Shown here one piece after another: positions 1-64,000 of a DNA stretch of 64,000 nucleotides. Origin of the DNA: Thalassobius vesicularis (GTDB lineage Bacteria > Pseudomonadota > Alphaproteobacteria > Rhodobacterales > Rhodobacteraceae); contig NZ_SSMD01000001.1 in NCBI RefSeq assembly GCF_004799325.1, forward strand, positions 124,001 through 188,000, in the 5' to 3' direction. Each line of letters begins with the position of its first letter. Position 1 is the first letter of the stretch. The translations under genes and the position numbers were made by a program. The notes beneath the pieces were generated by a model. The model made no database searches and was not told the DNA's origin. It was given only the letters and a program-made list of their open reading frames with translations.

Positions 1-141
1 GGCTTTCAGGGTGTGAACGGCATCTTCCGTCTGCGCAGCGACGGCACCAACGAGCGTGGCCTGGCCATCGCCCAAATCCAGAACAAGAAAGTCGTGATCA
101 TCGACGCCGCCCCCCGCACTTTCGCGGGCAGCGGTATGTAA
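1..141 (+). CDS. C-terminal end of a periplasmic-binding-type protein (penicillin-binding protein activator-like), 5' truncated by the window
   Basis: An open frame enters from the left edge and stops with TAA at 139-141, giving the last 46 residues. It reads GVNGIFRLRSDGTNERG and then KVVIIDAAPRTF, which resembles the C-terminal end of type I periplasmic-binding proteins annotated as penicillin-binding protein activators (LpoA-like) in Rhodobacterales. The role would be in the periplasm, helping peptidoglycan synthases. The gene is followed 15 bases later by glnD on the same strand. The identification rests on the tail only, so it could be another amino-acid-type binding protein. Confidence 0.5.
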   Translation, partial: GFQGVNGIFRLRSDGTNERGLAIAQIQNKKVVIIDAAPRTFAGSGM

Positions 142-156
142 TCCAAAGATCCTATC

Positions 157-2916
157 ATGAAAGATACGCCTGAAGCGCCGGACAGCCTGATCTGTCCGGC
201 AACGCGCATTTTCGATGCGGCCTCGGTGGACGCACAGATCGCCGCTGCTACCAAAGGCAAAAGCGATCCCGCTGACATCCGCTCGGCCGTGGTGCCGATC
301 TTGCTACAGGCCCGCAAGGACGGGATGGACGCGATCGAGGCGGCCTTTACTGCCCAGCCCCTAGCGGCCCGGCCCACGACGCGGGCCTATACCTGGCTGA
401 CCGATTGCATCGTCATCACCGCAATGGACATCGCCACCCGTCTGATGGCACCGAAAGGCGCCAAGCCCGAGCAGATGACCGTGATCGCCGTCGGCGGCTA
501 TGGCCGGGGAGAGATGGCGCCGTTTTCGGACGTGGACCTGCTGTTCCTGACGCCGCACCGGATCACCCCCTGGGCCGAGCAGATCATCGAGTCGATGCTC
601 TATATCCTGTGGGATCTGCGGCTGAAGGTCGGGCACTCGTCGCGCACCATCAAGGACTGCATCAAGCTGGGCCGCGAGGATTTCACCATCCGCACCGCCC
701 TGCTGGAGCATCGCGTCCTCACCGGCGACCGCGCATTGGCGACTGAGCTGGACCAGCGCCTGTGGTCCGAACTTTTCAAAGGCACGGCCGCTGAATTCAT
801 CGAGGCCAAACTGGCCGAGCGCGACGCCCGCCACAACCGGCAGGGCGGCCAGCGTTACGTGGTCGAACCGAACGTGAAAGAGGGCAAGGGCGGTCTGCGC
901 GACCTGCAATCGCTGTTCTGGATCGCCAAGTATCTGCACCAGGTTCAGGACACCGCGGAACTTGTCCGCCTGAAGGTGTTCACCGCCGACGAGTACAAGA
1001 CCTTCATCCGGGCCGAGGATTTCCTCTGGGCGGTCCGCTGCCACCTGCACCTGTTCACCGGGCGCTCCTCGGACCAGCTGACGTTTGACCTGCAGGTCGA
1101 GGTCGCCGCTCGGATCGGCTATACCGACAAGGGCGGGCGCCGCGCGGTCGAGCATTTCATGCAGGACTATTTCCGCCACGCGACCGCAACCGGCGACCTG
1201 ACCCGCATCTTCCTTACCAAACTGGAAGCCATGCACGTCAAAAGCGCCCCCCTGCTCGAGCGCATCTTTCGCCGGACGCCCAAGGTCAAGGGAGGCTACA
1301 AGGTCATCCACAACCGTCTGGCAATCGAGAACGAGAAAAAGTTCCTGTCCGACAAGCTGAACCTGCTGCGCCTGTTCGAAGAGGGCCTGCGGACCGGGAT
1401 GCTGATCCACCCCGACGCCATGCGTCTGGTGACGGCCAACCTGCACTTGATCGACGACGACATGCGCAACGACCGCGAGGCGCAGCGCATTTTCATGGAC
1501 CTGCTGCTGAAGCACGGCAACCCCGAACGCGCCCTGCGCCGCATGAACGAACTGGGCGTTCTGGCTGCCTTCATCCCCGAGTTCGAACCGATCGTGGCGA
1601 TGATGCAGTTCAACATGTACCACCACTACACGGTGGACGAGCACACGATCCAATGTATCCGCGTCCTCAGCCAGCTGGAGCACGGCGACCTGATCGAGGA
1701 ATTGCCGGTCGTCAGCGGCATCCTGAAACGGGGCGTGAACCGCCGCATCATCTATACGGCGCTGCTGCTGCATGACATCGGCAAAGGCCGGGACGAGGAT
1801 CACTCGGTCCTTGGCGCGCAGATCGCCCGCAAGGTGGCCCCGCGCCTTGGCCTGTCCAAGGCTGATTGCGAGACGGTCGAATGGCTGGTCCGCTATCACC
1901 TGCTGATGTCCGACATGGCGCAGAAACGTGACCTGTCCGACCCGCGCACCCTGCGCGACTTTGCCAAGGCCGTGAAGAACCGCAAGCGGCTGGACCTGCT
2001 GGCCATCCTGACGGTCTGCGATATCCGGGGCGTCGGCCCGGGCACCTGGAACAACTGGAAGGCCATGCTGCTGCGCCAGTTGCACAAGGAAACCGCCCAG
2101 GCGCTGGAACACGGGCTTGAAGAGCTGAACCGCGAGAACCGGGGCGCCGAGGCACGCCGCTCGCTGCGTGATGCGCTGGACGGTTGGGACCCCGCCGCCC
2201 TGCGCCACGAAACCAGCCGGCATTATCCGCCCTACTGGCAGGGTCTGAACACGCAGACGCATGTCATCTTTGCCAACCTTCTGCGCGGCATTCCGGATGA
2301 CGAGGTTCGCATCGACCTGCACTTGGACGCCGACCGCGACGCTACGCGCGCCTGCTTTGCGCTGGTGGACCACCCCGGCATCTTCTCGCGTCTGGCGGGA
2401 GCGCTGGCGCTGGTGGGCGCGAACGTCGTCGATGCGCGGACCTATACCTCGAATGACGGCTACGCCACGGCGGTGTTCTGGATTCAGGACGCCGACGGCC
2501 ACCCCTTCGAGGAAGCCCGCCTGCCCCGCCTGCGCCAGATGATCCTGAAAACCCTGAAGGGCGAAGTCGTGGCCACCGAAGCCATCAAATCGCGCGACAA
2601 GATCAAGAAACGCGAACGCGCGTTCAAGGTGCCCACCTCGATCACCTTCGACAACGAAGGCTCGGACATCTACACGATCATCGAGGTCGACACCCGCGAC
2701 CGCCCCGGCCTGCTGTTCGATCTGACCCGCACGATGGCCGCCAACAACGTCTATATCGCCAGCGCCGTGATCGCTACGTACGGGGAGCAAGTCGTCGACA
2801 CGTTCTACGTCAAGGACATGTTCGGGCTGAAGTTCCACTCGGCCGCCAAGCAGAAGGCACTGGAACGCAAGCTGCGCGAAGCGATCGACAAAGGTGTGGA
2901 AAGGGCCATTTCGTGA
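157..2916 (+). CDS. glnD: [Protein-PII] uridylyltransferase / uridylyl-removing enzyme
   Basis: GlnD senses glutamine and uridylylates or de-uridylylates the PII proteins (GlnB/GlnK), setting glutamine synthetase activity and NtrBC signalling in the cytoplasm. The 919-residue protein has the family's full length and domain order. The nucleotidyltransferase motif GGYGRG followed by SDVD lies at about residues 113-127. The HD phosphohydrolase motif (LLHDIGKG, H539-D540) sits in mid-protein. Two C-terminal ACT domains, which bind glutamine, start near residues 737 (HPGIFSRLAG) and 846 (DRPGLLFDLT). The ATG at 157 lies 15 bases after the preceding gene. The stop codon overlaps the GTG start of murJ, so the two are probably translationally coupled. 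Confidence 0.97.
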   Translation: MKDTPEAPDSLICPATRIFDAASVDAQIAAATKGKSDPADIRSAVVPILLQARKDGMDAIEAAFTAQPLAARPTTRAYTWLTDCIVITAMDIATRLMAPKGAKPEQMTVIAVGGYGRGEMAPFSDVDLLFLTPHRITPWAEQIIESMLYILWDLRLKVGHSSRTIKDCIKLGREDFTIRTALLEHRVLTGDRALATELDQRLWSELFKGTAAEFIEAKLAERDARHNRQGGQRYVVEPNVKEGKGGLRDLQSLFWIAKYLHQVQDTAELVRLKVFTADEYKTFIRAEDFLWAVRCHLHLFTGRSSDQLTFDLQVEVAARIGYTDKGGRRAVEHFMQDYFRHATATGDLTRIFLTKLEAMHVKSAPLLERIFRRTPKVKGGYKVIHNRLAIENEKKFLSDKLNLLRLFEEGLRTGMLIHPDAMRLVTANLHLIDDDMRNDREAQRIFMDLLLKHGNPERALRRMNELGVLAAFIPEFEPIVAMMQFNMYHHYTVDEHTIQCIRVLSQLEHGDLIEELPVVSGILKRGVNRRIIYTALLLHDIGKGRDEDHSVLGAQIARKVAPRLGLSKADCETVEWLVRYHLLMSDMAQKRDLSDPRTLRDFAKAVKNRKRLDLLAILTVCDIRGVGPGTWNNWKAMLLRQLHKETAQALEHGLEELNRENRGAEARRSLRDALDGWDPAALRHETSRHYPPYWQGLNTQTHVIFANLLRGIPDDEVRIDLHLDADRDATRACFALVDHPGIFSRLAGALALVGANVVDARTYTSNDGYATAVFWIQDADGHPFEEARLPRLRQMILKTLKGEVVATEAIKSRDKIKKRERAFKVPTSITFDNEGSDIYTIIEVDTRDRPGLLFDLTRTMAANNVYIASAVIATYGEQVVDTFYVKDMFGLKFHSAAKQKALERKLREAIDKGVERAIS

Positions 2917-4457
2917 AACCCATCCGCCTGATCTCGGGCTTTCTGACGGTCGGGGTCTGGACCCTGGCCAGCCGCATTCTGGGCTTTGTCCGGGATGCAA
3001 TCATCCTGGCCTATCTGGGCACCGGCCCCGCGTACGAGGCCTATGTGGTGGCCTTCCGCCTGCCCAACATGTTCCGCCGCTTCTTTGCCGAGGGCGCGTT
3101 CAACATGGCCTTCATCCCGATCTTTTCCAAGAAGCTGGAGGGGGGCGAGGATGCCGAGGGCTTTGCCGCGCAGGCGTTCGCCGGGTTGGCCTCGATCCTG
3201 ATCCTGATCACATTGGCTGCGCAGGCGGTGATGCCGTGGATGATCTACGGGCTGGCCTCGGGGTTTGCGGGGCAGGAACAGTTTGATTTGTCAGTGGAAT
3301 TCGCGCGGATTGCCTTTCCCTACATCCTGTTCATCTCGCTGGCTGCGCTGCTGTCAGGGGTGCTGAACGCGCTGGGGCGCTTTGCCGCCGCGGCCGCAGC
3401 ACCGGTGCTGCTGAACGTGCTGCTGGTGGGGGTGATGATCGTGGCCGCCCTGACCGGAGGCGACATCGCCCGCGCCCTGATCTGGACCATCCCGCTGGCG
3501 GGCATGGCGCAACTTGCGCTGGTCTGGATCGCAGCGCGCAAGGCCGGGTTCCACGTGCATTTCCAGCGTCCCCGGATGACGCCTGACATGCGCCGGCTGA
3601 TCCGCGTCGCCGTACCCGCCGCGCTGGCCGGGGGCGTGGTGCAGGTAAACCTGCTGGTCGGCCAACAGGTCGCCAGCTATTTCGAGCGCGCCGTGGGCTG
3701 GCTCTATGCCGCCGACCGGCTGTATCAGCTGCCGTTGGGCGTGGTCGGCATCGCGATTGGCGTGGTGCTGCTGCCCGACCTGTCGCGCCGTCTGAAGGCC
3801 CGCGACGACGAGGGCGCGCGCAATGCGCTGTCCCGCGCGGCCGAGGTTTCCCTGGCGCTGACCATACCCGCCGCCGTGGCGCTGGTGGTCATCCCGGGGC
3901 CGTTGGTCTCGGTCCTATTCCAGCGCGGAGCGACGACATCGGCGGACGTGCAGGCGATCGCGCTGGCCGTGGCGATCTACGGGTTGGGCCTGCCTGCCTT
4001 CGTGATTCAGAAAATCCTGCAACCGCTGTTCTTTGCGCGCGAGGATACGCGCCGCCCGTTTAACTACGCGGTCGCCTCGATGGTGGTGAATGCCGGGATT
4101 GCAATCGGTCTGGCCCCGGTTGCTGGATGGATTTCCTGTGCGATTGCAACGACTTTCGCCGCCTGGGCGATGGTCGGCCTGCTGTCACGCGGCGCCCGCC
4201 CGTTCGGAGACGTGGCCCGGTTCGATGCCCGGTTCCACCGCCGGATCTGGCGGATCGTCGCAGCCTCGGGGATCATGGGCGTCTGCCTGTGGGGCGCGGC
4301 CTGGCTGATGGAGGGCGCATTGCACGCCTCCGGCCTGCGCTACGCGGCCTTGCTGGCGTTGGTTCTGATCGGCATGGTCAGCTATTTCGGCGCGGGCCAG
4401 ATCATCGGCGCATTCCGTCTGGCCGAGTTCAAACGCTCGTTCAAGCGCGGCGGTTAA
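2913..4457 (+). CDS. murJ: Lipid II flippase MurJ (MviN family)
   Basis: MurJ moves the peptidoglycan precursor lipid II across the inner membrane. The protein has 514 residues, the usual size, and is a run of hydrophobic segments compatible with about 14 transmembrane helices. It opens with the family-typical pattern in which TLASRILGFVRD precedes RLPNMFRRFFAEGAFN. The start is a GTG whose TGA overlaps the glnD stop (GTGA), an arrangement common for murJ after glnD in Alphaproteobacteria. The 3' end overlaps the convergent rhomboid gene by four bases. Confidence 0.96.
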   Translation: MKPIRLISGFLTVGVWTLASRILGFVRDAIILAYLGTGPAYEAYVVAFRLPNMFRRFFAEGAFNMAFIPIFSKKLEGGEDAEGFAAQAFAGLASILILITLAAQAVMPWMIYGLASGFAGQEQFDLSVEFARIAFPYILFISLAALLSGVLNALGRFAAAAAAPVLLNVLLVGVMIVAALTGGDIARALIWTIPLAGMAQLALVWIAARKAGFHVHFQRPRMTPDMRRLIRVAVPAALAGGVVQVNLLVGQQVASYFERAVGWLYAADRLYQLPLGVVGIAIGVVLLPDLSRRLKARDDEGARNALSRAAEVSLALTIPAAVALVVIPGPLVSVLFQRGATTSADVQAIALAVAIYGLGLPAFVIQKILQPLFFAREDTRRPFNYAVASMVVNAGIAIGLAPVAGWISCAIATTFAAWAMVGLLSRGARPFGDVARFDARFHRRIWRIVAASGIMGVCLWGAAWLMEGALHASGLRYAALLALVLIGMVSYFGAGQIIGAFRLAEFKRSFKRGG

Positions 4458-5137
4458 CGGTGGCGCAGGCGGTCGCGCAAGCGCCGCCAGCCCCCCGGCA
4501 CCAACACGAAGGACACCACGAACCCGACGATGAACCCGCCGACATCGGCGATCCAATCGGGCTGTCCGCCGAAAATCAGGCCGAAAATCAACTGGATACC
4601 CATCAGCACGCCGATCAGACGGAAGGCTTGCAGCCGGTTGCCGCCGACCAAGGTCTGATGGGTGAACAGCAAGAAGGAATAGGCCCCGATCAACGCATAA
4701 ACGCCCGGGAACGCGCCGATCAGCGCGAATTGCGTGTCCACGATCAGCCCGTAAATCACCGCCCCCGCGACGATGCCCAGCACGAACACCAGCAGCGTCG
4801 CCAGCTGCGAGAACACCTTGCCGACCATATTCCCCAGCGCCAAAACCATGACGCCCGCGAACACGGCCTGCGTCAGGCTGCTATGGATGAACGCGTAAGA
4901 GACGAAGCGGATCAGATGCTCGGCCGGGTATTGGCCCAGTTCCAGCATCCTGTTGAAAATCAACGCAGAAAACCCGTAAGTCTGCACCGCGTCCAGCCGC
5001 CAACCCACCGCCTGCGGCCCTCCGGCCAGACCGCGCGCGCCCAGATCAAAGGCGATCTCGATCCCCATGATCAGCAGGAACAGCGCGACCACGACGGGCG
5101 GCACGGTGTTGAATGGGGCGTTATTTTCTTCGCTCAT
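4454..5137 (-). CDS. Rhomboid-family membrane protein, probably catalytically inactive
   Basis: A 227-residue polytopic protein with the rhomboid fold signature: about six hydrophobic segments, a HSSLTQAVFAGVM-like TM2 region, and GVYALIGAYSF in TM4. Active rhomboid proteases need a serine in GxSG (TM4) and a histidine in AHxxG (TM6). Here the corresponding stretches are GAFPG (residues 141-145, Pro144 at the serine position) and ADVGG (Asp198 at the histidine position), so the catalytic dyad is absent. This makes it a pseudo-rhomboid, which in other systems binds or stabilises membrane proteins without cutting them. It lies convergent to murJ and divergent from trpS. The family call is firm; the inactivity is inferred from the motifs. 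Confidence 0.85.
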   Translation of the reverse strand: MSEENNAPFNTVPPVVVALFLLIMGIEIAFDLGARGLAGGPQAVGWRLDAVQTYGFSALIFNRMLELGQYPAEHLIRFVSYAFIHSSLTQAVFAGVMVLALGNMVGKVFSQLATLLVFVLGIVAGAVIYGLIVDTQFALIGAFPGVYALIGAYSFLLFTHQTLVGGNRLQAFRLIGVLMGIQLIFGLIFGGQPDWIADVGGFIVGFVVSFVLVPGGWRRLRDRLRHR

Positions 5138-5209
5138 CGGGCTTTCCTTGACGCAGGTTCAGGGCATGGGTAAGCCACCCTCACCAATAAATCCAGACGG
5201 AGATACACC

Positions 5210-6256
5210 ATGTCGGATGCGGTCCAAACGCAATCCAATCCGAACGCCGCTTTCAAACAGCGCGTGTTTTCGGGCATCCAGCCCTCGGGCGGGCTGACCC
5301 TGGGCAACTATCTGGGCGCGATCAAGCGCTTCGTGGAAAAGCAGCACGACGGGATCGAGACGATCTATTGCGTCGTGGACCTGCACGCGATCACCGTCTG
5401 GCAAGACCCCGAAGCCCTGCGCAAACAAACGCGCGAACTGACCGCCGGCTTTATCGCCAGCGGGATCGATCCGGAAAAATCCATTCTTTTCAATCAGTCG
5501 CAGGTGACCGAGCACGCTCAGCTGGGATGGATTTTCAACTGCGTGGCGCGCATGGGCTGGATGCAGCGCATGACCCAGTGGAAGGATAAGGCGGGCAAGA
5601 ATGCTCAGAACGCCTCGCTGGGGTTGTTCGCTTATCCGTCGCTGATGGCGGCTGACATTCTGCTGTACCACGCGACCGAAGTTCCGGTGGGCGAGGACCA
5701 GAAACAGCACGTCGAGCTGACGCGGGACATCGCGATCAAGTTCAACCATGACTATGGCGTCGACTTCTTCCCGATCCCGGATCCGGTGATCGAAGGGGCG
5801 GCCACGCGGGTTATGTCCTTGAGAGATGGGACAAAAAAGATGTCGAAGTCCGATCCGTCGGATGCCAGCCGCATCAACATGACCGACGACGCCGACACGA
5901 TCGCCAAGAAAATCCGCAAGGCCAAGACCGATCCCGAGGCTTTGCCGAGCGAAATTAAAGGCTTGGACGATCGCCCGGACGCGCGCAACCTGGTCAACAT
6001 CTACGCAGCACTAGCCGACCAATCGGTGGACGCCGTTCTGGCCGAGGTTGGCGGCAAGCAGTTTTCCGAGTTCAAACCGATGCTGGCCGATCTGGCGGTT
6101 GAGAAGCTGTCGCCGATTTCCATGGAAATGCAACGGCTTATGCAAGACCCGGCCGAGATCGACCGCATCCTGGGCCGTGGTGCCGAGCGTGCGCGCGAGA
6201 TCGCCGCGCCGATCCTGGCCAAGACCTATGACATCGTCGGCATGATCCGCAGCTGA
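5210..6256 (+). CDS. trpS: Tryptophan--tRNA ligase
   Basis: A cytoplasmic class I aminoacyl-tRNA synthetase charging tRNA-Trp. The 348-residue length is normal for bacterial TrpRS. The HIGH-like signature is TLGN (residues 30-33, after SGIQPSGGL), and the KMSKS loop is at residues 210-214 ([10 protein letters not shown]). The ATG at 5210 follows a GGAGA Shine-Dalgarno at a normal distance. It stands alone, divergent from the rhomboid gene, and is followed by a very stable hairpin at 6265-6291. Confidence 0.98.
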
Positions 6257-6264
6257 CGATTTCG

Positions 6265-6291
6265 CCCCGCGCCGGCCCACCCGGCGCGGGG
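6265..6291 (+). terminator. Hairpin after trpS
   Basis: Eleven perfectly paired bases, CCCCGCGCCGG and CCGGCGCGGGG, around a CCCAC loop, starting 8 bases after the trpS stop. There is no clear U-run after it, so it may be a weak or Rho-assisted terminator or an RNA-stabilising 3' structure. Confidence 0.6.
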
Positions 6292-6346
6292 CATTCATGT
6301 TCGGGTAATCCCGGAAATTGTATGATTCTCGCTGAAAATCGTACGT

Positions 6347-6919
6347 TCAGATCAGGCGCACGCGGGTGCCGACCTCGACCAGATCGAACAGCTCTGCAAT
6401 CTTCTCGTTATAGAGGCCAATACAGCCGTCCGAGGACCGCCGACCGATCTTGCGCGTGTCGTGGGTGCCGTGGATGCGGTAGTACTGCCAGCTGAGATAC
6501 AGCGCGTGGGTGCCCAGCGGATTTTGCGGCCCGGCGGGGATGAAGGCGGGGAGCGAGGGATCGCGCTCGCGCATCGAGGGGGTGGGCGTCCAACGCGGGC
6601 CCTTCACCTTTTTCACGACATGGGTATCGCCCAGCCGGGTCAGTTCACGCGACATCGGGACCGAGGTCGGATACAGGCGGTAATCCAGCCCGTCGCCCGA
6701 CCAGTAGTGCAGCGCGCGCGAGTCGGTATCGGCGACGATCACCCCGACGCCAAGCGAGTCGAAATGGTCGCGCCAATCCACCCGCGCAAAGCTGGAGATG
6801 TTGCGGCGCACGGCGGGATCCGTGGCGCGCTCCTCTTGCGCGAGGGCGCGGAGCGGGAGCAGAGCGGGCGCGGCCAAGGCGGCGGCGCCCAGCATCAGGG
6901 ATCGGCGGGAAACGGTCAT
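6347..6919 (-). CDS. L,D-transpeptidase (YkuD domain), exported
   Basis: A periplasmic enzyme that makes 3-3 peptidoglycan cross-links or attaches proteins to peptidoglycan. The start at 6919 is preferred because it places a GAGG Shine-Dalgarno 6 bases upstream and puts the signal at the N-terminus; an in-frame ATG ten codons earlier lacks this. The leader MTVSRRSLMLGAAALAAP has a twin Arg and ends in ALA, suggesting Tat or Sec export. The YkuD domain occupies about residues 55-190. The nucleophile is Cys166 in RRSSDGCIGLYN, preceded by the HGTH histidines at 150-153. The canonical SHGCIR is SDGCIG here, a variant seen in a subgroup of the family. Length (190 residues) is normal. Confidence 0.9.
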   Translation of the reverse strand: MTVSRRSLMLGAAALAAPALLPLRALAQEERATDPAVRRNISSFARVDWRDHFDSLGVGVIVADTDSRALHYWSGDGLDYRLYPTSVPMSRELTRLGDTHVVKKVKGPRWTPTPSMRERDPSLPAFIPAGPQNPLGTHALYLSWQYYRIHGTHDTRKIGRRSSDGCIGLYNEKIAELFDLVEVGTRVRLI

Positions 6920-7004
6920 GGGGTCCTCGGTCTTTTGCTGCAAGTGCAAAAGACCTCAGGCAGGCGCGGGGCTCAACTCACGATCCGGTGTGCTGCGCGT
7001 GAGC

Positions 7005-7709
7005 TTAGCCGAATTTCACGAACAGCTTGGCGTAGGGCTTTTTCAGACCGGCCAGCGCGGATTTGACGGTGGCCATGTCACCGCTGCGGGCGGCGTCCAT
7101 CAGCGCGGCAACCGAGGCGGCAAATTCGGCGCTGAGCGTGTCATATTCGGCATTACCGGCCGCTTCGGGCGGGGGCGAGGCCAGCAGGTCGCCGGACAGA
7201 TAGGCCAGAACGGCGGCTTTCTCGCGCAGCAGGGCCAGCGCGTCGGGCTGGGACAGATCGAAGGTCAGCACACCCTCCATCTGGGCGTGGTAGGCGTTCA
7301 TGCGGTCCGAGTAGCTTTCGATGCCGTTGCGGGCATGCATGTCCGACAGCACGTCGCGGACATGTTCCAGCGTTTCGTGGGCTTCGGGCAGCTGACCGGC
7401 CAGAACCTCGGCCTGGGCGGCAGACAGCGCGGCGGTCACGTCCTGCACGGTGGCGGGCCAGCCGGTATCCTCGGCCAGATGGGCGGGGGGCGTGGCGCCG
7501 TAGCTGGCGGCGAACTGACCCCAGGCGGCGGCAAAGCCCTTCATCGCCTGCGTCGCGGTTTCGGGCGAGCCGGCGTTGGTCTGGAACAGGGCGGCGCGAT
7601 AGCGGGCGTACATGCCGCGATAGGCCGCGTCGAAATCGGCCAGCGGGCCAGCGATCGCGGGGGCGGCCAGCGACAGGCCAAGGATCAGGGGAAGAAAGGC
7701 GCGTTTCAT
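7005..7709 (-). CDS. Secreted alpha-helical protein of unknown function
   Basis: I do not recognise a named family. The start at 7709 gives 234 residues beginning with a clean signal peptide, MKRAFLPLILGLSLAAPAIA, so the protein is periplasmic. The mature part is rich in Ala and Glu and looks all-helical. It has a conserved-looking block with spaced histidines (HETLEHVRDVLSDMHARNG, then YHAQME) in mid-protein. The C-terminal third (SVAALMDAARSGDMATVKSA, ending KKPYAKLFVKFG) has the rhythm of a cytochrome c'-like four-helix bundle, but there is no CXXCH, so no covalent heme. The spaced His and Met residues might bind a metal; that is inference only. It sits between an L,D-transpeptidase and a lipoprotein gene, all on the minus strand. 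Confidence 0.75.
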   Translation of the reverse strand: MKRAFLPLILGLSLAAPAIAGPLADFDAAYRGMYARYRAALFQTNAGSPETATQAMKGFAAAWGQFAASYGATPPAHLAEDTGWPATVQDVTAALSAAQAEVLAGQLPEAHETLEHVRDVLSDMHARNGIESYSDRMNAYHAQMEGVLTFDLSQPDALALLREKAAVLAYLSGDLLASPPPEAAGNAEYDTLSAEFAASVAALMDAARSGDMATVKSALAGLKKPYAKLFVKFG

Positions 7710-7786
7710 CGGGGACTCCGGGTTGGGATGGCGCACACATGCCATGCGGAGAATGTGTGCGCCTTGATTGGCGTCAAATCGCGCGG

Positions 7787-8209
7787 TCAGTTGGAGAAGG
7801 TGCCGTGCCGTTCGCGGCGGAAGAAGACCATGATGCCGGGTTCGCGGAAATGCACGCGGGTGCCGTTGTCATAGGCGCGGACGGTCATGCAGGTCAGATC
7901 GGCGGGCGGTGGTTCGGGGTTGAACCACTGGCAATAGAGATCGCCCTTGATCCACCAGCGGCCGGTCTTGGGATAGGTCTTGTGTTTCACCAGCAGCGGG
8001 CGCCATTGCAACACGGTGGTGCCGTCGGCGGCCCAGGTCTGGACCTCGGCGGCCATGTCGGGCGGGTTCTTGTAGTCGTCGGTTTCGCGGGGCAAGTCGT
8101 AGGTGACAGTGCGCCCTTCCAGCAGGCGCTGGATCGGGTGGCGGGTGTCGCCGGCGGGCAGGCAGGCGGCCAGCAACGGCAAGGCAAGCAGGGCAAGGAA
8201 ACGGAGCAT
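7787..8209 (-). CDS. Small lipoprotein of unknown function
   Basis: The start at 8209 follows an AGGA Shine-Dalgarno (6-base spacing) and gives 140 residues. The first 16 residues, MLRFLALLALPLLAAC, form a lipoprotein signal with a LLAAC lipobox, so the mature protein should be lipid-anchored at Cys16. The remainder holds GRTVTYDLPRE, a WRP segment, GRWWIKGDLYCQWF and a FREPGIMVFFRRE end. The tryptophan-rich centre and the two cysteines (YCQW, LTCM) suggest a compact beta domain with a disulfide. No function can be assigned. The adjacent gene in the same direction is the helical secreted protein. Confidence 0.75.
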   Translation of the reverse strand: MLRFLALLALPLLAACLPAGDTRHPIQRLLEGRTVTYDLPRETDDYKNPPDMAAEVQTWAADGTTVLQWRPLLVKHKTYPKTGRWWIKGDLYCQWFNPEPPPADLTCMTVRAYDNGTRVHFREPGIMVFFRRERHGTFSN

Positions 8210-8353
8210 GGGAAATCCTGTGGTCTGAATGCGCGCAGTGTCGGCGGCGGCGGGGCGTTGCGTCAAGCGGGTGCGCGATCAAAACCCCGTCAAACTACGG
8301 TATCGACCCTGCCGGACACGCCCCGTAGCCTGCGCCCTCAAAGGAGCACCAAA

Positions 8354-9214
8354 ATGGCACTGAGCAACACGATCCGCACCTATTTCAACGGCACCTGGCA
8401 TCAGGGCGACGTCAACGTCATGGGGGCGGCCGATCATGGCGCCTGGCTGGGCAGCAACGTGTTCGACGGGGCGCGGTTCTTTGACGGCCTGACCCCGGAT
8501 CTGGAGGCGCATTGCGCGCGGGTCAACCGCTCGGCCCGGGCGCTGATGATCGAGCCGACGGTGGAAACCGACGAGATGGTCGCGCTGGTGCGCGAGGGGC
8601 TGAAGGGGTTCCAAGCCGGCGAGGCGGTCTATATCCGCCCGATGTACTGGGCGATCAACGGCGATGCGTCCGGCATCGTGCCGACGCCCGAAGCAACCGG
8701 ATTCGCGATCTGCCTGGAGGCGATCCCGATGGCCGCCCCCGAGGCCAGTACAACGCTGACCCGCACCCGTTTCCGCCGCCCGGTGCTGGAGGACGCAGTG
8801 TGCAACGCCAAGGCCGGGTGCCTGTACCCGAACAACGCGCGGATGCTGGCCGAAGCGAAGTCCAAGGGCTTTGGCAATGCGCTGGTCGCTGACGCGATGG
8901 GCAATGTCGCCGAAAGCGCCACGGCGAACGTGTTCATGGTCAAGGACGGAGAGGTGTTCACTCCGATCGCCAACGGCACCTTCCTGGCCGGGATCACCCG
9001 CGCGCGGCACATCAAGAACCTGCGGGCAGACGGAATCACCGTGCACGAGACGGTGCTGACGTTCGATGATTTCCACAAGGCGGACGAGGTGTTCCTGTCG
9101 GGCAACATGAACAAGGTCACGCCAGTGACCGCGTTCGACGACACGCGCTATGCGGTGGGGCCGGTGACGAAACGGACGCGCGAGCTGTATTGGGATTGGG
9201 CGCACTCGGGCTGA
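8354..9214 (+). CDS. ilvE: Branched-chain amino acid aminotransferase (fold-type IV PLP enzyme)
   Basis: This PLP enzyme transfers the amino group between glutamate and branched-chain keto acids. The frame is open much further upstream, but the ATG at 8354 has an AAGGAG Shine-Dalgarno (8341-8346) and gives 286 residues, the normal IlvE size. Diagnostic features are FNGTWHQGD and DHGAWLGSNVFDGARFFDG near the N-terminus, the Schiff-base lysine in VCNAKAGCLYPNN, and GNVAESATANVF with LSGNMNKVTPV towards the end. A related D-amino-acid or aminodeoxychorismate-lyase activity cannot be excluded, since fold-type IV enzymes resemble one another. Its last 98 bases are overlapped by the opposite-strand phosphatase frame. 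Confidence 0.85.
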   Translation: MALSNTIRTYFNGTWHQGDVNVMGAADHGAWLGSNVFDGARFFDGLTPDLEAHCARVNRSARALMIEPTVETDEMVALVREGLKGFQAGEAVYIRPMYWAINGDASGIVPTPEATGFAICLEAIPMAAPEASTTLTRTRFRRPVLEDAVCNAKAGCLYPNNARMLAEAKSKGFGNALVADAMGNVAESATANVFMVKDGEVFTPIANGTFLAGITRARHIKNLRADGITVHETVLTFDDFHKADEVFLSGNMNKVTPVTAFDDTRYAVGPVTKRTRELYWDWAHSG

Positions 9215-9749
9215 GCGGGGCGGTGCAAAATTCTTTCGAAGAATTTTGCCCGGAAAATTTGAAATTTTCCGGGCCTGCGGCGCGAGTATTTGGATCAGAA
9301 AGAAACCAGGGGCAGAGTTTGGCCAGCAGGCCGCGGGCGGCATCCTCGATCAGGTCGAGCGTGCCGTCGAAATCCCGCGTGTAATAGGGATCGGGGACCG
9401 AGGTGGCGGTTTGCTGGGTGGCGAACTCGGCAAACAGGCGCAGGGGCGTGGTGTTGCCGGTGGGGCGGATCGCCTCGAGATCGGCGAGGTTGGTTTCATC
9501 CATCGCCAGGATCAGGTCGAACACGGCGAAATCGGCGGGGATAACCTGACGGGCGCGCAAGGTGGACAGGTCGTAGCCGCGCGCGTGGGCCGCCTGTTGC
9601 ATCGGGGGATAGGGCGCTTCGCCGACATGCCAGGAGGACGTGCCGGCGCTGTCGAGCGCCAGATGCGGGGCCAGCTGGCGCAGTACGCCCTCGGCCGCAG
9701 GCGAGCGGCAGATGTTTCCCAGGCAGACAAGCAGGATACGGGTGGTCAT
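9117..9749 (-). CDS. Low-molecular-weight protein-tyrosine phosphatase with an abnormal C-terminal extension
   Basis: A cytoplasmic Cys-based phosphatase acting on phosphotyrosine proteins. The P-loop CLGNICRSP gives Cys9 and Arg15, and the general acid is Asp120 in the DPYY motif. The family normally ends near residue 145-155. Here the catalytic domain finishes at about residue 145 (GLLAKL, near 9315) and the frame continues for 65 more residues. These are encoded first by intergenic repeat copy 1 and then by the antisense of the ilvE 3' end. The tail is low in hydrophobic core residues and looks accidental. The likeliest explanation is loss of the original stop by insertion of, or mutation into, the repeat. 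The start at 9749 follows GGAGG. Confidence 0.88.
   Translation of the reverse strand: MTTRILLVCLGNICRSPAAEGVLRQLAPHLALDSAGTSSWHVGEAPYPPMQQAAHARGYDLSTLRARQVIPADFAVFDLILAMDETNLADLEAIRPTGNTTPLRLFAEFATQQTATSVPDPYYTRDFDGTLDLIEDAARGLLAKLCPWFLSDPNTRAAGPENFKFSGQNSSKEFCTAPLSPSAPNPNTARASVSSPAPPHSACRRTRSLA
9225..9305. repeat. Intergenic repeat copy 1: double hairpin plus GAGTATTT...AGAAAGAA tail
   Basis: Two hairpins stand side by side. The first pairs GCAAAATTCTT (9225-9235) with AAGAATTTTGC (9239-9249) around TCG. The second pairs CCCGGAAAATTT (9249-9260) with AAATTTTCCGGG (9262-9273). They are followed by GAGTATTT, GGAT and CAGAAAGAA at 9284-9304. The hairpins lie just after the ilvE stop and could terminate both converging genes. 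The same double-hairpin design recurs at 47707-47753, and the tail recurs at 11648, 11729, 22404 and 30063. Confidence 0.8.
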
Positions 9750-9835
9750 CGGGGCCTCCTTCTGGTTTTGATGCTAGTGCAAGCGGGACCGCCGGTGAAA
9801 GAGGTTTCTGCACTGCCAAAACGTCGGAGGACGCC

Positions 9836-10537
9836 ATGGACAAGATCGTGATTCTGACCGGGGCCGGAATTTCGGCAGAGAGCGGACTGGGGACGTTCCG
9901 CGACGAGGGGGGCCTGTGGGCCCGCCACCGGATCGAGGATGTCGCCACCCCCGAGGGGTTCGCGCGCAACCCCGCGCTGGTGCACGAGTTCTACAACGCG
10001 CGCCGCGTGCAGGCCGCGCAGGCTAGGCCCAATGCCGCGCATGAGGCGCTGTCCCGGCTGGAGCGCGACTACGGTGGCGAGGTGCTGATCGTCACGCAGA
10101 ACGTGGACGGCCTGCACGAGGCCGCAGGATCACGCAACGTCCTGCATATGCACGGCATTCTGTCGGGGGCCCTGTGTGCCGCATGTGACCACCGCTGGCC
10201 CGCGCCCGACCACATGGCCCCCGGCCAGCAATGCCCCGTCTGCGGGGCGCCTGCTGGGCGACCTGACATCGTCTGGTTCGGCGAAATGCCCTATTACATG
10301 GACCGGATCTGGGACGAGCTGCGCAGCGCGGATGTCTTTGCCGCGATCGGCACCTCGGGCAACGTCTACCCGGCAGCGGCCTTCGTGCAGGATGCCGACC
10401 GCGCCGGCGCCCATACGGTCGAGCTGAACCTGGAACCCTCGGCCGTTGTCTCGGACTTCGCCGAAACCCATTTCGGCCCCGCGACACGGATCGTCCCTGA
10501 CTGGGTCGACACCCTGCTGCGCCGTCTGGGCATGTGA
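9836..10537 (+). CDS. cobB: NAD-dependent protein deacylase (sirtuin, class III)
   Basis: A sirtuin that removes acyl groups from lysines using NAD+. The 233-residue protein starts with GAGISAESGLGTFRD (NAD binding), continues with TQNVDGLHEAAGS, and has the catalytic histidine in HMHG (His106). A zinc module is formed by Cys114, Cys117, Cys133 and Cys136. The YNAR motif (Tyr53 and Arg56) matches the Tyr/Arg pair that recognises succinyl- and other acidic acyl-lysines in E. coli CobB and SIRT5, so desuccinylase activity is plausible. Its GGAGG Shine-Dalgarno at 9826-9830 sets the start. It is divergent from the phosphatase gene and ends in a hairpin at 10539. Confidence 0.95.
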   Translation: MDKIVILTGAGISAESGLGTFRDEGGLWARHRIEDVATPEGFARNPALVHEFYNARRVQAAQARPNAAHEALSRLERDYGGEVLIVTQNVDGLHEAAGSRNVLHMHGILSGALCAACDHRWPAPDHMAPGQQCPVCGAPAGRPDIVWFGEMPYYMDRIWDELRSADVFAAIGTSGNVYPAAAFVQDADRAGAHTVELNLEPSAVVSDFAETHFGPATRIVPDWVDTLLRRLGM

Positions 10538-10538
10538 C

Positions 10539-10564
10539 AAAGCCGGCCCCGCGGGACCGGCTTT
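10539..10564 (+). terminator. Terminator hairpin after cobB
   Basis: AAAGCCGG (10539-10546) pairs with CCGGCTTT (10557-10564) around a CCCGCGGG-containing centre, directly after the cobB stop. The flanking A and T runs make it potentially bidirectional. Confidence 0.65.
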
Positions 10565-10616
10565 ACGCTGCGACGACGGCGGCACCGCCGCCCGAGGATG
10601 AGCGTTCCCCCCTCGA

Positions 10617-11135
10617 TCAGTTTGACATCTTCTTCATCTGGCCGTTGCCCATCTGCATGTTGCCATGCTTCATTTGGCCCTGCATGGCCTGATCGGGCTT
10701 GCGGTTCAGGTCAACGGGCACATCAACCTCGACAGCCCCGGCCTTCTCGAATTGCAGGGTGACATGCACCATGTCGCCATCGGCCAACTGACGGTTCAGG
10801 CCCAGGAACATCACGTGATGCCCGCCGCGAACCATCATGATCTTGCCGTCTTTCGGCAGGTCGAACCCTTCCGCAACGTGGATCATCCGCATCACGCCAT
10901 TGGCGTCTTCCTTGTGGGTGTGCAGCTCGGTCTTTTCGGCCACATCCGAGGTCGCGCCGACCAGATGGTCGTCCTGACCCGTGTGATTCTCGATCACCAT
11001 GAAAGCGGCGCCCGAGTTCGACATCATCGCCGACACGCGCGCATAAGGCTCGACCACCATGATGCCATCGGCAAATGCAGGCAGGGCCAGAGAAATAGCA
11101 GCAGTCGCCGCCAGCAAAGTGGATTTGATCGACAT
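10617..11135 (-). CDS. Periplasmic copper chaperone PCu(A)C family
   Basis: PCuAC proteins bind Cu(I) in the periplasm and deliver it to the CuA site of cytochrome c oxidase. Starting at 11135, the 172-residue precursor has a signal peptide (SIKSTLLAATAAISLALP, then AFA). The copper site follows the family pattern H...M...H.M: histidines in LHTHKED, methionines in MRMIH, and the GGHHVMFLGL end motif. The C-terminal tail from residue 150 on is unusually rich in Met, His and Gln (MQGQMKHGNMQMGNGQMKK) and could offer extra copper ligands. A DUF2946-like gene lies 66 bases upstream on the same strand, consistent with a copper-handling operon. Confidence 0.92.
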   Translation of the reverse strand: MSIKSTLLAATAAISLALPAFADGIMVVEPYARVSAMMSNSGAAFMVIENHTGQDDHLVGATSDVAEKTELHTHKEDANGVMRMIHVAEGFDLPKDGKIMMVRGGHHVMFLGLNRQLADGDMVHVTLQFEKAGAVEVDVPVDLNRKPDQAMQGQMKHGNMQMGNGQMKKMSN

Positions 11136-11201
11136 TCTTGTCTGTCCTTTGGTCTGTATCTGAAACAGGGCACGCAGCACCGCGCCGCGACCCGGATGGG
11201 T

Positions 11202-11552
11202 TCAGACGACCAGAGGAGGCCCCCGCGCCCGGGCGGGGACAGGCTGTCCGGCATCGTCATGGCGACCAACGTCGATGCGCAGGGCGGTCACACGACCCAG
11301 GGGACGCATGATCTGGGGCGGTTCCTCGCCCAACGCCGCAAACAGCGTCAGCGCGCAATCCGGACAAATATGGGGTTTCCCCACCGGCTGGCCTTTTTCA
11401 TCAACCAGTACGGAGATGGGACCAGTACCCGTACATAGGACGATCTGGCCAGAGGCAGACGGAATACCCCGCGCAACGGCCATCGACTGGCCCGTCAGGG
11501 CCAGCATAAGGGCGAGGGAAATGCCCAGATATGTGCGCAGAAGTTTCGTCAT
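11202..11552 (-). CDS. DUF2946-like secreted protein, copper-linked
   Basis: The start at 11552 gives 116 residues with a signal sequence (LLRTYLGISLALMLALTG). The mature part has the core ASGQIVLCTGTGPISV, then DEKGQP, and PHICPDCAL. The three cysteines and this layout resemble the DUF2946 family of small proteins usually found beside copper chaperones or TonB-type copper receptors. The role is not established; metal binding through CPDC is likely. It is immediately upstream of the PCuAC gene in the same direction, so co-transcription is expected. Confidence 0.75.
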   Translation of the reverse strand: MTKLLRTYLGISLALMLALTGQSMAVARGIPSASGQIVLCTGTGPISVLVDEKGQPVGKPHICPDCALTLFAALGEEPPQIMRPLGRVTALRIDVGRHDDAGQPVPARARGPPLVV

Positions 11553-11647
11553 GCCACGATCAGATATATGCCTGATGCGGAATATTGGAAAGCGACAAAA
11601 CCGCCCAACCCCCACTGTCCGGCCTGCAGGCACGTCCGTCGGAAATT

Positions 11648-11750
11648 GAGTATTTAGATCAGAAAGAAGCAAGGAGTGCCGTCCTTATCCGAACCGCGCG
11701 CGGGCAAAGAAAAGGGGGCGCCTTTCGGCTTCTTTCTGAAAGAAATACTC
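11648..11750. repeat. Intergenic repeat copies 2 and 3, an inverted pair
   Basis: GAGTATTT-AGAT-CAGAAAGAAG at 11648-11669 is followed by its inverted relative, CTTCTTTCTG-AA-AGAAATACTC, at 11729-11750. About 59 bases with a purine-rich run (AAAGAAAAGGGGGC) lie between. The pair sits in the 294-base gap between the DUF2946-like gene and rpmB. No coding potential was seen here. Confidence 0.7.
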
Positions 11751-11786
11751 AAATCCGCCCCCTTTCGCCGATGCAATGCTGGCGGA

Positions 11787-11822
11787 GAAAAGCAAACAGC
11801 CCCGCCGGGTAAGGCAGGGCTG
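11787..11822 (-). terminator. Intrinsic terminator of rpmB
   Basis: Read on the minus strand, CAGCCCTGCC pairs with GGCGGGGCTG (plus-strand 11797-11822) with one G-U pair. It is followed by TTTGCTTTTC, 25 bases after the rpmB stop. This is a typical Rho-independent terminator. Confidence 0.85.
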
Positions 11823-11846
11823 CTAAACCTTGGAAAGGTGCGAGAC

Positions 11847-12134
11847 TTAGGCCGAAGCCTGAGCTTTCGCGATCTCTTTCTTGATTTTCAGAGCGTTGTC
11901 CGACAGTTCGGTGTCCTTGGCTTTGGCCAGGAACGCGTCCAGACCGCCGCGGTGGTCGACCGAGCGCAGAGCCGCGGCCGAGATGCGCAGCTTGACGCCG
12001 CGACCCAGGGTCTCGGATTGCAGGGTCACGTCGTTCAGGTTCGGAAGGAACCGGCGACGGGTCTTGTTGTTTGCGTGGCTGACATTGTTGCCAGTCATCG
12101 GGCCTTTACCGGTCAGTTCGCAGCGGCGCGACAT
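11847..12134 (-). CDS. rpmB: 50S ribosomal protein L28
   Basis: A 95-residue structural component of the large ribosomal subunit. The start at 12134 gives [12 protein letters not shown], the standard L28 N-terminus; the frame runs open for another 40 codons upstream but that part is leader. The conserved block [18 protein letters not shown] is present, followed by the alphaproteobacterial extension ending in [11 protein letters not shown]. It is monocistronic, with its own promoter (12226-12254) and a terminator (11787-11822). Confidence 0.98.
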
Positions 12135-12225
12135 GGGTCTATCCTCATCTCGATCAGCGGGGCGCATCTGACCCCTACAACATAAATGGACGCCGCACAG
12201 GCAGCGCCCCGAATTCCGTTCGGCG

Positions 12226-12254
12226 TCATTAGGCGGAATCATTTGGCGCGTCAA
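12226..12254 (-). promoter_or_regulatory. Sigma-70-type promoter of rpmB
   Basis: On the minus strand, TTGACG (12249-12254) is separated by exactly 17 bases from TAATGA (12226-12231). The -35 is strong and the -10 weak, as is common for ribosomal-protein promoters in Rhodobacterales. A leader of about 85 bases would result. Confidence 0.6.
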
Positions 12255-12276
12255 GGGGGGTCTGGCCGGATTCCCG

Positions 12277-13257
12277 TCAGCCTTGCTGCATCAGCGCCAG
12301 AATCTCGGCGGCGGCTGCGGTGGGCGTGGTTTGACCCGAGGCGACCTGTGCACCGAGGTGGGTCATCATGCCTTTGACGGGTTCGCGTTCCAGCCGGGCC
12401 AGCAGGCCTTGGCGCACTTCTTGCCCGAACCAGTATTCCGCCTGCGCTGCGCGGCGGCCGGTGAAATGGCCGTTGTCGCGGCGCCAGTCGGTCAGGGTGG
12501 TCATTTCTTCCCACGCCTTGGCAAGGCCGTTTTCTTCGAGCGCCGAGACGGTCATCGCCTTGGGGAATTCTGCCGGATCCTGCGGGCGTTTGCGCAGCAG
12601 GCGCAGGGCGCCGGCGTAGTCGGCGCAGGTGCGCATGGCGGCGGGTTTCAGGTCTCCGTCCGCTTTGTTCACAAGGATGATGTCGGCCATTTCCATGATG
12701 CCGCGTTTGACGCCTTGCAGCTCATCCCCGCCCGCCGGGGCCAAGAGCAGGATGAACAGGTCGGACATTTCCGCGACCACGGTTTCGGACTGGCCGACGC
12801 CCACGGTTTCGATCAGCACCACGTCAAAGCCTGCGGCCTCGCACAGGGCCACGGCCTCGCGGGTGCGGCGGGCGACGCCGCCGAGGTGGGATTGCGAGGG
12901 GGACGGGCGGATGAAGGCGTTCGGGTCGCGGCTGAGGCGCTCCATCCGGGTTTTGTCGCCCAGGATCGAGCCACCGGAGCGAGCCGAGGACGGGTCCACC
13001 GCCAGAACGGCGACCTTCAGCCCCTGCCCGGTCAGCATCATGCCGAAGCTCTCGATAAAGGTGGATTTGCCGACGCCGGGGGTGCCGGACAGGCCGATGC
13101 GGATGGCCTGACGGTCGGACTTGCGGGCCAGTGCCTCGATCAGGTCAGCGGCCTGTTCGCGGTGGTCGGCGCGGCTGCTTTCGACCAGGGTGATGGCCCG
13201 GGCCAGAGAGCGGCGGTCGCCCGCGATGATCTTGTCACTGAGCTGTTCAATATCCAT
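12277..13257 (-). CDS. meaB: Methylmalonyl-CoA mutase-associated GTPase MeaB (ArgK family)
   Basis: MeaB is a G-protein chaperone that protects and reloads adenosylcobalamin-dependent methylmalonyl-CoA mutase. The 326-residue protein has the P-loop GTPGVGKST at residues 58-66, the Mg-binding DPSS motif in [20 protein letters not shown], the switch segment [11 protein letters not shown], and NKADGD for guanine recognition. The length is normal. It is divergent from hrpB. Methylmalonyl-CoA epimerase is encoded 20 kb away in this window, supporting an active propionyl/methylmalonyl-CoA route. Confidence 0.96.
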
Positions 13258-13361
13258 GGCACCGTCCCGTTTTTACGGGGGTCTACATGCCCCGCGCGGG
13301 GGCGATTTGTCCAGAGGCGATGGGCCTTGCCGCGATCCGTCGCATCCCCGATAAGCGGGGG

Positions 13362-15815
13362 ATGAAGACCGATCTGCCCATTCATGATGCCCTTGACCCG
13401 TTGCTGGCCGCGTTGCGCGCGGGCGGTCGGGCGGTGTTGCAGGCGCCCCCCGGCGCGGGGAAAACCACGGTGGTGCCGCTGGCGCTGCTGGAGGTGGGGC
13501 TGGTCAAAGGCACGATCCTGATGTTGGAACCGCGCCGTCTGGCAGCGCGGGCCGCCGCCGAACGGATGGCCGAGACGCTGGGGGAACGCGCGGGCGAAAC
13601 CGTGGGCTACCGCGTGCGCGGCGAGGCGAAGGTTTCGGGCAAGACCCGGATCGAGGTGGTGACCGAGGGGATTTTGACCCGGCGCATCCAGTCCGATCCA
13701 GAGCTGGCGGGCGTCGGCGCGGTGCTGTTTGACGAATTCCACGAACGCTCGCTTAACGCCGATCTGGGGTTGGCGCTGTGTCTGGAGGTGGCGGGCGCGC
13801 TGCGCGATGACCTGATGCTGATGGCGATGTCGGCGACGCTGGATGCCGGGCCGGTGGCGGCGCTGATGGGCGATGTGCCGGTGATCACGTCCGAGGGGCG
13901 CAGTTTCCCGGTCCAGATGCGGCATCTGGAGCGGCCCTTGGATAAGGGTGCGCGGCTGGAGGCGGCCTGTGCCGATCTGGTGGCGCGGGCGGTGTCCGAG
14001 ACCGAGGGGGGCGTGCTGGTGTTTCTGCCCGGCGAGGGGGAAATCCGGCGGGTCGAGGGGCTGCTGAAGGGGCGTTTGCCCGGTGATTGCGCGGTGCGGC
14101 CGCTGTTCGGGGCGATGGAGTTTGCGGCGCAACGCGCGGCGATCCAGCCGGCGGCGCAGGGGCGCAAGGTGGTGCTGGCGACCTCGATCGCGGAAACCTC
14201 GCTGACCATTCAGGATGTGCGCGTGGTCGTGGATGCGGGGCGCGCGCGGCGGGCGCGGTTCGATCCGGGTTCAGGCATGGCGCGGCTGGTGACGGAACGC
14301 GTGACCAAGGCCGAGGCCGAGCAACGCGCAGGCCGCGCGGGGCGGGTCGCGCCGGGCGTGTGCTATCGGATGTGGACGAAGGGCGAAGAGGGCGGCCTGG
14401 CCCCCTACCCGCCTGCCGAGATTGAAGCCGCCGATCTGGCCGGGCTGGCGTTGGAGCTGGCGGTGTGGGGCGCGGCCCCGAGCGATCTGCCGCTGCTGAC
14501 CCAGCCCAATGCGGGCTCTTACGCCGAGGCGGTGGCGCTGCTGCACATGCTGGGCGCCGTGGATGCGGCGGGCCGGGTGACGGATCACGGCAAGACGCTG
14601 GCCAAGCTGCCGCTGCATCCTCGTCTGGCGCATATGCTGGCCGTGGCCGGCGATCAGGCGGCGGAGCTGGCCGCGCTGCTGGCGGAACGCGATCCGCTGC
14701 CGTTTGCCGCCCCGGTCGATCTGGCGCTGCGGCTAGAGGCGATCCGCGATCCGCGCAGCTTTGCCGAACGCCGCCCGTGGCAGGCCAATCGCGGCGTCAT
14801 CGAACGGATCAAGGCCGAGGCGAAACGCCTGCGCAGCGCCGCAAGGCGCGATGCGCAGCAGGCGATGAGCGCCGCCGAGATGGCGGCCTTGGCCTATCCC
14901 GACCGGGTCGGGCTGCGGCGCAAGGGCGATCAGGCGCGGTTCGTGTTGTCTGGCGGCAAGGGCGCAGTGCTGGACGATCACGACCCGCTGGCGAATGCGC
15001 GGCTGATCGTGGTCACCGATACAGACGGCAACCCGCGCGAGGCGAAGATCCGGCAGGCGGTGCAGATCAGCGAGGCCGAGCTGCGCGGGCTGTTTGCCGA
15101 TCAGATCGACTGGCGGGACGTCTGCGAATGGTCGAAACGCGACCGGCGCGTGGTGGCGCGGCGGCAAGAGATGTTCGGCGCGGTGACGCTGGATGACCGG
15201 GTGTGGAAGGATGCGCCCTCGGACGCGGTGGCGCTGGCGATGCTGGACGGGGTGCGCGATCTGGGGATCGTGCTGTCGGACGCCGCAGCGCGCTTCGTGG
15301 CGCGGGTGGAACTGGTGCGCACCTCGGGCGAGGAGCTGCCCGAGATGACCTTGCCCACCCTGATGGACGGCCTGCACGATTGGTTGCTGCCGCATCTGCG
15401 CGGGGTGAAATCGGCCGAGGACTGGAAGCGGTTCGATCTGCTGCCCGCGCTGCGGGGGATGCTGGACTGGGGGCAGATGCAGACCCTGGACCGGGCGGCA
15501 CCGGCGCATTTCACCACGCCCTTGGGGCGGCAGATCCCGATTGATTACAGCGGCGAGGCCCCCGAAATCAGCCTGCGCCTGCAAGAGATGTTCGGCCAGA
15601 CCAGCCATCCGATGGTGGCGCGGCGGCCATTGCGGGTGACCTTGCTGTCGCCTGCGGGGCGGCCGGTGCAGACGACGATGGATATTCCCGGCTTCTGGGC
15701 GACGTCGTACACGGATGTGCGCAAGGACATGCGCGGGCGCTATCCGAAACACCCTTGGCCCGAGGACCCCACTCAGGCCGATCCGACGCTAAGGGCGAAA
15801 CCGCGCGGCACCTGA
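13362..15815 (+). CDS. hrpB: ATP-dependent RNA helicase HrpB
   Basis: A DEAH-type helicase of 817 residues if started at the ATG at 13362 (MKTDLPIHDALDP), which is favoured because the N-terminus then matches the family; the frame is open 25 codons further up. Walker A is APPGAGKTT (28-36), motif II is DEFH (124-127) and motif III is SATLD. Motif V/VI residues lie in ATSIAETSLTI and EQRAGRAGRV. The HrpB C-terminal domain ends in the characteristic TSYTDVRKDMRGRYPKHPWPEDP. Its cellular substrate is poorly defined, with roles suggested in mRNA processing or ribosome maturation. It shares a 104-base divergent region with meaB. Confidence 0.95.
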   Translation: MKTDLPIHDALDPLLAALRAGGRAVLQAPPGAGKTTVVPLALLEVGLVKGTILMLEPRRLAARAAAERMAETLGERAGETVGYRVRGEAKVSGKTRIEVVTEGILTRRIQSDPELAGVGAVLFDEFHERSLNADLGLALCLEVAGALRDDLMLMAMSATLDAGPVAALMGDVPVITSEGRSFPVQMRHLERPLDKGARLEAACADLVARAVSETEGGVLVFLPGEGEIRRVEGLLKGRLPGDCAVRPLFGAMEFAAQRAAIQPAAQGRKVVLATSIAETSLTIQDVRVVVDAGRARRARFDPGSGMARLVTERVTKAEAEQRAGRAGRVAPGVCYRMWTKGEEGGLAPYPPAEIEAADLAGLALELAVWGAAPSDLPLLTQPNAGSYAEAVALLHMLGAVDAAGRVTDHGKTLAKLPLHPRLAHMLAVAGDQAAELAALLAERDPLPFAAPVDLALRLEAIRDPRSFAERRPWQANRGVIERIKAEAKRLRSAARRDAQQAMSAAEMAALAYPDRVGLRRKGDQARFVLSGGKGAVLDDHDPLANARLIVVTDTDGNPREAKIRQAVQISEAELRGLFADQIDWRDVCEWSKRDRRVVARRQEMFGAVTLDDRVWKDAPSDAVALAMLDGVRDLGIVLSDAAARFVARVELVRTSGEELPEMTLPTLMDGLHDWLLPHLRGVKSAEDWKRFDLLPALRGMLDWGQMQTLDRAAPAHFTTPLGRQIPIDYSGEAPEISLRLQEMFGQTSHPMVARRPLRVTLLSPAGRPVQTTMDIPGFWATSYTDVRKDMRGRYPKHPWPEDPTQADPTLRAKPRGT

Positions 15816-15848
15816 CACGCGACGCGAGACCCTTTGCAAAACCGTTAC

Positions 15849-15866
15849 AAAACGTATATACGTTTT
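15849..15866. promoter_or_regulatory. Perfect 18-bp AT-rich palindrome upstream of the Nudix gene
   Basis: AAAACGTATATACGTTTT is self-complementary over all 18 bases and lies 49 bases before the Nudix start. It overlaps a TATATA that could serve as a -10 (TTGCAA lies 15 bases upstream of it), so a dimeric regulator could block or activate this promoter. The binding protein is unknown. Confidence 0.5.
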
Positions 15867-15914
15867 TGACGCGCCGGATAACCGGCCACCCAACGGACCC
15901 CGAGCAGACCGCCC

Positions 15915-16373
15915 ATGAACGAAGGCCTGAAAAAGGCATGGACCGCGATGGTTCAGCCGCTGATCACGCGCCCGCGCCTGTTGCAGGTGGCGGCCCTGTG
16001 CGTGCGCGGCAAGGGACGGGACCAGCGAGTGCTGATGATCACTTCGCGCGGGACGGGGCGCTGGATCATCCCCAAGGGCTGGCCGATGGACGGCAAACCC
16101 AACCACGAGGCCGCCCTGACCGAAGCATGGGAAGAGGCCGGCGTCCGCAAGGCCGATGTCGACCCCATGCCGATCGGATCCTACACCTATGACAAGATCA
16201 TGGGGGGCGGCGTGCCGATCCCGGTGGAGGTGCATGTCTACCTGGTGCAGGTCGAAAAGGTGATGGACGACTACCCCGAAGCCCGCCAGCGCAAGCGCAA
16301 ATGGATGGCGCCGGGCCGGGCCGCTGATCAGGTGGCCGAACCGGGTCTGAAGGCCATCCTGCGACACTTGTAA
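15915..16373 (+). CDS. Nudix hydrolase
   Basis: A 152-residue hydrolase of nucleoside-diphosphate-X compounds. The Nudix helix region reads IIPKGWPMDG and then HEAALTEAWEEAGV. The EExG core that binds Mg is intact, but the canonical first Glu and the Arg of REUXEE are replaced by Lys and Thr. The PKGW-start and EAWEEAG core resemble the diadenosine/diphosphoinositol polyphosphate hydrolase branch. The C-terminal half contains YLVQVEKVMDDYPEARQRKRKW, typical of that branch. Substrate is not predictable. It lies between hrpB and the phosphate transporter gene. Confidence 0.88.
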   Translation: MNEGLKKAWTAMVQPLITRPRLLQVAALCVRGKGRDQRVLMITSRGTGRWIIPKGWPMDGKPNHEAALTEAWEEAGVRKADVDPMPIGSYTYDKIMGGGVPIPVEVHVYLVQVEKVMDDYPEARQRKRKWMAPGRAADQVAEPGLKAILRHL

Positions 16374-16460
16374 CGGTTTCACGACTGTTTTGTGACAATT
16401 TCCTTGATTCATGCGGGCACCCCCTCTAGGGCCGGTGCCCAAAGAACGAGGGGATCAAAC

Positions 16461-17945
16461 ATGTCGGACGCACCCAAGAACAACGAGTGGAAGACGCTGG
16501 ACAAGGATCTGGGCCGTATCAGCCAGATCGAGCACGCCACGACCTATGTCGCCCGGCCGCTGGTCGCACCGGGGATCGCGCTGGCGTTCATCGTACTGGC
16601 GGGCCTGACGGCGGCCGTGTTCTTTGGCCAAAGCCCGGGCAACCTGGTGGTGGTCGCGGCGGCGGTCTTTGGTGCCTACATGGCGCTGAACATCGGCGCC
16701 AACGACGTGGCCAACAACATGGGCCCGGCGGTGGGCGCGAACGCGCTGACCATGGGCGGGGCCATCGTCATCGCCGCGGTCTGCGAAAGCGCGGGCGCGT
16801 TGCTGGCGGGGGGTGATGTGGTCTCGACCATCTCGAAGGGGATCATCGACCCGTCGGGGATGCCCAGCTCTCAGGTGTTTATCTGGGCGATGATGGCGGC
16901 GCTGGTCAGCTCGGCGCTGTGGGTGAACCTGGCGACCTGGGTCGGCGCGCCGGTGTCCACGACCCACTCGGTGGTGGGCGGCGTCATGGGCGCAGGCATC
17001 GCGGCCGAGGGTCTGATGGCCGTGAACTGGGGCAACATGGGCGCGATCGCGGCCAGCTGGGTGATCTCGCCCGTGCTGGGCGGGGCGATTGCCGCGCTGT
17101 TCCTGGCGTTCATCAAGGCCAAGATCATCTATGTCGACGACAAGATCGCCGCCGCGCGCCGCTGGGTGCCGATGCTGGTGGGCATCATGGCGGGCGTTTT
17201 CGCGACCTACCTGGCGATGAAGGGCCTGAAGCACCTGATCAAGATCGACCTGATCACCGCGCTGGTAATCGGCGCCGTGGTCGGTATCGCGACCTATGCG
17301 GCCTCGGTGCCGATGATCGCGCGCCAGTCGCAGGGGCTGGAGAACCGCAACAAGTCGCTGAAGGTGCTGTTCGGCCTGCCGCTGGTGTTCTCGGCCGCGC
17401 TGCTGAGCTTTGCGCATGGCGCCAACGACGTGGCCAACGCGGTCGGACCGCTGGCCGCCGTGGTCAGCGCCACCCAGTCGGGCCTGATCGAGGCCAAGGT
17501 GGCCATCCCCAGCTGGGTGATGGTGATCGGCGCGTTCGGGATCTCGTTCGGGCTGTTCCTGTTCGGGCCGAAGCTGATCCGCATGGTCGGCAGCCAGATC
17601 ACCAAGCTGAACCCGATGCGCGCCTATTGCGTCGCTCTGTCGGCGGCAATCACGGTGATCGTGGCCAGCTGGCTGGGCCTGCCGGTGTCGTCCACGCATA
17701 TCGCGGTGGGTGGCGTGTTCGGCGTCGGTTTCTTCCGCGAATGGCACGCCGAGCGCCGCCTGCGCCTGAACCTGTCCAAGGGCAAGAAAGGCAAGGTCAT
17801 CGCGCCTGAAGAGCGCCGCCGCCGCAAGCTGGTGCGCCGCTCGCATTTCATGACCATCGTCGCGGCCTGGGTCATCACGGTGCCCGCCGCCGCGCTGATG
17901 TCGGCGCTGATCTTCCTGGCGCTGAACGGGCTGATGTCGGCCTGA
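16461..17945 (+). CDS. pit: Low-affinity inorganic phosphate transporter, PiT family
   Basis: An inner-membrane phosphate:cation symporter of 494 residues. It carries the two duplicated PiT signatures: GANDVANNMGPAVGANAL near residue 79 and GANDVANAVGPLAAV near residue 320. About ten hydrophobic segments are visible, with a hydrophilic cytoplasmic loop and a basic stretch near the C-terminus (EERRRRKLVRRSHF). The ATG at 16461 follows GAGGGG; an upstream in-frame start lacks a ribosome-binding site. No phoU-like gene adjoins. A strong terminator follows at 17967. Confidence 0.94.
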   Translation: MSDAPKNNEWKTLDKDLGRISQIEHATTYVARPLVAPGIALAFIVLAGLTAAVFFGQSPGNLVVVAAAVFGAYMALNIGANDVANNMGPAVGANALTMGGAIVIAAVCESAGALLAGGDVVSTISKGIIDPSGMPSSQVFIWAMMAALVSSALWVNLATWVGAPVSTTHSVVGGVMGAGIAAEGLMAVNWGNMGAIAASWVISPVLGGAIAALFLAFIKAKIIYVDDKIAAARRWVPMLVGIMAGVFATYLAMKGLKHLIKIDLITALVIGAVVGIATYAASVPMIARQSQGLENRNKSLKVLFGLPLVFSAALLSFAHGANDVANAVGPLAAVVSATQSGLIEAKVAIPSWVMVIGAFGISFGLFLFGPKLIRMVGSQITKLNPMRAYCVALSAAITVIVASWLGLPVSSTHIAVGGVFGVGFFREWHAERRLRLNLSKGKKGKVIAPEERRRRKLVRRSHFMTIVAAWVITVPAAALMSALIFLALNGLMSA

Positions 17946-17966
17946 TCCGACCAGAACTGACGAAGA

Positions 17967-17990
17967 AAAGGGGGCTGCGGCCCCCTTTTT
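17967..17990 (+). terminator. Intrinsic terminator of the PiT transporter gene
   Basis: AAGGGGGC pairs with GCCCCCTT around a TGCG loop and is followed by a T-run, 21 bases after the stop codon. Confidence 0.9.
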
Positions 17991-17999
17991 GCTGCGCGC

Positions 18000-18224
18000 T
18001 TAGCTGGCGTCCAGGATGGTCAGCAGGGGGATGTAATCGCTGAGGTGATGATCGGGGAAGATATCGATCCCCAGCGCGTTCTTGAGCAGGTAGAGGCCCA
18101 GAACCGCGGCCACCAGAACGACCAGCAGCAGCGCCCCCATGACTACGCCGAACAATACCTCGGACAGCACACCCGAGGGGCGGGCACTTTGGCGGTGCGG
18201 CGGGGTGGCGGTTGGGGGCGTCAT
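18000..18224 (-). CDS. Small single-pass membrane protein, unknown function
   Basis: The start at 18224, set by GAGGAG seven bases upstream, gives 74 residues. A Pro/Thr/Arg-rich cytoplasmic start (TPPTATPPHRQSARPSG) is followed by one long hydrophobic helix (VLFGVVMGALLLVVLVAAVLG) and a short acidic, histidine-containing end (DIFPDHHLSDYIPLLTILDAS). No family was recognised. It is read in the same direction as gcrA but lies beyond the gcrA terminator, so it probably has its own promoter. Confidence 0.7.
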   Translation of the reverse strand: MTPPTATPPHRQSARPSGVLSEVLFGVVMGALLLVVLVAAVLGLYLLKNALGIDIFPDHHLSDYIPLLTILDAS

Positions 18225-18304
18225 CAAGTCTCCTCGGGGGCGAGTGTGCGGGGAGCGGGGCCCCGGATGCAACCCTTTCGCTGCCCAACCCGGCATGGCC
18301 CATG

Positions 18305-18334
18305 AAAAACCCCGCGGCGCAGCGCACCGCGGGG
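18305..18334 (-). terminator. Intrinsic terminator of gcrA
   Basis: On the minus strand CCCCGCGG pairs with CCGCGGGG across a nine-base loop and is followed by TTTTT (A-run at 18305-18309 on the plus strand), 24 bases after the gcrA stop. Confidence 0.88.
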
Positions 18335-18357
18335 CGTATCCTTGCGGCTGATGTGGA

Positions 18358-18969
18358 TCAGCGGCGGCGGTCGCGGCGGTTCGACATCGGCTGGAACGCC
18401 ACGCCGACATGCGCCTCGCAATAGGGTTTGCCCTGCTGCACGGGCAGACCGCAGAACCAGAAATCCTCGGTCGCGGGGTCGCCGACGGGCCATTTGCAGG
18501 TGCGCTCGGTCAGCTCCAGCAGGGTCAGCTTTTTGGCCTTCTTCTCGATCTCGTTGACCTTGGCCAGCGCCTCGGGGGAAATCTCGTTCGCCGAAGGCTG
18601 CGGCGGCAGCGGCTGGCCGGCGGGGATGATCGCCTTGCGGATCGGCGTCACGTTCGAGGGACGCTCGGCCGGGGCCTCTTCGGCGGTTTCAGCGGGCTTG
18701 GGCGCGGGCTTGGCGGCGGCCGGTTTCGCGGCGGGCTTGGCCTCGGCGGCGGCGGGCTTGACCTCGGGCTTGGGCGCGGGTTTGGGTTCGGGCTTGGCCG
18801 CGGCGGGCGCAGGTGCGGCCCCCGAGCGGTTCGACAGGCCCAGGCGATGCACCTTGCCGATCACGGCATTGCGCGTCACGCCGCCCAGTTCCTTGGCGAT
18901 CTGGCTGGCCGACTGGCCCTCGGACCACATTTTTTTCAACAGTTCGACGCGTTCATCGGTCCAGGACAT
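18358..18969 (-). CDS. gcrA: Cell-cycle regulator GcrA
   Basis: GcrA binds sigma-70 RNA polymerase and activates promoters carrying CcrM-methylated GANTC sites, driving the S-phase programme in Alphaproteobacteria. The 203-residue protein begins with the diagnostic helix-turn-helix WTDERVELLKKMW...SASQIAKEL...TRNAVIGKVHRLGL (residues 3-45). A long Ala/Pro/Lys/Glu linker (about 50-120) resembles the family's disordered region. The C-terminal sigma-binding part contains CKWPVGDP and FWFCGLP with conserved Cys and His residues. Its leader carries a CcrM-type GAATC site and an attenuator-like hairpin. TAAGGA precedes the ATG at normal distance. Confidence 0.97.
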   Translation of the reverse strand: MSWTDERVELLKKMWSEGQSASQIAKELGGVTRNAVIGKVHRLGLSNRSGAAPAPAAAKPEPKPAPKPEVKPAAAEAKPAAKPAAAKPAPKPAETAEEAPAERPSNVTPIRKAIIPAGQPLPPQPSANEISPEALAKVNEIEKKAKKLTLLELTERTCKWPVGDPATEDFWFCGLPVQQGKPYCEAHVGVAFQPMSNRRDRRR

Positions 18970-18985
18970 GCGGTTTCCTTACCAT

Positions 18986-19014
18986 AAAAAGCGGCCCCGC
19001 TTTCGCGGACCGCC
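18986..19014 (-). terminator. Terminator-like hairpin inside the gcrA leader (possible attenuator)
   Basis: Read on the minus strand: GCGG-T-CCGC, a GAAA tetraloop, GCGG-GG-CCGC, then TTTTT. The U-run ends 17 bases before the gcrA start codon, and the hairpin lies downstream of the predicted gcrA promoter. No minus-strand gene precedes it, so it would act on gcrA's own transcript. Confidence 0.65.
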
Positions 19015-19038
19015 CCTGTACTTTCTAGCTCGGGTCCT

Positions 19039-19077
19039 ATTTTAGTGATCCGCGCCTGAGTTACAAGGCATCGAATC
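19039..19077 (-). promoter_or_regulatory. gcrA promoter with adjacent GANTC (CcrM) site
   Basis: On the minus strand, TTGTAA (19061-19066) and TAAAAT (19039-19044) are 16 bases apart. A GAATC/GATTC site, the CcrM methylation target, lies at 19073-19077, six bases upstream of the -35. GcrA acts through methylated GANTC, so autoregulation is possible. Confidence 0.55.
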
Positions 19078-19102
19078 CGGTCAAACACGGGGGAAACCGC
19101 AG

Positions 19103-19906
19103 ATGGAGACGCAGTGGCAGATGGGAACGCGCCGGTTCGGGCGGGTCAACTGGCTGGGCCTGTACACCCTGATGCGGCGCGAAGTGCTGCGCTTTGTCGT
19201 GGTCTGGAGCCAGACCCTGCTGGCGCCGCTGGCCACGGCGGCCCTGTTCCTGATGATCTTTACCATCGCCATCGGCACCCAGCGCGGGGAGGTGATGGGC
19301 GTGCCCTTCACCCATTTCATCGCGCCGGGCATCATGATGATGACGGTGATCCAGAACGCCTTTGCCAACACCACTTCGTCGATCGTGATCTCCAAGGTGC
19401 AGGGCAATATCGTGGACACGTTGATGCCGCCGCTGTCCCCGGCCGAGCTGATCCTGGGCTACCTGGCGGGCGGCGTGGCGCGCGGGCTGCTGGTGGCGTT
19501 GGCCATCGCGGCAGGCATGTACCTGTTCCTGGACATCAAGGTGGCGCACCCGATCTGGGCGCTGAGCTTTGTCATCCTGGGCGCGGCGCTGCTGGGCGCG
19601 ATCGGCATCGTCGCCGGGGTGTTCGCCAACAAGTTCGACCAGATGGCCGCCATCACCAACTTCATCGTCACGCCGCTGGCGTTTCTGTCGGGGACGTTCT
19701 ACTCGGTTCAGGCGCTGCCCGAGGGCATCCGTCAGCTGACCCATTTCAACCCGATCTTCTACCTGATCGACGGCGCGCGCTTTGGCGTGCTGGGCGTGTC
19801 CGACAGCTCCCCTTGGTTGGGGCTGGCCGTGGCGGGCGGCACCCTGCTGACCGTCAGCGCCATCGCCTGGGGCATGTTCCGCACCGGGTACCGGCTGAAG
19901 GCGTAA
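19103..19906 (+). CDS. ABC-2 type transporter permease
   Basis: A 267-residue inner-membrane permease with about six transmembrane helices, of the ABC-2 family that exports polysaccharides, lipids or drugs. The N-terminus LYTLMRREVLRFVVVWSQTLLAP and the later block GTFYSVQALPEGIRQLTHFNPIFYLIDGAR are typical for this family (NodJ/YadH type). No ATP-binding subunit lies next to it on either side, so the partner must be elsewhere. It shares a divergent promoter region with gcrA. The substrate is unknown. Confidence 0.9.
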   Translation: METQWQMGTRRFGRVNWLGLYTLMRREVLRFVVVWSQTLLAPLATAALFLMIFTIAIGTQRGEVMGVPFTHFIAPGIMMMTVIQNAFANTTSSIVISKVQGNIVDTLMPPLSPAELILGYLAGGVARGLLVALAIAAGMYLFLDIKVAHPIWALSFVILGAALLGAIGIVAGVFANKFDQMAAITNFIVTPLAFLSGTFYSVQALPEGIRQLTHFNPIFYLIDGARFGVLGVSDSSPWLGLAVAGGTLLTVSAIAWGMFRTGYRLKA

Positions 19907-20165
19907 CCCGCCCCGGATGTGACGGATAAGACGCACCCAACGGGCGCGCACGCATTGCCGCTGGCCAAGGCCCGCGCAAGGCGCTATTGCGGCGACATGA
20001 TCAAAACCGCAGCACATATCGTTTCGATTCGACGCCGACGCACCCGCGCCTGACGTCCCGCTGCCTTTGATCCGCCGGTTATCCCGGCCCAACCCCCTAA
20101 AATCGTTGACACCCGTCCCTGTGAATGCAACCTCAGGGACTCTCTTTGGAACAAGGAATCCGCTC

Positions 20166-21338
20166 ATGATCCCGTCCGTCCTGCCGACTTACAACCGCGC
20201 GCCGCTCTCCTTCGTGAAGGGCGAAGGCTCTTGGCTGATCGAGGCGGATGGCCGACGCTTCCTTGACCTGGGCGCCGGCATCGCCGTGAACGCCCTGGGC
20301 CACGCGCATCCCGACCTGGTCAAGGCGCTGACCGATCAGGCGCAAAAGGTGTGGCACGTGTCCAACCTGTACCACATCCCCCAGCAGCAAAAGCTGGCTG
20401 ATCAGCTGGTCGAACACACCTTTGCCGACACGGTGTTCTTCACCAACTCGGGCACCGAGGCGTGCGAACTGGCCGTGAAAATGGCCCGCAAGTACTGGTA
20501 CGAAAAGGGCCAGCCCGAAAAGACCGACATCATCACCTTCGAGGGCTCGTTCCACGGGCGCTCCTCGGCTGGCATCGCCGCCGCCGGGTCGGAAAAGATG
20601 GTCAAGGGCTTCGGCCCGCTGCTGCCCGGCTTCGTCCACCTGCCGTGGAACGACAAGGCAGCACTTGAGGCCGCGATCACCCCGACCGTCGGCGCCATCC
20701 TGATCGAACCCGTGCAAGGCGAAGGCGGCATCCGCCCGCTACCCGACGCCGACCTCAAGGCGCTGCGCGCGCTCTGCGACGAAAAGGGCCTGCTGCTGAT
20801 CCTGGACGAGGTGCAATGCGGCATGGGCCGGACCGGCAAGCTGTTCGCCCATGAATGGGCAGGCATCACCCCGGACATCATGATGGTTGCCAAAGGCATC
20901 GGCGGCGGCTTCCCGCTGGGCGCCGTTCTGGCCACCGAAGAGGCCGCCTTCGGCATGACCGCGGGCACCCACGGCTCCACCTATGGCGGCAACCCGCTGG
21001 GCTGCGCCGTGGGCTCGGCCGTGATGGATCACGTCGCCAACCCCGACTTCCTGGGCAGCGTGCGCGCCCGCTCGGGCCACCTGCGCCAGGCGCTCGAAGG
21101 GCTGGTCGCCGCCCACCCCACCATCTTCGAAGAGGTGCGCGGCTCGGGCCTGATGCTGGGCCTCAAGTGCAAGGCCTCCAACCTCGACGTGGTCAAGGCC
21201 GGCTATGACGCCCAGGTGATCACGGTGCCCGCCGGCGACAACGTGGTGCGCCTTCTGCCGCCACTGAACATCACCGAAGACGACATCGCCGAGGCCATCG
21301 CCCGCCTCGATGCCGCCGCCACCAAACTGGAAGGCTGA
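20166..21338 (+). CDS. argD: Acetylornithine aminotransferase
   Basis: A fold-type I PLP enzyme that makes N-acetylornithine in arginine biosynthesis and can also act in lysine synthesis. The ATG at 20166 gives 390 residues starting MIPSVLPTYNRAPLSF, a typical ArgD start; a longer reading from 20067 crosses the likely promoter region. Key features are FTNSGTEACELA, HGRSSAGIAAAG, LILDEVQCGMGRTG, and the PLP lysine in AKGIGGGFPLGA (Lys243). It is followed 78 bases later by argF, so the two likely form one transcript. Confidence 0.95.
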   Translation: MIPSVLPTYNRAPLSFVKGEGSWLIEADGRRFLDLGAGIAVNALGHAHPDLVKALTDQAQKVWHVSNLYHIPQQQKLADQLVEHTFADTVFFTNSGTEACELAVKMARKYWYEKGQPEKTDIITFEGSFHGRSSAGIAAAGSEKMVKGFGPLLPGFVHLPWNDKAALEAAITPTVGAILIEPVQGEGGIRPLPDADLKALRALCDEKGLLLILDEVQCGMGRTGKLFAHEWAGITPDIMMVAKGIGGGFPLGAVLATEEAAFGMTAGTHGSTYGGNPLGCAVGSAVMDHVANPDFLGSVRARSGHLRQALEGLVAAHPTIFEEVRGSGLMLGLKCKASNLDVVKAGYDAQVITVPAGDNVVRLLPPLNITEDDIAEAIARLDAAATKLEG

Positions 21339-21343
21339 TCCCT

Positions 21344-21388
21344 TCTTCTTTTTCCAAATATCCCGGGGGTGTGGGGGCTGGCCCCCAC
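21344..21388. repeat. Degenerate intergenic repeat plus perfect GC hairpin between argD and argF
   Basis: CTTCTTTTTC-CAAATA-TCCCGGGGG, an inverted and degenerate form of the GAGTATTT...AGAAAGAAG repeat, is followed by the perfect hairpin GTGGGGGC-TG-GCCCCCAC (21371-21388). A very similar module follows argF at 22365-22425 in the opposite orientation, so argF is bracketed by the two copies. Confidence 0.6.
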
Positions 21389-21416
21389 TCCCGGACCGAC
21401 CGCAAAGACCGAACCC

Positions 21417-22343
21417 ATGAACCATTTCCTGGATATCAATGCCACCGACCCCGCCGCGCTGCGGGGGATGATCGATTCCGCCAAGGCCATGAAGGCCGCG
21501 CGCAACGGCCGCCCCAAGGGCGCGCCGGATGACGACCAGCCGCTGAAGAACCACATGGTCGCGCTGATCTTCGAAAAACCCTCGACCCGGACCCGCGTCA
21601 GCTTTGACGTGGGCGTACGCCAGCTGGGCGGCCAGACGATGGTGCTGTCCGGCACCGACATGCAGCTGGGCCATGGCGAGACCATCGCCGACACCGCCCG
21701 CGTTCTGAGCCGTTACGTCGATCTGATCATGATCCGCACCTTCGAGGAACAGACCCTGCTGGAGATGGCGGAATATGCCTCGGTCCCCGTCATCAACGGG
21801 CTGACCAACCGCACCCATCCCTGCCAGATCATGGCCGACATCCAGACCTTCGAGGAACACCGCGGCCCGATCGCCGGCAAAAAGGTGGTCTGGTGTGGCG
21901 ACGGCAACAACGTCTTCGCCAGCTTCGCCCATGCCGCCGGGCAGTTCGGGTTTGATCTGGTCTTTGCCGGCCCGCCGCCGCTGGACCCCGAGATGGTGTT
22001 CGTCGAGGAAGCCCGCGCCAAGGGTGTGAACGTCGACATCATCCGCGACCCCGTTGCCGCCGTCACGGGCGCTGATCTGGTGGTCACCGACACCTGGGTC
22101 AGCATGCACGATCCGCAATCGGCCCGCGAGCGGCGTCACAACCAGCTGCGCCCCTACCAGGTGAACGAGGCGCTGATGGCCCATGCCAAGCCCGACGCGC
22201 TGTTCATGCATTGCCTGCCCGCGCATCGCGACGACGAGGCGACCAGCGCCGTGATGGACGGCCCGCACTCGGTCATCTTCGACGAGGCGGAAAACCGCCT
22301 GCATGCGCAGAAGGCGGTCATGCGCTGGTGCCTGGGCCGCTGA
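21417..22343 (+). CDS. argF: Ornithine carbamoyltransferase
   Basis: Condenses carbamoyl phosphate and ornithine to citrulline in arginine synthesis. The start at 21417 ([17 protein letters not shown]) gives 308 residues, the normal length. The carbamoyl-phosphate loop STRTR is at residues 56-60 and the ornithine/active-site motif HCLPAHR begins at 265. [14 protein letters not shown] is also present. The gene is downstream of argD, and carB (carbamoyl phosphate synthase) is encoded 19 kb further on. The frame is open upstream to 21369, but that stretch is repeat sequence. Confidence 0.97.
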
Positions 22344-22364
22344 GTCTGGTGTAAAAGGGCGTTC

Positions 22365-22425
22365 GGGGGGCCAGCCCCCCGTCGCCTGCGGCTCCTCCCC
22401 CCGGAGTATTTCGGCCAGAAAGAAG
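22365..22425. repeat. Intergenic repeat copy with GC hairpin after argF
   Basis: A GGGGGG-CCAG-CCCCCC hairpin (22365-22380) is followed by GAGTATTT-CGGC-CAGAAAGAAG (22404-22425). It mirrors the module between argD and argF. It lies in the 102-base gap before the lytic transglycosylase gene. Confidence 0.7.
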
Positions 22426-22445
22426 ACAAGGGGGCAGGAGCAGAG

Positions 22446-22916
22446 ATGCAGCGACGGCAATTTGGGTTGGCGGTTCTGGCGGCTTTGACGCTGGCCGGGT
22501 GTGGCGGCGGGCGCCGGATGAACAGGGGCCCGGAGGTGTCACGCAACCTCTATCCCAATGAGACGCCGGAGCTGCGCAAGCTGATCAACCGTTATGCCGA
22601 TCACTATGATGTGCCGCGTTCGCTGGTGCACAAGGTGGTGCAGCGCGAGAGCATGTATCGCCCCGAAGCGCGCAACGGGCCCTATTACGGGCTGATGCAG
22701 ATCTTGCCGCAGACGGCGCGCGGGATGGGGTATCACGGCGCGCCCACTGGCTTGCTGGATGCCGAGACCAATCTGAAATACGGCGTCAAGTATCTGCGCG
22801 GGGCCTGGCTGGTCGCCGATGGCAGCCATGACGAGGCCGTGCGCTGGTACGCGCGGGGCTATTACTACGAGGCCAAGCGGCGCGGGATGCTGAAGGAAAC
22901 CGGGCTGCGCGGCTGA
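22446..22916 (+). CDS. Lytic murein transglycosylase (SLT domain) lipoprotein
   Basis: A 156-residue outer-membrane or periplasmic lipoprotein that cleaves peptidoglycan glycan strands. The signal MQRRQFGLAVLAALTLAGC ends in a lipobox with Cys19. The SLT domain follows immediately: catalytic Glu68 in VVQRESMYRPEARN, then YYGLMQILPQTARGMGY, and the NLKYGVKYLRG motif. It is a minimal enzyme with no extra domains. The stop abuts the stop of the convergent AsmA gene with no intervening base. Confidence 0.93.
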   Translation: MQRRQFGLAVLAALTLAGCGGGRRMNRGPEVSRNLYPNETPELRKLINRYADHYDVPRSLVHKVVQRESMYRPEARNGPYYGLMQILPQTARGMGYHGAPTGLLDAETNLKYGVKYLRGAWLVADGSHDEAVRWYARGYYYEAKRRGMLKETGLRG

Positions 22917-24851
22917 TCACTTCTTGTTCAGCAGGTTGAGCAGCCCTTTCTTGGCTTCTTCCTCGAGCTTGCGTTTGACCGCGTCCTCGACCTTTTCGTC
23001 GGGATTGTCGGGGTTGGTGACGCCCAGCTTTTCCTTGACCTTGTTTTCCAGCTCTTTCTTGGCCTTTTCCTTTTCTTCCTTGAAGTTCAGGTCGATGGCT
23101 TTTTCCATATCGGGGCGGATGCTGGGGCTGGACCACGGGCCCTTGATGGCGACCGGGATCGCAAGGCCCTTGCCGTCGTTGATGCTGTCGACCTTGGGGG
23201 TGAACAGGTAGTCGATGTCGCGCTTGCCAAGGCCGACGCGCCCCTCGCCGGTGGCCGAGACGGCGGGCAGTTTTAGCAGCAGGTCCTTGTTGTAGAGGTT
23301 GCCCTTGTCCATCGTGAAGGTCGCGCCGAGGCTGTCGAACACGGTGGTGCCGCCGGTAGTCATGCCCTGGCGCATCAGCTTGTCTAGGTCGATGCCCTGG
23401 ATGGTGCCGCGGCCCATGCTGATGCCGCCTTTGCCCGAGATGGCGTTCATGATGGCGTGGACGGATTGGCCCGAGGACAGGAACTCGATATTCGCGTTGG
23501 CCTGGCCGGTGAAGCGGGTGATGCCCGCCAAGTCGCCCAGCAGTTTCTGCATCTCGACGCCCGAAGCCTTGACGTTGCCCGCGACCGACAGGCCCGAGCG
23601 GTTGTTGGCCACGACCGAGCCACTGATCGTGCCGTCATAGCCCGCAAGGCTGCTGAGGGTGATCGCGGCGCGCGAATTTTCGATGGTGGTTTGGGTTTTC
23701 GCGGCGCCGAAGGTCAGGCCCGCGACCGACAGGCCCTTGGCCGACAGGGCGATCTGGCCGTCCAGCATCCCCAGCGCCGAGGCGTCGATGGCGGCCTTGG
23801 ACCAGCCATCCGAGGCTGCGCCGCCGCCCGAGCCGCCCTCGGACAGGCCCGTCAGATCGACGGAGCCAGCGGCGAGTTTGGCCGTCAGCACGGGCTTGGA
23901 TTTGGACAGGTCAAGATCGGCCTCGCCGTTCAGGCTGTTCTGATCCAGCGTGGCCGACAGGTTGCGCAGCGACAGCAGCGCGGCGGTGGTATAGGTCAGG
24001 TCGGCCGAGACTTTGGCGGCCCGACCCAGCCCGCGCGGCAGGCTGACGCCAGTGACGCCAAGTGCGGAGAGAAAGCCCGAGGTGTCCTTCAGATCGACGG
24101 TCAGCGTGCCCTGGGCCTGGGGTTGTGTGCCCGCGCGGCCGTCAAAGCCGACCGAGCCAGCGGCGGAGGCGATCCGGGCGGAGACGGCGGTGACTTCGCC
24201 CTCGATCAGGCCAGCAAGGTTGGCGATCTGGCCCGAGAAGGTCAGCGGCTGCGCGCCGTAGGTCAGCCCGCCGGAAAACGTGGCCTGCCCGCGATAGACC
24301 GGCCATTGCAGATCAAGGTTGGCGTCGCGCACGTTCAGATCGGTGCCCGCGCCGTGATCGACATAGCGCAGCGTGCCGCCCGAGATCAGCGCACGGTCCA
24401 GCGACAGGGCCAGCTTGTTGGAGCTGCCCGCCGGTTGCCCCGAGGGGGCGACGTTGTCCACGCCCAGCTCCCAATTCACGCGGCCATCCTTGGCGCGCTC
24501 CAGCAGGATGGCGGGGCGCACGGCCTCAAGCCCGGTGATCTTGATCGCGCCGGAAAGGAGCGACATGAAATCCACCCCCACCTTCAGGCTGTCGGCGGTC
24601 ATCATCGGGCCGGAGTTGGACCAGTCGGCATTGGCGATGGTCAGCTGGCCGGTAGAGACGCCCAGCACGGGGTAATAGCTGATCGTGGTGTTCCCCGACA
24701 GCGTCACCTGCCGGCCGGTCTGCGTCTTCAGCTGATCCACGGCGACCTGGGCAATCTTGTCGCCCGGCAGCATCAGCAGCCCGACCACGACCAGAATTGC
24801 CGCAATCACCAGCGCCCCGACAAGTTTCATCAACAACCGCATGGCACCCAC
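22917..24851 (-). CDS. AsmA family protein
   Basis: A 644-residue envelope protein with one N-terminal transmembrane anchor (LLMKLVGALVIAAILVVVGLLML) and a long periplasmic region. AsmA-like proteins belong to the bridge-type lipid-transfer superfamily implicated in outer-membrane lipid homeostasis. The AsmA N-terminal signature is visible in QVTLSGNTTISYYPVLGVSTGQ, and the C-terminal AsmA domain in GKGGISMGRGTIQGIDLDKL. The tail is rich in Lys/Glu (KEEKEKAKKELENKVKEKLG), likely a coiled coil. ATG codons at 24851 and 24842 are both possible starts. Confidence 0.92.
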   Translation of the reverse strand: MGAMRLLMKLVGALVIAAILVVVGLLMLPGDKIAQVAVDQLKTQTGRQVTLSGNTTISYYPVLGVSTGQLTIANADWSNSGPMMTADSLKVGVDFMSLLSGAIKITGLEAVRPAILLERAKDGRVNWELGVDNVAPSGQPAGSSNKLALSLDRALISGGTLRYVDHGAGTDLNVRDANLDLQWPVYRGQATFSGGLTYGAQPLTFSGQIANLAGLIEGEVTAVSARIASAAGSVGFDGRAGTQPQAQGTLTVDLKDTSGFLSALGVTGVSLPRGLGRAAKVSADLTYTTAALLSLRNLSATLDQNSLNGEADLDLSKSKPVLTAKLAAGSVDLTGLSEGGSGGGAASDGWSKAAIDASALGMLDGQIALSAKGLSVAGLTFGAAKTQTTIENSRAAITLSSLAGYDGTISGSVVANNRSGLSVAGNVKASGVEMQKLLGDLAGITRFTGQANANIEFLSSGQSVHAIMNAISGKGGISMGRGTIQGIDLDKLMRQGMTTGGTTVFDSLGATFTMDKGNLYNKDLLLKLPAVSATGEGRVGLGKRDIDYLFTPKVDSINDGKGLAIPVAIKGPWSSPSIRPDMEKAIDLNFKEEKEKAKKELENKVKEKLGVTNPDNPDEKVEDAVKRKLEEEAKKGLLNLLNKK

Positions 24852-24974
24852 CCCCTTTTGCCTGTTCCCTACAGCTTACGCGCGCGCCGTGGCCCTGCCA
24901 ATGGGGGGCGGGTCACGGTGGCTTGAATAAGCAACGCTCTTCCTATGCGGGCCGTTCCGCCGTATATGCGCGCC

Positions 24975-26339
24975 ATGAGTCAGAATCCGCCGAACCTTCG
25001 CCCCGACCTCGCGCCGCGTGCGCGTTTCACTGATGCCCCACGCGAGGGGCAGCCGACCATCGGCATGGTCAGCCTTGGCTGTCCGAAGGCGTTGGTGGAT
25101 TCCGAACGCATCCTGACGCGCCTGCGGGCCGAAGGGTACGGGATTTCCCCCGATTACGCCGGGGCCGATGCGGTGATCGTGAACACCTGCGGGTTCCTGG
25201 ACAGCGCCAAGGCCGAAAGCCTGGAGGCGATCGGCGAGGCGCTGAAGGAAAACGGCAAGGTCATCGTGACCGGCTGTCTGGGCGCCGAGCCGGAGTTCAT
25301 CACCGGCGTGCACCCCAAGGTTCTGGCCGTCACCGGCCCGCATCAATACGAGCAGGTGCTGGACGCCGTGCATGGCGCGGTGCCGCCCGACCCCGATCCG
25401 TTCATCGACCTGCTGCCCGCATCCGGCGTGAAACTGACGCCGCGCCATTACAGCTATCTGAAGATTTCCGAGGGCTGCAATCACCACTGCAAATTCTGCA
25501 TCATCCCCGACATGCGCGGGAAACTGGCCAGCCGCCCGCTGAAGGCGGTGATGCGCGAGGCGGAAAAGCTGGTGGAAAGCGGCGTGAAGGAATTGCTGGT
25601 GATCTCTCAGGACACCAGCGCCTATGGCACCGACTGGAAAGAGCGGGATTCGAAATTCCCCTTCCTCGATCTGGCGCGCGAGATGGGGCAGTTGGACGCC
25701 TGGGTGCGGATGCATTACGTCTATCCCTACCCGCATGTCACCGACCTGATCCCGCTGATGGCCGAGGGCGGCATCCTGCCCTATCTGGACATCCCGTTCC
25801 AGCACGCCCACCCGGATACGCTGAAACGCATGGCCCGCCCGGCCGCGGCTGAAAAGACGCTGGACCGCATCGCCGAATGGCGCGGGATTTGCCCGGACAT
25901 CACGCTGCGCTCGACCTTTATCGTGGGCTACCCCGGCGAGACCGAGGCCGAGTTCCAGACCCTGCTGGACTGGATGGACGAGGCGCAGCTGGATCGCGTC
26001 GGCTGCTTCCAGTACGAAAACGTGGCGGGCGCGCGCTCGAACGACCTGCCGGACCATGTGCCGGACGAAGTGAAGCAAGAGCGCTGGGAACGCTTCATGG
26101 AGAAGGCGCAGGCGATTTCCGAGGCGAAACTGGCGGCCAAGGTCGGGCAGATCATGGACGTGATCGTCGATGATATCGACGAGGACGGCATCGCCACCTG
26201 CCGCACCAAATCCGACGCGCCCGAGATCGACGGCAACCTGTTCATCGACGAAGGCACCGAGGGGATTTCCGTGGGCGACATCGTCACCGTCGAGGTGGAC
26301 GAGGCCGGGGAATACGACCTGTGGGGTCAACTGCGCTGA
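24975..26339 (+). CDS. rimO: Ribosomal protein uS12 methylthiotransferase RimO
   Basis: A radical-SAM enzyme that adds a methylthio group to an aspartate of ribosomal protein S12. The start at 24975 gives 454 residues. The N-terminal UPF0004 domain carries cysteines in [24 protein letters not shown] and TGCLGAEP, which hold the auxiliary cluster. The radical-SAM cluster motif is CNHHCKFC, near residue 167. [10 protein letters not shown] and the C-terminal TRAM domain ([17 protein letters not shown]) distinguish RimO from MiaB. It stands alone, divergent from the AsmA gene. Confidence 0.97.
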
Positions 26340-26445
26340 GGCGCGGGCAAAGGTGCGAATTCGCACGGGGCCTGTGCTTTTGCCGGAATTGACCGTCGAG
26401 GTGGACTTGGCACAGTGGGGCCAGCCAACCCTATGGAGAGCCGAC

Positions 26446-26688
26446 ATGTCCGACGCACCGATCATCGCCCAGAAATCCCCCCTGCCCGTCGAGGTGGAAG
26501 AAGGCAAAAGCTATTTCTGGTGCTCGTGCGGGAAGTCCAGCAAGCAGCCGTTCTGTGATGGCTCGCACAAGGGATCGGAATTCGCGCCCATCAAGTACAC
26601 CGCTGAAGCCAGCAAGAAGGTGTTGTTTTGCGGCTGCAAGCATTCGGCCAAACAACCGCTGTGTGACGGGGCGCATAAGGGGCTCTAA
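26446..26688 (+). CDS. Dual CDGSH iron-sulfur protein
   Basis: An 80-residue cytoplasmic protein with two CDGSH motifs, each binding a [2Fe-2S] cluster through three Cys and one His. Motif 1 uses Cys26, Cys28, Cys37 and His41 (CSCGKSSKQPFCDGSH); motif 2 uses Cys62, Cys64, Cys73 and His77 (CGCKHSAKQPLCDGAH). Such tandem MitoNEET-like proteins are thought to work in Fe-S or redox homeostasis. The start at 26446 follows GGAGA. It converges on the dgkA gene with a six-base gap. Confidence 0.95.
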   Translation: MSDAPIIAQKSPLPVEVEEGKSYFWCSCGKSSKQPFCDGSHKGSEFAPIKYTAEASKKVLFCGCKHSAKQPLCDGAHKGL

Positions 26689-26694
26689 GCCCCT

Positions 26695-27045
26695 TCACCA
26701 CACCAGAACAACGATCCACGCGATGCCCGCCGCGATGGCGGCGACGGCGACGCCTGCGCTGCCGGCGTCCTTGGCTTGTTTCGCCAACTCGCGCTGATCC
26801 TTACCGATGTCGTCCACGACACGCTCGATGGCCGAGTTGATCAGCTCGAACGCCATCACCAGCACGCCAAGCGCCAGGATCAGCGCGCGCTCGGCCCCGG
26901 TGAGGGGCAGCGCAAAGGCCAGCGCGGCGCTGACCAGATTGGCCCAGACCCAACTGCGGAACGAATGCTCGTTGCGCCAGACTTCGACGCATCCGGCCCA
27001 GCTCCAGATGACGCGCAGGCGCAGACGGTGCAGAAAATACAGCAT
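26695..27045 (-). CDS. dgkA: Diacylglycerol kinase (DgkA family)
   Basis: A small inner-membrane enzyme that phosphorylates diacylglycerol or undecaprenol. The start at 27045 gives 116 residues with an amphipathic N-terminus and three transmembrane helices. The family signature is seen in FELINSAIERVVDDIG and AKDAGSAGVAVAAI. The NEHSFRSWVW segment corresponds to the E-x-A-F-R region of E. coli DgkA. It is convergent with the CDGSH gene. Confidence 0.93.
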   Translation of the reverse strand: MLYFLHRLRLRVIWSWAGCVEVWRNEHSFRSWVWANLVSAALAFALPLTGAERALILALGVLVMAFELINSAIERVVDDIGKDQRELAKQAKDAGSAGVAVAAIAAGIAWIVVLVW

Positions 27046-27171
27046 GATACCCCTCCGACCCGCAGGATGCGGCCGAAACCGTTGGGAATGCAACGAAATC
27101 TTTACGCTGCGTTAGCAAAGAAAATCATGCTGCGCTGCGACGGAACCGCGGAAGCGGGGCGTTTTACGAAT

Positions 27172-27257
27172 GTCTCTGCCTTTGGGGCAGGGCCGGAAGG
27201 GATCTGGAAGAGTGCCAGGTTAGTGCGACCCTTCCGGTCCGATCCAGGGGCAGAGAC
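27172..27257. other. Structured element (nested inverted repeats) upstream of the DUF4405 gene
   Basis: An outer stem pairs GTCTCTGCC (27172-27180) with GGCAGAGAC (27249-27257). An inner stem pairs CCGGAAGGG (27193-27201) with CCCTTCCGG (27229-27237). Inside the apical 27-base region CTGG can pair with CCAG, and in the internal loop TTGG can pair with CCAG. Two perfect nested 9-bp stems in a 265-base gap are unlikely by chance. I could not match it to a known riboswitch, 6S or SRP RNA. The DUF4405 start is 54 bases downstream, so it may be a 5' regulatory RNA. Confidence 0.5.
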
Positions 27258-27310
27258 CGGGTGTCGGCACGCCGCGCCCGTCAGATTTTCAAGCACCAAA
27301 GGTGACTATC

Positions 27311-27796
27311 ATGTCCAGTCTTCGCCAATACGCCACCCCGCTGACCATCGGCAGTTTCGTGATGATGTCCGTGACCGGGGGATTGATGTTCTTTCACTGG
27401 GACACCGGGCTGAACAAGGTGGCCCACGAATGGCTGGGCTGGGCGATGGTGGCCGCGGTGGCGCTGCACGTGGTGCTGAACTGGCGCGCCTTCACCCTGT
27501 ATTTCAAGCGCCCGCTGGCGATGGGGCTGATGGGCGCGTTCGTGGTGGCGCTGGGGCTGTCCTTTGTCATCCCCGCCCCGCAAAAAGGCGGCGGCCGACC
27601 GGAGTTTGGCGTCGCGCAGATGGTGGTGAACGCACCGGTCTCGGCGCTGGCACCGATGCTGGGCACCGATGTGGACGGCGTGATCGCCAAGCTTGCCGCG
27701 CAGGACGTGCAGGCAACGCCTGACCAGAGCCTGGCCGAGCTGGCCGGTGGCGAGACGGTCAAAGCCTCGGCCCTGCTGGTGGCGCTGCAGAAGTAA
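27311..27796 (+). CDS. DUF4405-type (cytochrome b561-like) membrane protein
   Basis: A 161-residue inner-membrane protein. The first part (residues about 8-85) contains three hydrophobic helices with MMSVTGGLMFFHWDTG and HEWLGWAMVAAVALHVVLNW. The paired histidines in helical positions are those expected to ligate heme in b-type cytochromes of the DUF4405 family. The C-terminal part is a soluble alanine-rich domain with the LGTDVDGVIAKLAAQ and DQSLAELAGG segments, perhaps a small helix-hairpin domain. The ATG at 27311 is preferred over the GTG at 27302 for Shine-Dalgarno spacing (AAAGGTGA). A structured element precedes it. Role unknown. Confidence 0.75.
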   Translation: MSSLRQYATPLTIGSFVMMSVTGGLMFFHWDTGLNKVAHEWLGWAMVAAVALHVVLNWRAFTLYFKRPLAMGLMGAFVVALGLSFVIPAPQKGGGRPEFGVAQMVVNAPVSALAPMLGTDVDGVIAKLAAQDVQATPDQSLAELAGGETVKASALLVALQK

Positions 27797-27810
27797 CCGC
27801 AAACGCATCA

Positions 27811-27843
27811 AAACGCCCGAGGCCGACATGGCTTCGGGCGTTT
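27811..27843. terminator. Bidirectional terminator between DUF4405 and DUF6455 genes
   Basis: AAACGCCCGA pairs with TCGGGCGTTT around a 13-base loop, between the two converging genes. A and T runs on both sides make it usable in both directions. Confidence 0.75.
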
Positions 27844-27868
27844 CGCTATGTCAACAGCGAGCAGGCGA

Positions 27869-28123
27869 TCAGCCGCGCGCCAGACCCTCCAGCAGGTCTT
27901 TGTTGCGGCAGTAATCCGGGGTCTCGGTGGCGTGGGGATGCTCGGCCATCCAGCCTTTGCATTCGCCATCATGCGAGCAATGCGAGCAGCGCATCACCGC
28001 CTCGCGGTATTTCGCGGCCACGGTCGGGTCCTGGGCGACCTTTTCGGCAAAGTCCACACCCACGGTTTCCGCCATTTTCCCCATCACCGAGGCGCGGCGG
28101 CCAATTTTATCGAACAGGCCCAT
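27869..28123 (-). CDS. DUF6455 family Cys-motif protein (copy 1)
   Basis: An 84-residue protein and the last of three DUF6455-like genes in one transcript. It shares with its neighbours a helical N-terminal half ending in VGVDF, then four cysteines in the pattern C-x2-C-x5-C-x2-W-x13-C (Cys46, Cys49, Cys55, Trp58, Cys72; CSHCSHDGECKGWM). Such a set could bind an Fe-S cluster or zinc. It is the only copy that begins with a basic amphipathic segment (GLFDKIGRRASVMGKM). No biochemical role is known to me. It starts 25 bases after copy 2. Confidence 0.85.
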   Translation of the reverse strand: MGLFDKIGRRASVMGKMAETVGVDFAEKVAQDPTVAAKYREAVMRCSHCSHDGECKGWMAEHPHATETPDYCRNKDLLEGLARG

Positions 28124-28148
28124 CGGGCGTCTCCTTTTGTCTGTCGTT

Positions 28149-28412
28149 TCAGTGTTTCAGCCCGTTGAGAACCGGCGCATTCGCGCAATTCTCGGGGGCG
28201 GCATTCGCTCCAGCCCCGGAATGGGCCAGCCAGTTTTCGCATTGGGCTACGAATGGGCATTTGCGGCAGGCAGTCACCATCTGCGCGTATCCCTGCGCGG
28301 ACAGCCGACCGGTGGTCATTTCCTCGGACAGGTTCAGCCCCATCGAGCGCGCGACCGACCGTGTCAGCCAGAAATGCCGCGCCGGATCGCCAAGATTGAA
28401 AATCACGCTCAT
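28149..28412 (-). CDS. DUF6455 family Cys-motif protein (copy 2)
   Basis: An 87-residue paralogue in the middle of a three-gene transcript. The cysteine pattern is C-x2-C-x5-C-x2-W-x14-C (Cys49, Cys52, Cys58, Trp61, Cys76; CRKCPFVAQCENWL). The N-terminal half carries the shared HFWLTRSVARSMGLNLSE, matching YWLAQKMAKATGADL of copy 3. Its ATG overlaps the stop of copy 3 (ATGA), so translation is coupled. Confidence 0.85.
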   Translation of the reverse strand: MSVIFNLGDPARHFWLTRSVARSMGLNLSEEMTTGRLSAQGYAQMVTACRKCPFVAQCENWLAHSGAGANAAPENCANAPVLNGLKH

Positions 28413-28684
28413 CCTTGCATCCCTTCACTTGCTTCGGCCTGAAGCTCGGTCAGGCGGCCACAGTTGGCGCAGGTCTCGGGGACAGTTTCGGCCTCGGGGT
28501 GTTCCTTCAGCCAGCGATCGCAGCCCTCGGTCCAGTCGCAAGTGCGGCAATTCTGAACCAGTTCAGCCCATTCCTCTTGCGGAAGATCCCCGGCCTCATG
28601 CGCCGCAACGAGGTCGGCACCAGTGGCCTTGGCCATTTTCTGAGCCAGCCAGTAGTGTCGTTTCGTTTCGCCAAGCGGTTTCAC
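28409..28684 (-). CDS. DUF6455 family Cys-motif protein (copy 3)
   Basis: A 91-residue paralogue and first gene of the three-gene transcript. Cysteines are in the pattern C-x2-C-x5-C-x2-W-x13-C (Cys46, Cys49, Cys55, Trp58, Cys72; CRTCDWTEGCDRWL) with an additional Cys75. The start at 28684 is a GTG, preceded by GGAGG. The promoter carries an FNR box (28743-28756) and a TATGTT -10 (28715-28720), so the operon is predicted to be induced when oxygen is low. Confidence 0.85.
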   Translation of the reverse strand: MKPLGETKRHYWLAQKMAKATGADLVAAHEAGDLPQEEWAELVQNCRTCDWTEGCDRWLKEHPEAETVPETCANCGRLTELQAEASEGMQG

Positions 28685-28714
28685 GGGAACTCCTCCGAGT
28701 TGTTAACAGGATCA

Positions 28715-28756
28715 AACATACAGGCCCTACGGATGCGATTCCTTGACCCTGATCAA
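28715..28756 (-). promoter_or_regulatory. FNR-dependent class II promoter of the three-gene DUF6455 operon
   Basis: On the minus strand, TTGAT-CAGG-GTCAA (28743-28756) matches the FNR/FnrL consensus TTGAY-N4-RTCAA. A TATGTT -10 element (28715-28720) lies so that the box centre falls at -41.5, exactly the class II activator position. The box overlaps the stop codon of the preceding DUF6455 gene. Confidence 0.75.
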
Positions 28757-29022
28757 TCGCGCGCCAAAGCGCGCAACTCGCGGAAAAGCTGTGCGTTGCG
28801 GCAGTAGTCCGGCGTTTCCTCGGCCTGCCCGTCGTCGTGCGTTTCCAGCCAGTGATCGCAACCTTCGGGGTTCGGACAGCCCGTGCAGCTCAGCACCGCG
28901 GCATCCAGTTCCTCAGGGGTCAGCACCCCCTCCATCAGGTTTTCGACAAGGTCGACACCCAAGGCATCGGCCATGTGTTCGACCAGCCGGGCATGGCGGG
29001 AAATCTTCTGGTAACTCTGCAT
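28753..29022 (-). CDS. DUF6455 family Cys-motif protein (copy 4)
   Basis: An 89-residue paralogue, separated from the other three and with its own FNR-box promoter (29086-29099). Cysteines follow C-x2-C-x5-C-x2-W-x15-C (Cys46, Cys49, Cys55, Trp58, Cys74; CTGCPNPEGCDHWL). The N-terminal half reads HARLVEHMADALGVDLVENL, which aligns with the other copies, and the TPDYCRN end matches copy 1 (TPDYCRN), suggesting copies 1 and 4 are the closest pair. Confidence 0.85.
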   Translation of the reverse strand: MQSYQKISRHARLVEHMADALGVDLVENLMEGVLTPEELDAAVLSCTGCPNPEGCDHWLETHDDGQAEETPDYCRNAQLFRELRALARD

Positions 29023-29058
29023 GGCTTACCCCTTGCGGCAACGACACCACCCGGAGAC

Positions 29059-29099
29059 AGGTTACGCAAGGTCAGGATCGGGGCCTTGACTCAGGTCAA
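29059..29099 (-). promoter_or_regulatory. FNR-dependent promoter of DUF6455 copy 4
   Basis: TTGAC-CTGA-GTCAA (29086-29099, minus strand) is a near-perfect FNR/FnrL palindrome. A weak -10, TAACCT (29059-29064), sits at a distance that puts the box centre at about -40.5. The box overlaps the 3' end of the YigZ-like gene. The gene start is 64 bases downstream of the box. Confidence 0.7.
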
Positions 29100-29450
29100 G
29101 CGCAGTGCTTCCAGATAGGCGTTCACGCAGGTTTGGACGTGCCGAAAACGGTCGCCGCCCAGATGTTTACCGCCATACCAGCGGGTCACGACCACGATAT
29201 GGCCGGTCAGGCCCTCGCGCTCCAACATCCGCAGAATCACCATGCCGGCACCGGATTCGCCGTCGTCGCCCTTGACCTGGGTGCCGTCGGAATGGATCAC
29301 CGCCCAGGTGTTGTGGGTCGCCTTGGCATAGCGTTTGGCGCGCTTGAGCTCTTTCAGGAACGCCTCCACGCCCGCCGCATCGGCCACAGGCCCGCCCGAC
29401 ACCGCATAGCGCGAGCCGCGATCTGTCACGACATTTTCGATTTGCAGCAT
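29091..29450 (-). CDS. YigZ/IMPACT family protein, N-terminal domain only
   Basis: A 119-residue protein corresponding to the UPF0029 domain of YigZ/IMPACT proteins, which in other organisms associate with translation factors. The core is recognisable in GDDGESGAGMVIL and VVVTRWYGGKHLGGDRFRHV. Standard YigZ is about 200 residues with a second, EF-G-like domain; this one lacks it, as do some alphaproteobacterial members. It lies upstream of the DUF6455 genes, with one of their FNR boxes overlapping its stop. Confidence 0.88.
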   Translation of the reverse strand: MLQIENVVTDRGSRYAVSGGPVADAAGVEAFLKELKRAKRYAKATHNTWAVIHSDGTQVKGDDGESGAGMVILRMLEREGLTGHIVVVTRWYGGKHLGGDRFRHVQTCVNAYLEALRLT

Positions 29451-29567
29451 GGCGCCCCTCCGCCCCCCTTGTCAGGGACTCGCCGGTCGTTGTCCAGACC
29501 CGCCGGGTTTGCTCTTCCGCGCGGTGGCGCAGCGTGTCACCATGATGGCAAACGGAAAGGATGCGCC

Positions 29568-29807
29568 ATGTTTTCAATCGAGCACGATTTCGACGCGACC
29601 GTCATAACGCTGGTGGACGAAGGCGACACCCACCTGCAGGAAGACATCACCATCAACGCCTTCGAGGATTGCATCGTGCTGGAACAGCTGGACCCGCGCA
29701 CCGATCTGGTCGAACGCATCACCCTGTCGATCAGCCAGCTGAACGATCTGGCCGCCGCGCTGAACCTGCCCGAGGGCGTCTACTCGCGCGTCCGCAACCA
29801 GACCTAA
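29568..29807 (+). CDS. Small conserved acidic protein, unknown function
   Basis: The ATG at 29568, with GGAAAGGA upstream, gives 79 residues. The sequence alternates acidic and hydrophobic residues (FSIEHDFDATVITLVDEG, DITINAFEDCIVLEQL), suggesting a beta-rich N-terminal half, then a helical end (LSISQLNDLAAALNLPEGVY). No family was recognised with certainty. The last four bases overlap the stop of the convergent DUF167 gene. The same frame is open for a long way upstream, but that is shadow of the genes on the other strand. Confidence 0.7.
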   Translation: MFSIEHDFDATVITLVDEGDTHLQEDITINAFEDCIVLEQLDPRTDLVERITLSISQLNDLAAALNLPEGVYSRVRNQT

Positions 29808-30052
29808 TCGACACGAAACACCTTGTCCCGGCTGGTCGCCCCGCGCACCAGCACCAGCCGCGATTTCGCCACGCCCATCGCCTTGGCCAGCAGCTTCTGC
29901 ACATCCGCCGTGGCCTTGCCGCCCTCGGGCACGGTGGTGACATAGACCCGGATCGCCCCGTCCTCGACCACCAGCGCATTGCGCGAGGCCTTGGGCGTCA
30001 CGCGCACGGCGATCTCGGTGCCCGTCTCGGCCAGATGCTCCAACTCGCGCAT
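29804..30052 (-). CDS. DUF167 (UPF0235/YggU) family protein
   Basis: An 82-residue small alpha/beta protein. The family signature is seen in IAVRVTPKASRNAL, IRVYVTTVPEGGKATADVQKLLAKAMGV, and KSRLVLVRGATSRDKVFRV. The role of DUF167 proteins is not known. The start at 30052 gives the family length; the frame is open further upstream only because of the antisense of the amidohydrolase gene. Confidence 0.9.
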   Translation of the reverse strand: MRELEHLAETGTEIAVRVTPKASRNALVVEDGAIRVYVTTVPEGGKATADVQKLLAKAMGVAKSRLVLVRGATSRDKVFRVD

Positions 30053-30062
30053 GCGCCCCTCC

Positions 30063-30085
30063 CTTCTTTCTGATCCCAAATACTC
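30063..30085. repeat. Intergenic repeat copy, inverted orientation
   Basis: CTTCTTTCTG-ATCCC-AAATACTC is the reverse complement of the GAGTATTT...CAGAAAGAAG unit and lies between the divergent DUF167 and amidohydrolase genes, followed by a GGAGGCG/CGCCCCC-type GC-rich stretch. Confidence 0.7.
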
Positions 30086-30172
30086 CCGCCGGAGGCGTCC
30101 GCCCCCTCCACCCGCATTTACATCACGGATTCTCCCCCCGATAGTAACAACCGGAGCAAGAGGGAGACTAGA

Positions 30173-31279
30173 ATGGCAACGGGATTTTTCTGGGATGAGA
30201 AGTGTTTCTGGCACGCGGGCGGCAATTACGCGCTGACCCTGCCACTGGGCGGATATGTACAGCCGCTGGCCGCCGGGGGGCTGCCCGAAAACCCCGAAAC
30301 CAAACGCCGCCTGAAAAACCTGATGGAGGTCTCGGGCCTGACCGACGACCTGTCGATGCGCCACGCCGCCCCCGCCAGCTGGGAAGACATGGCCCGCATC
30401 CACCCCGAAACCTACCTGACCGCGTTCAAGGACATGTCCGATGCCGGCGGCGGAGAGCTGGGCCTGCGCACCCCCTTCGCCAAGGGCGGGTTCGAGATCG
30501 CAGCCCTGTCCGCGGGTCTGGCCAAACAGGCGCTGGCCGATGTGCTGACCGGCGATCTGGACAACGCCTATGCCCTGTCGCGCCCGCCGGGGCATCACTG
30601 CCTGCCCGACTGGCCCAACGGGTTCTGCCTGCTCAACAACATCGCCATCGCGATCGAGGCCGCCCGCGCCACGGGTCTTGCCCAACGCTTTGCCGTCGTC
30701 GATTGGGACGTGCACCACGGCAACGGGACCGAGGCGATCTTTTACGACCGCGACGACGTGCTGACGATCTCGTTGCACCAAGAGGCGAACTATCCCCTCG
30801 ACACCGGGGCGCTGGCGGATCGCGGGCGCGGTCCGGGCGAGGGGTACAACATCAACGTCCCGCTGCCCTCGGGCGTCGGCCATGTCGGCTATCTTGAGGC
30901 GATGGAGCGCATCACCCTGCCCGCCCTGCGCCGTTTCAAACCCGATGTCATCATCATCGCCTGCGGCTTTGACGCGGGTATCTTTGACCCCATCGCGCGG
31001 CAGCTGTGCACCGCCGAGACCTTCCGCCTGATGACCCGGCAGGTCATGCAGGCCGCCACTGACCTGTGCGGCGGCAAGCTGGTGATGGTGCACGAGGGCG
31101 GCTATTCCGAGGCCTACGTCCCCTTCTGCGGCCATGCGGTGATGGAGGAGCTTTCGGGCAGCACCCACGCGGCCCCCGACCCGATGGCCGACACCGTGGC
31201 CAAACGCCAGCCGAACGCCCGCATGAACGCGGTCTTCAGCGAACTGATCGGTGAAATGGCGACGGAATTGGGCCTGTGA
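30173..31279 (+). CDS. Histone deacetylase-superfamily amidohydrolase (class II, acetylpolyamine amidohydrolase-like)
   Basis: A 368-residue zinc hydrolase that should deacetylate small acetylated amines or proteins. The catalytic pair His141-His142 is in RPPGHH, and zinc ligands are Asp179 and His181 in DWDVHHGNGT plus the Asp of CGFDAG. The family motif HEGGYSEAYVPFC near the end carries the glycine-rich loop. The overall order fits class II HDAC-like enzymes such as acetylpolyamine amidohydrolases or HDAH. The ATG at 30173 follows a GGGAG. It may be cotranscribed with the nitroreductase gene 61 bases on. Confidence 0.93.
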   Translation: MATGFFWDEKCFWHAGGNYALTLPLGGYVQPLAAGGLPENPETKRRLKNLMEVSGLTDDLSMRHAAPASWEDMARIHPETYLTAFKDMSDAGGGELGLRTPFAKGGFEIAALSAGLAKQALADVLTGDLDNAYALSRPPGHHCLPDWPNGFCLLNNIAIAIEAARATGLAQRFAVVDWDVHHGNGTEAIFYDRDDVLTISLHQEANYPLDTGALADRGRGPGEGYNINVPLPSGVGHVGYLEAMERITLPALRRFKPDVIIIACGFDAGIFDPIARQLCTAETFRLMTRQVMQAATDLCGGKLVMVHEGGYSEAYVPFCGHAVMEELSGSTHAAPDPMADTVAKRQPNARMNAVFSELIGEMATELGL

Positions 31280-31340
31280 CGGGTTGAACCGACGCCCCAA
31301 AGGCCCGAAATAGAGCCTGAAGAACCGACAAAGGCCCCTT

Positions 31341-31916
31341 ATGGAACAGAACCCCGCCGTGATGGAGTTTCTGCTGACGCGCCGTTCGCGTCCGCAAAAG
31401 ACCCTGACCACGCCCGTCCCCTCGCGCGATCAGCTGACCCCGATCCTGACCGCCGCCCTGCGCAGCCCCGATCATGGCAAGCTGGAGCCCTGGCGCCTGA
31501 TCGTGCTGGAACGCGGCGCGCTGCAGCGGCTGGGCGATCTGGCCCGCTCCCGCGCCGCCGCGCTGGAGCTGCCCGAGGACAAGGTGCTGAAAGGCCCGAT
31601 GCAATTCGACACCAGCCACCTGTGCGTCGCGGTGATCGAGGTGCAGAAGGACAGCGAAAAGGTGCCCGCGATCGAACAGACCTACTCGGCCGGGGCCGTC
31701 TGTCTGGCGCTGCTGAACGCCGCGCAAGCCAGCGGCTGGGGCGCCAACTGGCTGACCGGCTGGCCCGCGCATGACCGTGGTTTCGTCGAGCAGGGCCTGG
31801 ACCTTGCCGAGAACGAGCGCGTCGCCGGGCTGATCCATATCGGCACCGAAACCTCGCCCCCGCCCGACCGTCCCCGCCCCGATCTGGAGAGCATCGTCAC
31901 ATGGCAATCGGCCTGA
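31341..31916 (+). CDS. Nitroreductase family protein (YdjA-like)
   Basis: A 191-residue FMN-dependent oxidoreductase. Family features are FLLTRRSRPQ at the start (FMN phosphate contact), ALRSPDHGKLEPWRLIVLE, and SAGAVCLALLNAAQASGWGANW. The short length and the RSPDHGKL-PWRF pattern match the YdjA branch, whose substrate is unknown. The 3' end overlaps the CysZ-like gene by 16 bases, indicating one transcript. Confidence 0.9.
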   Translation: MEQNPAVMEFLLTRRSRPQKTLTTPVPSRDQLTPILTAALRSPDHGKLEPWRLIVLERGALQRLGDLARSRAAALELPEDKVLKGPMQFDTSHLCVAVIEVQKDSEKVPAIEQTYSAGAVCLALLNAAQASGWGANWLTGWPAHDRGFVEQGLDLAENERVAGLIHIGTETSPPPDRPRPDLESIVTWQSA

Positions 31917-32614
31917 TCTTTTCCTCGTTCTCGCGCACGTTGGGGCAGGTCGGCGACCGCCGGTTCCGCAAGGTGCTGTTCCTGGGCATCGGCCTGACCT
32001 TTGCGCTGCTGGTCACCGTCTACGCGGCCTTCCTGTGGTTCCTGCAATGGTCTGTCGGCGACAGCACCGCCCTGCCTCTGATCGGCGAGGTCACCTGGCT
32101 GAACGATCTGGTCGGCTGGTCCAGCTTTTTCCTGATGATGATCCTGTCGGTGTTCCTGATGGTGCCGGTCGCGTCGGCCATCACCTCGATGTTCCTGGAC
32201 GAGGTGGCGCAGGCGGTCGAGGATCGCCACTACCCCCACCTGCCCGCCGCCACCAAGGTGCCGCTGGGCGAGGCGATCAAGGACACGATCAACTTTCTGG
32301 GCCTGCTGATCGGGGCCAATATCGTGGCGCTGTTCCTGTACCTGATCCCGGTCCTGACGCCGTTTTCGCTGTTCATCTTCTGGGGTCTGAACGGGTTCCT
32401 GTTGGGGATGGAGTATTTCACGCTTGCCGCCATCCGCCGGGTCGGTCGCCAAGGCGCGAAAGACCTGCGCCGCCAGCACCGGGGCACGATCTGGCTGGCC
32501 GGCACGCTGATGGCCATGCCGCTGAGCCTGCCGCTGGTCAACCTGGTGATCCCGATCCTGGGCGCCGCCACCTTCACCCACATCTACCACGGGGTGACGG
32601 GGGGACGTCGCTAA
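31901..32614 (+). CDS. EI24/CysZ-like membrane protein
   Basis: A 237-residue polytopic inner-membrane protein of the EI24 family, whose best-known bacterial member, CysZ, imports sulfate. Features are FSRTLGQVGDRRFRKVLFLGIG at the N-terminus, the cytoplasmic-side LDEVAQAVEDRHYPHLP, and the terminal GAATFTHIYHG motif. Sulfate transport is possible, but no other sulfur genes adjoin it (the sulfate-activation fusion is 28 kb away). It overlaps the nitroreductase gene and ends in a strong terminator. Confidence 0.88.
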   Translation: MAIGLIFSSFSRTLGQVGDRRFRKVLFLGIGLTFALLVTVYAAFLWFLQWSVGDSTALPLIGEVTWLNDLVGWSSFFLMMILSVFLMVPVASAITSMFLDEVAQAVEDRHYPHLPAATKVPLGEAIKDTINFLGLLIGANIVALFLYLIPVLTPFSLFIFWGLNGFLLGMEYFTLAAIRRVGRQGAKDLRRQHRGTIWLAGTLMAMPLSLPLVNLVIPILGAATFTHIYHGVTGGRR

Positions 32615-32615
32615 A

Positions 32616-32645
32616 CAAAAAAGGCGCCCTGCGGGGCGCCTTTTG
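32616..32645. terminator. Bidirectional terminator
   Basis: AAGGCGCCC-TGCG-GGGCGCCTT flanked by an A-run and a T-run, between the convergent EI24 and DUF1467 genes. Confidence 0.92.
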
Positions 32646-32662
32646 CGTGTTGGTCCGTCGGC

Positions 32663-32938
32663 TTACCCCGTGGGGCCCATCCGGTTGAACCAGTCGATGT
32701 CACGCACCGAGATCCAGCCCGACAGGATGATCCCCGAAATCACGCACCACAGCACCACGGTGATCGCTGTCGTGATCATCGCCTTTTTCTTCAGGTTATG
32801 ATGCTCGGGCGCGCCGGCCTGGGTGCCGGGGACGATCTTGCCCACGTCACCTTGGGTCTGCAGGCGGATCGGGATCACGATCAGGAAGGTCATGAACCAG
32901 ATCACCGCGAACAGGACAAGGGCCGAGGTGATGGTCAT
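32663..32938 (-). CDS. DUF1467 family membrane protein
   Basis: A 91-residue inner-membrane protein with two transmembrane helices (SALVLFAVIWFMTFLIVIPI and MITTAITVVLWCVISGIIL) joined by a loop containing PGTQAGAPEHHNLKKKA, the DUF1467 signature. The gene follows mce with a one-base TGATG overlap, so it is translationally coupled to the epimerase; this linkage is common in Rhodobacterales and unexplained. Confidence 0.92.
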   Translation of the reverse strand: MTITSALVLFAVIWFMTFLIVIPIRLQTQGDVGKIVPGTQAGAPEHHNLKKKAMITTAITVVLWCVISGIILSGWISVRDIDWFNRMGPTG

Positions 32939-33342
32939 CAGACTTGCTCCAGCTCCACCAGGGTGCCGTTCATGTCCTTGGGATGCAGGAACAGCACGGG
33001 CTTGCCGTGGGCGCCGATCTTCGGCTCGCCGTTGCCCAGAACGCGCAGGCCGTTGGCCTTCAGCTGATCACGCGCGGCCAGGATGTCGTCGACCTCGTAA
33101 CACACATGGTGAATACCGCCCGAGGGGTTCTTTTCCAGAAAACCCAGGATCGGGGAGTTGTCGCCCAGCGGGTACAGCAGCTCGATCTTGGTGTTGGGCA
33201 GTTCGATGAACACTACGGTGACGCCGTGATCGGGTTCGTCCTGCGGCGGGTTCACCTTGGCCCCCAGCGCGGTGCGGTACTGCTCGGATGCGGCTTCGAG
33301 GTCGGGAACGGCGATAGCGACGTGATTCAGGCGGCCAATCAT
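32938..33342 (-). CDS. mce: Methylmalonyl-CoA epimerase
   Basis: A 134-residue VOC-fold metalloenzyme that interconverts (R)- and (S)-methylmalonyl-CoA. Metal ligands are expected at His7 (RLNHVAIAV), Glu in KIELLYPL, His in GGIHHVCYEV and Glu in LVELEQV. Length is normal. It acts together with methylmalonyl-CoA mutase, whose GTPase chaperone MeaB is encoded at 12.3-13.3 kb. Confidence 0.96.
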   Translation of the reverse strand: MIGRLNHVAIAVPDLEAASEQYRTALGAKVNPPQDEPDHGVTVVFIELPNTKIELLYPLGDNSPILGFLEKNPSGGIHHVCYEVDDILAARDQLKANGLRVLGNGEPKIGAHGKPVLFLHPKDMNGTLVELEQV

Positions 33343-33491
33343 GGGGGTCTCCTTTGGATTCCAAGTTTCGCGCAGTTATGGCGGGCGACGGGGGTTTGCG
33401 CAAGCGTCCGGGCCGCTGTCACCGGGGCGTTAACGCCGCATTCACCAACCCTGTTCCATGTTGAGTCGCATGATGCCGCAGGAGGATTCCC

Positions 33492-34208
33492 ATGGACGAC
33501 AGAGACCAGTTTCAGTTCAACCGCTTTCCCACGCCTGCCCGCCCGCTGCTGGGCGTGACCATTCTGGCGGTCGAGGACAGCCGCTTCGCCTGCGAGGCGA
33601 TGCGCCTGCTCTGCGTCCGATCCGGGGCGCGCATCCGGCGAGCCGACAGCATCATGGCGGCGAAACGGCACCTGATGGTCTACCGCCCGACCGTGCTGAT
33701 CGTGGATCACGGCCTGCCAGATGGTGAGGGGGCCGACCTGATCCACGAGGCCGCCACCATGTCCCCGCGCATCCCCGTCATTCTGGGCACCAGCGCCGAT
33801 GATCTGGCGCAGGAGTGCTGCCTGGCGGCCGGGGCGGACGGGTTCCTGCCCAAGCCCACGCGCTCTTTGGCGCAGTTCCAGGAGTTGATCCTGGCCTGCC
33901 TGCCCGCCGACCAGCGCCCGATGGGGCCGCGTGCCGTGAATGATGAGGTGATCCAGCCCGACACGCTGGCCTATCAGGACGATCTGGCCCACGCGGCCGA
34001 CCTGCTGAGCGACGGCAATGACGACCAGATCCTGGACTACGTGGCGCAATTCGTGACCGGCATCGCCCGCAGCGCCGCCGACGCCCCGCTGATCACCGCC
34101 GGCGAGGCGCTGACCATCGCGCGGATGCAGGGGCGCAGTTGCGGTTCAGCCGTGGCAAATCTGGCCGGGCTGATGCAGGACCGGCTGGCCAGCCCCGTCG
34201 CCGTTTAA
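33492..34208 (+). CDS. Response-regulator receiver-domain protein without a recognised output domain
   Basis: A 238-residue protein. The receiver domain (residues about 21-145) has the acidic pair Glu28-Asp29 (ILAVEDSRF), the phospho-acceptor Asp72 (VLIVDHGLPDGEG), and the lysine in GFLPKPTRS. The C-terminal 90 residues are acidic and helical (YQDDLAHAADLLSDGNDDQ, ITAGEALTIAR) and match no DNA-binding or enzymatic domain I recognise, so it may signal by protein contact. No histidine kinase lies nearby. The last four bases overlap the convergent GNAT gene. Confidence 0.88.
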   Translation: MDDRDQFQFNRFPTPARPLLGVTILAVEDSRFACEAMRLLCVRSGARIRRADSIMAAKRHLMVYRPTVLIVDHGLPDGEGADLIHEAATMSPRIPVILGTSADDLAQECCLAAGADGFLPKPTRSLAQFQELILACLPADQRPMGPRAVNDEVIQPDTLAYQDDLAHAADLLSDGNDDQILDYVAQFVTGIARSAADAPLITAGEALTIARMQGRSCGSAVANLAGLMQDRLASPVAV

Positions 34209-34924
34209 CCGGCCAACCCCGGATCGGGTGCGACGCCCGCCAGTTTGGTCAGGTCCGACAGGCGCTCTTTCTGGCGTCCGTCGGTGGTGAAGTTGGTGGG
34301 CGACAACCAGACGCGGAAGGCCTCGCTCAGCGCGGGCCATTCCTTGTCGATGGCGGCGAACCAGGCGGTGTCGCGGTTGCGCCCCTTCACAATGGTAGCC
34401 TGCCGGAAAATCCCCTCGTAGCTCAGCCCCAGCCGCTGCGCCGCGCGTCGCGAGGGCAGGTTCAGCGCATCGCATTTCCACTCAAACCGGCGATACCCGG
34501 CCTGAAACGCCCATTGCATCGTCAGGAAAAACAGCTCGGTCGCGGCCTTGGTCTGCTGCAGGCGGGGCGCGAAATTCAGGTGGCCCAGCTCGATGGATCC
34601 GGCCTCGGGCGTGATCCGCAGATAGCTGCCGACGCCCCCATACTGGCGCGTTTCCTTGTCGTAGATCGCAAAGAAATACGGATCAGCCCCACCGGCCACG
34701 TCGCGCATCCAGCGATGGTACTGCGCGGCCGAGGAAAACGGACCGTAAGGCAGGTAATCCCACACCCAGTCGTGCCCTTCGTAGGCGCGGAACAGCAGGG
34801 CGGCGTGATGCTCGGCGTCCAGCTTTTCCAGACGGACGTATTGGCCGTCCAGCACGGCCCAATCGGGGCGCGGCGGCGGGGCCCAGTTCGGCACGGTTTC
34901 GCCCAGAATACGCGGATCGGTCAT
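34205..34924 (-). CDS. GNAT-family N-acetyltransferase (RimJ/RimL-like)
   Basis: A 239-residue acetyl-CoA-dependent transferase. The fold shows in YVRLEKLDAEHHAALL, YGGVGSYLRITPEAGSIELGH (beta 4, with the acetyl-CoA bulge) and KAATELFFLTMQWAFQAGYRRFEWKCDALNLPSRRAAQRLGLSYEG given here as successive segments of motifs A and B. This size and the LNLPSRRAA signature resemble the RimJ/RimL-type subgroup annotated in many Proteobacteria without known substrate. It stands alone. Confidence 0.88.
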   Translation of the reverse strand: MTDPRILGETVPNWAPPPRPDWAVLDGQYVRLEKLDAEHHAALLFRAYEGHDWVWDYLPYGPFSSAAQYHRWMRDVAGGADPYFFAIYDKETRQYGGVGSYLRITPEAGSIELGHLNFAPRLQQTKAATELFFLTMQWAFQAGYRRFEWKCDALNLPSRRAAQRLGLSYEGIFRQATIVKGRNRDTAWFAAIDKEWPALSEAFRVWLSPTNFTTDGRQKERLSDLTKLAGVAPDPGLAG

Positions 34925-34981
34925 GGCGCCCTCCTATAGGATCGGGCGCAGGCTAACCCACTGCCGCAAGGCGCAAAAGCC

Positions 34982-36199
34982 CTAAAGGATCAGCGACGGG
35001 CGCGGCCCCAGGTCCAGCCCCGGAAAAACCGTACGCTCCAGTACTGACGCGTCCAGCCCGAACAGGCCGCGCATCACCCAGCCCGCATAGGCGCGCACGT
35101 CGCGCGTGGGCATCAGGTCGCGGCGCTGGTACAGGGCGGCCTCGGACAGGCCGGGCCAATCGCGCGCCACCTGCCCGCCCCGGATCGCACCGCCCGCCAG
35201 CAGCATCGCGCCGCCAGTGCCGTGGTCAGTGCCACGTGTGCCGTTCTCGCGCACGGTGCGTCCGAATTCCGTCATCGCCACCACGGCGGTCTTGCCCCAA
35301 GTGTCGCCCAGCGTCGATTTAAGCACCAACAGCGCGTCCGACAGCTGCGTCAACGCCCGAGGCAGCGCGCCGGGCTGGAACCTGTGCGTATCCCACCCGC
35401 CGATCGAGAACGAAGCGATGCGCGTGTCCCCCAGCAGTTTTTCCCCGGCAAAGGCGGCGACCTGCCGGATGCCCTCGGTGCCTTTCTTGGACAGGCCCGC
35501 CATGTCCATATCCGTGCCCGTCGGCACCGCCATCATGCCACCGTCACCGCTGTCCAGTTGCTGCGCGGCCTCGGCAAAGGCGTCGGCAAAGGCGGGGTCG
35601 TCGTGCATCACCAACTCGGCCAGACGGCGCCCCTGCGGCGACAGTTTCAGTCGCACATCCGGCGACCAGTTGGCCACGGGGGCCTGCCCGGTCAGGATCA
35701 GCAGGTTTTCGTGGCCGATGGCATAGGCCAGATCGGGGCGCATCCCCGGCACGGTTTGCAGCATCCGGTTCAGCCAGCCATCGCGCCCGGTGGCGGGGCC
35801 CAGATCGGGGGTGCCAGCCTCGAGCAGATCCTGCCCGTCGAAATGGCTGCGCTTGTCGCGATAGGGGGTCGAGACGGCGTGGGCAAAGCCCAACTCTCCG
35901 GCGCGCCACATTGGCATCAACGCCTCTAACGCAGGGTGAAGCGAGAAATACCCGTCCAGGTCCAGCCCGCCGCCGGCCTCTCCGCCCTTCAGGTTGGGGC
36001 GGGCGGCGGCGTAGGCCGGGTCGCCGTAGGGCTGCACCACGTCCAGCCCGTCCATCGCGCCGCGCAGGATGATGACGACCAGCCGGTTGTCCCACGGCCC
36101 GGCGGCCAGCGAAATCGGCGTCAGCAGCGGGCTGGCCGCTGCCGAGCAGCCCAGCGCCAGGGATCGGGTCAGCAGTTTGCGGCGGGTCCAGTCGGTCAT
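34982..36199 (-). CDS. DUF1501 family protein, Tat-exported
   Basis: A 405-residue periplasmic protein of the sulfatase-like DUF1501 family. The ATG at 36199, with AAGGAG upstream, gives a leader MTDWTRRKLLTRSLALGC, a Tat-type twin-arginine signal, followed by SAAASPLL. Family features include VVIILRGAMDGLDVVQPY, SHFDGQDLLEAG, TEFGRTVRENGTRGTDHG and GTGGAMLLAGG. DUF1501 genes are nearly always paired with DUF1800, as here (11 bases apart). The function of the pair is unknown. Confidence 0.93.
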   Translation of the reverse strand: MTDWTRRKLLTRSLALGCSAAASPLLTPISLAAGPWDNRLVVIILRGAMDGLDVVQPYGDPAYAAARPNLKGGEAGGGLDLDGYFSLHPALEALMPMWRAGELGFAHAVSTPYRDKRSHFDGQDLLEAGTPDLGPATGRDGWLNRMLQTVPGMRPDLAYAIGHENLLILTGQAPVANWSPDVRLKLSPQGRRLAELVMHDDPAFADAFAEAAQQLDSGDGGMMAVPTGTDMDMAGLSKKGTEGIRQVAAFAGEKLLGDTRIASFSIGGWDTHRFQPGALPRALTQLSDALLVLKSTLGDTWGKTAVVAMTEFGRTVRENGTRGTDHGTGGAMLLAGGAIRGGQVARDWPGLSEAALYQRRDLMPTRDVRAYAGWVMRGLFGLDASVLERTVFPGLDLGPRPSLIL

Positions 36200-36209
36200 C
36201 ACACGCTCC

Positions 36210-37604
36210 TTATCGGCGCTGAAACGCCGGAGAGATCAGCACCAGCGCGATCCCTTCGGCACGGCTTTCGGCAGCTTTTGCTGCGAATCGGACGGATTCG
36301 GGCGGGTTGGGGCCCAGTGCCATCTCGACGAATTCACGGGGGTCGGGCAGCCCTTTGAGCAAGACCTGCGGCGTTTCCAGCGCCCATTCCATCCGCGTCG
36401 CCAGACCCTGCGGCGTCACCCAGGCGTCATCCTGTTCGGGCCAGCCATCGGGGCCGATCGGCAATTCCCACGGCTGCCCCATGCGTTGCAGCGGGTTCAG
36501 GAAATGCTTGCGGATGCGCTGCTCGACATCGTTGGGCTTGCCCTTGAACGGCTTGGGGTCTGCCGCGAACACACGCAGCGCGGACGAGATGAAATCGAAC
36601 GGCGGCTTCACGTTCACGCGCTCGGGCGTCCATGCGTTGGGGTGGGTCAGCATGGCGCGGTAGACGCTCAGCAGATGGCCGCGGGTGTCGCGCCAGGTGC
36701 GCTCCATCGCCTCGACCACGGCGGGGTCGGGCCGGTCGCCCAGGAAATGCACCGCCAGCTTTCGTGACAGGTGCCGTGCGGTTGCCGGATGCACCGCCAG
36801 ATCCGTCAGGACCGAGCGGATGTGATCCATCCGCGCGGGATCGCCGCCATAGGTCTGCGACAGCACCATCTCGCTGCCCGGTTCAGCCCAGTTTTCGCGA
36901 AACACCTGAGCGCCGTCAGCGTCGATGCCCAGCCCGGTCAGCAGCTCGGCCAGTTCGCGCACGTCTTTCTGGGTGTAGGGCGCGTCCACGCCCAGCGTGT
37001 GCAGCTCCAGCACCTCGCGGGCCAAGTTCTCGTTCAACCCGCGCGCGGGCGGCATCTTGGCCCGTGCCGGTGCGTTCGGCCCGACCGAGAATTGCTGATC
37101 CAGATAGTTCACCATCCCCGGATTGGTCACACCCGCGATCAGCAGGTCGGCATAGTGGCCGGTCATGTTGGGCCGCAGGAATGTCTCGGCCACGGGCTGG
37201 GCCACGCGGCGCATCACGGCGCCCTTGCCGATCACGGTGAAATGGTCGGTCCAGAAGGCGATCAGCCGTTCGCGGAAACCGTCCTGCGTATAGCTGCGCC
37301 GCCCCAGCACCTGCAGCATCCAGTAAGACTGGGCGCGGCGGGCATCCTGTTTCACCCGGTCATGGATCTTGGCCAGCTCGGGCGCGTTGGCGGCGTTCTT
37401 GGCCTGCCGGTACGCCTTGCCGGTCTCGCGCGCCTCGATGATGCGTTTCTGGAACGCGGGGAAGGTCTCGATCGGGTAATCGCGGGCGATCAGGTCGGGG
37501 CCGGTCAGCCTCTCTAGCATCTGGTCGACCGAGTCTGGCCCCAAAATGCGCCGCGCCAGCCCGGTGCCAAAGCGGATTTCGGCAAGTTTCGGATCGAAGG
37601 CCAT
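36210..37604 (-). CDS. DUF1800 family protein
   Basis: A 464-residue protein starting at 37604 (MAFDPKLAEIRFGTGLAR), chosen because GAGGAG lies just upstream; a start nine codons earlier lacks this. The family signature is visible in RFGTGLARRILG, ERLIAFWTDHFTV, MPPARGLNENLAREVLELHTLGV and YTQKDVRELAELLTGL. It has no clear signal peptide. It precedes the DUF1501 gene and the two are surely cotranscribed. Function unknown. Confidence 0.92.
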   Translation of the reverse strand: MAFDPKLAEIRFGTGLARRILGPDSVDQMLERLTGPDLIARDYPIETFPAFQKRIIEARETGKAYRQAKNAANAPELAKIHDRVKQDARRAQSYWMLQVLGRRSYTQDGFRERLIAFWTDHFTVIGKGAVMRRVAQPVAETFLRPNMTGHYADLLIAGVTNPGMVNYLDQQFSVGPNAPARAKMPPARGLNENLAREVLELHTLGVDAPYTQKDVRELAELLTGLGIDADGAQVFRENWAEPGSEMVLSQTYGGDPARMDHIRSVLTDLAVHPATARHLSRKLAVHFLGDRPDPAVVEAMERTWRDTRGHLLSVYRAMLTHPNAWTPERVNVKPPFDFISSALRVFAADPKPFKGKPNDVEQRIRKHFLNPLQRMGQPWELPIGPDGWPEQDDAWVTPQGLATRMEWALETPQVLLKGLPDPREFVEMALGPNPPESVRFAAKAAESRAEGIALVLISPAFQRR

Positions 37605-37716
37605 CGCGCTCCTCGTGCTGTTTGGGTTCAAGATAGGGCTGATACGGGTGAATTGCAGCTTTCTTGCGGCGCGGTTCGGGGCGCGGGCGGAACATTGCCC
37701 ATACCGCGCGCAAACG

Positions 37717-37746
37717 AAAACGCCCGGAGTTTCCCCCGGGCGTTTT
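37717..37746. terminator. Terminator of aspS
   Basis: AAAACGCCCGG (37717-37727) pairs perfectly with CCGGGCGTTTT (37736-37746) around an eight-base loop, 17 bases after the aspS stop (minus strand). Confidence 0.9.
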
Positions 37747-37763
37747 GCAATCCTGTGACGGGA

Positions 37764-39545
37764 TCAGTCCTGCGGGATGATGCGCAGCGACAGCTCCATC
37801 AGCTGGTCGCTGGACGCCTCGGAGGGCGCGTTCATCATCAGGTCCTCGGCGCGCTGGTTCATCGGGAACATGATGACCTCGCGGATGTTGGCGGTGTCGG
37901 CCAGCAGCATCACGATCCGGTCGATGCCAGCCGCGCAGCCACCGTGCGGCGGGGCGCCGTACTGGAACGCCTGATACAGCGCACCGAAACGGCTTTTCAC
38001 CTCGGCCTCGTCGTAGCCGGCGATCTCGAACGCCTTCAGCATCACCTCGGGCTTGTGGTTCCGGATCGCGCCGGACACCAGCTCGTAGCCGTTGCAGGCC
38101 AGATCGTACTGGAAGCCACGGACCTCCATCGGGTCACCGTTCAGCGCGTCCAGGCCACCCTGCGGCATCGAGAACGGGTTGTGTTCGAAGTCGATCTCGC
38201 CGGTTTCCTCGTCCTGTTCGTAGATCGGGAAATCGACGATCCAGGCGAATGCGAAACGGTCGGTCTCGGTCAGGCCCAGCTCGGCGCCGATGACGTCGCG
38301 GGCCTTGCCGGCGACCTTCTCGAACGACTTGGGCTTGCCCCCCAGGAAGAACGCGGCATCGCCGACGCCCAAGCCCAGCTGCTGGCGGATCGCCTCGGTG
38401 CGCTCGGGGCCGATGTTCTTGGCCAGCGGGCCAGCGGCTTCCATGCCGTCCGCACCGTCGCGCCAGAAGATATAGCCCATGCCCGGCAGGCCCTCTTTCT
38501 GCGCAAACGCATTCATGCGGTCGCAGAACTTGCGGCTGCCGCCGGTGGGTGCGGGGATGGCGCGGATCTGGGTGCCGTCCTGCTCCAGCAGCTTGGCGAA
38601 GATTGCAAAGCCAGAGCCCGCGAAATGCTCGGACACGACCTGCATCTTGATCGGGTTGCGCAGGTCGGGCTTGTCGGTGCCGTACCACAGCGCCGAGTCC
38701 TTGTACGAGATCTGCGGCCATTCGCCGGGCGCGTCGACCTTGCGGCCACCGCCGAATTCTTCGAACACACCAGCCAGAACCGGGCTGATCGTGTCAAAGA
38801 TGTCCTGCTGGGTGACGAACGACATCTCCAGGTCCAGCTGGTAGAAATCGGTGGGCGAGCGGTCGGCGCGCGGGTCTTCGTCGCGGAAGCAGGGCGCGAT
38901 CTGGAAATACTTGTCGAAGCCCGACATCATGATCAGCTGCTTGAACTGCTGCGGGGCCTGCGGCAGGGCGTAGAACTTGCCCGGGTGCAGACGCGACGGC
39001 ACCAGGAAGTCGCGCGCCCCTTCGGGCGACGAGGCGGTGATGATCGGGGTCTGGAATTCGCGGAAGCCGCGATCCCACATGCGGCGGCGCATCGAGGCCA
39101 CCACGTCCGAGCGCAGCGTCATGTTGTCCTGCATCGCCTCGCGGCGCAGGTCCAGGTAGCGATAGCGCAGGCGGGTTTCCTCGGGGTATTCCTGATCGCC
39201 GAACACCATCAGCGGCAGTTCCTTGGCGGCGCCCAGCACTTCGATGTCACGGACGAACACTTCGATCTCGCCGGTGGGCAGCTTTGGGTTCACCAGCGAT
39301 GCGTCGCGGGCCTTCACCTCGCCGTCGATGCGGATACACCACTCGCTGCGGACCTTCTCGACCTCGGCAAAGGCGGCCGAGTCCGGGTCGCACAGCACTT
39401 GCGTGACGCCGTAGTGGTCGCGCAGGTCGATGAACAGGATGCCGCCATGGTCGCGCACCCGGTGGACCCAACCCGACAGGCGGACGGTCTGGCCCACGTT
39501 ATCCTTGGTCAGAGCGGCGCAGGTATGGCTGCGATATGCGTGCAT
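37764..39545 (-). CDS. aspS: Aspartate--tRNA ligase
   Basis: A class II aminoacyl-tRNA synthetase charging tRNA-Asp (and possibly tRNA-Asn). The start at 39545, preceded by AAGGA, gives 593 residues, the normal bacterial length. The N-terminal OB-fold holds [23 protein letters not shown] split over motif positions 20-45. The catalytic core includes [35 protein letters not shown] and the C-terminal [13 protein letters not shown] (motif 3 arginine). The bacterial GAD insertion domain is present in the middle. It is monocistronic with promoter and terminator. Confidence 0.97.
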
Positions 39546-39580
39546 GTCTTTTTTCCTTACGGTGTGGCGGCGGTTGCGCC

Positions 39581-39609
39581 GATACACATTGCATTGCCGC
39601 CAGTGTCAA
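39581..39609 (-). promoter_or_regulatory. Sigma-70 promoter of aspS
   Basis: On the minus strand, a consensus TTGACA (39604-39609) is followed after 17 bases by TGTATC (39581-39586), 36 bases from the start codon. Confidence 0.65.
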
Positions 39610-39658
39610 GGGAGGCGGCCGGTTTCGCGGCCTTCTGTGCCTGAATGGCGGGGAATTC

Positions 39659-40306
39659 TCAACCGGTTTGCAGGGTCAGGCGCAGGGGAATCTCTGCGCG
39701 CAGCGAATTACCGGCGGTGATTGCGCGGGCATTGGCCAGATCCTGACGGGTGATCAGCGCCTCGGTCACGGCGCCCAGCGCCAACTGTTGCTGCCGGTAG
39801 ATGCCCGGCAACAGCCCGCAGGACAGCGCGGGCGTCACGCGCCGCCCGTCGGCCAGCGTCACGAACAGGTTGGTGATGGTGCCCTCGCACAGATGGCCGT
39901 CGGTGTTGAAGAACACCGCCTCGCCCACCCCTTCGGGCAGCGCGGCGCGGTGCTGGTCATAAAGCGCGCGACGGGTCGTCTTGTGGCGCAGCCACGGGTC
40001 GGCGGGGTCCAGCAGGTCGGGCGCGATGATCGCCCTCCATTCGGGGGGCGAGGGCGGCAGGTCCGCGCGCGTCAGCTCCAGATCCCCAGAGGCACCCAGC
40101 GTCAGGCGGCAGCGTTGCGGGGCCTCGGCGTGGATCGTTGCGACCAACTGCTCGGCCGCGCCCCGGTCGAACGCAAAACCCAGCGCCGCGCTGCTGCGGG
40201 CCATCCGGTCCAGATGCAGCCCCAGCGCCCGCGCGCCGTGCTGCGGCAGCCAGCCGAAGGTTTCGATCAGGCGGGTATCAGCGTCCGGGCAAAGCGTGCT
40301 TTCCAT
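39659..40306 (-). CDS. pabC: Aminodeoxychorismate lyase-like class IV aminotransferase
   Basis: A 215-residue fold-type IV PLP enzyme that would release 4-aminobenzoate from aminodeoxychorismate for folate synthesis. The Schiff-base lysine is in LRHKTTRRALYDQ, and the family motif EGTITNLFVTLADGRRVTP is clear. The start at 40306 overlaps the 3' end of pabB by 40 bases, fixing a two-gene operon. In many proteobacteria these two are fused into one protein; here they are separate. Confidence 0.88.
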   Translation of the reverse strand: MESTLCPDADTRLIETFGWLPQHGARALGLHLDRMARSSAALGFAFDRGAAEQLVATIHAEAPQRCRLTLGASGDLELTRADLPPSPPEWRAIIAPDLLDPADPWLRHKTTRRALYDQHRAALPEGVGEAVFFNTDGHLCEGTITNLFVTLADGRRVTPALSCGLLPGIYRQQQLALGAVTEALITRQDLANARAITAGNSLRAEIPLRLTLQTG

Positions 40307-41379
40307 AGCGCCTCCTCATATTCCGATGCGGCGGTGCTGTCCCAGACCACCCCGCCGCCGACATTCAGCGTGGCGCGCGCGCCCTCCAGCATGACGGTAC
40401 GGATCGCCACGTTGAATTCCGAGCGTCCGTCCGGCGCGGCCCAGCCGATGGTGCCGCAATAGGCGTCGCGCGACCAGGGTTCCAGTTCGCGGATGATCTG
40501 CATCGCCCGCAGTTTCGGTGCCCCGGTGATCGAGCCACACGGGAACAGCGCCCGCAAAACCCCGTCCAGCCCGGTGCCCGGACGCAACCGCCCCTGCACG
40601 GTCGAGACCATCTGATGCACCGTCGCATAGGTTTCCACCGCGAACAGGTCCGGCACCCGGACCGAGCCCGCCTGACAAATCCGGCTGATGTCATTGCGCA
40701 GCAGGTCCACGATCATCAGGTTCTCGGCCTGGTTCTTCTCATCCCCGGCCAGAATGGCGCGTTGCCGGGCATCCGCCGCCGGATCGGGCAGGCGCGGCAG
40801 GGTGCCTTTCATCGGGCGGGTCTGGATGCGCCCACCCGCATCGGTGCGAAAGAACAACTCGGGCGAGCGGGACAGCAGCGCCACCCCGTCCGTCTGGACC
40901 AGCGCGCCGTGGCCGACCGGTTGTCGCGCCACCAATGACGCATAAATCCCCGCAGCCGTTCCCTCGGCCACCGCATCCACCGGAAAGGTCAGGTTGGCCT
41001 GATAGATGTCACCGCGGCCGATATAGTCGTGCACGGCCTGAAACGCGCGGGCATAGCGCGCACCGTCCCAGCGCGGGGCCAGATCGTGCAACGCGCCCGC
41101 GCCGTTCAGCGGCGGCGCATCCTCGGGCGCCTCGTACACACCGAAGTGCAGCAACGGCAGCCGCCGGTCGTTCGGCATCAGCGCGTGCAGGCGCGGCTCC
41201 AGCGCATAACCCAGCTCGTAACTGGCATAGCCCGCCAGCCACAGCCCCCGCGCCTGAACGCGAGCCAGCTCGGCCAGGGCAGGCGCCACCTGCTCGGGCC
41301 GCTCGGCCACGATCTGCGCCACGGGACGGGCGAATACCGCCACCGCCCCCGCCGGGCCATGATCGAATCGTAGTCTCAA
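40267..41379 (-). CDS. pabB: Aminodeoxychorismate synthase component I
   Basis: A 370-residue chorismate-binding enzyme that aminates chorismate with PabA. Diagnostic motifs are RSPELFFRTDAGG, TRPMKGTLPR, NLMIVDLLRNDISRIC, the VETYATVHQMVSTVQG segment and FPCGSITGAPKLRAM. The N-terminal part is shorter than in E. coli PabB (about 450 residues), as is usual for this alphaproteobacterial type. The start codon is TTG at 41379 with GAGG five bases upstream. It overlaps pabC by 40 bases. No pabA glutaminase gene is in the window. Confidence 0.93.
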   Translation of the reverse strand: MRLRFDHGPAGAVAVFARPVAQIVAERPEQVAPALAELARVQARGLWLAGYASYELGYALEPRLHALMPNDRRLPLLHFGVYEAPEDAPPLNGAGALHDLAPRWDGARYARAFQAVHDYIGRGDIYQANLTFPVDAVAEGTAAGIYASLVARQPVGHGALVQTDGVALLSRSPELFFRTDAGGRIQTRPMKGTLPRLPDPAADARQRAILAGDEKNQAENLMIVDLLRNDISRICQAGSVRVPDLFAVETYATVHQMVSTVQGRLRPGTGLDGVLRALFPCGSITGAPKLRAMQIIRELEPWSRDAYCGTIGWAAPDGRSEFNVAIRTVMLEGARATLNVGGGVVWDSTAASEYEEALWKARFARTLIPA

Positions 41380-41483
41380 GGCACCTCACCCTTCGTGATC
41401 TGCCCTCCCCGGGGTGCTATAGACCAGTTGAGGGGCGAAAACAGTCCATCTGCGACAGATCGCAGATGATTCCCGTTCCCCCC

Positions 41484-41511
41484 TTGCACAGTCGGGACCG
41501 ATGGCTATAAC
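41484..41511 (+). promoter_or_regulatory. Sigma-70 promoter of carB
   Basis: TTGCAC (41484-41489) and TATAAC (41506-41511) with 16-base spacing, giving a leader of about 63 bases before the carB ATG. Confidence 0.65.
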
Positions 41512-41580
41512 CCACGACAATTTGCGCGGGGTGAGTCATACCCCTGTTCAATGCTGCCCAATGCTCACAAGAGGTCCGCC

Positions 41581-44500
41581 ATGCCCAAAAGAACCGATAT
41601 CTCCTCCATCATGATCATCGGCGCCGGACCTATCGTGATCGGGCAAGCCTGCGAATTCGACTACTCTGGCGCCCAGGCCTGCAAGGCCCTGCGCGAAGAA
41701 GGTTACCGGGTCATCCTTGTGAACTCGAACCCCGCGACGATCATGACCGATCCGGGTCTGGCCGACGCCACCTATATCGAGCCGATCACCCCCGAGACCG
41801 TCGCCAAGATCATCGAGAAAGAGCGCCCCGACGCACTGCTGCCCACGATGGGCGGTCAGACCGGCCTGAACACCTCTCTGGCGCTGGCCGACATGGGCGT
41901 GCTGGAAAAATTCGGCGTCGAACTGATCGGCGCCAACCGCGAAGCCATCGAGATGGCCGAAGACCGCAAGCTGTTCCGCGAAGCGATGGACCGCATCGGC
42001 CTGGAAAACCCCAAGGCGACCATCGTGTCCTCGCCCAAGAAACCGGACGGCAAGTACGACATCAAGGCCGGCGTCGCCAAGGCGCTGGAAGCCCTTGAAG
42101 AGATCGGCCTGCCCGCCATCATCCGCCCCGCCTTTACCCTGGGCGGCACCGGCGGCGGCGTGGCGTATAACCGCGACGATTACGAATATTACTGCCGCTC
42201 GGGCCTTGAGGCCTCGCCGGTCAGCCAGATCCTGGTCGATGAATCGCTGCTGGGCTGGAAAGAATACGAGATGGAAGTCGTGCGCGACAAAGCCGACAAC
42301 GCCATCATCGTCTGCTCGATCGAGAACGTCGATCCGATGGGCGTGCATACCGGCGACTCGATCACCGTGGCCCCCGCGCTGACGCTGACCGACAAGGAAT
42401 ACCAGATCATGCGCAACGGCTCGATCGCCGTGCTGCGTGAAATCGGCGTCGAAACCGGCGGCTCGAACGTGCAATGGGCGATCAACCCCGCTGACGGCCG
42501 CATGGTCGTGATCGAGATGAACCCCCGCGTGTCGCGTTCGTCGGCTCTGGCCTCCAAGGCGACCGGCTTCCCGATTGCCAAGATCGCTGCGAAACTGGCC
42601 GTGGGCTACACGCTGGACGAGCTGGACAACGACATCACCAAGGTGACCCCGGCCAGCTTCGAGCCGACCATCGACTATGTCGTCACCAAGATCCCCAAAT
42701 TCGCGTTCGAGAAATTCCCCGGCTCCGAGCCCTACCTGACCACCGCCATGAAATCGGTGGGCGAGGCGATGGCCATCGGCCGCACCATCCACGAGTCGCT
42801 GCAAAAGGCGCTGGCTTCGATGGAATCGGGCCTGACCGGCTTTGACGAAGTCGAAATCCCCGGCGCGCCCGACAAGGCCGCCGTGATCAAGGCGATCTCG
42901 AAAACCACGCCCGACCGGATGCGCACCATCGCGCAAGCCATGCGCCACGGGCTGAGCGACGAAGAAATCCACGCCACCACCATGTTCGACCCGTGGTTCC
43001 TGGCCCGCATCCGCGAAATCGTGGAAACCGAGAACAAGATCCGCAAGGACGGCCTGCCCGTCACCGAGGACGGCCTGCGCAAGCTCAAGATGATGGGCTT
43101 CACCGACGCGCGTCTGGGCAAGCTGACCGGCCGGACCGAGGCCAACGTCCGCCGCGCCCGCCAGAACCTGGGCGTGAACGCCGTGTTCAAGCGCATCGAC
43201 ACCTGCGCCGCCGAGTTCGAGGCGCAGACGCCCTACATGTACTCAACCTACGAAGCCCCGATGATGGGCGAGGTTGAATGCGAAGCCCGCCCCAGCGACA
43301 AGAAGAAAGTCGTCATTCTGGGCGGCGGCCCCAACCGGATCGGTCAGGGGATCGAGTTCGACTATTGCTGCTGCCACGCCTGTTTCGCGCTGACCGACGC
43401 GGGCTATGAAACCATCATGGTCAACTGCAACCCCGAAACCGTGTCGACCGACTACGACACCTCGGACCGCCTGTATTTCGAACCGCTGACCTTTGAACAC
43501 GTCATGGAAATCCTGCGGACCGAGCAGCAGAACGGCACCCTGCACGGCGTGATCGTTCAGTTCGGCGGCCAGACCCCGCTGAAACTGGCCAACGCCCTGT
43601 TCGAAGAAGGCATCCCGATCCTGGGCACCACCCCCGACGCCATCGACCTGGCCGAGGACCGCGAGCGGTTCCAGCAGCTGGTCATCCGTCTGGGCCTGAA
43701 GCAGCCGCATAACGGCATCGCAAGCACCGACGCGCAGGCGCTGGCCATCGCCGAGGAAATCGGCTTCCCGCTGGTGATCCGTCCCTCCTACGTTCTGGGT
43801 GGCCGCGCGATGGAAATCGTCCGCGACATGGCCCAGCTGGAACGCTACATCAAAGAGGCCGTCGTCGTGTCCGGCGACAGCCCCGTGCTGCTGGACAACT
43901 ACCTGTCCGGTGCCATCGAATGCGACGTCGACGCGCTGTGCGACGGCAAAGAGGTCCACGTCGCCGGCATCATGCAGCACATCGAAGAGGCGGGCGTCCA
44001 CTCGGGCGACTCCGCGTGCTCGCTGCCGCCCTACTCGCTGCCGCAGGACATCATCGACGAAATCCACCGCCAGACCGAGGCCCTGGCCCTGGCCCTGGGC
44101 GTTGTCGGCCTGATGAACGTGCAGTTCGCGGTCAAGGACGGCGAGATCTACCTGATCGAGGTGAACCCGCGTGCCTCGCGCACCGTGCCCTTCGTCGCCA
44201 AGGCCACCGACTCGGCCATCGCGTCGATCGCCGCGCGCCTGATGGCGGGTGAACCGCTGTCGAACTTCCCGTTCCGCGGCGAATACCCCAAGGACGCCAA
44301 GCCCGGCACCCTGCCGATGGCCGACCCGATGACCCTGGCCGATCCGAACATGCCCTGGTTCAGCGTGAAAGAGGCCGTGCTGCCCTTCGCCCGCTTCCCC
44401 GGTGTCGATACGATCCTGGGCCCGGAAATGCGCTCTACCGGCGAGGTGATGGGCTGGGACGTGTCCTTTGCGATGGCCTTCCTCAAGGCGCAGCTGGGCG

Positions 44501-44910
44501 CTGGCACCCATCTGCCGACCGAAGGCAAGGTGTTCGTCTCGATCAAGGACGACGACAAGACCCCCGCGATGGCACAAGCCGCCCGCACCCTGGTCGAGCT
44601 GGGCTTTGGGCTGGTCGCCACCCGTGGCACCGGCACCTGGCTGCAGGAAAACGGTATCGCCTGCGACCACGTGAACAAGGTCTACGAAGGCCGCCCGAAC
44701 ATCGTGGACCTGCTGAAGGACGGCCAGATCAAGCTGGTCCTGAACACCACCGAAGGCGCGCAATCGGTGTCTGACAGCCGCGAGATCCGCTCGGTCGCGC
44801 TGTACGACAAGATCCCCTACTTCACCACCGCCGCCGGCGCGCAAGCCGCCGCACAGGCGATGCAGGCCCGCGCGCAGGGTGACTTCGGCGTGATGGCGCT
44901 GCAGGGCTGA
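41581..44910 (+). CDS. carB: Carbamoyl-phosphate synthase large subunit
   Basis: Makes carbamoyl phosphate for arginine and pyrimidine synthesis with the CarA glutaminase subunit. The start at 41581 ([19 protein letters not shown]) gives 1109 residues, normal for alphaproteobacterial CarB. Two homologous ATP-grasp halves are visible, each starting with a GxGPIxIGQ-type motif ([15 protein letters not shown] at about residue 12 and [15 protein letters not shown] at about 580). The allosteric MGS-like domain ends the protein. carA is not adjacent, as is common in this order. A terminator follows at 44935. Confidence 0.98.
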
Positions 44911-44934
44911 TCTGACGGACAAACCAACGATTGG

Positions 44935-44970
44935 GGGCGGGGTCCATACGGACCTCGCCCTTTCGTTTTC
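44935..44970 (+). terminator. Intrinsic terminator of carB
   Basis: GGGCGGGGTCC (44935-44945) pairs with GGACCTCGCCC (44950-44960), one G-U pair, ATAC loop, followed by TTTCGTTTT. Confidence 0.88.
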
Positions 44971-45390
44971 GCGGGGGTGATTCGCCGTGGATTGCCCGAC
45001 CCAACAGTCAGATTTCTCGTATTTAGGATATTGAATACATTTGACTCTCGCAAGGGATGTGTGGCTGCCGCATAAATAGGCACCTTTCTGAGTACGGCGA
45101 AAAAGTTTCCCAAAGGTCACCTAAGGTCAATTTGCATTTTTTTCCAACCGGTTAACGATTTCTTAACCACGCAAAAACACCGCCACCCTGTAATAATTTC
45201 CAGTACCCGCAGGGTTTGCCGTCACGGAAATGACACGACAGAAAGGCTATCAAAGCCTATACTTTAGGTTATGAGGATCGCCTGAGCCTACTCCCCAACG
45301 GGCAAGATGGCGGATCTCAGGGCCAAGGAAATACAGTCCCTCCGTCCCAATTTGGGGGCAAAGTGTTTCATAAGTCATTTCAGAAACAAG
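44971..45390. promoter_or_regulatory. Regulatory intergenic region between carB and the LuxR gene
   Basis: The gap from the carB terminator to the LuxR stop is AT-richer than the flanks and holds no convincing protein frame. It contains a perfect CtrA box at 45152-45166, a -10-like TATACT at 45258-45263, and the body of a probable plus-strand small RNA that ends in the terminator at 45391-45423. Its 5' part (44990-45110) shows nothing I can name apart from a loose inverted repeat, GTATT...AATAC, near 45018-45038. Confidence 0.5.
45152..45166. promoter_or_regulatory. CtrA binding site (full box)
   Basis: TTAA-CGATTTC-TTAA (followed by CC) matches the CtrA consensus TTAA-N7-TTAA exactly, in a non-coding AT-rich context about 100 bases upstream of the small-RNA promoter. 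CtrA is the conserved cell-cycle and motility/gene-transfer regulator of this order. Confidence 0.65.
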
Positions 45391-45423
45391 GACCTTCCGG
45401 GCAACCGGAAGGTCTTATTTTTT
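45265..45423 (+). ncRNA. Candidate small RNA with own promoter and terminator
   Basis: A -10-like TATACT (45258-45263) with a weak -35 (ACGACA, 45235-45240; 17-base spacing) predicts a start near 45270. The transcript would end at a strong terminator, GACCTTCCGG-GCAA-CCGGAAGGTC then TTATTTTTT (45391-45423). There is no plus-strand gene for that terminator to serve, as carB already has one 420 bases earlier and the next gene runs the other way. The RNA would be about 155 nucleotides and includes single-stranded pyrimidine patches (CCTACTCCCC, GTCCCTCCGTCCC) that could pair with Shine-Dalgarno sequences. No open frame of use lies within it. Confidence 0.55.
45391..45423 (+). terminator. Strong intrinsic terminator of the candidate small RNA
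   Basis: A perfect 10-bp stem GACCTTCCGG/CCGGAAGGTC with GCAA loop, followed by TTATTTTTT on the plus strand only. The minus-strand side lacks a U-run at the right place, so it serves plus-strand transcription. Confidence 0.9.
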
Positions 45424-45426
45424 GGC

Positions 45427-46287
45427 TCACAACGGGCGTGTGCGGACCCCGGCATTGTCCATCTCGACCAGCAGATGCTCGCTTTCGCCCGTGTAGAATT
45501 GTCGGTCCGGCAGCAGGCCGGTGCTCATGGCAAGGGCGGCGATCTCGGCGCGATTGGACAGGTTGGCCTTGGCCATCAGGCTGTGCATCCGCTGCCGCAG
45601 CGCCGAGACCGAAATTCCCAGATCGGCCGCGATCTGCTTGTCCTGCAGGCCCTTGCCCACCATCTGCAGCAATTCGCGCTGCTTGTCGGTGATCTCGTTA
45701 CGCTCAAAGAACTCGGCCGAGAAATGCCGCATATACCGCTGATGCGCCACCATCGCGGCCACGTTCAGCGTCCAGCCGTGCTGCGCCACGATCTCCAGCA
45801 TGGCGGCGCGGTCGTGGTTCCCGGAAAAGCTGATCAACGCAGCCTGCGGCGGTACATGCACCCGCAACGGCACCGAGAACCCGGCCCGAATGCCACGCTC
45901 GGCCGCCATCTTCAGCACCTCGATCCGGCGTGGCCCCACCTCTGCCGGGTCAGTGAATTCCAGCCCGATCAGGATCGGCGTCAGGTACTGCGAGGCGTGG
46001 GCGCGAAAGGTCGACCAGCGTTGCACCTCGGGGTCAGTGTACAGATCGTTCAGCCAGTTGGAATCGTACGAGGTCCGCACGAACAACGTCCGCCGCCAAT
46101 CGGCATAGCTGCTGGCGGCGATGAAATCGATGAACGGCAACTGAACCGTCCGGCCCAGTTCGACCAGCCGCTCCCACACCTGAACGGACCGCGTGCTTTG
46201 TTCGATATCGGTCAGGAAGTCCTGTAACAGCCGCGGCGTGTGCCCCTCTGCCTCTGACAGCTTGCGTGCCTTGGGCGGTTGGGGCAT
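45427..46287 (-). CDS. LuxR-family transcriptional regulator (solo, autoinducer-binding type)
   Basis: A 286-residue regulator. The N-terminal part (about 25-190) has an autoinducer-domain-like layout with SYDSNWLNDLYTDPEVQRW, where the spaced Trp/Tyr/Asp resemble the ligand-pocket residues of LuxR proteins, and GFSVPLRVHVPPQAALISFSG. The C-terminal LuxR-type helix-turn-helix is clear: ITDKQRELLQMVGKGLQDKQ, then IAADLGISVSALRQRMHSLM. A 20-residue tail follows. There is no luxI synthase gene in the window, so it is a solo that may read an imported or host signal. Its start is 4 bases after the upstream HTH gene, indicating one operon. Confidence 0.9.
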   Translation of the reverse strand: MPQPPKARKLSEAEGHTPRLLQDFLTDIEQSTRSVQVWERLVELGRTVQLPFIDFIAASSYADWRRTLFVRTSYDSNWLNDLYTDPEVQRWSTFRAHASQYLTPILIGLEFTDPAEVGPRRIEVLKMAAERGIRAGFSVPLRVHVPPQAALISFSGNHDRAAMLEIVAQHGWTLNVAAMVAHQRYMRHFSAEFFERNEITDKQRELLQMVGKGLQDKQIAADLGISVSALRQRMHSLMAKANLSNRAEIAALAMSTGLLPDRQFYTGESEHLLVEMDNAGVRTRPL

Positions 46288-46291
46288 CGGC

Positions 46292-46750
46292 TCAGGTCGC
46301 CTCTTCTTCCAGGTGCAGCTTCATCTCGATCAAGACATGCTGCAGCGCCAGCGTTTCCTTCAGCAGCCGTTTGGCCTCGTTGATGGTTATGATGCCATCC
46401 TCGATCGACTGGTTGTATTCGGCCATCAGCATTGCGAACCGCTGGCTTAGCGCAATCACGTCCGAGTTGATGCCGCCCTTGTCGTTGTCGTTCCGCCGCT
46501 CGGCGGTGTAGGACAACGAGATCCCCCGCAAATCCGCCAGCGCGCTGGTCACATGCGGGAACGAGGCCGCCCCCTCCAGCATCGCAACGGCGTCGATCGG
46601 CATGAAACGGTCGGCATGTTCAGGGTTGTCCGAGTAATACCGGCCCAGCGTCGCCTTGGATTTGCCGGTAATCTCGCACGCGGCTTCGATGCCAACGTCC
46701 TTGACCAGCGCCTCTGTATGTTTCTTCAGGTACCCGGCGACAACCTTCAT
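46292..46750 (-). CDS. Small helix-turn-helix protein cotranscribed with the LuxR regulator
   Basis: The ATG at 46750 (AAAGG upstream) gives 152 residues. Residues 15-50 (LVKDVGIEAACEITGKSKAT, then LGRYYSDNPEHADRF) look like a helix-turn-helix of the phage CII/CP76 kind, followed by MPIDAVAMLEGAASFPHVTSAL. The C-terminal half is helical and charged (NEAKRLLKETLALQHVLIEMKL), possibly for dimerisation. No named family can be given with certainty. It is the first gene of the operon with the LuxR solo, so the pair may act together. Confidence 0.75.
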   Translation of the reverse strand: MKVVAGYLKKHTEALVKDVGIEAACEITGKSKATLGRYYSDNPEHADRFMPIDAVAMLEGAASFPHVTSALADLRGISLSYTAERRNDNDKGGINSDVIALSQRFAMLMAEYNQSIEDGIITINEAKRLLKETLALQHVLIEMKLHLEEEAT

Positions 46751-47108
46751 TCGCAAGCCTTTACACAACAGTCACTCGACAGGGGGAAAACCGTCGATCG
46801 TTTCCCATTAATCAATTTGCCCTCACATGTCATCCTTAACCGTGCCCCGAGTGTATTTATGGGGCGTCAAGTTGTTTGAAAGTAACAAGTTGCTGGTGCT
46901 TTTTGACTGGCAAATCCTGGTTTCGGACCTTTGTGTGCGGGTTCGAAGCCGGCCGGGTTTCCCGGTCGTTAAGACGGGTTCGTGGTGCCATACAGGTGCC
47001 GACCATCCCCAAGGGCCCAGGCCCGTCAGTTCCGCGGTATCGCGGACCCGTCTGCCCCCTTCAAAACGATGCTTGCAACAGCGGGCGATTGGCGGGAAAA
47101 CCCGGGCC
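46751..47108. promoter_or_regulatory. Divergent control region between the HTH/LuxR operon and tdk
   Basis: The 358-base gap has no convincing gene. It holds an inverted repeat TCGAC-N12-GTCGA (46776-46797) about 25 bases before the HTH gene, which could be its operator, and a CtrA half-site TTAACC (46836-46841). A direct repeat CAAGTTG lies at about 46867 and 46885. The plus-strand part before tdk (46910-47100) shows no clear promoter or structure. Confidence 0.4.
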
Positions 47109-47705
47109 ATGGCAAAGCTGTATTTCAACTACTCCACCATGAATGCGGGCAAATCGACGGTGCTGCTGCAGGCGTCGCACAACTACCGCGAACGCGGGAT
47201 GCAGACCTATCTGCTGACCGCCCAGTTCGATCGCCGCGCCGGCGAAGGGCGGATTGCGTCGCGCATCGGGATCGGCTCGGACGCGGACACCTTTGGCCCG
47301 GGCGAGGACCTCTACGCGAAGCTGGCCGCCCGTCTGGATCAGGGGCCCGTCGCCTGCGTGTTCGTGGACGAGGCGCAGTTTCTGGAGAAACAGCAAGTCT
47401 GGCAACTGGCCCGCGCGGTCGATGATCTGGACGTGCCGGTGATGTGCTACGGCCTGCGCGTCGATTTCCAGGGGGAGCTGTTCCCCGGCTCGGCCGCCCT
47501 GCTGGCCCTGTCCGACGAAATGCGCGAAGTCCGCACGATCTGCCATTGCGGCAAGAAGGCGACGATGGTCGTCCGCATGGGCGGCGACGGCAAAGCCCTC
47601 CGCGAAGGCGCGCAGGTGCAGATCGGCGGCAACGAGACCTATGTCAGCCTATGCCGCCGCCACTGGCGCGAGGCCATCGGAGATCGCCCCTCCACCACGG
47701 GCTGA
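47109..47705 (+). CDS. tdk: Thymidine kinase
   Basis: Phosphorylates thymidine to dTMP in nucleoside salvage. The start at 47109 gives 198 residues (MAKLYFNYSTMNAGKST), typical of type II thymidine kinases; the open frame continues far upstream without support. The P-loop STMNAGKST is at residues 9-17, the Mg/catalytic segment VFVDEAQFLE carries the catalytic Glu, and the zinc-binding cysteines are in TICHCGKKA and SLCRRHW. It is followed by the double-hairpin repeat shared with the convergent fabH-like gene. Confidence 0.97.
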   Translation: MAKLYFNYSTMNAGKSTVLLQASHNYRERGMQTYLLTAQFDRRAGEGRIASRIGIGSDADTFGPGEDLYAKLAARLDQGPVACVFVDEAQFLEKQQVWQLARAVDDLDVPVMCYGLRVDFQGELFPGSAALLALSDEMREVRTICHCGKKATMVVRMGGDGKALREGAQVQIGGNETYVSLCRRHWREAIGDRPSTTG

Positions 47706-47706
47706 G

Positions 47707-47753
47707 CAAATTTCTTTCAAAGAAATTTGTCCGGAATTTTTCGAAAATTCCGG
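47707..47753. repeat. Intergenic double-hairpin repeat, second copy
   Basis: CAAATTTCTTT pairs with AAAGAAATTTG (47707-47729), and CCGGAATTTT pairs with AAAATTCCGG (47731-47753), the same two-hairpin order, spacing and motif as the copy at 9225-9273. Like that copy, it sits between two converging genes and probably terminates both. Confidence 0.75.
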
Positions 47754-47758
47754 GGCGC

Positions 47759-48880
47759 TCAACGGCGCTCGACCAGAACCGATCCGACCGAATAGCCCGC
47801 TCCGAACGAGCAGATCACGCCCTTGTCGCCCGGCTGCATGTCGTCCGAATACTTCGAGAAGGCGATGATCGACCCCGCCGACGAGGTATTGGCGTAATCC
47901 TGCAGGATGTTCGGCTGCTCGCCCGGTTCCGGCTCGCGCCCCAGCACCTTGCGGCCCACGAAATCGTTCATCGACTTGTTCGCTTGGTGCAGCCACAGCC
48001 GGCGCAGGCTGGTGGGTTCGACCTCGGCGTCGGCCAAGTGGCTCAGGATATGCGCCGACACCATCGGCACCACTTCCTTGAACACTTTGCGGCCGTTCTG
48101 CATGAACTGCATGTCGCGGCGATCCACCATCCCGTCGGGCCGGTTGCGCCGCAGGAAGCCGTTGTTATTGCGGATATTGTTGGAAAACTGCGTGGCGCAG
48201 CGGGTCGAGTGCACGATGAAATGCGCGCCCTTGGCGTCCTCTTCGCGTTCCAGCACCGTCGCCGTCGCCACGTCGCCAAAGATGAAGTGGCAGTCCCGGT
48301 CGCGCCATTCCAGGTGCCCCGAGGTGATCTCGGGGTTCACCACGATCGCGCAACGGACAGAGCCCGAGCGGATCATGTCCGCCGCCGCCTGAATCCCGAA
48401 GGTCGCCGAGCTGCACGCCACGTTCATGTCGAACGCGAACCCGCCCGCGCCCAGCGCGTTCTGGATCTCGATGGCGACCGCCGGATAGGCACGCTCCATG
48501 TTCGACGCGGCGCAGATCACCAGATCCACCTCCTCGGCCGAACGCCCCGCCTGCGCCAGCGCGGTCTTGCATGCCTCCAGCGCGATCTCCGTCATGATCC
48601 CCGGCTCGTCGTCCGAGCGTTGGCGGAACCGCGGGAACATGCGGGTGGGGTCCAGCACGCCCTCTTTGTCCAGCACATAGCGTTGCTCGATCCCCGAGGC
48701 CTTGAAGATGAACTCCGAGGAGGAATGCTCCAGCGCCGTCACCTTGCCCGCCGCGATTGCATCCGCGTGCTCGGCGTTGAACAGATCGGCATAGGCGTTG
48801 AACGCCTCCACCAGCTCGTCATTGGTGATGACTTCGGACGGGGTGAAGACCCCGGTTCCGGTAATAGCCACGTTATGCAT
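47759..48880 (-). CDS. Beta-ketoacyl-ACP synthase III-like (FabH family)
   Basis: A 373-residue thiolase-fold condensing enzyme. The catalytic Cys156 is in MNVACSSATFG, the His in LWLHQANKSM and the Asn in DYANTSSAGS, the standard FabH triad. It is longer than typical FabH (about 320 residues), with an inserted segment around residues 30-55, resembling the longer KAS III group often annotated in Rhodobacterales. The primary fabH of fatty-acid initiation is usually next to plsX, which is not here, so this is more likely a secondary synthase with other acyl substrates. Flanked by the repeat and the hydroxyacid dehydrogenase operon. Confidence 0.85.
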   Translation of the reverse strand: MHNVAITGTGVFTPSEVITNDELVEAFNAYADLFNAEHADAIAAGKVTALEHSSSEFIFKASGIEQRYVLDKEGVLDPTRMFPRFRQRSDDEPGIMTEIALEACKTALAQAGRSAEEVDLVICAASNMERAYPAVAIEIQNALGAGGFAFDMNVACSSATFGIQAAADMIRSGSVRCAIVVNPEITSGHLEWRDRDCHFIFGDVATATVLEREEDAKGAHFIVHSTRCATQFSNNIRNNNGFLRRNRPDGMVDRRDMQFMQNGRKVFKEVVPMVSAHILSHLADAEVEPTSLRRLWLHQANKSMNDFVGRKVLGREPEPGEQPNILQDYANTSSAGSIIAFSKYSDDMQPGDKGVICSFGAGYSVGSVLVERR

Positions 48881-48962
48881 CGGCGCCCCCTGAGAAAGTG
48901 ATCAAATTGATCGGGCAAGGCAGGCGCGGGGTCAAGCCCCGCTTCCCCTTGGTCAACCCCGA

Positions 48963-49931
48963 TCAGACCGGGTTCGGCAGCGGTTTTCCGTCGAAAAACG
49001 CCGCAAGGTTATCCAAAGCCATCATGCCCATATCCGTCCGCACGTCCAGCGCGGCGGTGCCCAGATGCGGCAGCAGGGTCACGGTGTCCAACTTGCGCAG
49101 GGCGTCGGGCACCTGGGGTTCATGCTCGTAGACGTCCAGCCCCGCGCCGCCGATCTGGCCCGCTTGCAGGGCGGCGACCAGCGTGGTTTCCTCGACCACG
49201 TCCCCGCGCGAGATGTTGATAAAATGCGCATGCGGCTGCATCGCGGCCAGCACTTGCGCATCGATCAGGTGGTGCGTCTCGGCCCCGCCCGGCACGGCGG
49301 CAACCAAGATGTCCACGCGCGCGGCCAGCTCGGTCAGGCTGTCCACCTGCGTCGCCGGGAAATCCACCGATTTCGACGAGCGGTTGTGGAACAGCACCTC
49401 CATCCCGAACCCGTAGTGACAGCGCCGCGCAATGGCCTGCCCAATGCGGCCCATGCCGACGATACCGACCGTGCGGCCCGTCACATGCATCCCCAGCATC
49501 TGGGTCGGGTGCCAGCCCTGCCATTGGCCGGATCGGACCAGCCGTTCGCCCTCGGCCGCGCGGCGGGCGCTCATCAGGATCAGGGTCATGGCGATGTCGG
49601 CGGTGGCATCGGTCACGGCACCGGGGGTGTTCGTCACCTTCACCCCATGCGCGGCGGCGGCAGCCACGTCGATATGGTTATAGCCCACCCCGAAATTCGC
49701 CAGGATCCGGCAGCGAGGCCGCCCGAACTCGGCAAAAATATCCGCGCTGAAGCGATCGCCCAGCGTCGGCATCACCCCGTCATACAGCGCTAGGGCCGAG
49801 CGCATCTCGGCCCCGCTCATCGGTTGGGTATTGGCGCGCAGCTCCACGTCGAACAGCGAGCGCGCCCGCTCGATCACCGCGTCGGGCAAGGGGCGCGCGA
49901 TCAGCACGCGCGGGGGGCCGGAACGCGCCAT
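48963..49931 (-). CDS. D-2-hydroxyacid dehydrogenase (glyoxylate/hydroxypyruvate reductase-like)
   Basis: A 322-residue NAD(P)H-dependent reductase. The nucleotide-binding motif is VGIVGMGRIGQA, and the catalytic triad Arg, Glu and His lies in NISRGDVVEE, YEHEPQ and LPHLGTA. The GYNHIDVAAAAAHGVKV segment is typical of glyoxylate/hydroxypyruvate reductases and glycerate dehydrogenases; the exact acid is not predictable. The start overlaps the csaA stop by one base, forming a proC-csaA-dehydrogenase operon. Confidence 0.92.
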   Translation of the reverse strand: MARSGPPRVLIARPLPDAVIERARSLFDVELRANTQPMSGAEMRSALALYDGVMPTLGDRFSADIFAEFGRPRCRILANFGVGYNHIDVAAAAAHGVKVTNTPGAVTDATADIAMTLILMSARRAAEGERLVRSGQWQGWHPTQMLGMHVTGRTVGIVGMGRIGQAIARRCHYGFGMEVLFHNRSSKSVDFPATQVDSLTELAARVDILVAAVPGGAETHHLIDAQVLAAMQPHAHFINISRGDVVEETTLVAALQAGQIGGAGLDVYEHEPQVPDALRKLDTVTLLPHLGTAALDVRTDMGMMALDNLAAFFDGKPLPNPV

Positions 49932-50269
49932 CAGAACATCCTCCCGCCCAGGGGGACGTCTTGGTCGGGGGTCAGCAGCACGACCTCTCCGTCCGCGTCG
50001 GGGACGCCCAGCACCAGCACTTCGGACATGAACTTGCCGATTTGGCGCGGGGGGAAGTTGACCACGCCCATGACGGTGCGGCCCACCAGAGTTTCAGGCG
50101 TGTAATGCGCGGTCAGTTGCGCGCTGGTCTTGCGCTCGCCGATCTCGGGGCCGAAATCGACCCACAGCTTGATCGCCGGTTTACGTGCCTCAGGATAGGG
50201 TTCGGCGCGCAGCACCTTACCCACCCGAATATCCACCTTCAGGAAGTCGTCGAACGTAATCTCAGCCAC
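49931..50269 (-). CDS. csaA: tRNA-binding protein CsaA
   Basis: A 112-residue OB-fold protein of the CsaA/Trbp111 family, which binds tRNA elbows and has been described as an export chaperone in Bacillus. The core is FLKVDIRVGKVLRAEPYPEA, KLWVDFGPEIGERKTSAQLT, and GVVNFPPRQIGKFMSEVLVLG. It overlaps proC by eight bases upstream and the dehydrogenase by one downstream. Confidence 0.95.
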   Translation of the reverse strand: MAEITFDDFLKVDIRVGKVLRAEPYPEARKPAIKLWVDFGPEIGERKTSAQLTAHYTPETLVGRTVMGVVNFPPRQIGKFMSEVLVLGVPDADGEVVLLTPDQDVPLGGRMF

Positions 50270-51077
50270 GGGCCAGCTCCTTGGATCGCAGGGTCGCGGC
50301 CGTCACGGCGCGGGTCAGCAGCGCGGGGAAACCCGCCTGTTCGTCCATCAGCACCTCCAGCGCGGCCTGCGTGGTGCCGTTCGGGCTGGTCACGTTGATC
50401 CGCAGCTGCGAGGGCGTCTCCTCCGCCGCTTCGGCCAGTGCACCGGCACCCGCCACGGTGGCCTTGGCCAGTTGCATCGCCAGATCGGCGGGCAGCCCCT
50501 GCGCTTCGCCGGCCTTGGCCAGCGTCTCGATCAGGTGGAACACGTAGGCAGGGCCCGAGCCCGACACGCCCGTCACCGCGTCCATCTGACCTTCGTCCTG
50601 CAAACGGACGACCTGCCCCACGGCGCGCAGCAGCCCCTCGGCCAGGTCCAGTTGGGCGTCACTGACATGGGCGTTCCCGATGATCGCCGTGATCCCGCGC
50701 CCCACGGCGGCAGGCGTGTTCGGCATCGCGCGCACGATCGGGGTCTGGGCGCCCAGCACCTCCTCGAACCGCGCAATCGGCGTGCCCGCAGCGACCGAAA
50801 CGAACATCGTCGCGCCATTGCCCATCGCCGCCAAGGTCGGCAGCGCGTCGCCCATCATCTGCGGTTTGACAGCGACCAGCACGATCGCGGGGGCCTTGGG
50901 CAGCGCGGCGTTCACATGCACGCCTGTTGCCTTCAGCCACTCCGACGGGCGCGGGTCCAGCACCCAGACCGACGTCGCGGGCAGCCCCTGTTTCAGCCAG
51001 CCCTCCAGCATGGCCGAACCCATCTTGCCACAGCCCAGCAATACCAGCCCGGCCGTGGCCACATGTTGCATATCCAT
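50262..51077 (-). CDS. proC: Pyrroline-5-carboxylate reductase
   Basis: The last step of proline biosynthesis (NADPH-dependent). The 271-residue protein begins with LVLLGCGKMGSAMLEGWL (Rossmann) and has the ProC signature VTGVSGSGPAYVFHLIETLA, with RAMPNTPAAVGRG in between. The ATG at 51077 follows GAGGGG. The only other reading of the start is an internal ATG two codons on. It heads the proC-csaA-dehydrogenase operon. Confidence 0.97.
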   Translation of the reverse strand: MDMQHVATAGLVLLGCGKMGSAMLEGWLKQGLPATSVWVLDPRPSEWLKATGVHVNAALPKAPAIVLVAVKPQMMGDALPTLAAMGNGATMFVSVAAGTPIARFEEVLGAQTPIVRAMPNTPAAVGRGITAIIGNAHVSDAQLDLAEGLLRAVGQVVRLQDEGQMDAVTGVSGSGPAYVFHLIETLAKAGEAQGLPADLAMQLAKATVAGAGALAEAAEETPSQLRINVTSPNGTTQAALEVLMDEQAGFPALLTRAVTAATLRSKELARG

Positions 51078-51113
51078 GATTATCCCCTCGCCTGTTTGGT
51101 TCGGGGCGAAGTG

Positions 51114-51614
51114 TTACGCGCGGCCGTAGGCCTCTGCAATGGCGACCTGCAGCGCATCTGCGGGCTCTCGCCCACCCCAGACCACCAGTTGGAAGGCGGG
51201 GTAGTAGCGTTCGCAGCTCAGCACGGCAGCGCGGATCATCGTGTCCACCTGATCGGGCGTGGCGATCTGACCGCCCGCCAGAACCAGACCGTAGCGATAG
51301 ACCATCAGCTTTGGTTCTTCCCAGAAGGTGAAGGCCCCGGCCCAGCACTGATCGTTGGTTTCGTTCAGCGCGTGGTACAGCGCGGGCAGGCGATCTTCGG
51401 GGGGTTCCATCTCGAAGGTGCAGATCAGCCGCAGGGTTTCGTCGTAATCCGACCATGCCAAGGTGATCGAGTAGGTGCGCCACTGTCCTTCAACGGCCAT
51501 CGCGATCTGATCGTCTGCGATGCGGTCGAATTCCCATTCGTGATGCTCGGCGATATGCTCGACCAGGTCGATGGGATGAAGGTCTTCTTGCAGAAACTGC
51601 TCGGACAATGCCAT
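51114..51614 (-). CDS. YbjN domain-containing protein
   Basis: A 166-residue cytoplasmic protein of the YbjN family, related in fold to type III secretion chaperones; E. coli YbjN has been tied to stress and motility. Features are LHPIDLVEHIAEHHEWEFDR, LRLICTFEMEPPEDRLPALY and AGAFTFWEEPKLMVYRYGLV. It stands upstream of proC but with a 36-base gap, so co-transcription is uncertain. Confidence 0.9.
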   Translation of the reverse strand: MALSEQFLQEDLHPIDLVEHIAEHHEWEFDRIADDQIAMAVEGQWRTYSITLAWSDYDETLRLICTFEMEPPEDRLPALYHALNETNDQCWAGAFTFWEEPKLMVYRYGLVLAGGQIATPDQVDTMIRAAVLSCERYYPAFQLVVWGGREPADALQVAIAEAYGRA

Positions 51615-51884
51615 GGCGCCACCTCTTTTTTGCTGGTTAGCGTAACGGGTTTTTGACGCCCCTAACGCTAGGTGTCTGCTCTAAAGGAAGGGGAGGTTTC
51701 CGCCTTCCTTACCATATATGGTGCCTGCGCGATCGTTGTTCTGTAAAGCTAAATTTTGGGGATAACCGCAATAAGTTGTGGACGAATTGCGTTTGACCAC
51801 CGAATAATGAGTAAAAAGGATGCAATAAAAACAGGCACCCGACGGATGCGGATGCCTGTGGAAAAAGTCAGCCTGTCTGACGCT
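51615..51884. other. Intergenic region between YbjN and ocd with two palindromes
   Basis: No gene seen. It holds a perfect 12-bp palindrome ACCATATATGGT (51711-51722) and an imperfect inverted repeat AAGGAAG...CTTCCTT (51684-51710) side by side. The ocd terminator is at 51827-51859. The AT-rich palindrome lies about 100 bases before the YbjN start and could be an operator. Confidence 0.4.
51827..51859 (-). terminator. Terminator of the arginase-ocd operon
   Basis: Minus-strand ACAGGCATCC pairs with GGGTGCCTGT (plus-strand 51831-51859), followed by TTTTAT, 25 bases after the ocd stop. Confidence 0.8.
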
Positions 51885-52931
51885 CTATTTCGCGCGTTGC
51901 AGCATCCCGAACAGGTCGCGCGGGTCGTCCGGATCGGCCAGCATGTCCAGCGGTTCCGCGAAATCCGTGCCCTCGACCTTGGCGTGGACATAGCGCAGGG
52001 CCGAGAAATCCTCGATCGCAAAACCCACGCTGTCGAACAGGGTGATCTGGCGCGGATCGGTACGGCCCGGGGCCTCTCCGCGCATGACGCGCCACAGTTC
52101 GGTGACCGGATGGTCAGGGTCCAGCGCCTGAATCTCGCCCTCGATCCGGGTCTGTTCGGGGTATTCCACGAAGATATCCGCGCGCCGCAGGATGTCGCTG
52201 TGCAGTTCCGTCTTGCCGGGGCAGTCGCCGCCGATGGCGTTGATATGCACGCCCGCGCCGACCATGTTGTCGGTCAGCACCGTCGCGTATTGCTTGTCCG
52301 CCGTGCAGGTGGTGATGATCTGCGCGCCCTCGATCGCGTCATGCCCGCTGGCACAGACGACCACGTCAAAGCCCACGGCCTGCAAATTGGTGCGGGCCTT
52401 CTCCATCGCGCGCGCATCAATATCCCACAGCCGCAGCCGGTTGATCCCGCAGATCGCCCGGAACGCCAGCGCCTGGAATTCGCACTGCGCGCCGCAGCCG
52501 ATCATTGCCATGACCTGCGCACCTTTGGGTGCCAGATACCGCCCCACCAGCGCCGAGGTCGCCGCCGTCCGCAGCGCCGTCAGCACGGTCATTTCCGTCA
52601 GCAGGATCGGATAGCCATTCGCGACCGAGGACAGCACACCGAACGCCGTCACCGTCTGATAGCCGCGCCGCATGTTCGCCGGGTGGCCGTTGACGTATTT
52701 GAAGCCATAGTTTTCCGCGTCGGCGGTCGGCATCAGCTCGATCACGCCCTCGCGCGAATGGCTGGCGACGCGCGGCGTTTTGTCGAACTCGGGCCAGCGT
52801 TTGAAATCGGCCTCGATATAGGTGGCCAGCTCGGTCAGGAATTGCTCTGCCCCGACATGATGCACCAGCCGCATCATGTTCTGGACGGAAACGAAGGGCA
52901 CAAAGGCCAAGTGTGACGGTTCCAGCATCAT
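51885..52931 (-). CDS. ocd: Ornithine cyclodeaminase
   Basis: Converts ornithine to proline with release of ammonia, using NAD+. The ATG at 52931 overlaps the arginase stop (ATGA) and gives 348 residues. Features are VASHSREGVIELMPTADAEN near the substrate site, the Rossmann segment MAMIGCGAQCEFQALAFRAI, and INAIGGDCPGKTEL with the conserved Asp for catalysis. Together with arginase it catabolises arginine to proline, and the divergent Lrp regulator probably senses an amino acid in this route. Confidence 0.95.
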   Translation of the reverse strand: MMLEPSHLAFVPFVSVQNMMRLVHHVGAEQFLTELATYIEADFKRWPEFDKTPRVASHSREGVIELMPTADAENYGFKYVNGHPANMRRGYQTVTAFGVLSSVANGYPILLTEMTVLTALRTAATSALVGRYLAPKGAQVMAMIGCGAQCEFQALAFRAICGINRLRLWDIDARAMEKARTNLQAVGFDVVVCASGHDAIEGAQIITTCTADKQYATVLTDNMVGAGVHINAIGGDCPGKTELHSDILRRADIFVEYPEQTRIEGEIQALDPDHPVTELWRVMRGEAPGRTDPRQITLFDSVGFAIEDFSALRYVHAKVEGTDFAEPLDMLADPDDPRDLFGMLQRAK

Positions 52932-53860
52932 GCGGCAAAGCTCCGGGTCATGCGGTCCAGAACGCGGCGGCCCATGAGCGAGGCCGTCAGATCGCACAGC
53001 AGCGACGCCGTGCGCCCGCGTTCATCCAGAAAGGGGTTCAACTCCACCAAATCCAGCGAGGTGACGAGGCCGCTGTCGCACAGCTCCTCCATGATCAGAT
53101 GCGCCTCGCGGAAGGTGGCGCCGCCGGGCACGGTGGTGCCGACGGCGGGGGCGATGCCGGGGTCCAGGAAATCCACGTCGAAACTGACATGCAGCAGCCC
53201 GTTCGCCTTGGCCACGCGGGCCAGGAACGCGCGCAGCGGGGCCAGCACGCCGGTTTCGTCAATCGCGCGCATGTCGTGCACCTCGATGCCGGTGTCCGTG
53301 ATGCGCGCCTGTTCCGCCGGATCGACCGAGCGAATGCCCATCATGCACACGTTCTCCGGATCGACGGCATGGGTCAGGGTCGGATAGGCGTCAAACCCCT
53401 CGGCCCCGGTAAAATACGCCACTGGCGTGCCGTGCAGATTGCCGCTGGTGGTCGAGTGCAGCGAGTGCAGGTCAGGGTGCGCGTCCAGCCACAGCACGAA
53501 CTGCGGGCGGCCCAGATCGGCCGCATGACGCGCCACGCCCGCCACGGTGCCCGCCGCCATCGAGTGATCGCCGCCCATGAAGATCGGCAGATCGTGATCG
53601 CGCGCGGCGGCATGTGCGGCGGGGGTCAGCGCCTCGATCCAGGCACGGGCCTCGGCCAGGTGATGCAGCGCGGGATTGGCATGGGGCAGCGGCGCGACCG
53701 TCGGGATGCCCAGATCGCCCAGATCGCTGACCTGCCAGCCCAGTTCGCCCAGCACCCGCGCCAGTCCGGCGGTGCGCAGGCTGGCCGGGCCCATGATGCA
53801 GCCGGGTTGCGAAGCCCCCGTTTCAATCGGAGCCCCCAGAAGGGCACAGGTCTTGGTCAT
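52928..53860 (-). CDS. arcA: Arginase
   Basis: Hydrolyses arginine to ornithine and urea with a binuclear manganese centre. The 310-residue protein has the metal motifs MGGDHS (His99), LDAHPDLH (Asp126, His128, Asp130) and SFDVDFLDP, with the final Glu in VELNPFLDE. The STTSGNLHGTPVAY segment is shared with the agrobacterial arginase ArcA. It is the first gene of the operon with ocd. Two TTGCGCAA palindromes lie in its promoter region shared with the Lrp gene. The symbol follows agrobacterial usage; rocF is the alternative. Confidence 0.95.
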   Translation of the reverse strand: MTKTCALLGAPIETGASQPGCIMGPASLRTAGLARVLGELGWQVSDLGDLGIPTVAPLPHANPALHHLAEARAWIEALTPAAHAAARDHDLPIFMGGDHSMAAGTVAGVARHAADLGRPQFVLWLDAHPDLHSLHSTTSGNLHGTPVAYFTGAEGFDAYPTLTHAVDPENVCMMGIRSVDPAEQARITDTGIEVHDMRAIDETGVLAPLRAFLARVAKANGLLHVSFDVDFLDPGIAPAVGTTVPGGATFREAHLIMEELCDSGLVTSLDLVELNPFLDERGRTASLLCDLTASLMGRRVLDRMTRSFAA

Positions 53861-53920
53861 TGGCGCGTTCCTTTCGTTTCAAACAGGATCGCACGGGGCC
53901 TTGTCATATTGGCCTATTAT

Positions 53921-53960
53921 TTTGCGCAAATTCGCGGCTATACTTGCCATATTGCGCAAT
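53921..53960. promoter_or_regulatory. Paired TTGCGCAA operators between arginase and the Lrp gene
   Basis: TTTGCGCAAA (53921-53930) and ATTGCGCAAT (53951-53960) are both perfect 10-bp palindromes, with centres exactly 30 bases (about three helical turns) apart on the same DNA face. Lrp/AsnC regulators bind repeated sites at such phasing. The second is 17 bases before the Lrp start, so it should also autoregulate. Confidence 0.7.
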
Positions 53961-53977
53961 GAAATGGACAAAACGAC

Positions 53978-54409
53978 ATGCCCACCCCACTCACCCCTGC
54001 CGACCGCGCCCTGATCTCGGCCCTGCGCCAGAACGCCCGCCTGTCGGTGACCGAGCTGGCCGCCAAGGCGGGCGTGTCGCGCACCACCGCGAAAAACCGG
54101 CTGGCATCGCTGGTCGAGGAAGGGCGCATCCGCCGCTTCACCATTGAAACCGATGTCGATGTCGAAGGAGAGGTCCGCGCGATCTCGATGGTGGAACTAC
54201 AGGGGTCGATGTCGCGCGCCGTCATCCGCACGCTGACCCGCATCCCCGAGGTGTCCACCGTCTATTCCACCAACGGCGCGTGGGATCTGGTCGTCGAGAT
54301 TCGTGCCGACAGCCTTGTCAGTTTCGACAATGTGCTGCGGCAAATCCGGGAAATCCCCGGCGTGGTGAACTCGGAAAGTTGCCTGTTGCTCAGCCACGTC
54401 TCGGGCTAA
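53978..54409 (+). CDS. Lrp/AsnC-family regulator of arginine catabolism (ArcR/PutR-like)
   Basis: A 143-residue feast/famine regulator. The N-terminal helix-turn-helix is LTPADRALISALRQNARLSV, then TELAAKAGVSRTTAKNRLASL. The C-terminal RAM (effector-binding) domain follows from about residue 65 (EVRAISMVELQG ... VYSTNGAWDLVVEIRADSL). It is divergent from the arginase-ocd operon, and the intergenic palindromes support direct control; agrobacterial arginase is regulated by an Lrp-type ArcR in the same layout. Confidence 0.92.
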   Translation: MPTPLTPADRALISALRQNARLSVTELAAKAGVSRTTAKNRLASLVEEGRIRRFTIETDVDVEGEVRAISMVELQGSMSRAVIRTLTRIPEVSTVYSTNGAWDLVVEIRADSLVSFDNVLRQIREIPGVVNSESCLLLSHVSG

Positions 54410-54445
54410 GCGCCCCGCCCTTGCGCCGGACGGGGCCACATCGCC

Positions 54446-54691
54446 TTACTTGGCGGATTTTTCCAGCGCGTCCAGACGGGCCTTCAGGGCCTCGTTCTCT
54501 TCGCGGGCTTTCTGCGCCATCAGGCGCACGGCGTCGAATTCTTCACGCGTGACGAAATCGCGGTCGGCCAGCCAGCGGTCCATCAGGCTTTTCATCGCGG
54601 TTTCCGCTTCGGTCTTGGCGCCCTGCGCCACGCCCATCGCGTTGGTCATCAATTGGGACATGTCGTCCAGAAATTTGTTCCGGGTCTGCAT
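54446..54691 (-). CDS. UbiK-family accessory factor (YqiC/BMFP domain)
   Basis: An 81-residue helical protein of the UbiK/YqiC family, which supports ubiquinone synthesis and forms coiled-coil trimers at membranes. An amphipathic N-terminal helix ([19 protein letters not shown]) precedes the coiled coil ([20 protein letters not shown] ... [14 protein letters not shown]). Length is normal. It is divergent from lgt. Confidence 0.9.
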
Positions 54692-54787
54692 CTTGCGTCT
54701 CCACCGTTACGAGTTGCCCCCTATATGGGCTGTGATGGCTCCGGCCACAAGGTTGACTTTCCCACATGGCCAGAGGCACACAGACGC

Positions 54788-55669
54788 ATGATCTACGCCA
54801 TCCCCTTTCCGCCGCTGACGCCCGAGATTTTCTCGATCTCCCTGTTCGGGATCGAGTTCGCCCTGCGTTGGTACGCGCTGGCTTATATCGCGGGCATCCT
54901 GATCGGCTGGCGCATCGTTCTGGCCGCCGTCCGCCGCCCCGCCCTGTGGCGCGATCAGCCCCCCATGACCGACCGGCAGGTCGAGGATCTGCTGACCTGG
55001 ATGATCCTTGGCATCATCCTTGGCGGGCGGCTGGGCTTCGTGCTGTTCTACCGCCCCGGCTATTACCTGACCCACCCCGCCGACATCCTGCGCATATGGG
55101 AGGGCGGCATGTCCTTCCACGGCGGTTTCCTTGGGGTCGTGATCGCCGCGCTGATCTTTACCGCCCGCAACCGCATCCCGCGCCTGTCCACCGGCGATCT
55201 GCTGGCGCTGGCCGTGCCGACCGGGCTGATGCTGGGCCGCATCGCCAACTTCATCAACGCGGAACTCTGGGGCCGTCCCACCGACCTGCCCTGGGGCGTG
55301 ATCTTCCCCGGTGCCTCGGCCCAGACCTGCGAGGGCATCCTCGGCCTTTGCGCCCGCCACCCCTCGCAACTCTACGAGGCGGCGTTGGAGGGGTTGATCC
55401 TTGGCACCCTGCTGCTTTGGCTGGCCTTCCGCCGCGGCGCGCTGAAACGTCCCGGCCTGATCATGGGCACCTTCCTGACCGGCTACGGCCTTGCCCGCGT
55501 CATCGTGGAACATTTCCGCCAAGCTGACGACCAGTTCATCAGCGTCGACAACCCGCTGGGCCATGTCGTCCGCTTGGGCGACTGGGGCCTCAGCATGGGC
55601 CAGCTTCTGTCCCTGCCGATGGTGCTGATCGGCATCGGCTTCATCCTCTACGCCCGGCGCCGCGCATGA
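54788..55669 (+). CDS. lgt: Phosphatidylglycerol--prolipoprotein diacylglyceryl transferase
   Basis: The first enzyme of lipoprotein maturation, in the inner membrane. The ATG at 54788 gives 293 residues with about seven transmembrane helices. The Lgt signature [14 protein letters not shown] is intact, with the conserved [16 protein letters not shown] and [12 protein letters not shown] motifs. Its stop overlaps the start of the NDUFAF7-like gene (ATGA), and that gene overlaps pgeF, forming a three-gene operon. The window encodes at least two lipoproteins it would process. Confidence 0.97.
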
Positions 55670-56727
55670 GCATGACCGACCACCTCATCGCCCGCATCCG
55701 CCGCACCGGCCCGCTGTCCGTGGCCGAATACATGGCCGAATGCCTGCTGCACCCCACGCTGGGCTATTACACCACGCGCGACCCGCTGGGCGCCTCGGGC
55801 GACTTCACCACCGCGCCGGAAATCAGCCAGATGTTCGGCGAATTGCTGGGCCTGTCACTGGCGCAAAGCTGGCTGGACCAAGGCGCACCGACGCCGTTTC
55901 TCCTGGCCGAGGCCGGCCCCGGCCGTGGCACCCTGATGGCCGACATCCTGCGCGCCACCCGCGCGGTTCCCGGCTTTCATGCCGCCATGCGCCTGCACCT
56001 GATCGAGGCATCGCCCACCCTGCGCGCCGAACAGGCCAGCCGCCTGACACAATACGCTCCCGTATGGCACGACACCCTTGCCAACCTGCCCGACGGCCCG
56101 ACCTACTTTGTGGCCAACGAATTCTTCGACGCCCTGCCGATCCGCCAGTTCATCCGCTCCGGCGATAACTGGGCCGAGCGGCGCGTTACCGAAACCGACG
56201 GCACCCTGTCCTTTGCGCTGACCGCGCCCACCCCCGTGGCCGATCTGGACCACCGGCTAGCAGACACCGAAGACGGCAACCTGGTCGAGCTCTGCGCCCC
56301 CGCCGCCGCCATCGCCGCCGATCTGGGCACCCGCATCGCAACGCATGGCGGCGTGGCGCTGATCGTGGATTACGGCGACTGGCGCAGTCTGGGTGACACG
56401 CTGCAAGCCCTGCGCGCCCACCAGCACACCGACCCGCTGACCGACCCCGGACAGGCCGACCTGACCGCCCATGTCGACTTCGAGGCGCTGGCCCTCGCCG
56501 CCGCCCCCGCCCGTTTCACCCGCCTGTGCACGCAAGGCGTGTTCCTCGAACGGCTGGGCATCACCCAGCGCGCGCAGGCCCTGGCCCAGCGCCTGACCGG
56601 CCCCGCATTGGACGACCTGATCGCCGCACATCGCCGCTTGACGCACCCGGCCGAAATGGGGACGTTGTTCAAAGTGATCGGCCTCTATCCCGACGGACAA
56701 ACCCCACCCCCCGGACTGGAACCATGA
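55666..56727 (+). CDS. SAM-dependent methyltransferase, NDUFAF7/MidA family
   Basis: A 353-residue class I methyltransferase. Its eukaryotic relative NDUFAF7 dimethylates an arginine of complex I subunit NDUFS2; a similar role in NADH dehydrogenase assembly is plausible. The motifs [38 protein letters not shown] and [17 protein letters not shown] (SAM loop) define the family, together with [14 protein letters not shown]. Start and stop both overlap neighbours by four bases (lgt and pgeF). Confidence 0.93.
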
Positions 56728-57479
56728 CGCTTGAATTCCTGACATCGGACCTTCTGCGCGACACACAGCACGGGTTTTTCACCCGCAAGGGCGGTGCCTC
56801 GTCCGGCATTTTTTCCGGCCTGAACTGCGGCTTCGGCTCGTCCGATCAACGCGAGATCGTCTCGATCAACCGCACCCGCGTCGCCGGTGCGATGGATGTA
56901 CCGCCCGAGGCGCTGGTGACCATTCACCAGACCCATTCCCCCGATGTCGTCGTCGTCACCCAGCCCGGCCCGCAATCCGGCCCCGCCGACGCGATGGTCA
57001 GCGCCACGCCCGGCATCGCCCTTGGCATCCTGACCGCCGATTGCCAGCCCGTTCTGTTTGCTGACGACTCCGCCGGGGTGATCGGCGCAGCCCATGCCGG
57101 CTGGCGCGGCGCGCTGGATGGCGTGCTCGAATCGACGCTGGACGCGATGGAGAGCCTCGGCGCCACCCGCGCCAACATCAGCGCCGTGATCGGCCCCACC
57201 ATCAGCCAGCGCGCCTACGAAGTCGGGCCCGAATTCCTGGCCGCCTTTCTGGCCGAAGCCCCCGACAACGCCCGCTTCTTTGCCAAGGGTCAGGGCGACC
57301 GCATGATGTTCGACCTGCCCTCGTACGGGTTGCACCGCCTGCGCACTGCCGGGATCGGTCAGGCCGAATGGATCGGCCATTGCACCTATCACGACCCGGA
57401 TCGCTTCTTCTCCTACCGCCGCACCACCCACGCGGGCGAGGCGGATTACGGACGCCTGATCTCTGTCATCCGACTCTGA
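56724..57479 (+). CDS. pgeF: Peptidoglycan editing factor PgeF / multicopper polyphenol oxidase family
   Basis: A 251-residue YfiH/LACC1-family protein. Members were first called laccases; E. coli PgeF edits peptidoglycan precursors by removing misincorporated serine, and related proteins have purine-nucleoside activity. Metal and active-site residues are in QHGFFTRKGGASSG, LTADCQPVLFAD and AAHAGWRGALDG. The start at 56724 overlaps the preceding stop. It is the last gene of the lgt operon, fitting an envelope role. Confidence 0.92.
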   Translation: MTLEFLTSDLLRDTQHGFFTRKGGASSGIFSGLNCGFGSSDQREIVSINRTRVAGAMDVPPEALVTIHQTHSPDVVVVTQPGPQSGPADAMVSATPGIALGILTADCQPVLFADDSAGVIGAAHAGWRGALDGVLESTLDAMESLGATRANISAVIGPTISQRAYEVGPEFLAAFLAEAPDNARFFAKGQGDRMMFDLPSYGLHRLRTAGIGQAEWIGHCTYHDPDRFFSYRRTTHAGEADYGRLISVIRL

Positions 57480-57586
57480 GGCAGCCTGCCACAATAGTTC
57501 CCCATTCTGCGAACGCCATCGCCCAAACAATGCCTCATTGCGCGGTCAGATTGTTTCCAAGACAGACTTACCGGCAGGAGCACAGA

Positions 57587-57721
57587 ATGGCCCGCAAGCA
57601 GAAACGCTGGATGAAATCCATCATCGAGACCTCGAAATCCGAGATGCCCGCGATGCCCTGGGCGCGCAAGCGCCCGGCTGTGAAGCCCGCCACCCCTCAG
57701 CCCGCGAAACGCGCCAGCTGA
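57587..57721 (+). CDS. 44-residue basic small protein, conserved-looking
   Basis: The ATG at 57587 has a good AGGAG Shine-Dalgarno seven bases upstream and the gene is followed by a very strong terminator at 57753. The protein starts MARKQKRWMKSIIETSKSEM and continues PAMPWARKRPAVKPATPQ, rich in Lys/Arg and Pro. The KRWMKSIIETSKSEMPAMPW block recalls small proteins I have seen annotated as hypothetical in Rhodobacteraceae, so it is probably real. The charge suggests nucleic-acid or ribosome contact, but that is a guess. Confidence 0.65.
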   Translation: MARKQKRWMKSIIETSKSEMPAMPWARKRPAVKPATPQPAKRAS

Positions 57722-57752
57722 TCCGATTTCCATGCGCCCAAGACTGTGATCA

Positions 57753-57779
57753 GGCCGCCCCCCGGGGCGGCCCTTTTTT
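57753..57779 (+). terminator. Intrinsic terminator of the small basic protein gene
   Basis: GGCCGCCCC-CC-GGGGCGGCC followed by TTTTTT, 31 bases after the stop codon. Confidence 0.93.
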
Positions 57780-57889
57780 CGCCGAATCGCAATGTGGCAG
57801 CAATGTGGCCGACTGTTCCGGCCAGACGAAACAATCCCGGCAACGGGCAGGCATTTCCCGGCGGCGCGGGACACAATAGATTGAAATCT

Positions 57890-57919
57890 TTGACAATACC
57901 CGCCGCAACCGGGCATTAT
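57890..57919 (+). promoter_or_regulatory. Sigma-70 promoter of the Hint-domain gene
   Basis: A consensus TTGACA (57890-57895) is followed after 18 bases by CATTAT (57914-57919), with the start codon 84 bases further on. Confidence 0.6.
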
Positions 57920-58003
57920 TTCCGAACTAACAGATGGAAACTGTCCTTCTGTCGTTGTCGGTGGGGGCCGACGCGGATGCGACGAACCAGGAATGGTGCG
58001 TAC

Positions 58004-58753
58004 ATGAATAAGTTTGCCCCCGTGTTCGACACGGTTGCCCGTCCCTCGACCTTGGCCCGCCACGGTGGCGTTTCGGCGCGTCGGCCCGGCGTGACCCGGC
58101 GCTATGACATCGCCTATCTGGACGGTGACTCGCCCGCGTTCCGGCAGGTCATCGCGCCCTCCCTTCCTGCGTTCGAGGCAGCCTTCTCGGCCTTTGGCCG
58201 TGGCCTGCTGCTCAGCACTCCGAACGGCCCCTGCGCCATCGAGGATCTGCAACCCGGTATGCAGGTCGAGACGGTCGAGCACGGTTTCCAGACCGTGCAG
58301 TGGATCGGCTCGATGCAGATCATTCCCAACGTGCCGGCCGATCGGCCTGAACTCTCTCGATTGGTCCGGATCATGGCGGACCGCTTCGGGATCGGCCGGC
58401 CCGTTGTGGACACCATCCTTGGGCCGGGCGCCCGCGTTCTGCGCGGTCAGGGCCCGGATGCGGCCTATGTGCCGGTGCAGGATCTGGTCGATGGCGACGG
58501 TGTGTTCCAGCTGACCCCGCCGTCCCCGACCCGCGTGTTCCACGTCGTCCTGCCGCAGCATGCCACCATCGTGACCAGCGGCCTGCCGACCGAATCCTTC
58601 CACCCCGGCCCCCACCGCGCCGAGCTACTGGGCCCCGAGATGCTGCGCCTGTTCCTGTCGCTGTTCCCGCACCTGATCAACCTGTCGGGATTCGGCCCAA
58701 TGGCGCATCGCCGCACGGATGACGCGCAGTTGCTTCAGTCCCACATTTACTAA
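58004..58753 (+). CDS. Hint-domain protein (Hint_2 type) with degenerate self-cleavage site
   Basis: A 249-residue protein with a hedgehog/intein (Hint) domain from about residue 62 to 215: GLLLSTPNGPCAIEDLQPGM, then VETVEHGFQTVQWIG. In active Hint domains the block begins CFxxGTxI, with the Cys as nucleophile. Here it is AFGRGLLL, so the nucleophile position is Ala63 and self-processing is unlikely. The HVVLPQHATIVTSGLPTESF segment retains the late Hint histidine region. The first 60 residues show no signal peptide. Roseobacters carry many Hint_2 proteins of unknown role, often in large secreted proteins; this one is short and alone. Confidence 0.8.
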   Translation: MNKFAPVFDTVARPSTLARHGGVSARRPGVTRRYDIAYLDGDSPAFRQVIAPSLPAFEAAFSAFGRGLLLSTPNGPCAIEDLQPGMQVETVEHGFQTVQWIGSMQIIPNVPADRPELSRLVRIMADRFGIGRPVVDTILGPGARVLRGQGPDAAYVPVQDLVDGDGVFQLTPPSPTRVFHVVLPQHATIVTSGLPTESFHPGPHRAELLGPEMLRLFLSLFPHLINLSGFGPMAHRRTDDAQLLQSHIY

Positions 58754-58761
58754 GATCGGCC

Positions 58762-59262
58762 TCAGGCCAGGCGGTTCAGCCGCTCTTCCAGAACGTCGAA
58801 CGGAACGCCCGGTTCGTCCTTGGCGCAGCGGATCACCAGCGAGGTTTTCACGCTCGCCACGTTTTCCGCGGCCGTCAGCTGGCCGGTCAGGAACGACTGG
58901 AACGTGCTCAGGTCCGGCGCGACGCATTTCAGGATGAAATCCACCTCGCCGTTCAGCATGTGGCATTCGCGGACCAGCGGCCAGTCGCGGCAGCGTTGCT
59001 CGAACTTGGACAGGTCCGACTCGGCCTGGCTTTGCAGCCCGACCATCGCAAAGACCTGCACCTCAAAGCCCAATTCACGCGAATCAACCTTGGCGTGATA
59101 GCCCTGGATAAAGCCCGCCTCCTCCAGCGTACGCACGCGGCGCAGGCAGGGCGGCGCGGAAATGCCCACGCGTTTGGCCAGCTCGACGTTGGTCATACGA
59201 CCATCCGCCTGCAGTTCGGCCAGAATTTTACGATCAATGGGATCCAGACGCGAGGTGGGCAT
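58762..59262 (-). CDS. Lrp/AsnC-family transcriptional regulator
   Basis: A 166-residue regulator, started at 59262 behind a strong GGAGGAT. The helix-turn-helix is LDPIDRKILAELQADGRMTN, then VELAKRVGISAPPCLRRVRTL, and the RAM ligand domain starts near residue 70 (HAKVDSRELGFEVQVFAMV). The APPC motif in the recognition helix is shared with many Lrp-like regulators. It is divergent from trxB. The target is unknown. The frame is open upstream, but that is the trxB promoter region. Confidence 0.92.
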   Translation of the reverse strand: MPTSRLDPIDRKILAELQADGRMTNVELAKRVGISAPPCLRRVRTLEEAGFIQGYHAKVDSRELGFEVQVFAMVGLQSQAESDLSKFEQRCRDWPLVRECHMLNGEVDFILKCVAPDLSTFQSFLTGQLTAAENVASVKTSLVIRCAKDEPGVPFDVLEERLNRLA

Positions 59263-59463
59263 AACTATCCTCCTATGAGGCGGTTTCTTATAACACCCGC
59301 ATTCTACACGCAATATTATTTCGTCACCCGGCAACATCGTTGCAAAACGTTTACGTGATATGCCTGTTTTCCAACCCCGGCCCATCCCATTGCAGGGGGT
59401 TTTACACCGCGCCCCGCCGGATTATATGCGTTAGCGACACATCAAGATCGAAAAGGGAAAGCC

Positions 59464-60405
59464 ATGGCCGACACGCGACACACCAAGGTTCTGATCATCG
59501 GCTCCGGTCCGGCGGGCTACACGGCTGGCGTTTATGCCGCGCGCGCCATGCTGTCCCCGATCCTGGTGCAGGGGATTGAACCCGGCGGCCAGCTGACCAC
59601 CACGACCGAGGTCGAAAACTACCCCGGCTTCGTCGAGATTCAGGGCCCCGACCTGATGATCAAGATGCAAGAGCACGCCACCGAAATGGGGTGCGAGATC
59701 ATCGGCGACATCATCACCTCGCTCGACACCTCCAAGCGCCCGTTCACGGCGACCAGCGACTCGGGCACCGTCTATACCGCCGACGCGGTCATTCTAGCCA
59801 CCGGCGCCCGCGCCAAGTGGCTGGGCCTGCCGTCCGAGGACGCCTACAAGGGCTTCGGCGTTTCCGCCTGCGCCACCTGTGACGGCTTCTTTTATCGCGG
59901 GCAGGAAATCGTTGTGATCGGTGGCGGCAACACCGCCGTCGAAGAGGCGCTCTTCCTGACCAACTTCGCCAGCAAGGTCACCCTGATCCACCGCCGCGAC
60001 GAGCTGCGCGCCGAAAAGATCCTGATCGACCGCCTGATGAAGAACCCCAAGATCGAGCCGCTGTGGTTCCACACCCTTGACGAAGTCGTGGGCGAGGATA
60101 ACCCCAAGGGCGTCTCGGCTGTGCGCGTCAAGCATGTCGAAACCGGCGAGATTTCCGAGATCCCCTGCAAGGGCGTTTTCGTTGCGATCGGCCACGCCCC
60201 CGCGAACGAGTTGGTCAAGGACGTGCTGGAAATGCACGACGGCGGCTATGTCACCGTCAAGCCCGGCTCGACCGAGACCTCGATCCCCGGCATCTTCGCC
60301 GCGGGTGACCTGACCGACCACAAGTACCGTCAGGCCATCACCTCGGCCGGGATGGGCTGCATGGCCGCGCTGGACGCGGAACGCTGGCTCGCCGGACAAG
60401 AGTAA
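59464..60405 (+). CDS. trxB: Thioredoxin-disulfide reductase
   Basis: An FAD flavoprotein that reduces thioredoxin with NADPH. The 313-residue sequence has the FAD-binding [16 protein letters not shown], the redox-active CATC (Cys136-Cys139), NADPH-binding [15 protein letters not shown] and the C-terminal [17 protein letters not shown]. Length is normal. Divergent from an Lrp-type regulator; ends in a clear terminator at 60424. Confidence 0.97.
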
Positions 60406-60423
60406 TCCGACCCATCCGTTTCG

Positions 60424-60451
60424 AAAGCCCGGCCAATGTGCCGGGCTTTTT
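60424..60451 (+). terminator. Intrinsic terminator of trxB
   Basis: AAAGCCCGG pairs with CCGGGCTTT across an eight-base loop, followed by a T-run, 18 bases after the stop. Confidence 0.9.
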
Positions 60452-60546
60452 CGCGTTTTGGGGATTTGGGTGGCAGAATTTCCCTTTCTCTGCGGAAAAC
60501 CGGCCTGCGACAAAGTTTGTTCTTTCTTGAACGCAGATTTCCTGTA

Positions 60547-60566
60547 TGTGTTCACCAGTGAACACA
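60547..60566. promoter_or_regulatory. Perfect 20-bp inverted repeat upstream of the MarR-Sat-CysC gene
   Basis: TGTGTTCACCAGTGAACACA: two 9-bp arms around a 2-bp centre, ending 16 bases before the ATG. This is the size and position expected for a winged-helix dimer operator. The obvious candidate is the winged-helix domain encoded by the same gene, implying autoregulation. Confidence 0.75.
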
Positions 60567-60582
60567 CCTTGAGTCGAAGGCC

Positions 60583-62664
60583 ATGTCGCCCAATCCCATG
60601 ACCAAATCGGATGTTGCGGAAGAAGACCTGCTCTTCCGTCTCCTGCGCCAGCTTGATCAGGCGCCGGAGGCTTCGCAGCGCTCGACGGCTCAGGCGCTGG
60701 GGATTTCCCTCGGACGGCTGAACACGCAGCTGCGCGCTGCGGCAGAGGCCGGGTTCATCAAGATCACCGAACGTGCCGGACCCGACAAACGTCAACGTTT
60801 CGCCTATGCGCTGACCGCGCGCGGCGCGACGGAAAAAATCCGGCTCACCGATCGGTTCCTGACGCGCAAGCTGGCGGAATACGATCACCTCCACGCAGAA
60901 CTCACCGGCACGTCCAGCGGCCTAATTACCTTGAAAACTAGGGCTAAATTCATGCAAAACAACCTTACACCGATCCCCGAACTCTATGTCTCCGCCGACT
61001 CGGCGCAGAAGCTGAAGACGGAAGCGGCCGATCTGGTCAGCTGGGATCTGACCCCGCGCCAGATCTGTGACCTGGAGCTGCTGATGAACGGCGGCTTCTA
61101 CCCGCTGAAGGGCTTCCTGGGCGAAAACGACTACAACTCGGTCGTCGAAAACATGCGCCTCGAAGATGGCAGCCTGTGGCCGATGCCGATCACCCTGGAC
61201 GTTGGCACCGACTTTGCCGACAAGCTGGAAATCGGTCAGGACATCGCCCTGCGCGATCAGGAAGGCGTGATCCTTGCGACCATGACCGTGACCGACCGTT
61301 GGGAAGCCGACAAATCGAACGAAGCTGAAAAGGTCTTCGGCGCCGATGACCTGGCCCACCCCGCCGTCAACTACCTGCACAACACCGCTGGCCGCATCTA
61401 TCTGGGTGGCCCGATCACCGGCATCCAGCAGCCCGTGCACTACGATTTCAAGGCCCGCCGCGACACCCCGAACGAGCTGCGCGCCTACTTCCGCAAGCTG
61501 GGCTGGCGCAAGGTCGTCGCCTTCCAGACCCGCAACCCGCTGCACCGCGCCCACCAAGAGCTGACCTTCCGCGCCGCGCGCGAAGCTCAGGCCAACCTGC
61601 TGATCCACCCCGTCGTCGGCATGACCAAGCCCGGTGACGTCGACCACTTCACCCGCGTGCGCTGCTACGAGGCCGTCCTGGACAAGTACCCGGCCGCCAC
61701 CACCACCATGTCGCTGCTGAACCTGGCCATGCGTATGGCTGGCCCGCGCGAAGCGGTCTGGCACGGCCTGATCCGTAAAAACCACGGCTGCACTCACTTC
61801 ATCGTTGGCCGCGACCACGCCGGACCGGGCAAGAACAGCCAGGGTCAGGACTTCTACGGCCCCTACGACGCGCAGGAGCTGTTCAAGAAGCACGAAGAAG
61901 AAATCGGCCTGGAAATGGTCGACTTCAAGCACATGGTCTACGTGCAAGAGAAGGCGCAGTACTTCCCCGTTTCCGAGGTCCCCGAGGGCGATACTGTCCT
62001 GGACATCTCGGGCACCGAACTGCGTCGCCGCCTGCGTGAAGGCCTGGAGATCCCCGAGTGGTTCTCGTTCCCCGAAGTCGTGCAGGAACTGCGCCGCACC
62101 TCGCCGCCGCGCTCCAAGCAAGGCTTCACCGTGTTCTTCACCGGTCTGTCGGGTTCCGGCAAATCGACCATCGCCAACGCTCTGATGGTCAAGCTGATGG
62201 AGATGGGCGGCCGCCCCGTGACCCTGCTGGACGGCGATGTTGTGCGTAAGCACCTGTCGTCGGAACTGGGCTTCTCGAAAGAGCACCGCGACATCAACAT
62301 CAAGCGGATCGGCTACGTCGCCTCCGAGATCACCAAGAATGGTGGTATCGCGATCTGTGCGCCCATCGCGCCCTACACCGCGACCCGCCGCGCCGTGCGC
62401 GAGATGGTCGAAACCTACGGCGCCTTCGTCGAAGTGCACGTCGCCACCTCGCTGGAAGAGTGCGAAGCGCGCGACCGCAAGGGCCTGTACAAGCTGGCCC
62501 GCGAAGGCAAGATCAAGGAGTTCACCGGGATTTCCGATCCCTATGAATCCCCGACCGCTGCCGAGCTGGTCGTCGAAACCGAGAACGTCGAGGTCGATCA
62601 CTGCGCCCATCAGGTCCTGCTGAAGCTGGAATCGATGGGTCTGATCTCGGGCGGCTGGGGCTAA
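60583..62664 (+). CDS. MarR/EPS-type winged-helix domain fused in frame to bifunctional sulfate adenylyltransferase/adenylylsulfate kinase
   Basis: A single 693-residue frame joins three parts. Residues about 15-110 form a winged helix of the MarR EPS-associated type (EDLLFRLLRQLDQAPEASQR, STAQALGISLGRLNTQL, then TARGATEKIRLTDRFL). From Met124 (60952) it is a complete 570-residue Sat/CysC as seen in Rhodobacterales: ATP sulfurylase (QTRNPLHRAH, His321/His324; GRDHAG) and APS kinase with P-loop GLSGSGKST (521-529). It activates sulfate to APS and then PAPS. The joining segment (60895-60951) is AT-richer, and all stops in it are out of frame, so it looks like a former intergenic spacer. Either this is a real regulator-enzyme fusion, or translation restarts at 60952, where only a weak AGGG serves as ribosome-binding site. 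No cysDN genes are here. Confidence 0.9.
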   Translation: MSPNPMTKSDVAEEDLLFRLLRQLDQAPEASQRSTAQALGISLGRLNTQLRAAAEAGFIKITERAGPDKRQRFAYALTARGATEKIRLTDRFLTRKLAEYDHLHAELTGTSSGLITLKTRAKFMQNNLTPIPELYVSADSAQKLKTEAADLVSWDLTPRQICDLELLMNGGFYPLKGFLGENDYNSVVENMRLEDGSLWPMPITLDVGTDFADKLEIGQDIALRDQEGVILATMTVTDRWEADKSNEAEKVFGADDLAHPAVNYLHNTAGRIYLGGPITGIQQPVHYDFKARRDTPNELRAYFRKLGWRKVVAFQTRNPLHRAHQELTFRAAREAQANLLIHPVVGMTKPGDVDHFTRVRCYEAVLDKYPAATTTMSLLNLAMRMAGPREAVWHGLIRKNHGCTHFIVGRDHAGPGKNSQGQDFYGPYDAQELFKKHEEEIGLEMVDFKHMVYVQEKAQYFPVSEVPEGDTVLDISGTELRRRLREGLEIPEWFSFPEVVQELRRTSPPRSKQGFTVFFTGLSGSGKSTIANALMVKLMEMGGRPVTLLDGDVVRKHLSSELGFSKEHRDINIKRIGYVASEITKNGGIAICAPIAPYTATRRAVREMVETYGAFVEVHVATSLEECEARDRKGLYKLAREGKIKEFTGISDPYESPTAAELVVETENVEVDHCAHQVLLKLESMGLISGGWG

Positions 62665-62687
62665 GTCCCTCGCCTTCGGAACAATCG

Positions 62688-62717
62688 GGCGCGCCCTTCG
62701 CGGGGCGCGCCTTTTTC
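62688..62717 (+). terminator. Intrinsic terminator of the Sat-CysC gene
   Basis: GGCGCGCCC-TTCGC-GGGGCGCGCC followed by TTTTT. The stem is 9 bp and very GC-rich, 24 bases after the stop codon. Confidence 0.9.
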
Positions 62718-62869
62718 ATGGTCAGTGCTGAAAATAGTCATTCCATCCCTCCTGTGGCCGGGGCGCAGGGACAGGGATAGAACGGTTGCCTTAACAACAG
62801 CCTAATGGGGACGGATGTGCCGCCAAAACGGGCGTACGAAAACCGGCGAAATTCTTACGATTCTCGCGG

Positions 62870-62884
62870 TTAACGGATCGTTAC
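62870..62884. promoter_or_regulatory. CtrA-like site downstream of DUF1150
   Basis: TTAA-CGGATCG-TTAC differs from the CtrA consensus TTAA-N7-TTAA by one base. On the other strand it reads GTAA-N7-TTAACC. It lies just past the stop of the DUF1150 gene in an otherwise empty gap of about 220 bases, so it may be fortuitous. Confidence 0.35.
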
Positions 62885-62885
62885 C

Positions 62886-63113
62886 TCAGTGCACCGCGAC
62901 CGGCGCCAGGTCGTGCTGACGGGCCAGCAGGAAGGCCAGTTTGCGGTCATTGACCAGCGCCAGACGCTCGCCCTCGACGTTGCAGACGGCATAAAGCGTC
63001 GATTTTCCCTGTGCCTGTTCGCGCAGTTCCACCGGCAGGTCGGCCACCTTGACCGAGCGGACATAGACGATCCGGTTCTGGTCGTCGGTGCCGAAATCGT
63101 ATTTCGTATCCAT
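62886..63113 (-). CDS. DUF1150 family protein
   Basis: A 75-residue protein of the alphaproteobacterial DUF1150 family, commonly encoded next to small heat-shock proteins. Features are RIVYVRSVKVADLPVELREQ, LYAVCNVEGERLALVNDRKL and AFLLARQHDLAPVAVH. It follows hsp20 by three bases, so it is in the same heat-inducible transcript; a role with the chaperone is inferred from this linkage only. Confidence 0.92.
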   Translation of the reverse strand: MDTKYDFGTDDQNRIVYVRSVKVADLPVELREQAQGKSTLYAVCNVEGERLALVNDRKLAFLLARQHDLAPVAVH

Positions 63114-63116
63114 GAC

Positions 63117-63530
63117 TTAACCCCTTTTGATCTTGATGCTCTGCACCACCGTCTCGGGCTGGACGCGGTTCAGGTCGACGTGCAGCAGGCCGTTTTCCAT
63201 CACGGCCTCGCCCACCTCGACCCCGTCCGCCAGCACGAAACTGCGCTGGAACTGTCGCGCCGCGATGCCCCGGTGCAGGAACACCCGGCCTTCCAACTCT
63301 TCGCGTTGCCGACCCCGGATCACCAGTTGCCGATCCTCAAGCGTGATCGCCAGTTCATCCTCGGCAAAACCGGCCACGGCCAGCGTAATTCTGTAAGAGT
63401 TTTCAGAGGTTTGTTCGATATTGAAGGGCGGATACCCCTCGTTGCCGGACTTCGCGTTACGCTCCAGCAGGCGTTCCAGCTGGTCAAAACCCAGCAGATA
63501 CGGGTGCGACCCCAAGGTAAGTTTCGTCAT
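63117..63530 (-). CDS. Small heat-shock protein, Hsp20/IbpA type
   Basis: A 137-residue holdase chaperone that binds unfolding proteins. The start at 63530 is set by AAGGA. The alpha-crystallin domain runs from about residue 30 to 125: NIEQTSENSYRITLAVAGFA, then ELAITLEDRQLVIRGRQ, GIAARQFQRSFVLADGVEV and ENGLLHVDLNRV. It begins MTKLTLGSHPYLLGFDQLER, the IbpA-like N-terminus. A heat-shock promoter of sigma-32 type lies upstream (63600-63626). Cotranscribed with DUF1150. Confidence 0.96.
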   Translation of the reverse strand: MTKLTLGSHPYLLGFDQLERLLERNAKSGNEGYPPFNIEQTSENSYRITLAVAGFAEDELAITLEDRQLVIRGRQREELEGRVFLHRGIAARQFQRSFVLADGVEVGEAVMENGLLHVDLNRVQPETVVQSIKIKRG

Positions 63531-63599
63531 CGGCACGTCCTTACGGCTAAGCGACAGTCCAAATACGCAGGCCCCGTTGCGGCGACCTACCCTTGAAAT

Positions 63600-63626
63600 A
63601 TGGGGGCGCAATGGAAAGGGCGCAAG
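63600..63626 (-). promoter_or_regulatory. Sigma-32 (RpoH) promoter of hsp20-DUF1150
   Basis: On the minus strand CTTGCGC (63620-63626), a 14-base spacer, then CCCCAT (63600-63605) continuing ATTT. The E. coli consensus is CTTGAAA-N11-16-CCCCAT-T; the -10 half is a full match. It predicts a leader of about 60 bases. Confidence 0.7.
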
Positions 63627-63689
63627 GGCTTTGCGAAAAGGTTGGTTTTCAGTATGTTACAGCAGCAGAGAACAACAAGAATCACAGCC

Positions 63690-63914
63690 ATGAACGCCCA
63701 AAGCGACATTTCGATGAAAACCGAAGACGTGCTGCGGGTAGAGCTGGAGGTTTTCCGCCGCGAACACCGCGATCTGGACGAGGCGATCATCGCCATGGTC
63801 GAACGCGGCACCGCCGATCAGCTGACGATCCAGCGCCTGAAAAAGAAAAAGCTGCGGCTAAAGGACATGATCGCCCTGATCGAGGATCGCCTGACCCCGG
63901 ACATCATTGCGTAA
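63690..63914 (+). CDS. DUF465 (YdcH-like) protein
   Basis: A 74-residue coiled-coil protein of the DUF465 family. The core VLRVELEVFRREHRDLDEAI, then QLTIQRLKKKKLRLKDMI, is the family pattern. The ATG at 63690 lacks a good ribosome-binding site; an internal ATG at 63714 is an alternative. It precedes purE by 50 bases. Function unknown; short coiled coils of this kind are often cotranscribed with housekeeping genes. Confidence 0.88.
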   Translation: MNAQSDISMKTEDVLRVELEVFRREHRDLDEAIIAMVERGTADQLTIQRLKKKKLRLKDMIALIEDRLTPDIIA

Positions 63915-63964
63915 CGCGCCGCCTTGGCTATAGTGCGCGCTCCTGAAGGCAAAAGGGGCACGGA

Positions 63965-64000
63965 ATGACGGACGTGAAAGTAGGCATCATCATGGGCAGC
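63965..64000 (+). CDS. purE: Start of N5-carboxyaminoimidazole ribonucleotide mutase, truncated by the window
   Basis: The first 12 codons read MTDVKVGIIMGS, the exact PurE opening (the next residues normally are DSDW). It is preceded by AAAAGGGG. The enzyme works in the sixth step of purine biosynthesis. The rest is beyond the right edge. Confidence 0.75.
   Translation, partial: MTDVKVGIIMGS

Follow-up and report, generated by a model that had tools for sequence, protein, structure and literature searches.

Background

Enzymes that also bind DNA and control their own pathway have been described in Escherichia coli, with BirA, PutA and NadR as examples (PMC8249747); the term "trigger enzyme" for them goes back to Commichau and Stulke 2008, as referenced there. 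PutA is described as a single-target regulator of putA/putP and is switched by proline (PMC8249747). The trigger enzymes named there are BirA, NadR, PepA, PutA and PyrH, and no sulfate-activation enzyme is among these five. A sulfur-assimilation enzyme described as a transcriptional activator is the PAPS reductase of Tuber melanosporum (PMC4848566), which is a different enzyme and comes from a fungus.

Here we report the comparative analysis of a gene from Thalassobius vesicularis, found in a window of 64,000 nucleotides (the whole stretch of DNA that was analysed), in which a MarR_EPS-type winged helix, hereafter the head, is fused in frame to the bifunctional ATP sulfurylase/APS kinase (Sat/CysC). 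The gene differs from those of BirA, PutA and NadR in its MarR_EPS head and in a conserved second start for a head-less enzyme, and switching by a ligand is proposed here by analogy with them. The initial annotation of the window had known of no described regulator of this composition, and no description of a Sat/CysC-MarR_EPS fusion was recognised in the literature searched, as judged by title or abstract. On present comparisons, four things appear to be new: the type of enzyme, the type of head, the second start with its conservation, and the candidate code by which the head family would recognise its operators.

Results and Discussion

Architecture of the gene

The features of the gene, with the evidence for each in parentheses, are as follows.

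60583..62664, + strand: long open reading frame of 693 aa, comprising MarR_EPS winged helix, linker, ATP sulfurylase and APS kinase (ORF and profile searches)
60613..60906, + strand: winged-helix domain, residues 11-108 (TIGR04176 match, structure model, Foldseek)
60709..60747, + strand: predicted recognition helix, residues 43-55 (structure model; residues 43 and 47 track operator base 2 in free-standing homologues)
60907..60951, + strand: linker, residues 109-123 (protein sequence and length both vary; frame kept in 95/95 loci)
60940..60943, + strand: putative internal Shine-Dalgarno sequence AGGG, 8 nt 5' of codon 124 (uses the rare Arg codon AGG)
60952..62664, + strand: predicted short product, a 570-aa Sat/CysC without the DNA-binding part (conserved start; free-standing relatives begin at about this point)
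60973..61428, + strand: PUA-like N-terminal domain of Sat (Pfam)
61459..62097, + strand: ATP sulfurylase catalytic domain (Pfam; motifs invariant)
62119..62577, + strand: APS kinase domain with intact P-loop (Pfam; motif alignment)
62687..62712, + strand: terminator-like hairpin 3' of the gene, weak because one was found against 2.8 expected in shuffled sequences

The initial annotation had claimed one uninterrupted frame joining a MarR/EPS-type winged helix to a full-length 570-residue Sat/CysC from Met124, and this description was borne out. The frame begins with ATG and contains no internal stop; residues 13-108 match TIGR04176 (MarR_EPS) above its cut-off of 88, with 94.6 bits for residues 1-123 and 90.0 bits for the whole protein; and residues 122-689 match NF004040 (bifunctional Sat/CysC) with 1061 bits against a cut-off of 669, covering positions 4-571 of the 572 in the profile. 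Codon 124 is an ATG at 60952, from which the encoded protein would be 570 aa long (calculated masses, 63.8 kDa for this form and 77.5 kDa for the 693-aa form). The junction (60895-60951) is, as had been noted, richer in AT than the whole frame (49% versus 37%), and each of the two remaining reading frames contains two stops there.

Pfam placed PUA_2 at residues 131-282, ATP-sulfurylase at 293-505 and APS_kinase at 513-665. The motifs QTRN (315-318), HRAH (321-324) and GRDHAGPG, which we take to be those of ATP sulfurylase, were invariant in the 31 aligned fused proteins, as were residues 521 and 523-529 of the P-loop, presumably the APS kinase motif; by alignment, the catalytic motifs of Sat/CysC are thus intact. 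The match to NF004040 is full-length with the conserved motifs kept, and that profile has no DNA-binding head. In the 10 Rhodobacteraceae plasmid records that head the matches listed, the aligned part starts no earlier than residue 114-129. In fungal ATP sulfurylase the C-terminal domain senses PAPS, its APS-kinase-like domain being regulatory. Fungal ATP sulfurylases (PDB 1i2d, 1m8p) were the best PDB sequence matches of the enzyme part (E 2.4e-206); no DNA-binding part was matched in them, and the P-loop is intact in the present protein. In the host genome (3.79 Mb in 46 contigs), the whole-protein search matched this gene alone and gave no match to a second Sat or APS kinase.

The structure model of the head (mean pLDDT 82) has three helices, a two-strand wing and a long helix at residues 79-108, and the MarR family dominated the first 31 rows of the Foldseek comparison (E 1.3e-4 to 1.1e-3, TM 0.45-0.62). 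The modelled fold is accordingly MarR-like, similar and not close, with a winged helix, a recognition helix, a wing and a helical dimer part. The model of the full-length protein was poor (mean pLDDT 57).

The head scores above the cut-off of TIGR04176, the MarR family EPS-associated regulator, and has its candidate operator in common with free-standing homologues (see below). These homologues are mostly encoded in open frames of about 120-225 aa, whereas here the domain is the N-terminus of an enzyme; and the family name implies an exopolysaccharide locus, whereas the scanned neighbours here, a pyridine-nucleotide oxidoreductase, an Hsp20 and a DUF465 protein (Pfam), are not polysaccharide genes. 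The head is of the MarR_EPS type as a domain, and we do not call the whole protein an EPS regulator. The oxidoreductase gene, directly upstream at 59464-60405, is by its sequence presumably trxB, encoding thioredoxin reductase. A trxB-like neighbour was found with a loose motif at 50/95 fused and 25/49 unfused loci and was not used as evidence.

Distribution and age of the fusion

The initial annotation had called for a search for the same architecture in related genomes. Within the genus, the head query matched 7/9 genomes, six of which (6/9) have the fused frame, in open frames of 695-704 aa; the remaining head-matching genome has only two free-standing homologues. The family sample gave head matches in 144/394 genomes and the fused frame in at least 91/394, as called by identity and open frame among the matches listed. 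Together with four further genomes of the genus, these 91 make up the 95 fused loci analysed below. Among named genomes, 294 relatives were found in 354 stretches, and of the best 80 of these 294, 77 hold the whole gene, all 77 with a length of 687-700 aa. The fused gene occurs among them in Phaeobacter, Leisingera, Shimia, Roseovarius, Pelagimonas, Mameliella and Defluviimonas, and the genus group of the host includes Thalassovita autumnalis and T. mediterranea. The two sets overlap and are not independent, since at least 26 named loci out of the 80 are also among the 95 fused loci.

Head and enzyme share one reading frame, uninterrupted by a stop from one part to the other, at all 95 fused loci, for most of which only the first part of the enzyme was taken in, and the distance between the two parts takes 11 different values. 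The listed open frame is short in two genomes (267 aa in G040 and 601 aa in G388). Three fused genomes (G244, G264 and G305) each show one stop in the aligned range, presumably the terminal stop.

A recent stop-codon loss, which the initial annotation had offered as its second reading, and likewise an assembly error or chance, could draw on the AT-rich host junction with its out-of-frame stops. The same open junction in 95 genomes and the uniform length of the 77 whole named genes contradict this explanation, as does the tree of the heads, in which a single branch (SH-aLRT 98) separates the 95 fused heads from 48 free-standing ones (a quick tree of 100 columns with a long-branch warning); we give it practically no credence. 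A stop between the two parts in close relatives was looked for and found at none of the 95 loci, and a frameshift or sequencing slip at the junction is countered by the shared frame in as many genomes, the relatives including named isolates.

Median dN/dS, from 1394 pairs with an enzyme dS of 0.1-0.9, was 0.131 for the head, 0.241 for the linker, 0.115 for Sat and 0.085 for CysC. These values are rough, since the median dS of the head, 1.2, is near saturation, and 71 pairs for the head and 261 for the linker were lost; they indicate that the head is under purifying selection.

When 56 full-length enzymes (34 fused and 22 unfused) were placed in one tree, the fused and unfused sequences interleaved, and well-supported branches forced at least nine changes. 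A tree of shorter enzyme sequences from 91 of 144 loci, with short stretches dropped, forces at least four changes. The host enzyme groups with that of another fused genus genome (G006) in the 91-locus tree and stands apart from it in the 56-enzyme tree. The head and enzyme trees are both compatible with a fusion that arose once and was then lost repeatedly, or with gene exchange. At the class level, 89/385 genomes matched the head, and the long frame was found only in two members of the family (G000 and G217); frames in the other 87 are of 343 aa or less. The query of this search was the head of one protein, so that fusions with a distant head could be missed.

Three loci deserve mention. The most divergent fused head, that of G303 (L138 380-500), is 45% identical and is accompanied by two exact core palindromes 25 nt apart. 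Two unfused loci match the fused protein from an early point, L169 (G119) from residue 94, with one stop, and L182 (G219) from residue 79; these two may hold remains of a head.

A predicted palindromic operator upstream of the fused gene

Two palindromic sites lie upstream of the gene (no strand assigned).

60547..60566: operator 1, TGTGTTCACCAGTGAACACA, a perfect dyad 16 nt 5' of the ATG (predicted from conservation)
60519..60532: operator-like upstream site GTTCTTTCTTGAAC, with 1 mismatch, 31 nt from operator 1

The core of the putative operator, GTTCA-N4-TGAAC, was found in exact form within 500 nt upstream of 93/95 fused genes, of 0/49 unfused sat/cysC genes (two of the genus and 47 of the 61 unfused family loci listed) and in 0/95 shuffled upstream sequences. 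At one exception, L098, the contig breaks off 46 nt upstream, and the genome bears a strict site at the edge of another contig, beside trxB; the other, L102, has the core with one mismatch. The named loci have the exact core in 80/80 cases, at least 26 of which are shared with the 95-locus set.

The strict 20-mer occurs in 53/394 family genomes, with one site in each, and its reversed control in none; 44 of the sites are at the fused promoter, one is at the contig edge beside trxB and eight are elsewhere. Seven of these eight are inside open frames of more than 250 aa, for example that of an ABC ATPase. The eighth, from G169 (L276 990-1010), coincides with the start of a 109-aa ORF or slightly precedes it, this ORF being followed by an ABC-ATPase frame, and the head search of the family sample gave no match in this genome. 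We provisionally take this site to be a chance occurrence, and hold the main reading, self-repression with two starts, slightly less firmly because the site lies outside long open frames. A wider regulon was considered and rejected, the strict 20-mer occurring at most once per genome in the 394 genomes.

With up to one mismatch allowed, five of the six fused genomes of the genus have the site only at the fused promoter; the sixth, G006, has an operator with two mismatches. In the unfused G003 of the same genus, two sites with one mismatch were found, each within an open frame that is not near sat. The second core site of the host genome (C2:30880) is inside an open frame, and about 3.6 cores are expected by chance in that genome (3.79 million positions / 4^10); a second convincing site was not seen there. 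The promoter of its own gene is thus most likely the sole target of the fused protein, as far as the distribution of sites can tell.

In the alignment of 93 operators, A and T are conserved four and three bases 5' of the core (84% and 92%), resembling the last bases of a -10 element; CTTT is conserved about 20 nt further upstream (68-86% per base). These conserved bases imply that operator 1 covers the expected region of the transcription start, its position relative to -10 and +1 resting on the alignment. A scan for sigma-70 consensus promoters gave none, and all Rfam matches at 60380-61100 were below the gathering score, giving no RNA element. Between the operator and the start codon (60567-60582) is a ACTTTGAGTCGCC-like stretch, conserved at about 50-78% per base in relatives, perhaps as a weak ribosome site or a promoter segment.

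The inner positions of the dyad covary. Of 60 distinct operators, 33 have complementary bases at the inner pair 5/8 (21.2 expected; a value as high in 1 of 2000 shuffles), and complementarity is seen at the inner pair 6/7 in 29 of them (20.5 expected; 14 of 2000 shuffles as high); the outer pairs -1/14, -2/15 and -3/16 showed no covariation beyond the shuffles. A second core with up to one mismatch was found within 120 nt upstream at 21/93 fused loci and in 0/93 shuffled sequences, at a spacing of 31-34 nt in 12 loci, 47-49 nt in six and 25-29 nt in three.

This spacing bears on the direction of control. A head that activates transcription, or is required for it, could be suited by a further site placed about 3 or 4.5 helical turns upstream, a spacing seen in 18 loci out of the 21 (among 93) with such a site. 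However, operator 1 lies just 3' of the -10-like bases, a position at which bound proteins as a rule obstruct RNA polymerase; the earliest candidate start codon most often comes 16-20 nt after the core; and the unfused relatives, to judge from their sequences, do without head or operator. We therefore regard activation as unlikely.

Correspondence between head and operator in free-standing homologues

As the head adjoins the operator, their joint absence from unfused genes could be one deletion, and adjacency alone could explain their joint loss; free-standing heads were compared for this reason. The set comprised 48 homologues (40 of the family loci listed, with L008, L009 and L186-L191). A related palindrome, GYTCA-N4-TGARC, was found upstream of the free-standing MarR_EPS genes in exact form in 33/48 and with up to one mismatch in 43/48, compared with 0/48 in shuffled sequences (up to one mismatch) and 0/49 (exact) or 1/49 (up to one mismatch) in unfused sat genes. 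The palindrome is accordingly the predicted operator of the MarR_EPS regulator family. It is typically situated 85-175 nt before the matched domain in most of the free-standing genes of this type (L310-L349, L008, L009, L186-L188).

Within the 43 free-standing genes with a site, N47 goes with GTTCA in both arms in 17/18 cases and H47 with GCTCA in at least one arm in 22/25 (Fisher p 4e-8 for residue 47 versus arms), and L43 goes with GTTCA in 16/16. Two F43 proteins have GATCA in both arms; they are outside the 43, since their sites carry two mismatches. Residues 43 and 47 were the best two of 95 scanned columns, and both are in the predicted recognition helix (43-55). The fused heads have N47 in 95/95 and L43 in 94/95, and their operators have GTTCA. 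When corrected for relatedness, the match between residue and operator left two independent pairs on supported branches (p 1, with little power). The fused head most likely reads GTTCA-N4-TGAAC, a reading for which the comparative support is strong and is weakened by relatedness.

A probable second translation start at codon 124

In the alignment to the host enzyme, codon 124 is ATG, GTG or TTG at 93/95 fused loci (GTG or TTG in 6/95); at the other two the register has slipped and an ATG is found nearby. Four codons upstream, 91/95 loci have AGG, by alignment alone, a codon that is rare among the Arg codons in the remainder of the 95 stretches (29 of 2765). AGG[A/G/T] stands exactly 8 nt before the nearest NTG in 92/95 (86 ATG, five GTG and one TTG), 91 of these sites being AGGA or AGGG and one AGGT, and in the named set AGG[A/G] has the same spacing in 79/80 (69 ATG, eight GTG and two TTG). 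A Shine-Dalgarno-like 4-mer precedes the internal start in 79/80 and the long start in 1/80. The pattern used to locate the internal start contains part of that 4-mer site, so the fair figures for it are the alignment-based 91/95 for AGG and 93/95 for NTG; the long start was picked by rule, as the nearest start codon that leaves 9 nt or more behind the core, and its lack of such a 4-mer depends on that rule.

The residues of the linker around the internal site vary while AGG and NTG are conserved, and what is selected therefore seems to be the nucleotide sequence itself, in the role of a start site. The gene probably makes two products, a repressor-enzyme and a plain enzyme, with more of the short than of the long one predicted. 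The initial annotation had set a protein of 77 kDa against one of 64 kDa: the long form is indeed predicted, but not as one of two exclusive outcomes, since the conserved start at codon 124 predicts both. The internal start would also explain the frequent loss of the head, because a deletion leaves a working sat gene.

The free-standing sat/cysC relatives begin at about codon 124, and the Shine-Dalgarno sequence and NTG might on that ground be relics of a formerly separate sat gene, with the 77-kDa protein as the only product. Such relics, however, would have had to survive at the nucleotide level at 92/95 and 79/80 partly overlapping loci while the linker residues vary. The codon is no longer that of Met but GTG or TTG in 6/95, the register has shifted to a nearby ATG in two, and among unfused genes a Shine-Dalgarno-like 4-mer is found before the first ATG near the enzyme start in only 8/49. 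We consider relics quite improbable.

Proposed model and its alternatives

We consider it likely, from these comparisons, that the locus is a self-repressing sulfate-activation gene with two translation starts, the long protein of which represses its own promoter. The suggestion of the initial annotation that a single chain carries a DNA-binding part aimed at its own promoter gains support from the operator, from its match to the recognition helix and from the one strict site per genome. Transcription would start close to operator 1. A weak first start would give the long protein, whose MarR-type head would bind GTTCA-N4-TGAAC over its own promoter and leader and repress it, and the bulk of the enzyme would come from the strong internal start at codon 124, in the form of plain Sat/CysC. 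Because enzymes of the Sat and CysC kinds form oligomers, short and long chains probably co-assemble. With the head riding on the enzyme, occupancy of the promoter could report the amount of enzyme, and perhaps also its ligand state (APS, PAPS, ATP or sulfate), as in BirA, PutA and NadR; by this analogy, control by APS, PAPS or sulfate is plausible. The conserved fusion, the operator and its match to the head, the single site and the internal start are supported by sequence comparison; repression rather than activation, the isoform ratio, co-assembly and ligand control are what we infer.

A fuller version of the model is put forward tentatively, with somewhat short of even confidence: the enzyme would sense APS/PAPS or substrate load and signal to its sole operator, the ratio of headed to head-less chains would set the gain, and the result would be a one-gene loop across the Roseobacter group with a recognition-helix code in common with free-standing MarR_EPS repressors. 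A plainer scheme is homeostatic autorepression, in which the long protein represses by its own concentration with no metabolite signal from the enzyme part. One strict operator per genome agrees with this scheme, as do the free-standing MarR_EPS genes, which bear the same palindrome upstream and have no enzyme part. On the other hand, the head has been kept on the enzyme at 95 loci across the family, which is easier to understand, as an argument only, if the state of the enzyme matters, and a recognisable head is upstream of 0/49 unfused loci (best score 51, against at least 162 for fused loci). The plainer scheme is, to our mind, somewhat less likely than not.

Should the proposed self-repression with two starts be true, the entry step of sulfur assimilation would have a direct regulator in an abundant marine group (Roseobacter-type), one that can be tested on one gene and a 50-bp promoter, and sulfate activation would join the short list of enzyme-repressor fusions. 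A second start within a trigger-enzyme gene would be seen to serve for balancing enzyme against repressor, and the MarR_EPS family would gain a predicted operator, G[T/C]TCA-N4-TGA[A/G]C, with residues 43 and 47 as candidate determinants of specificity.

Context of sulfur metabolism

A search of the host genome with PF01507 gave one protein, L309 (G000:C5:237431-237940), which has CC and CxxC cysteine pairs. PF01507 presumably covers both CysH and CysD, and we take L309 to be of the CysH type by its cysteines. The CC and CxxC pairs are the signature of APS reductases; if L309 is such an enzyme, sulfur assimilation needs only APS. PAPS from CysC may then be dispensable for assimilation and, if so, would be for sulfation or signalling.

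On a Sulfitobacter plasmid (L308 2531-6740), a head-less sat/cysC adjoins polysaccharide genes (GDP-mannose dehydratase, tviB), which hints at how an EPS-type regulator and sat/cysC may have met.
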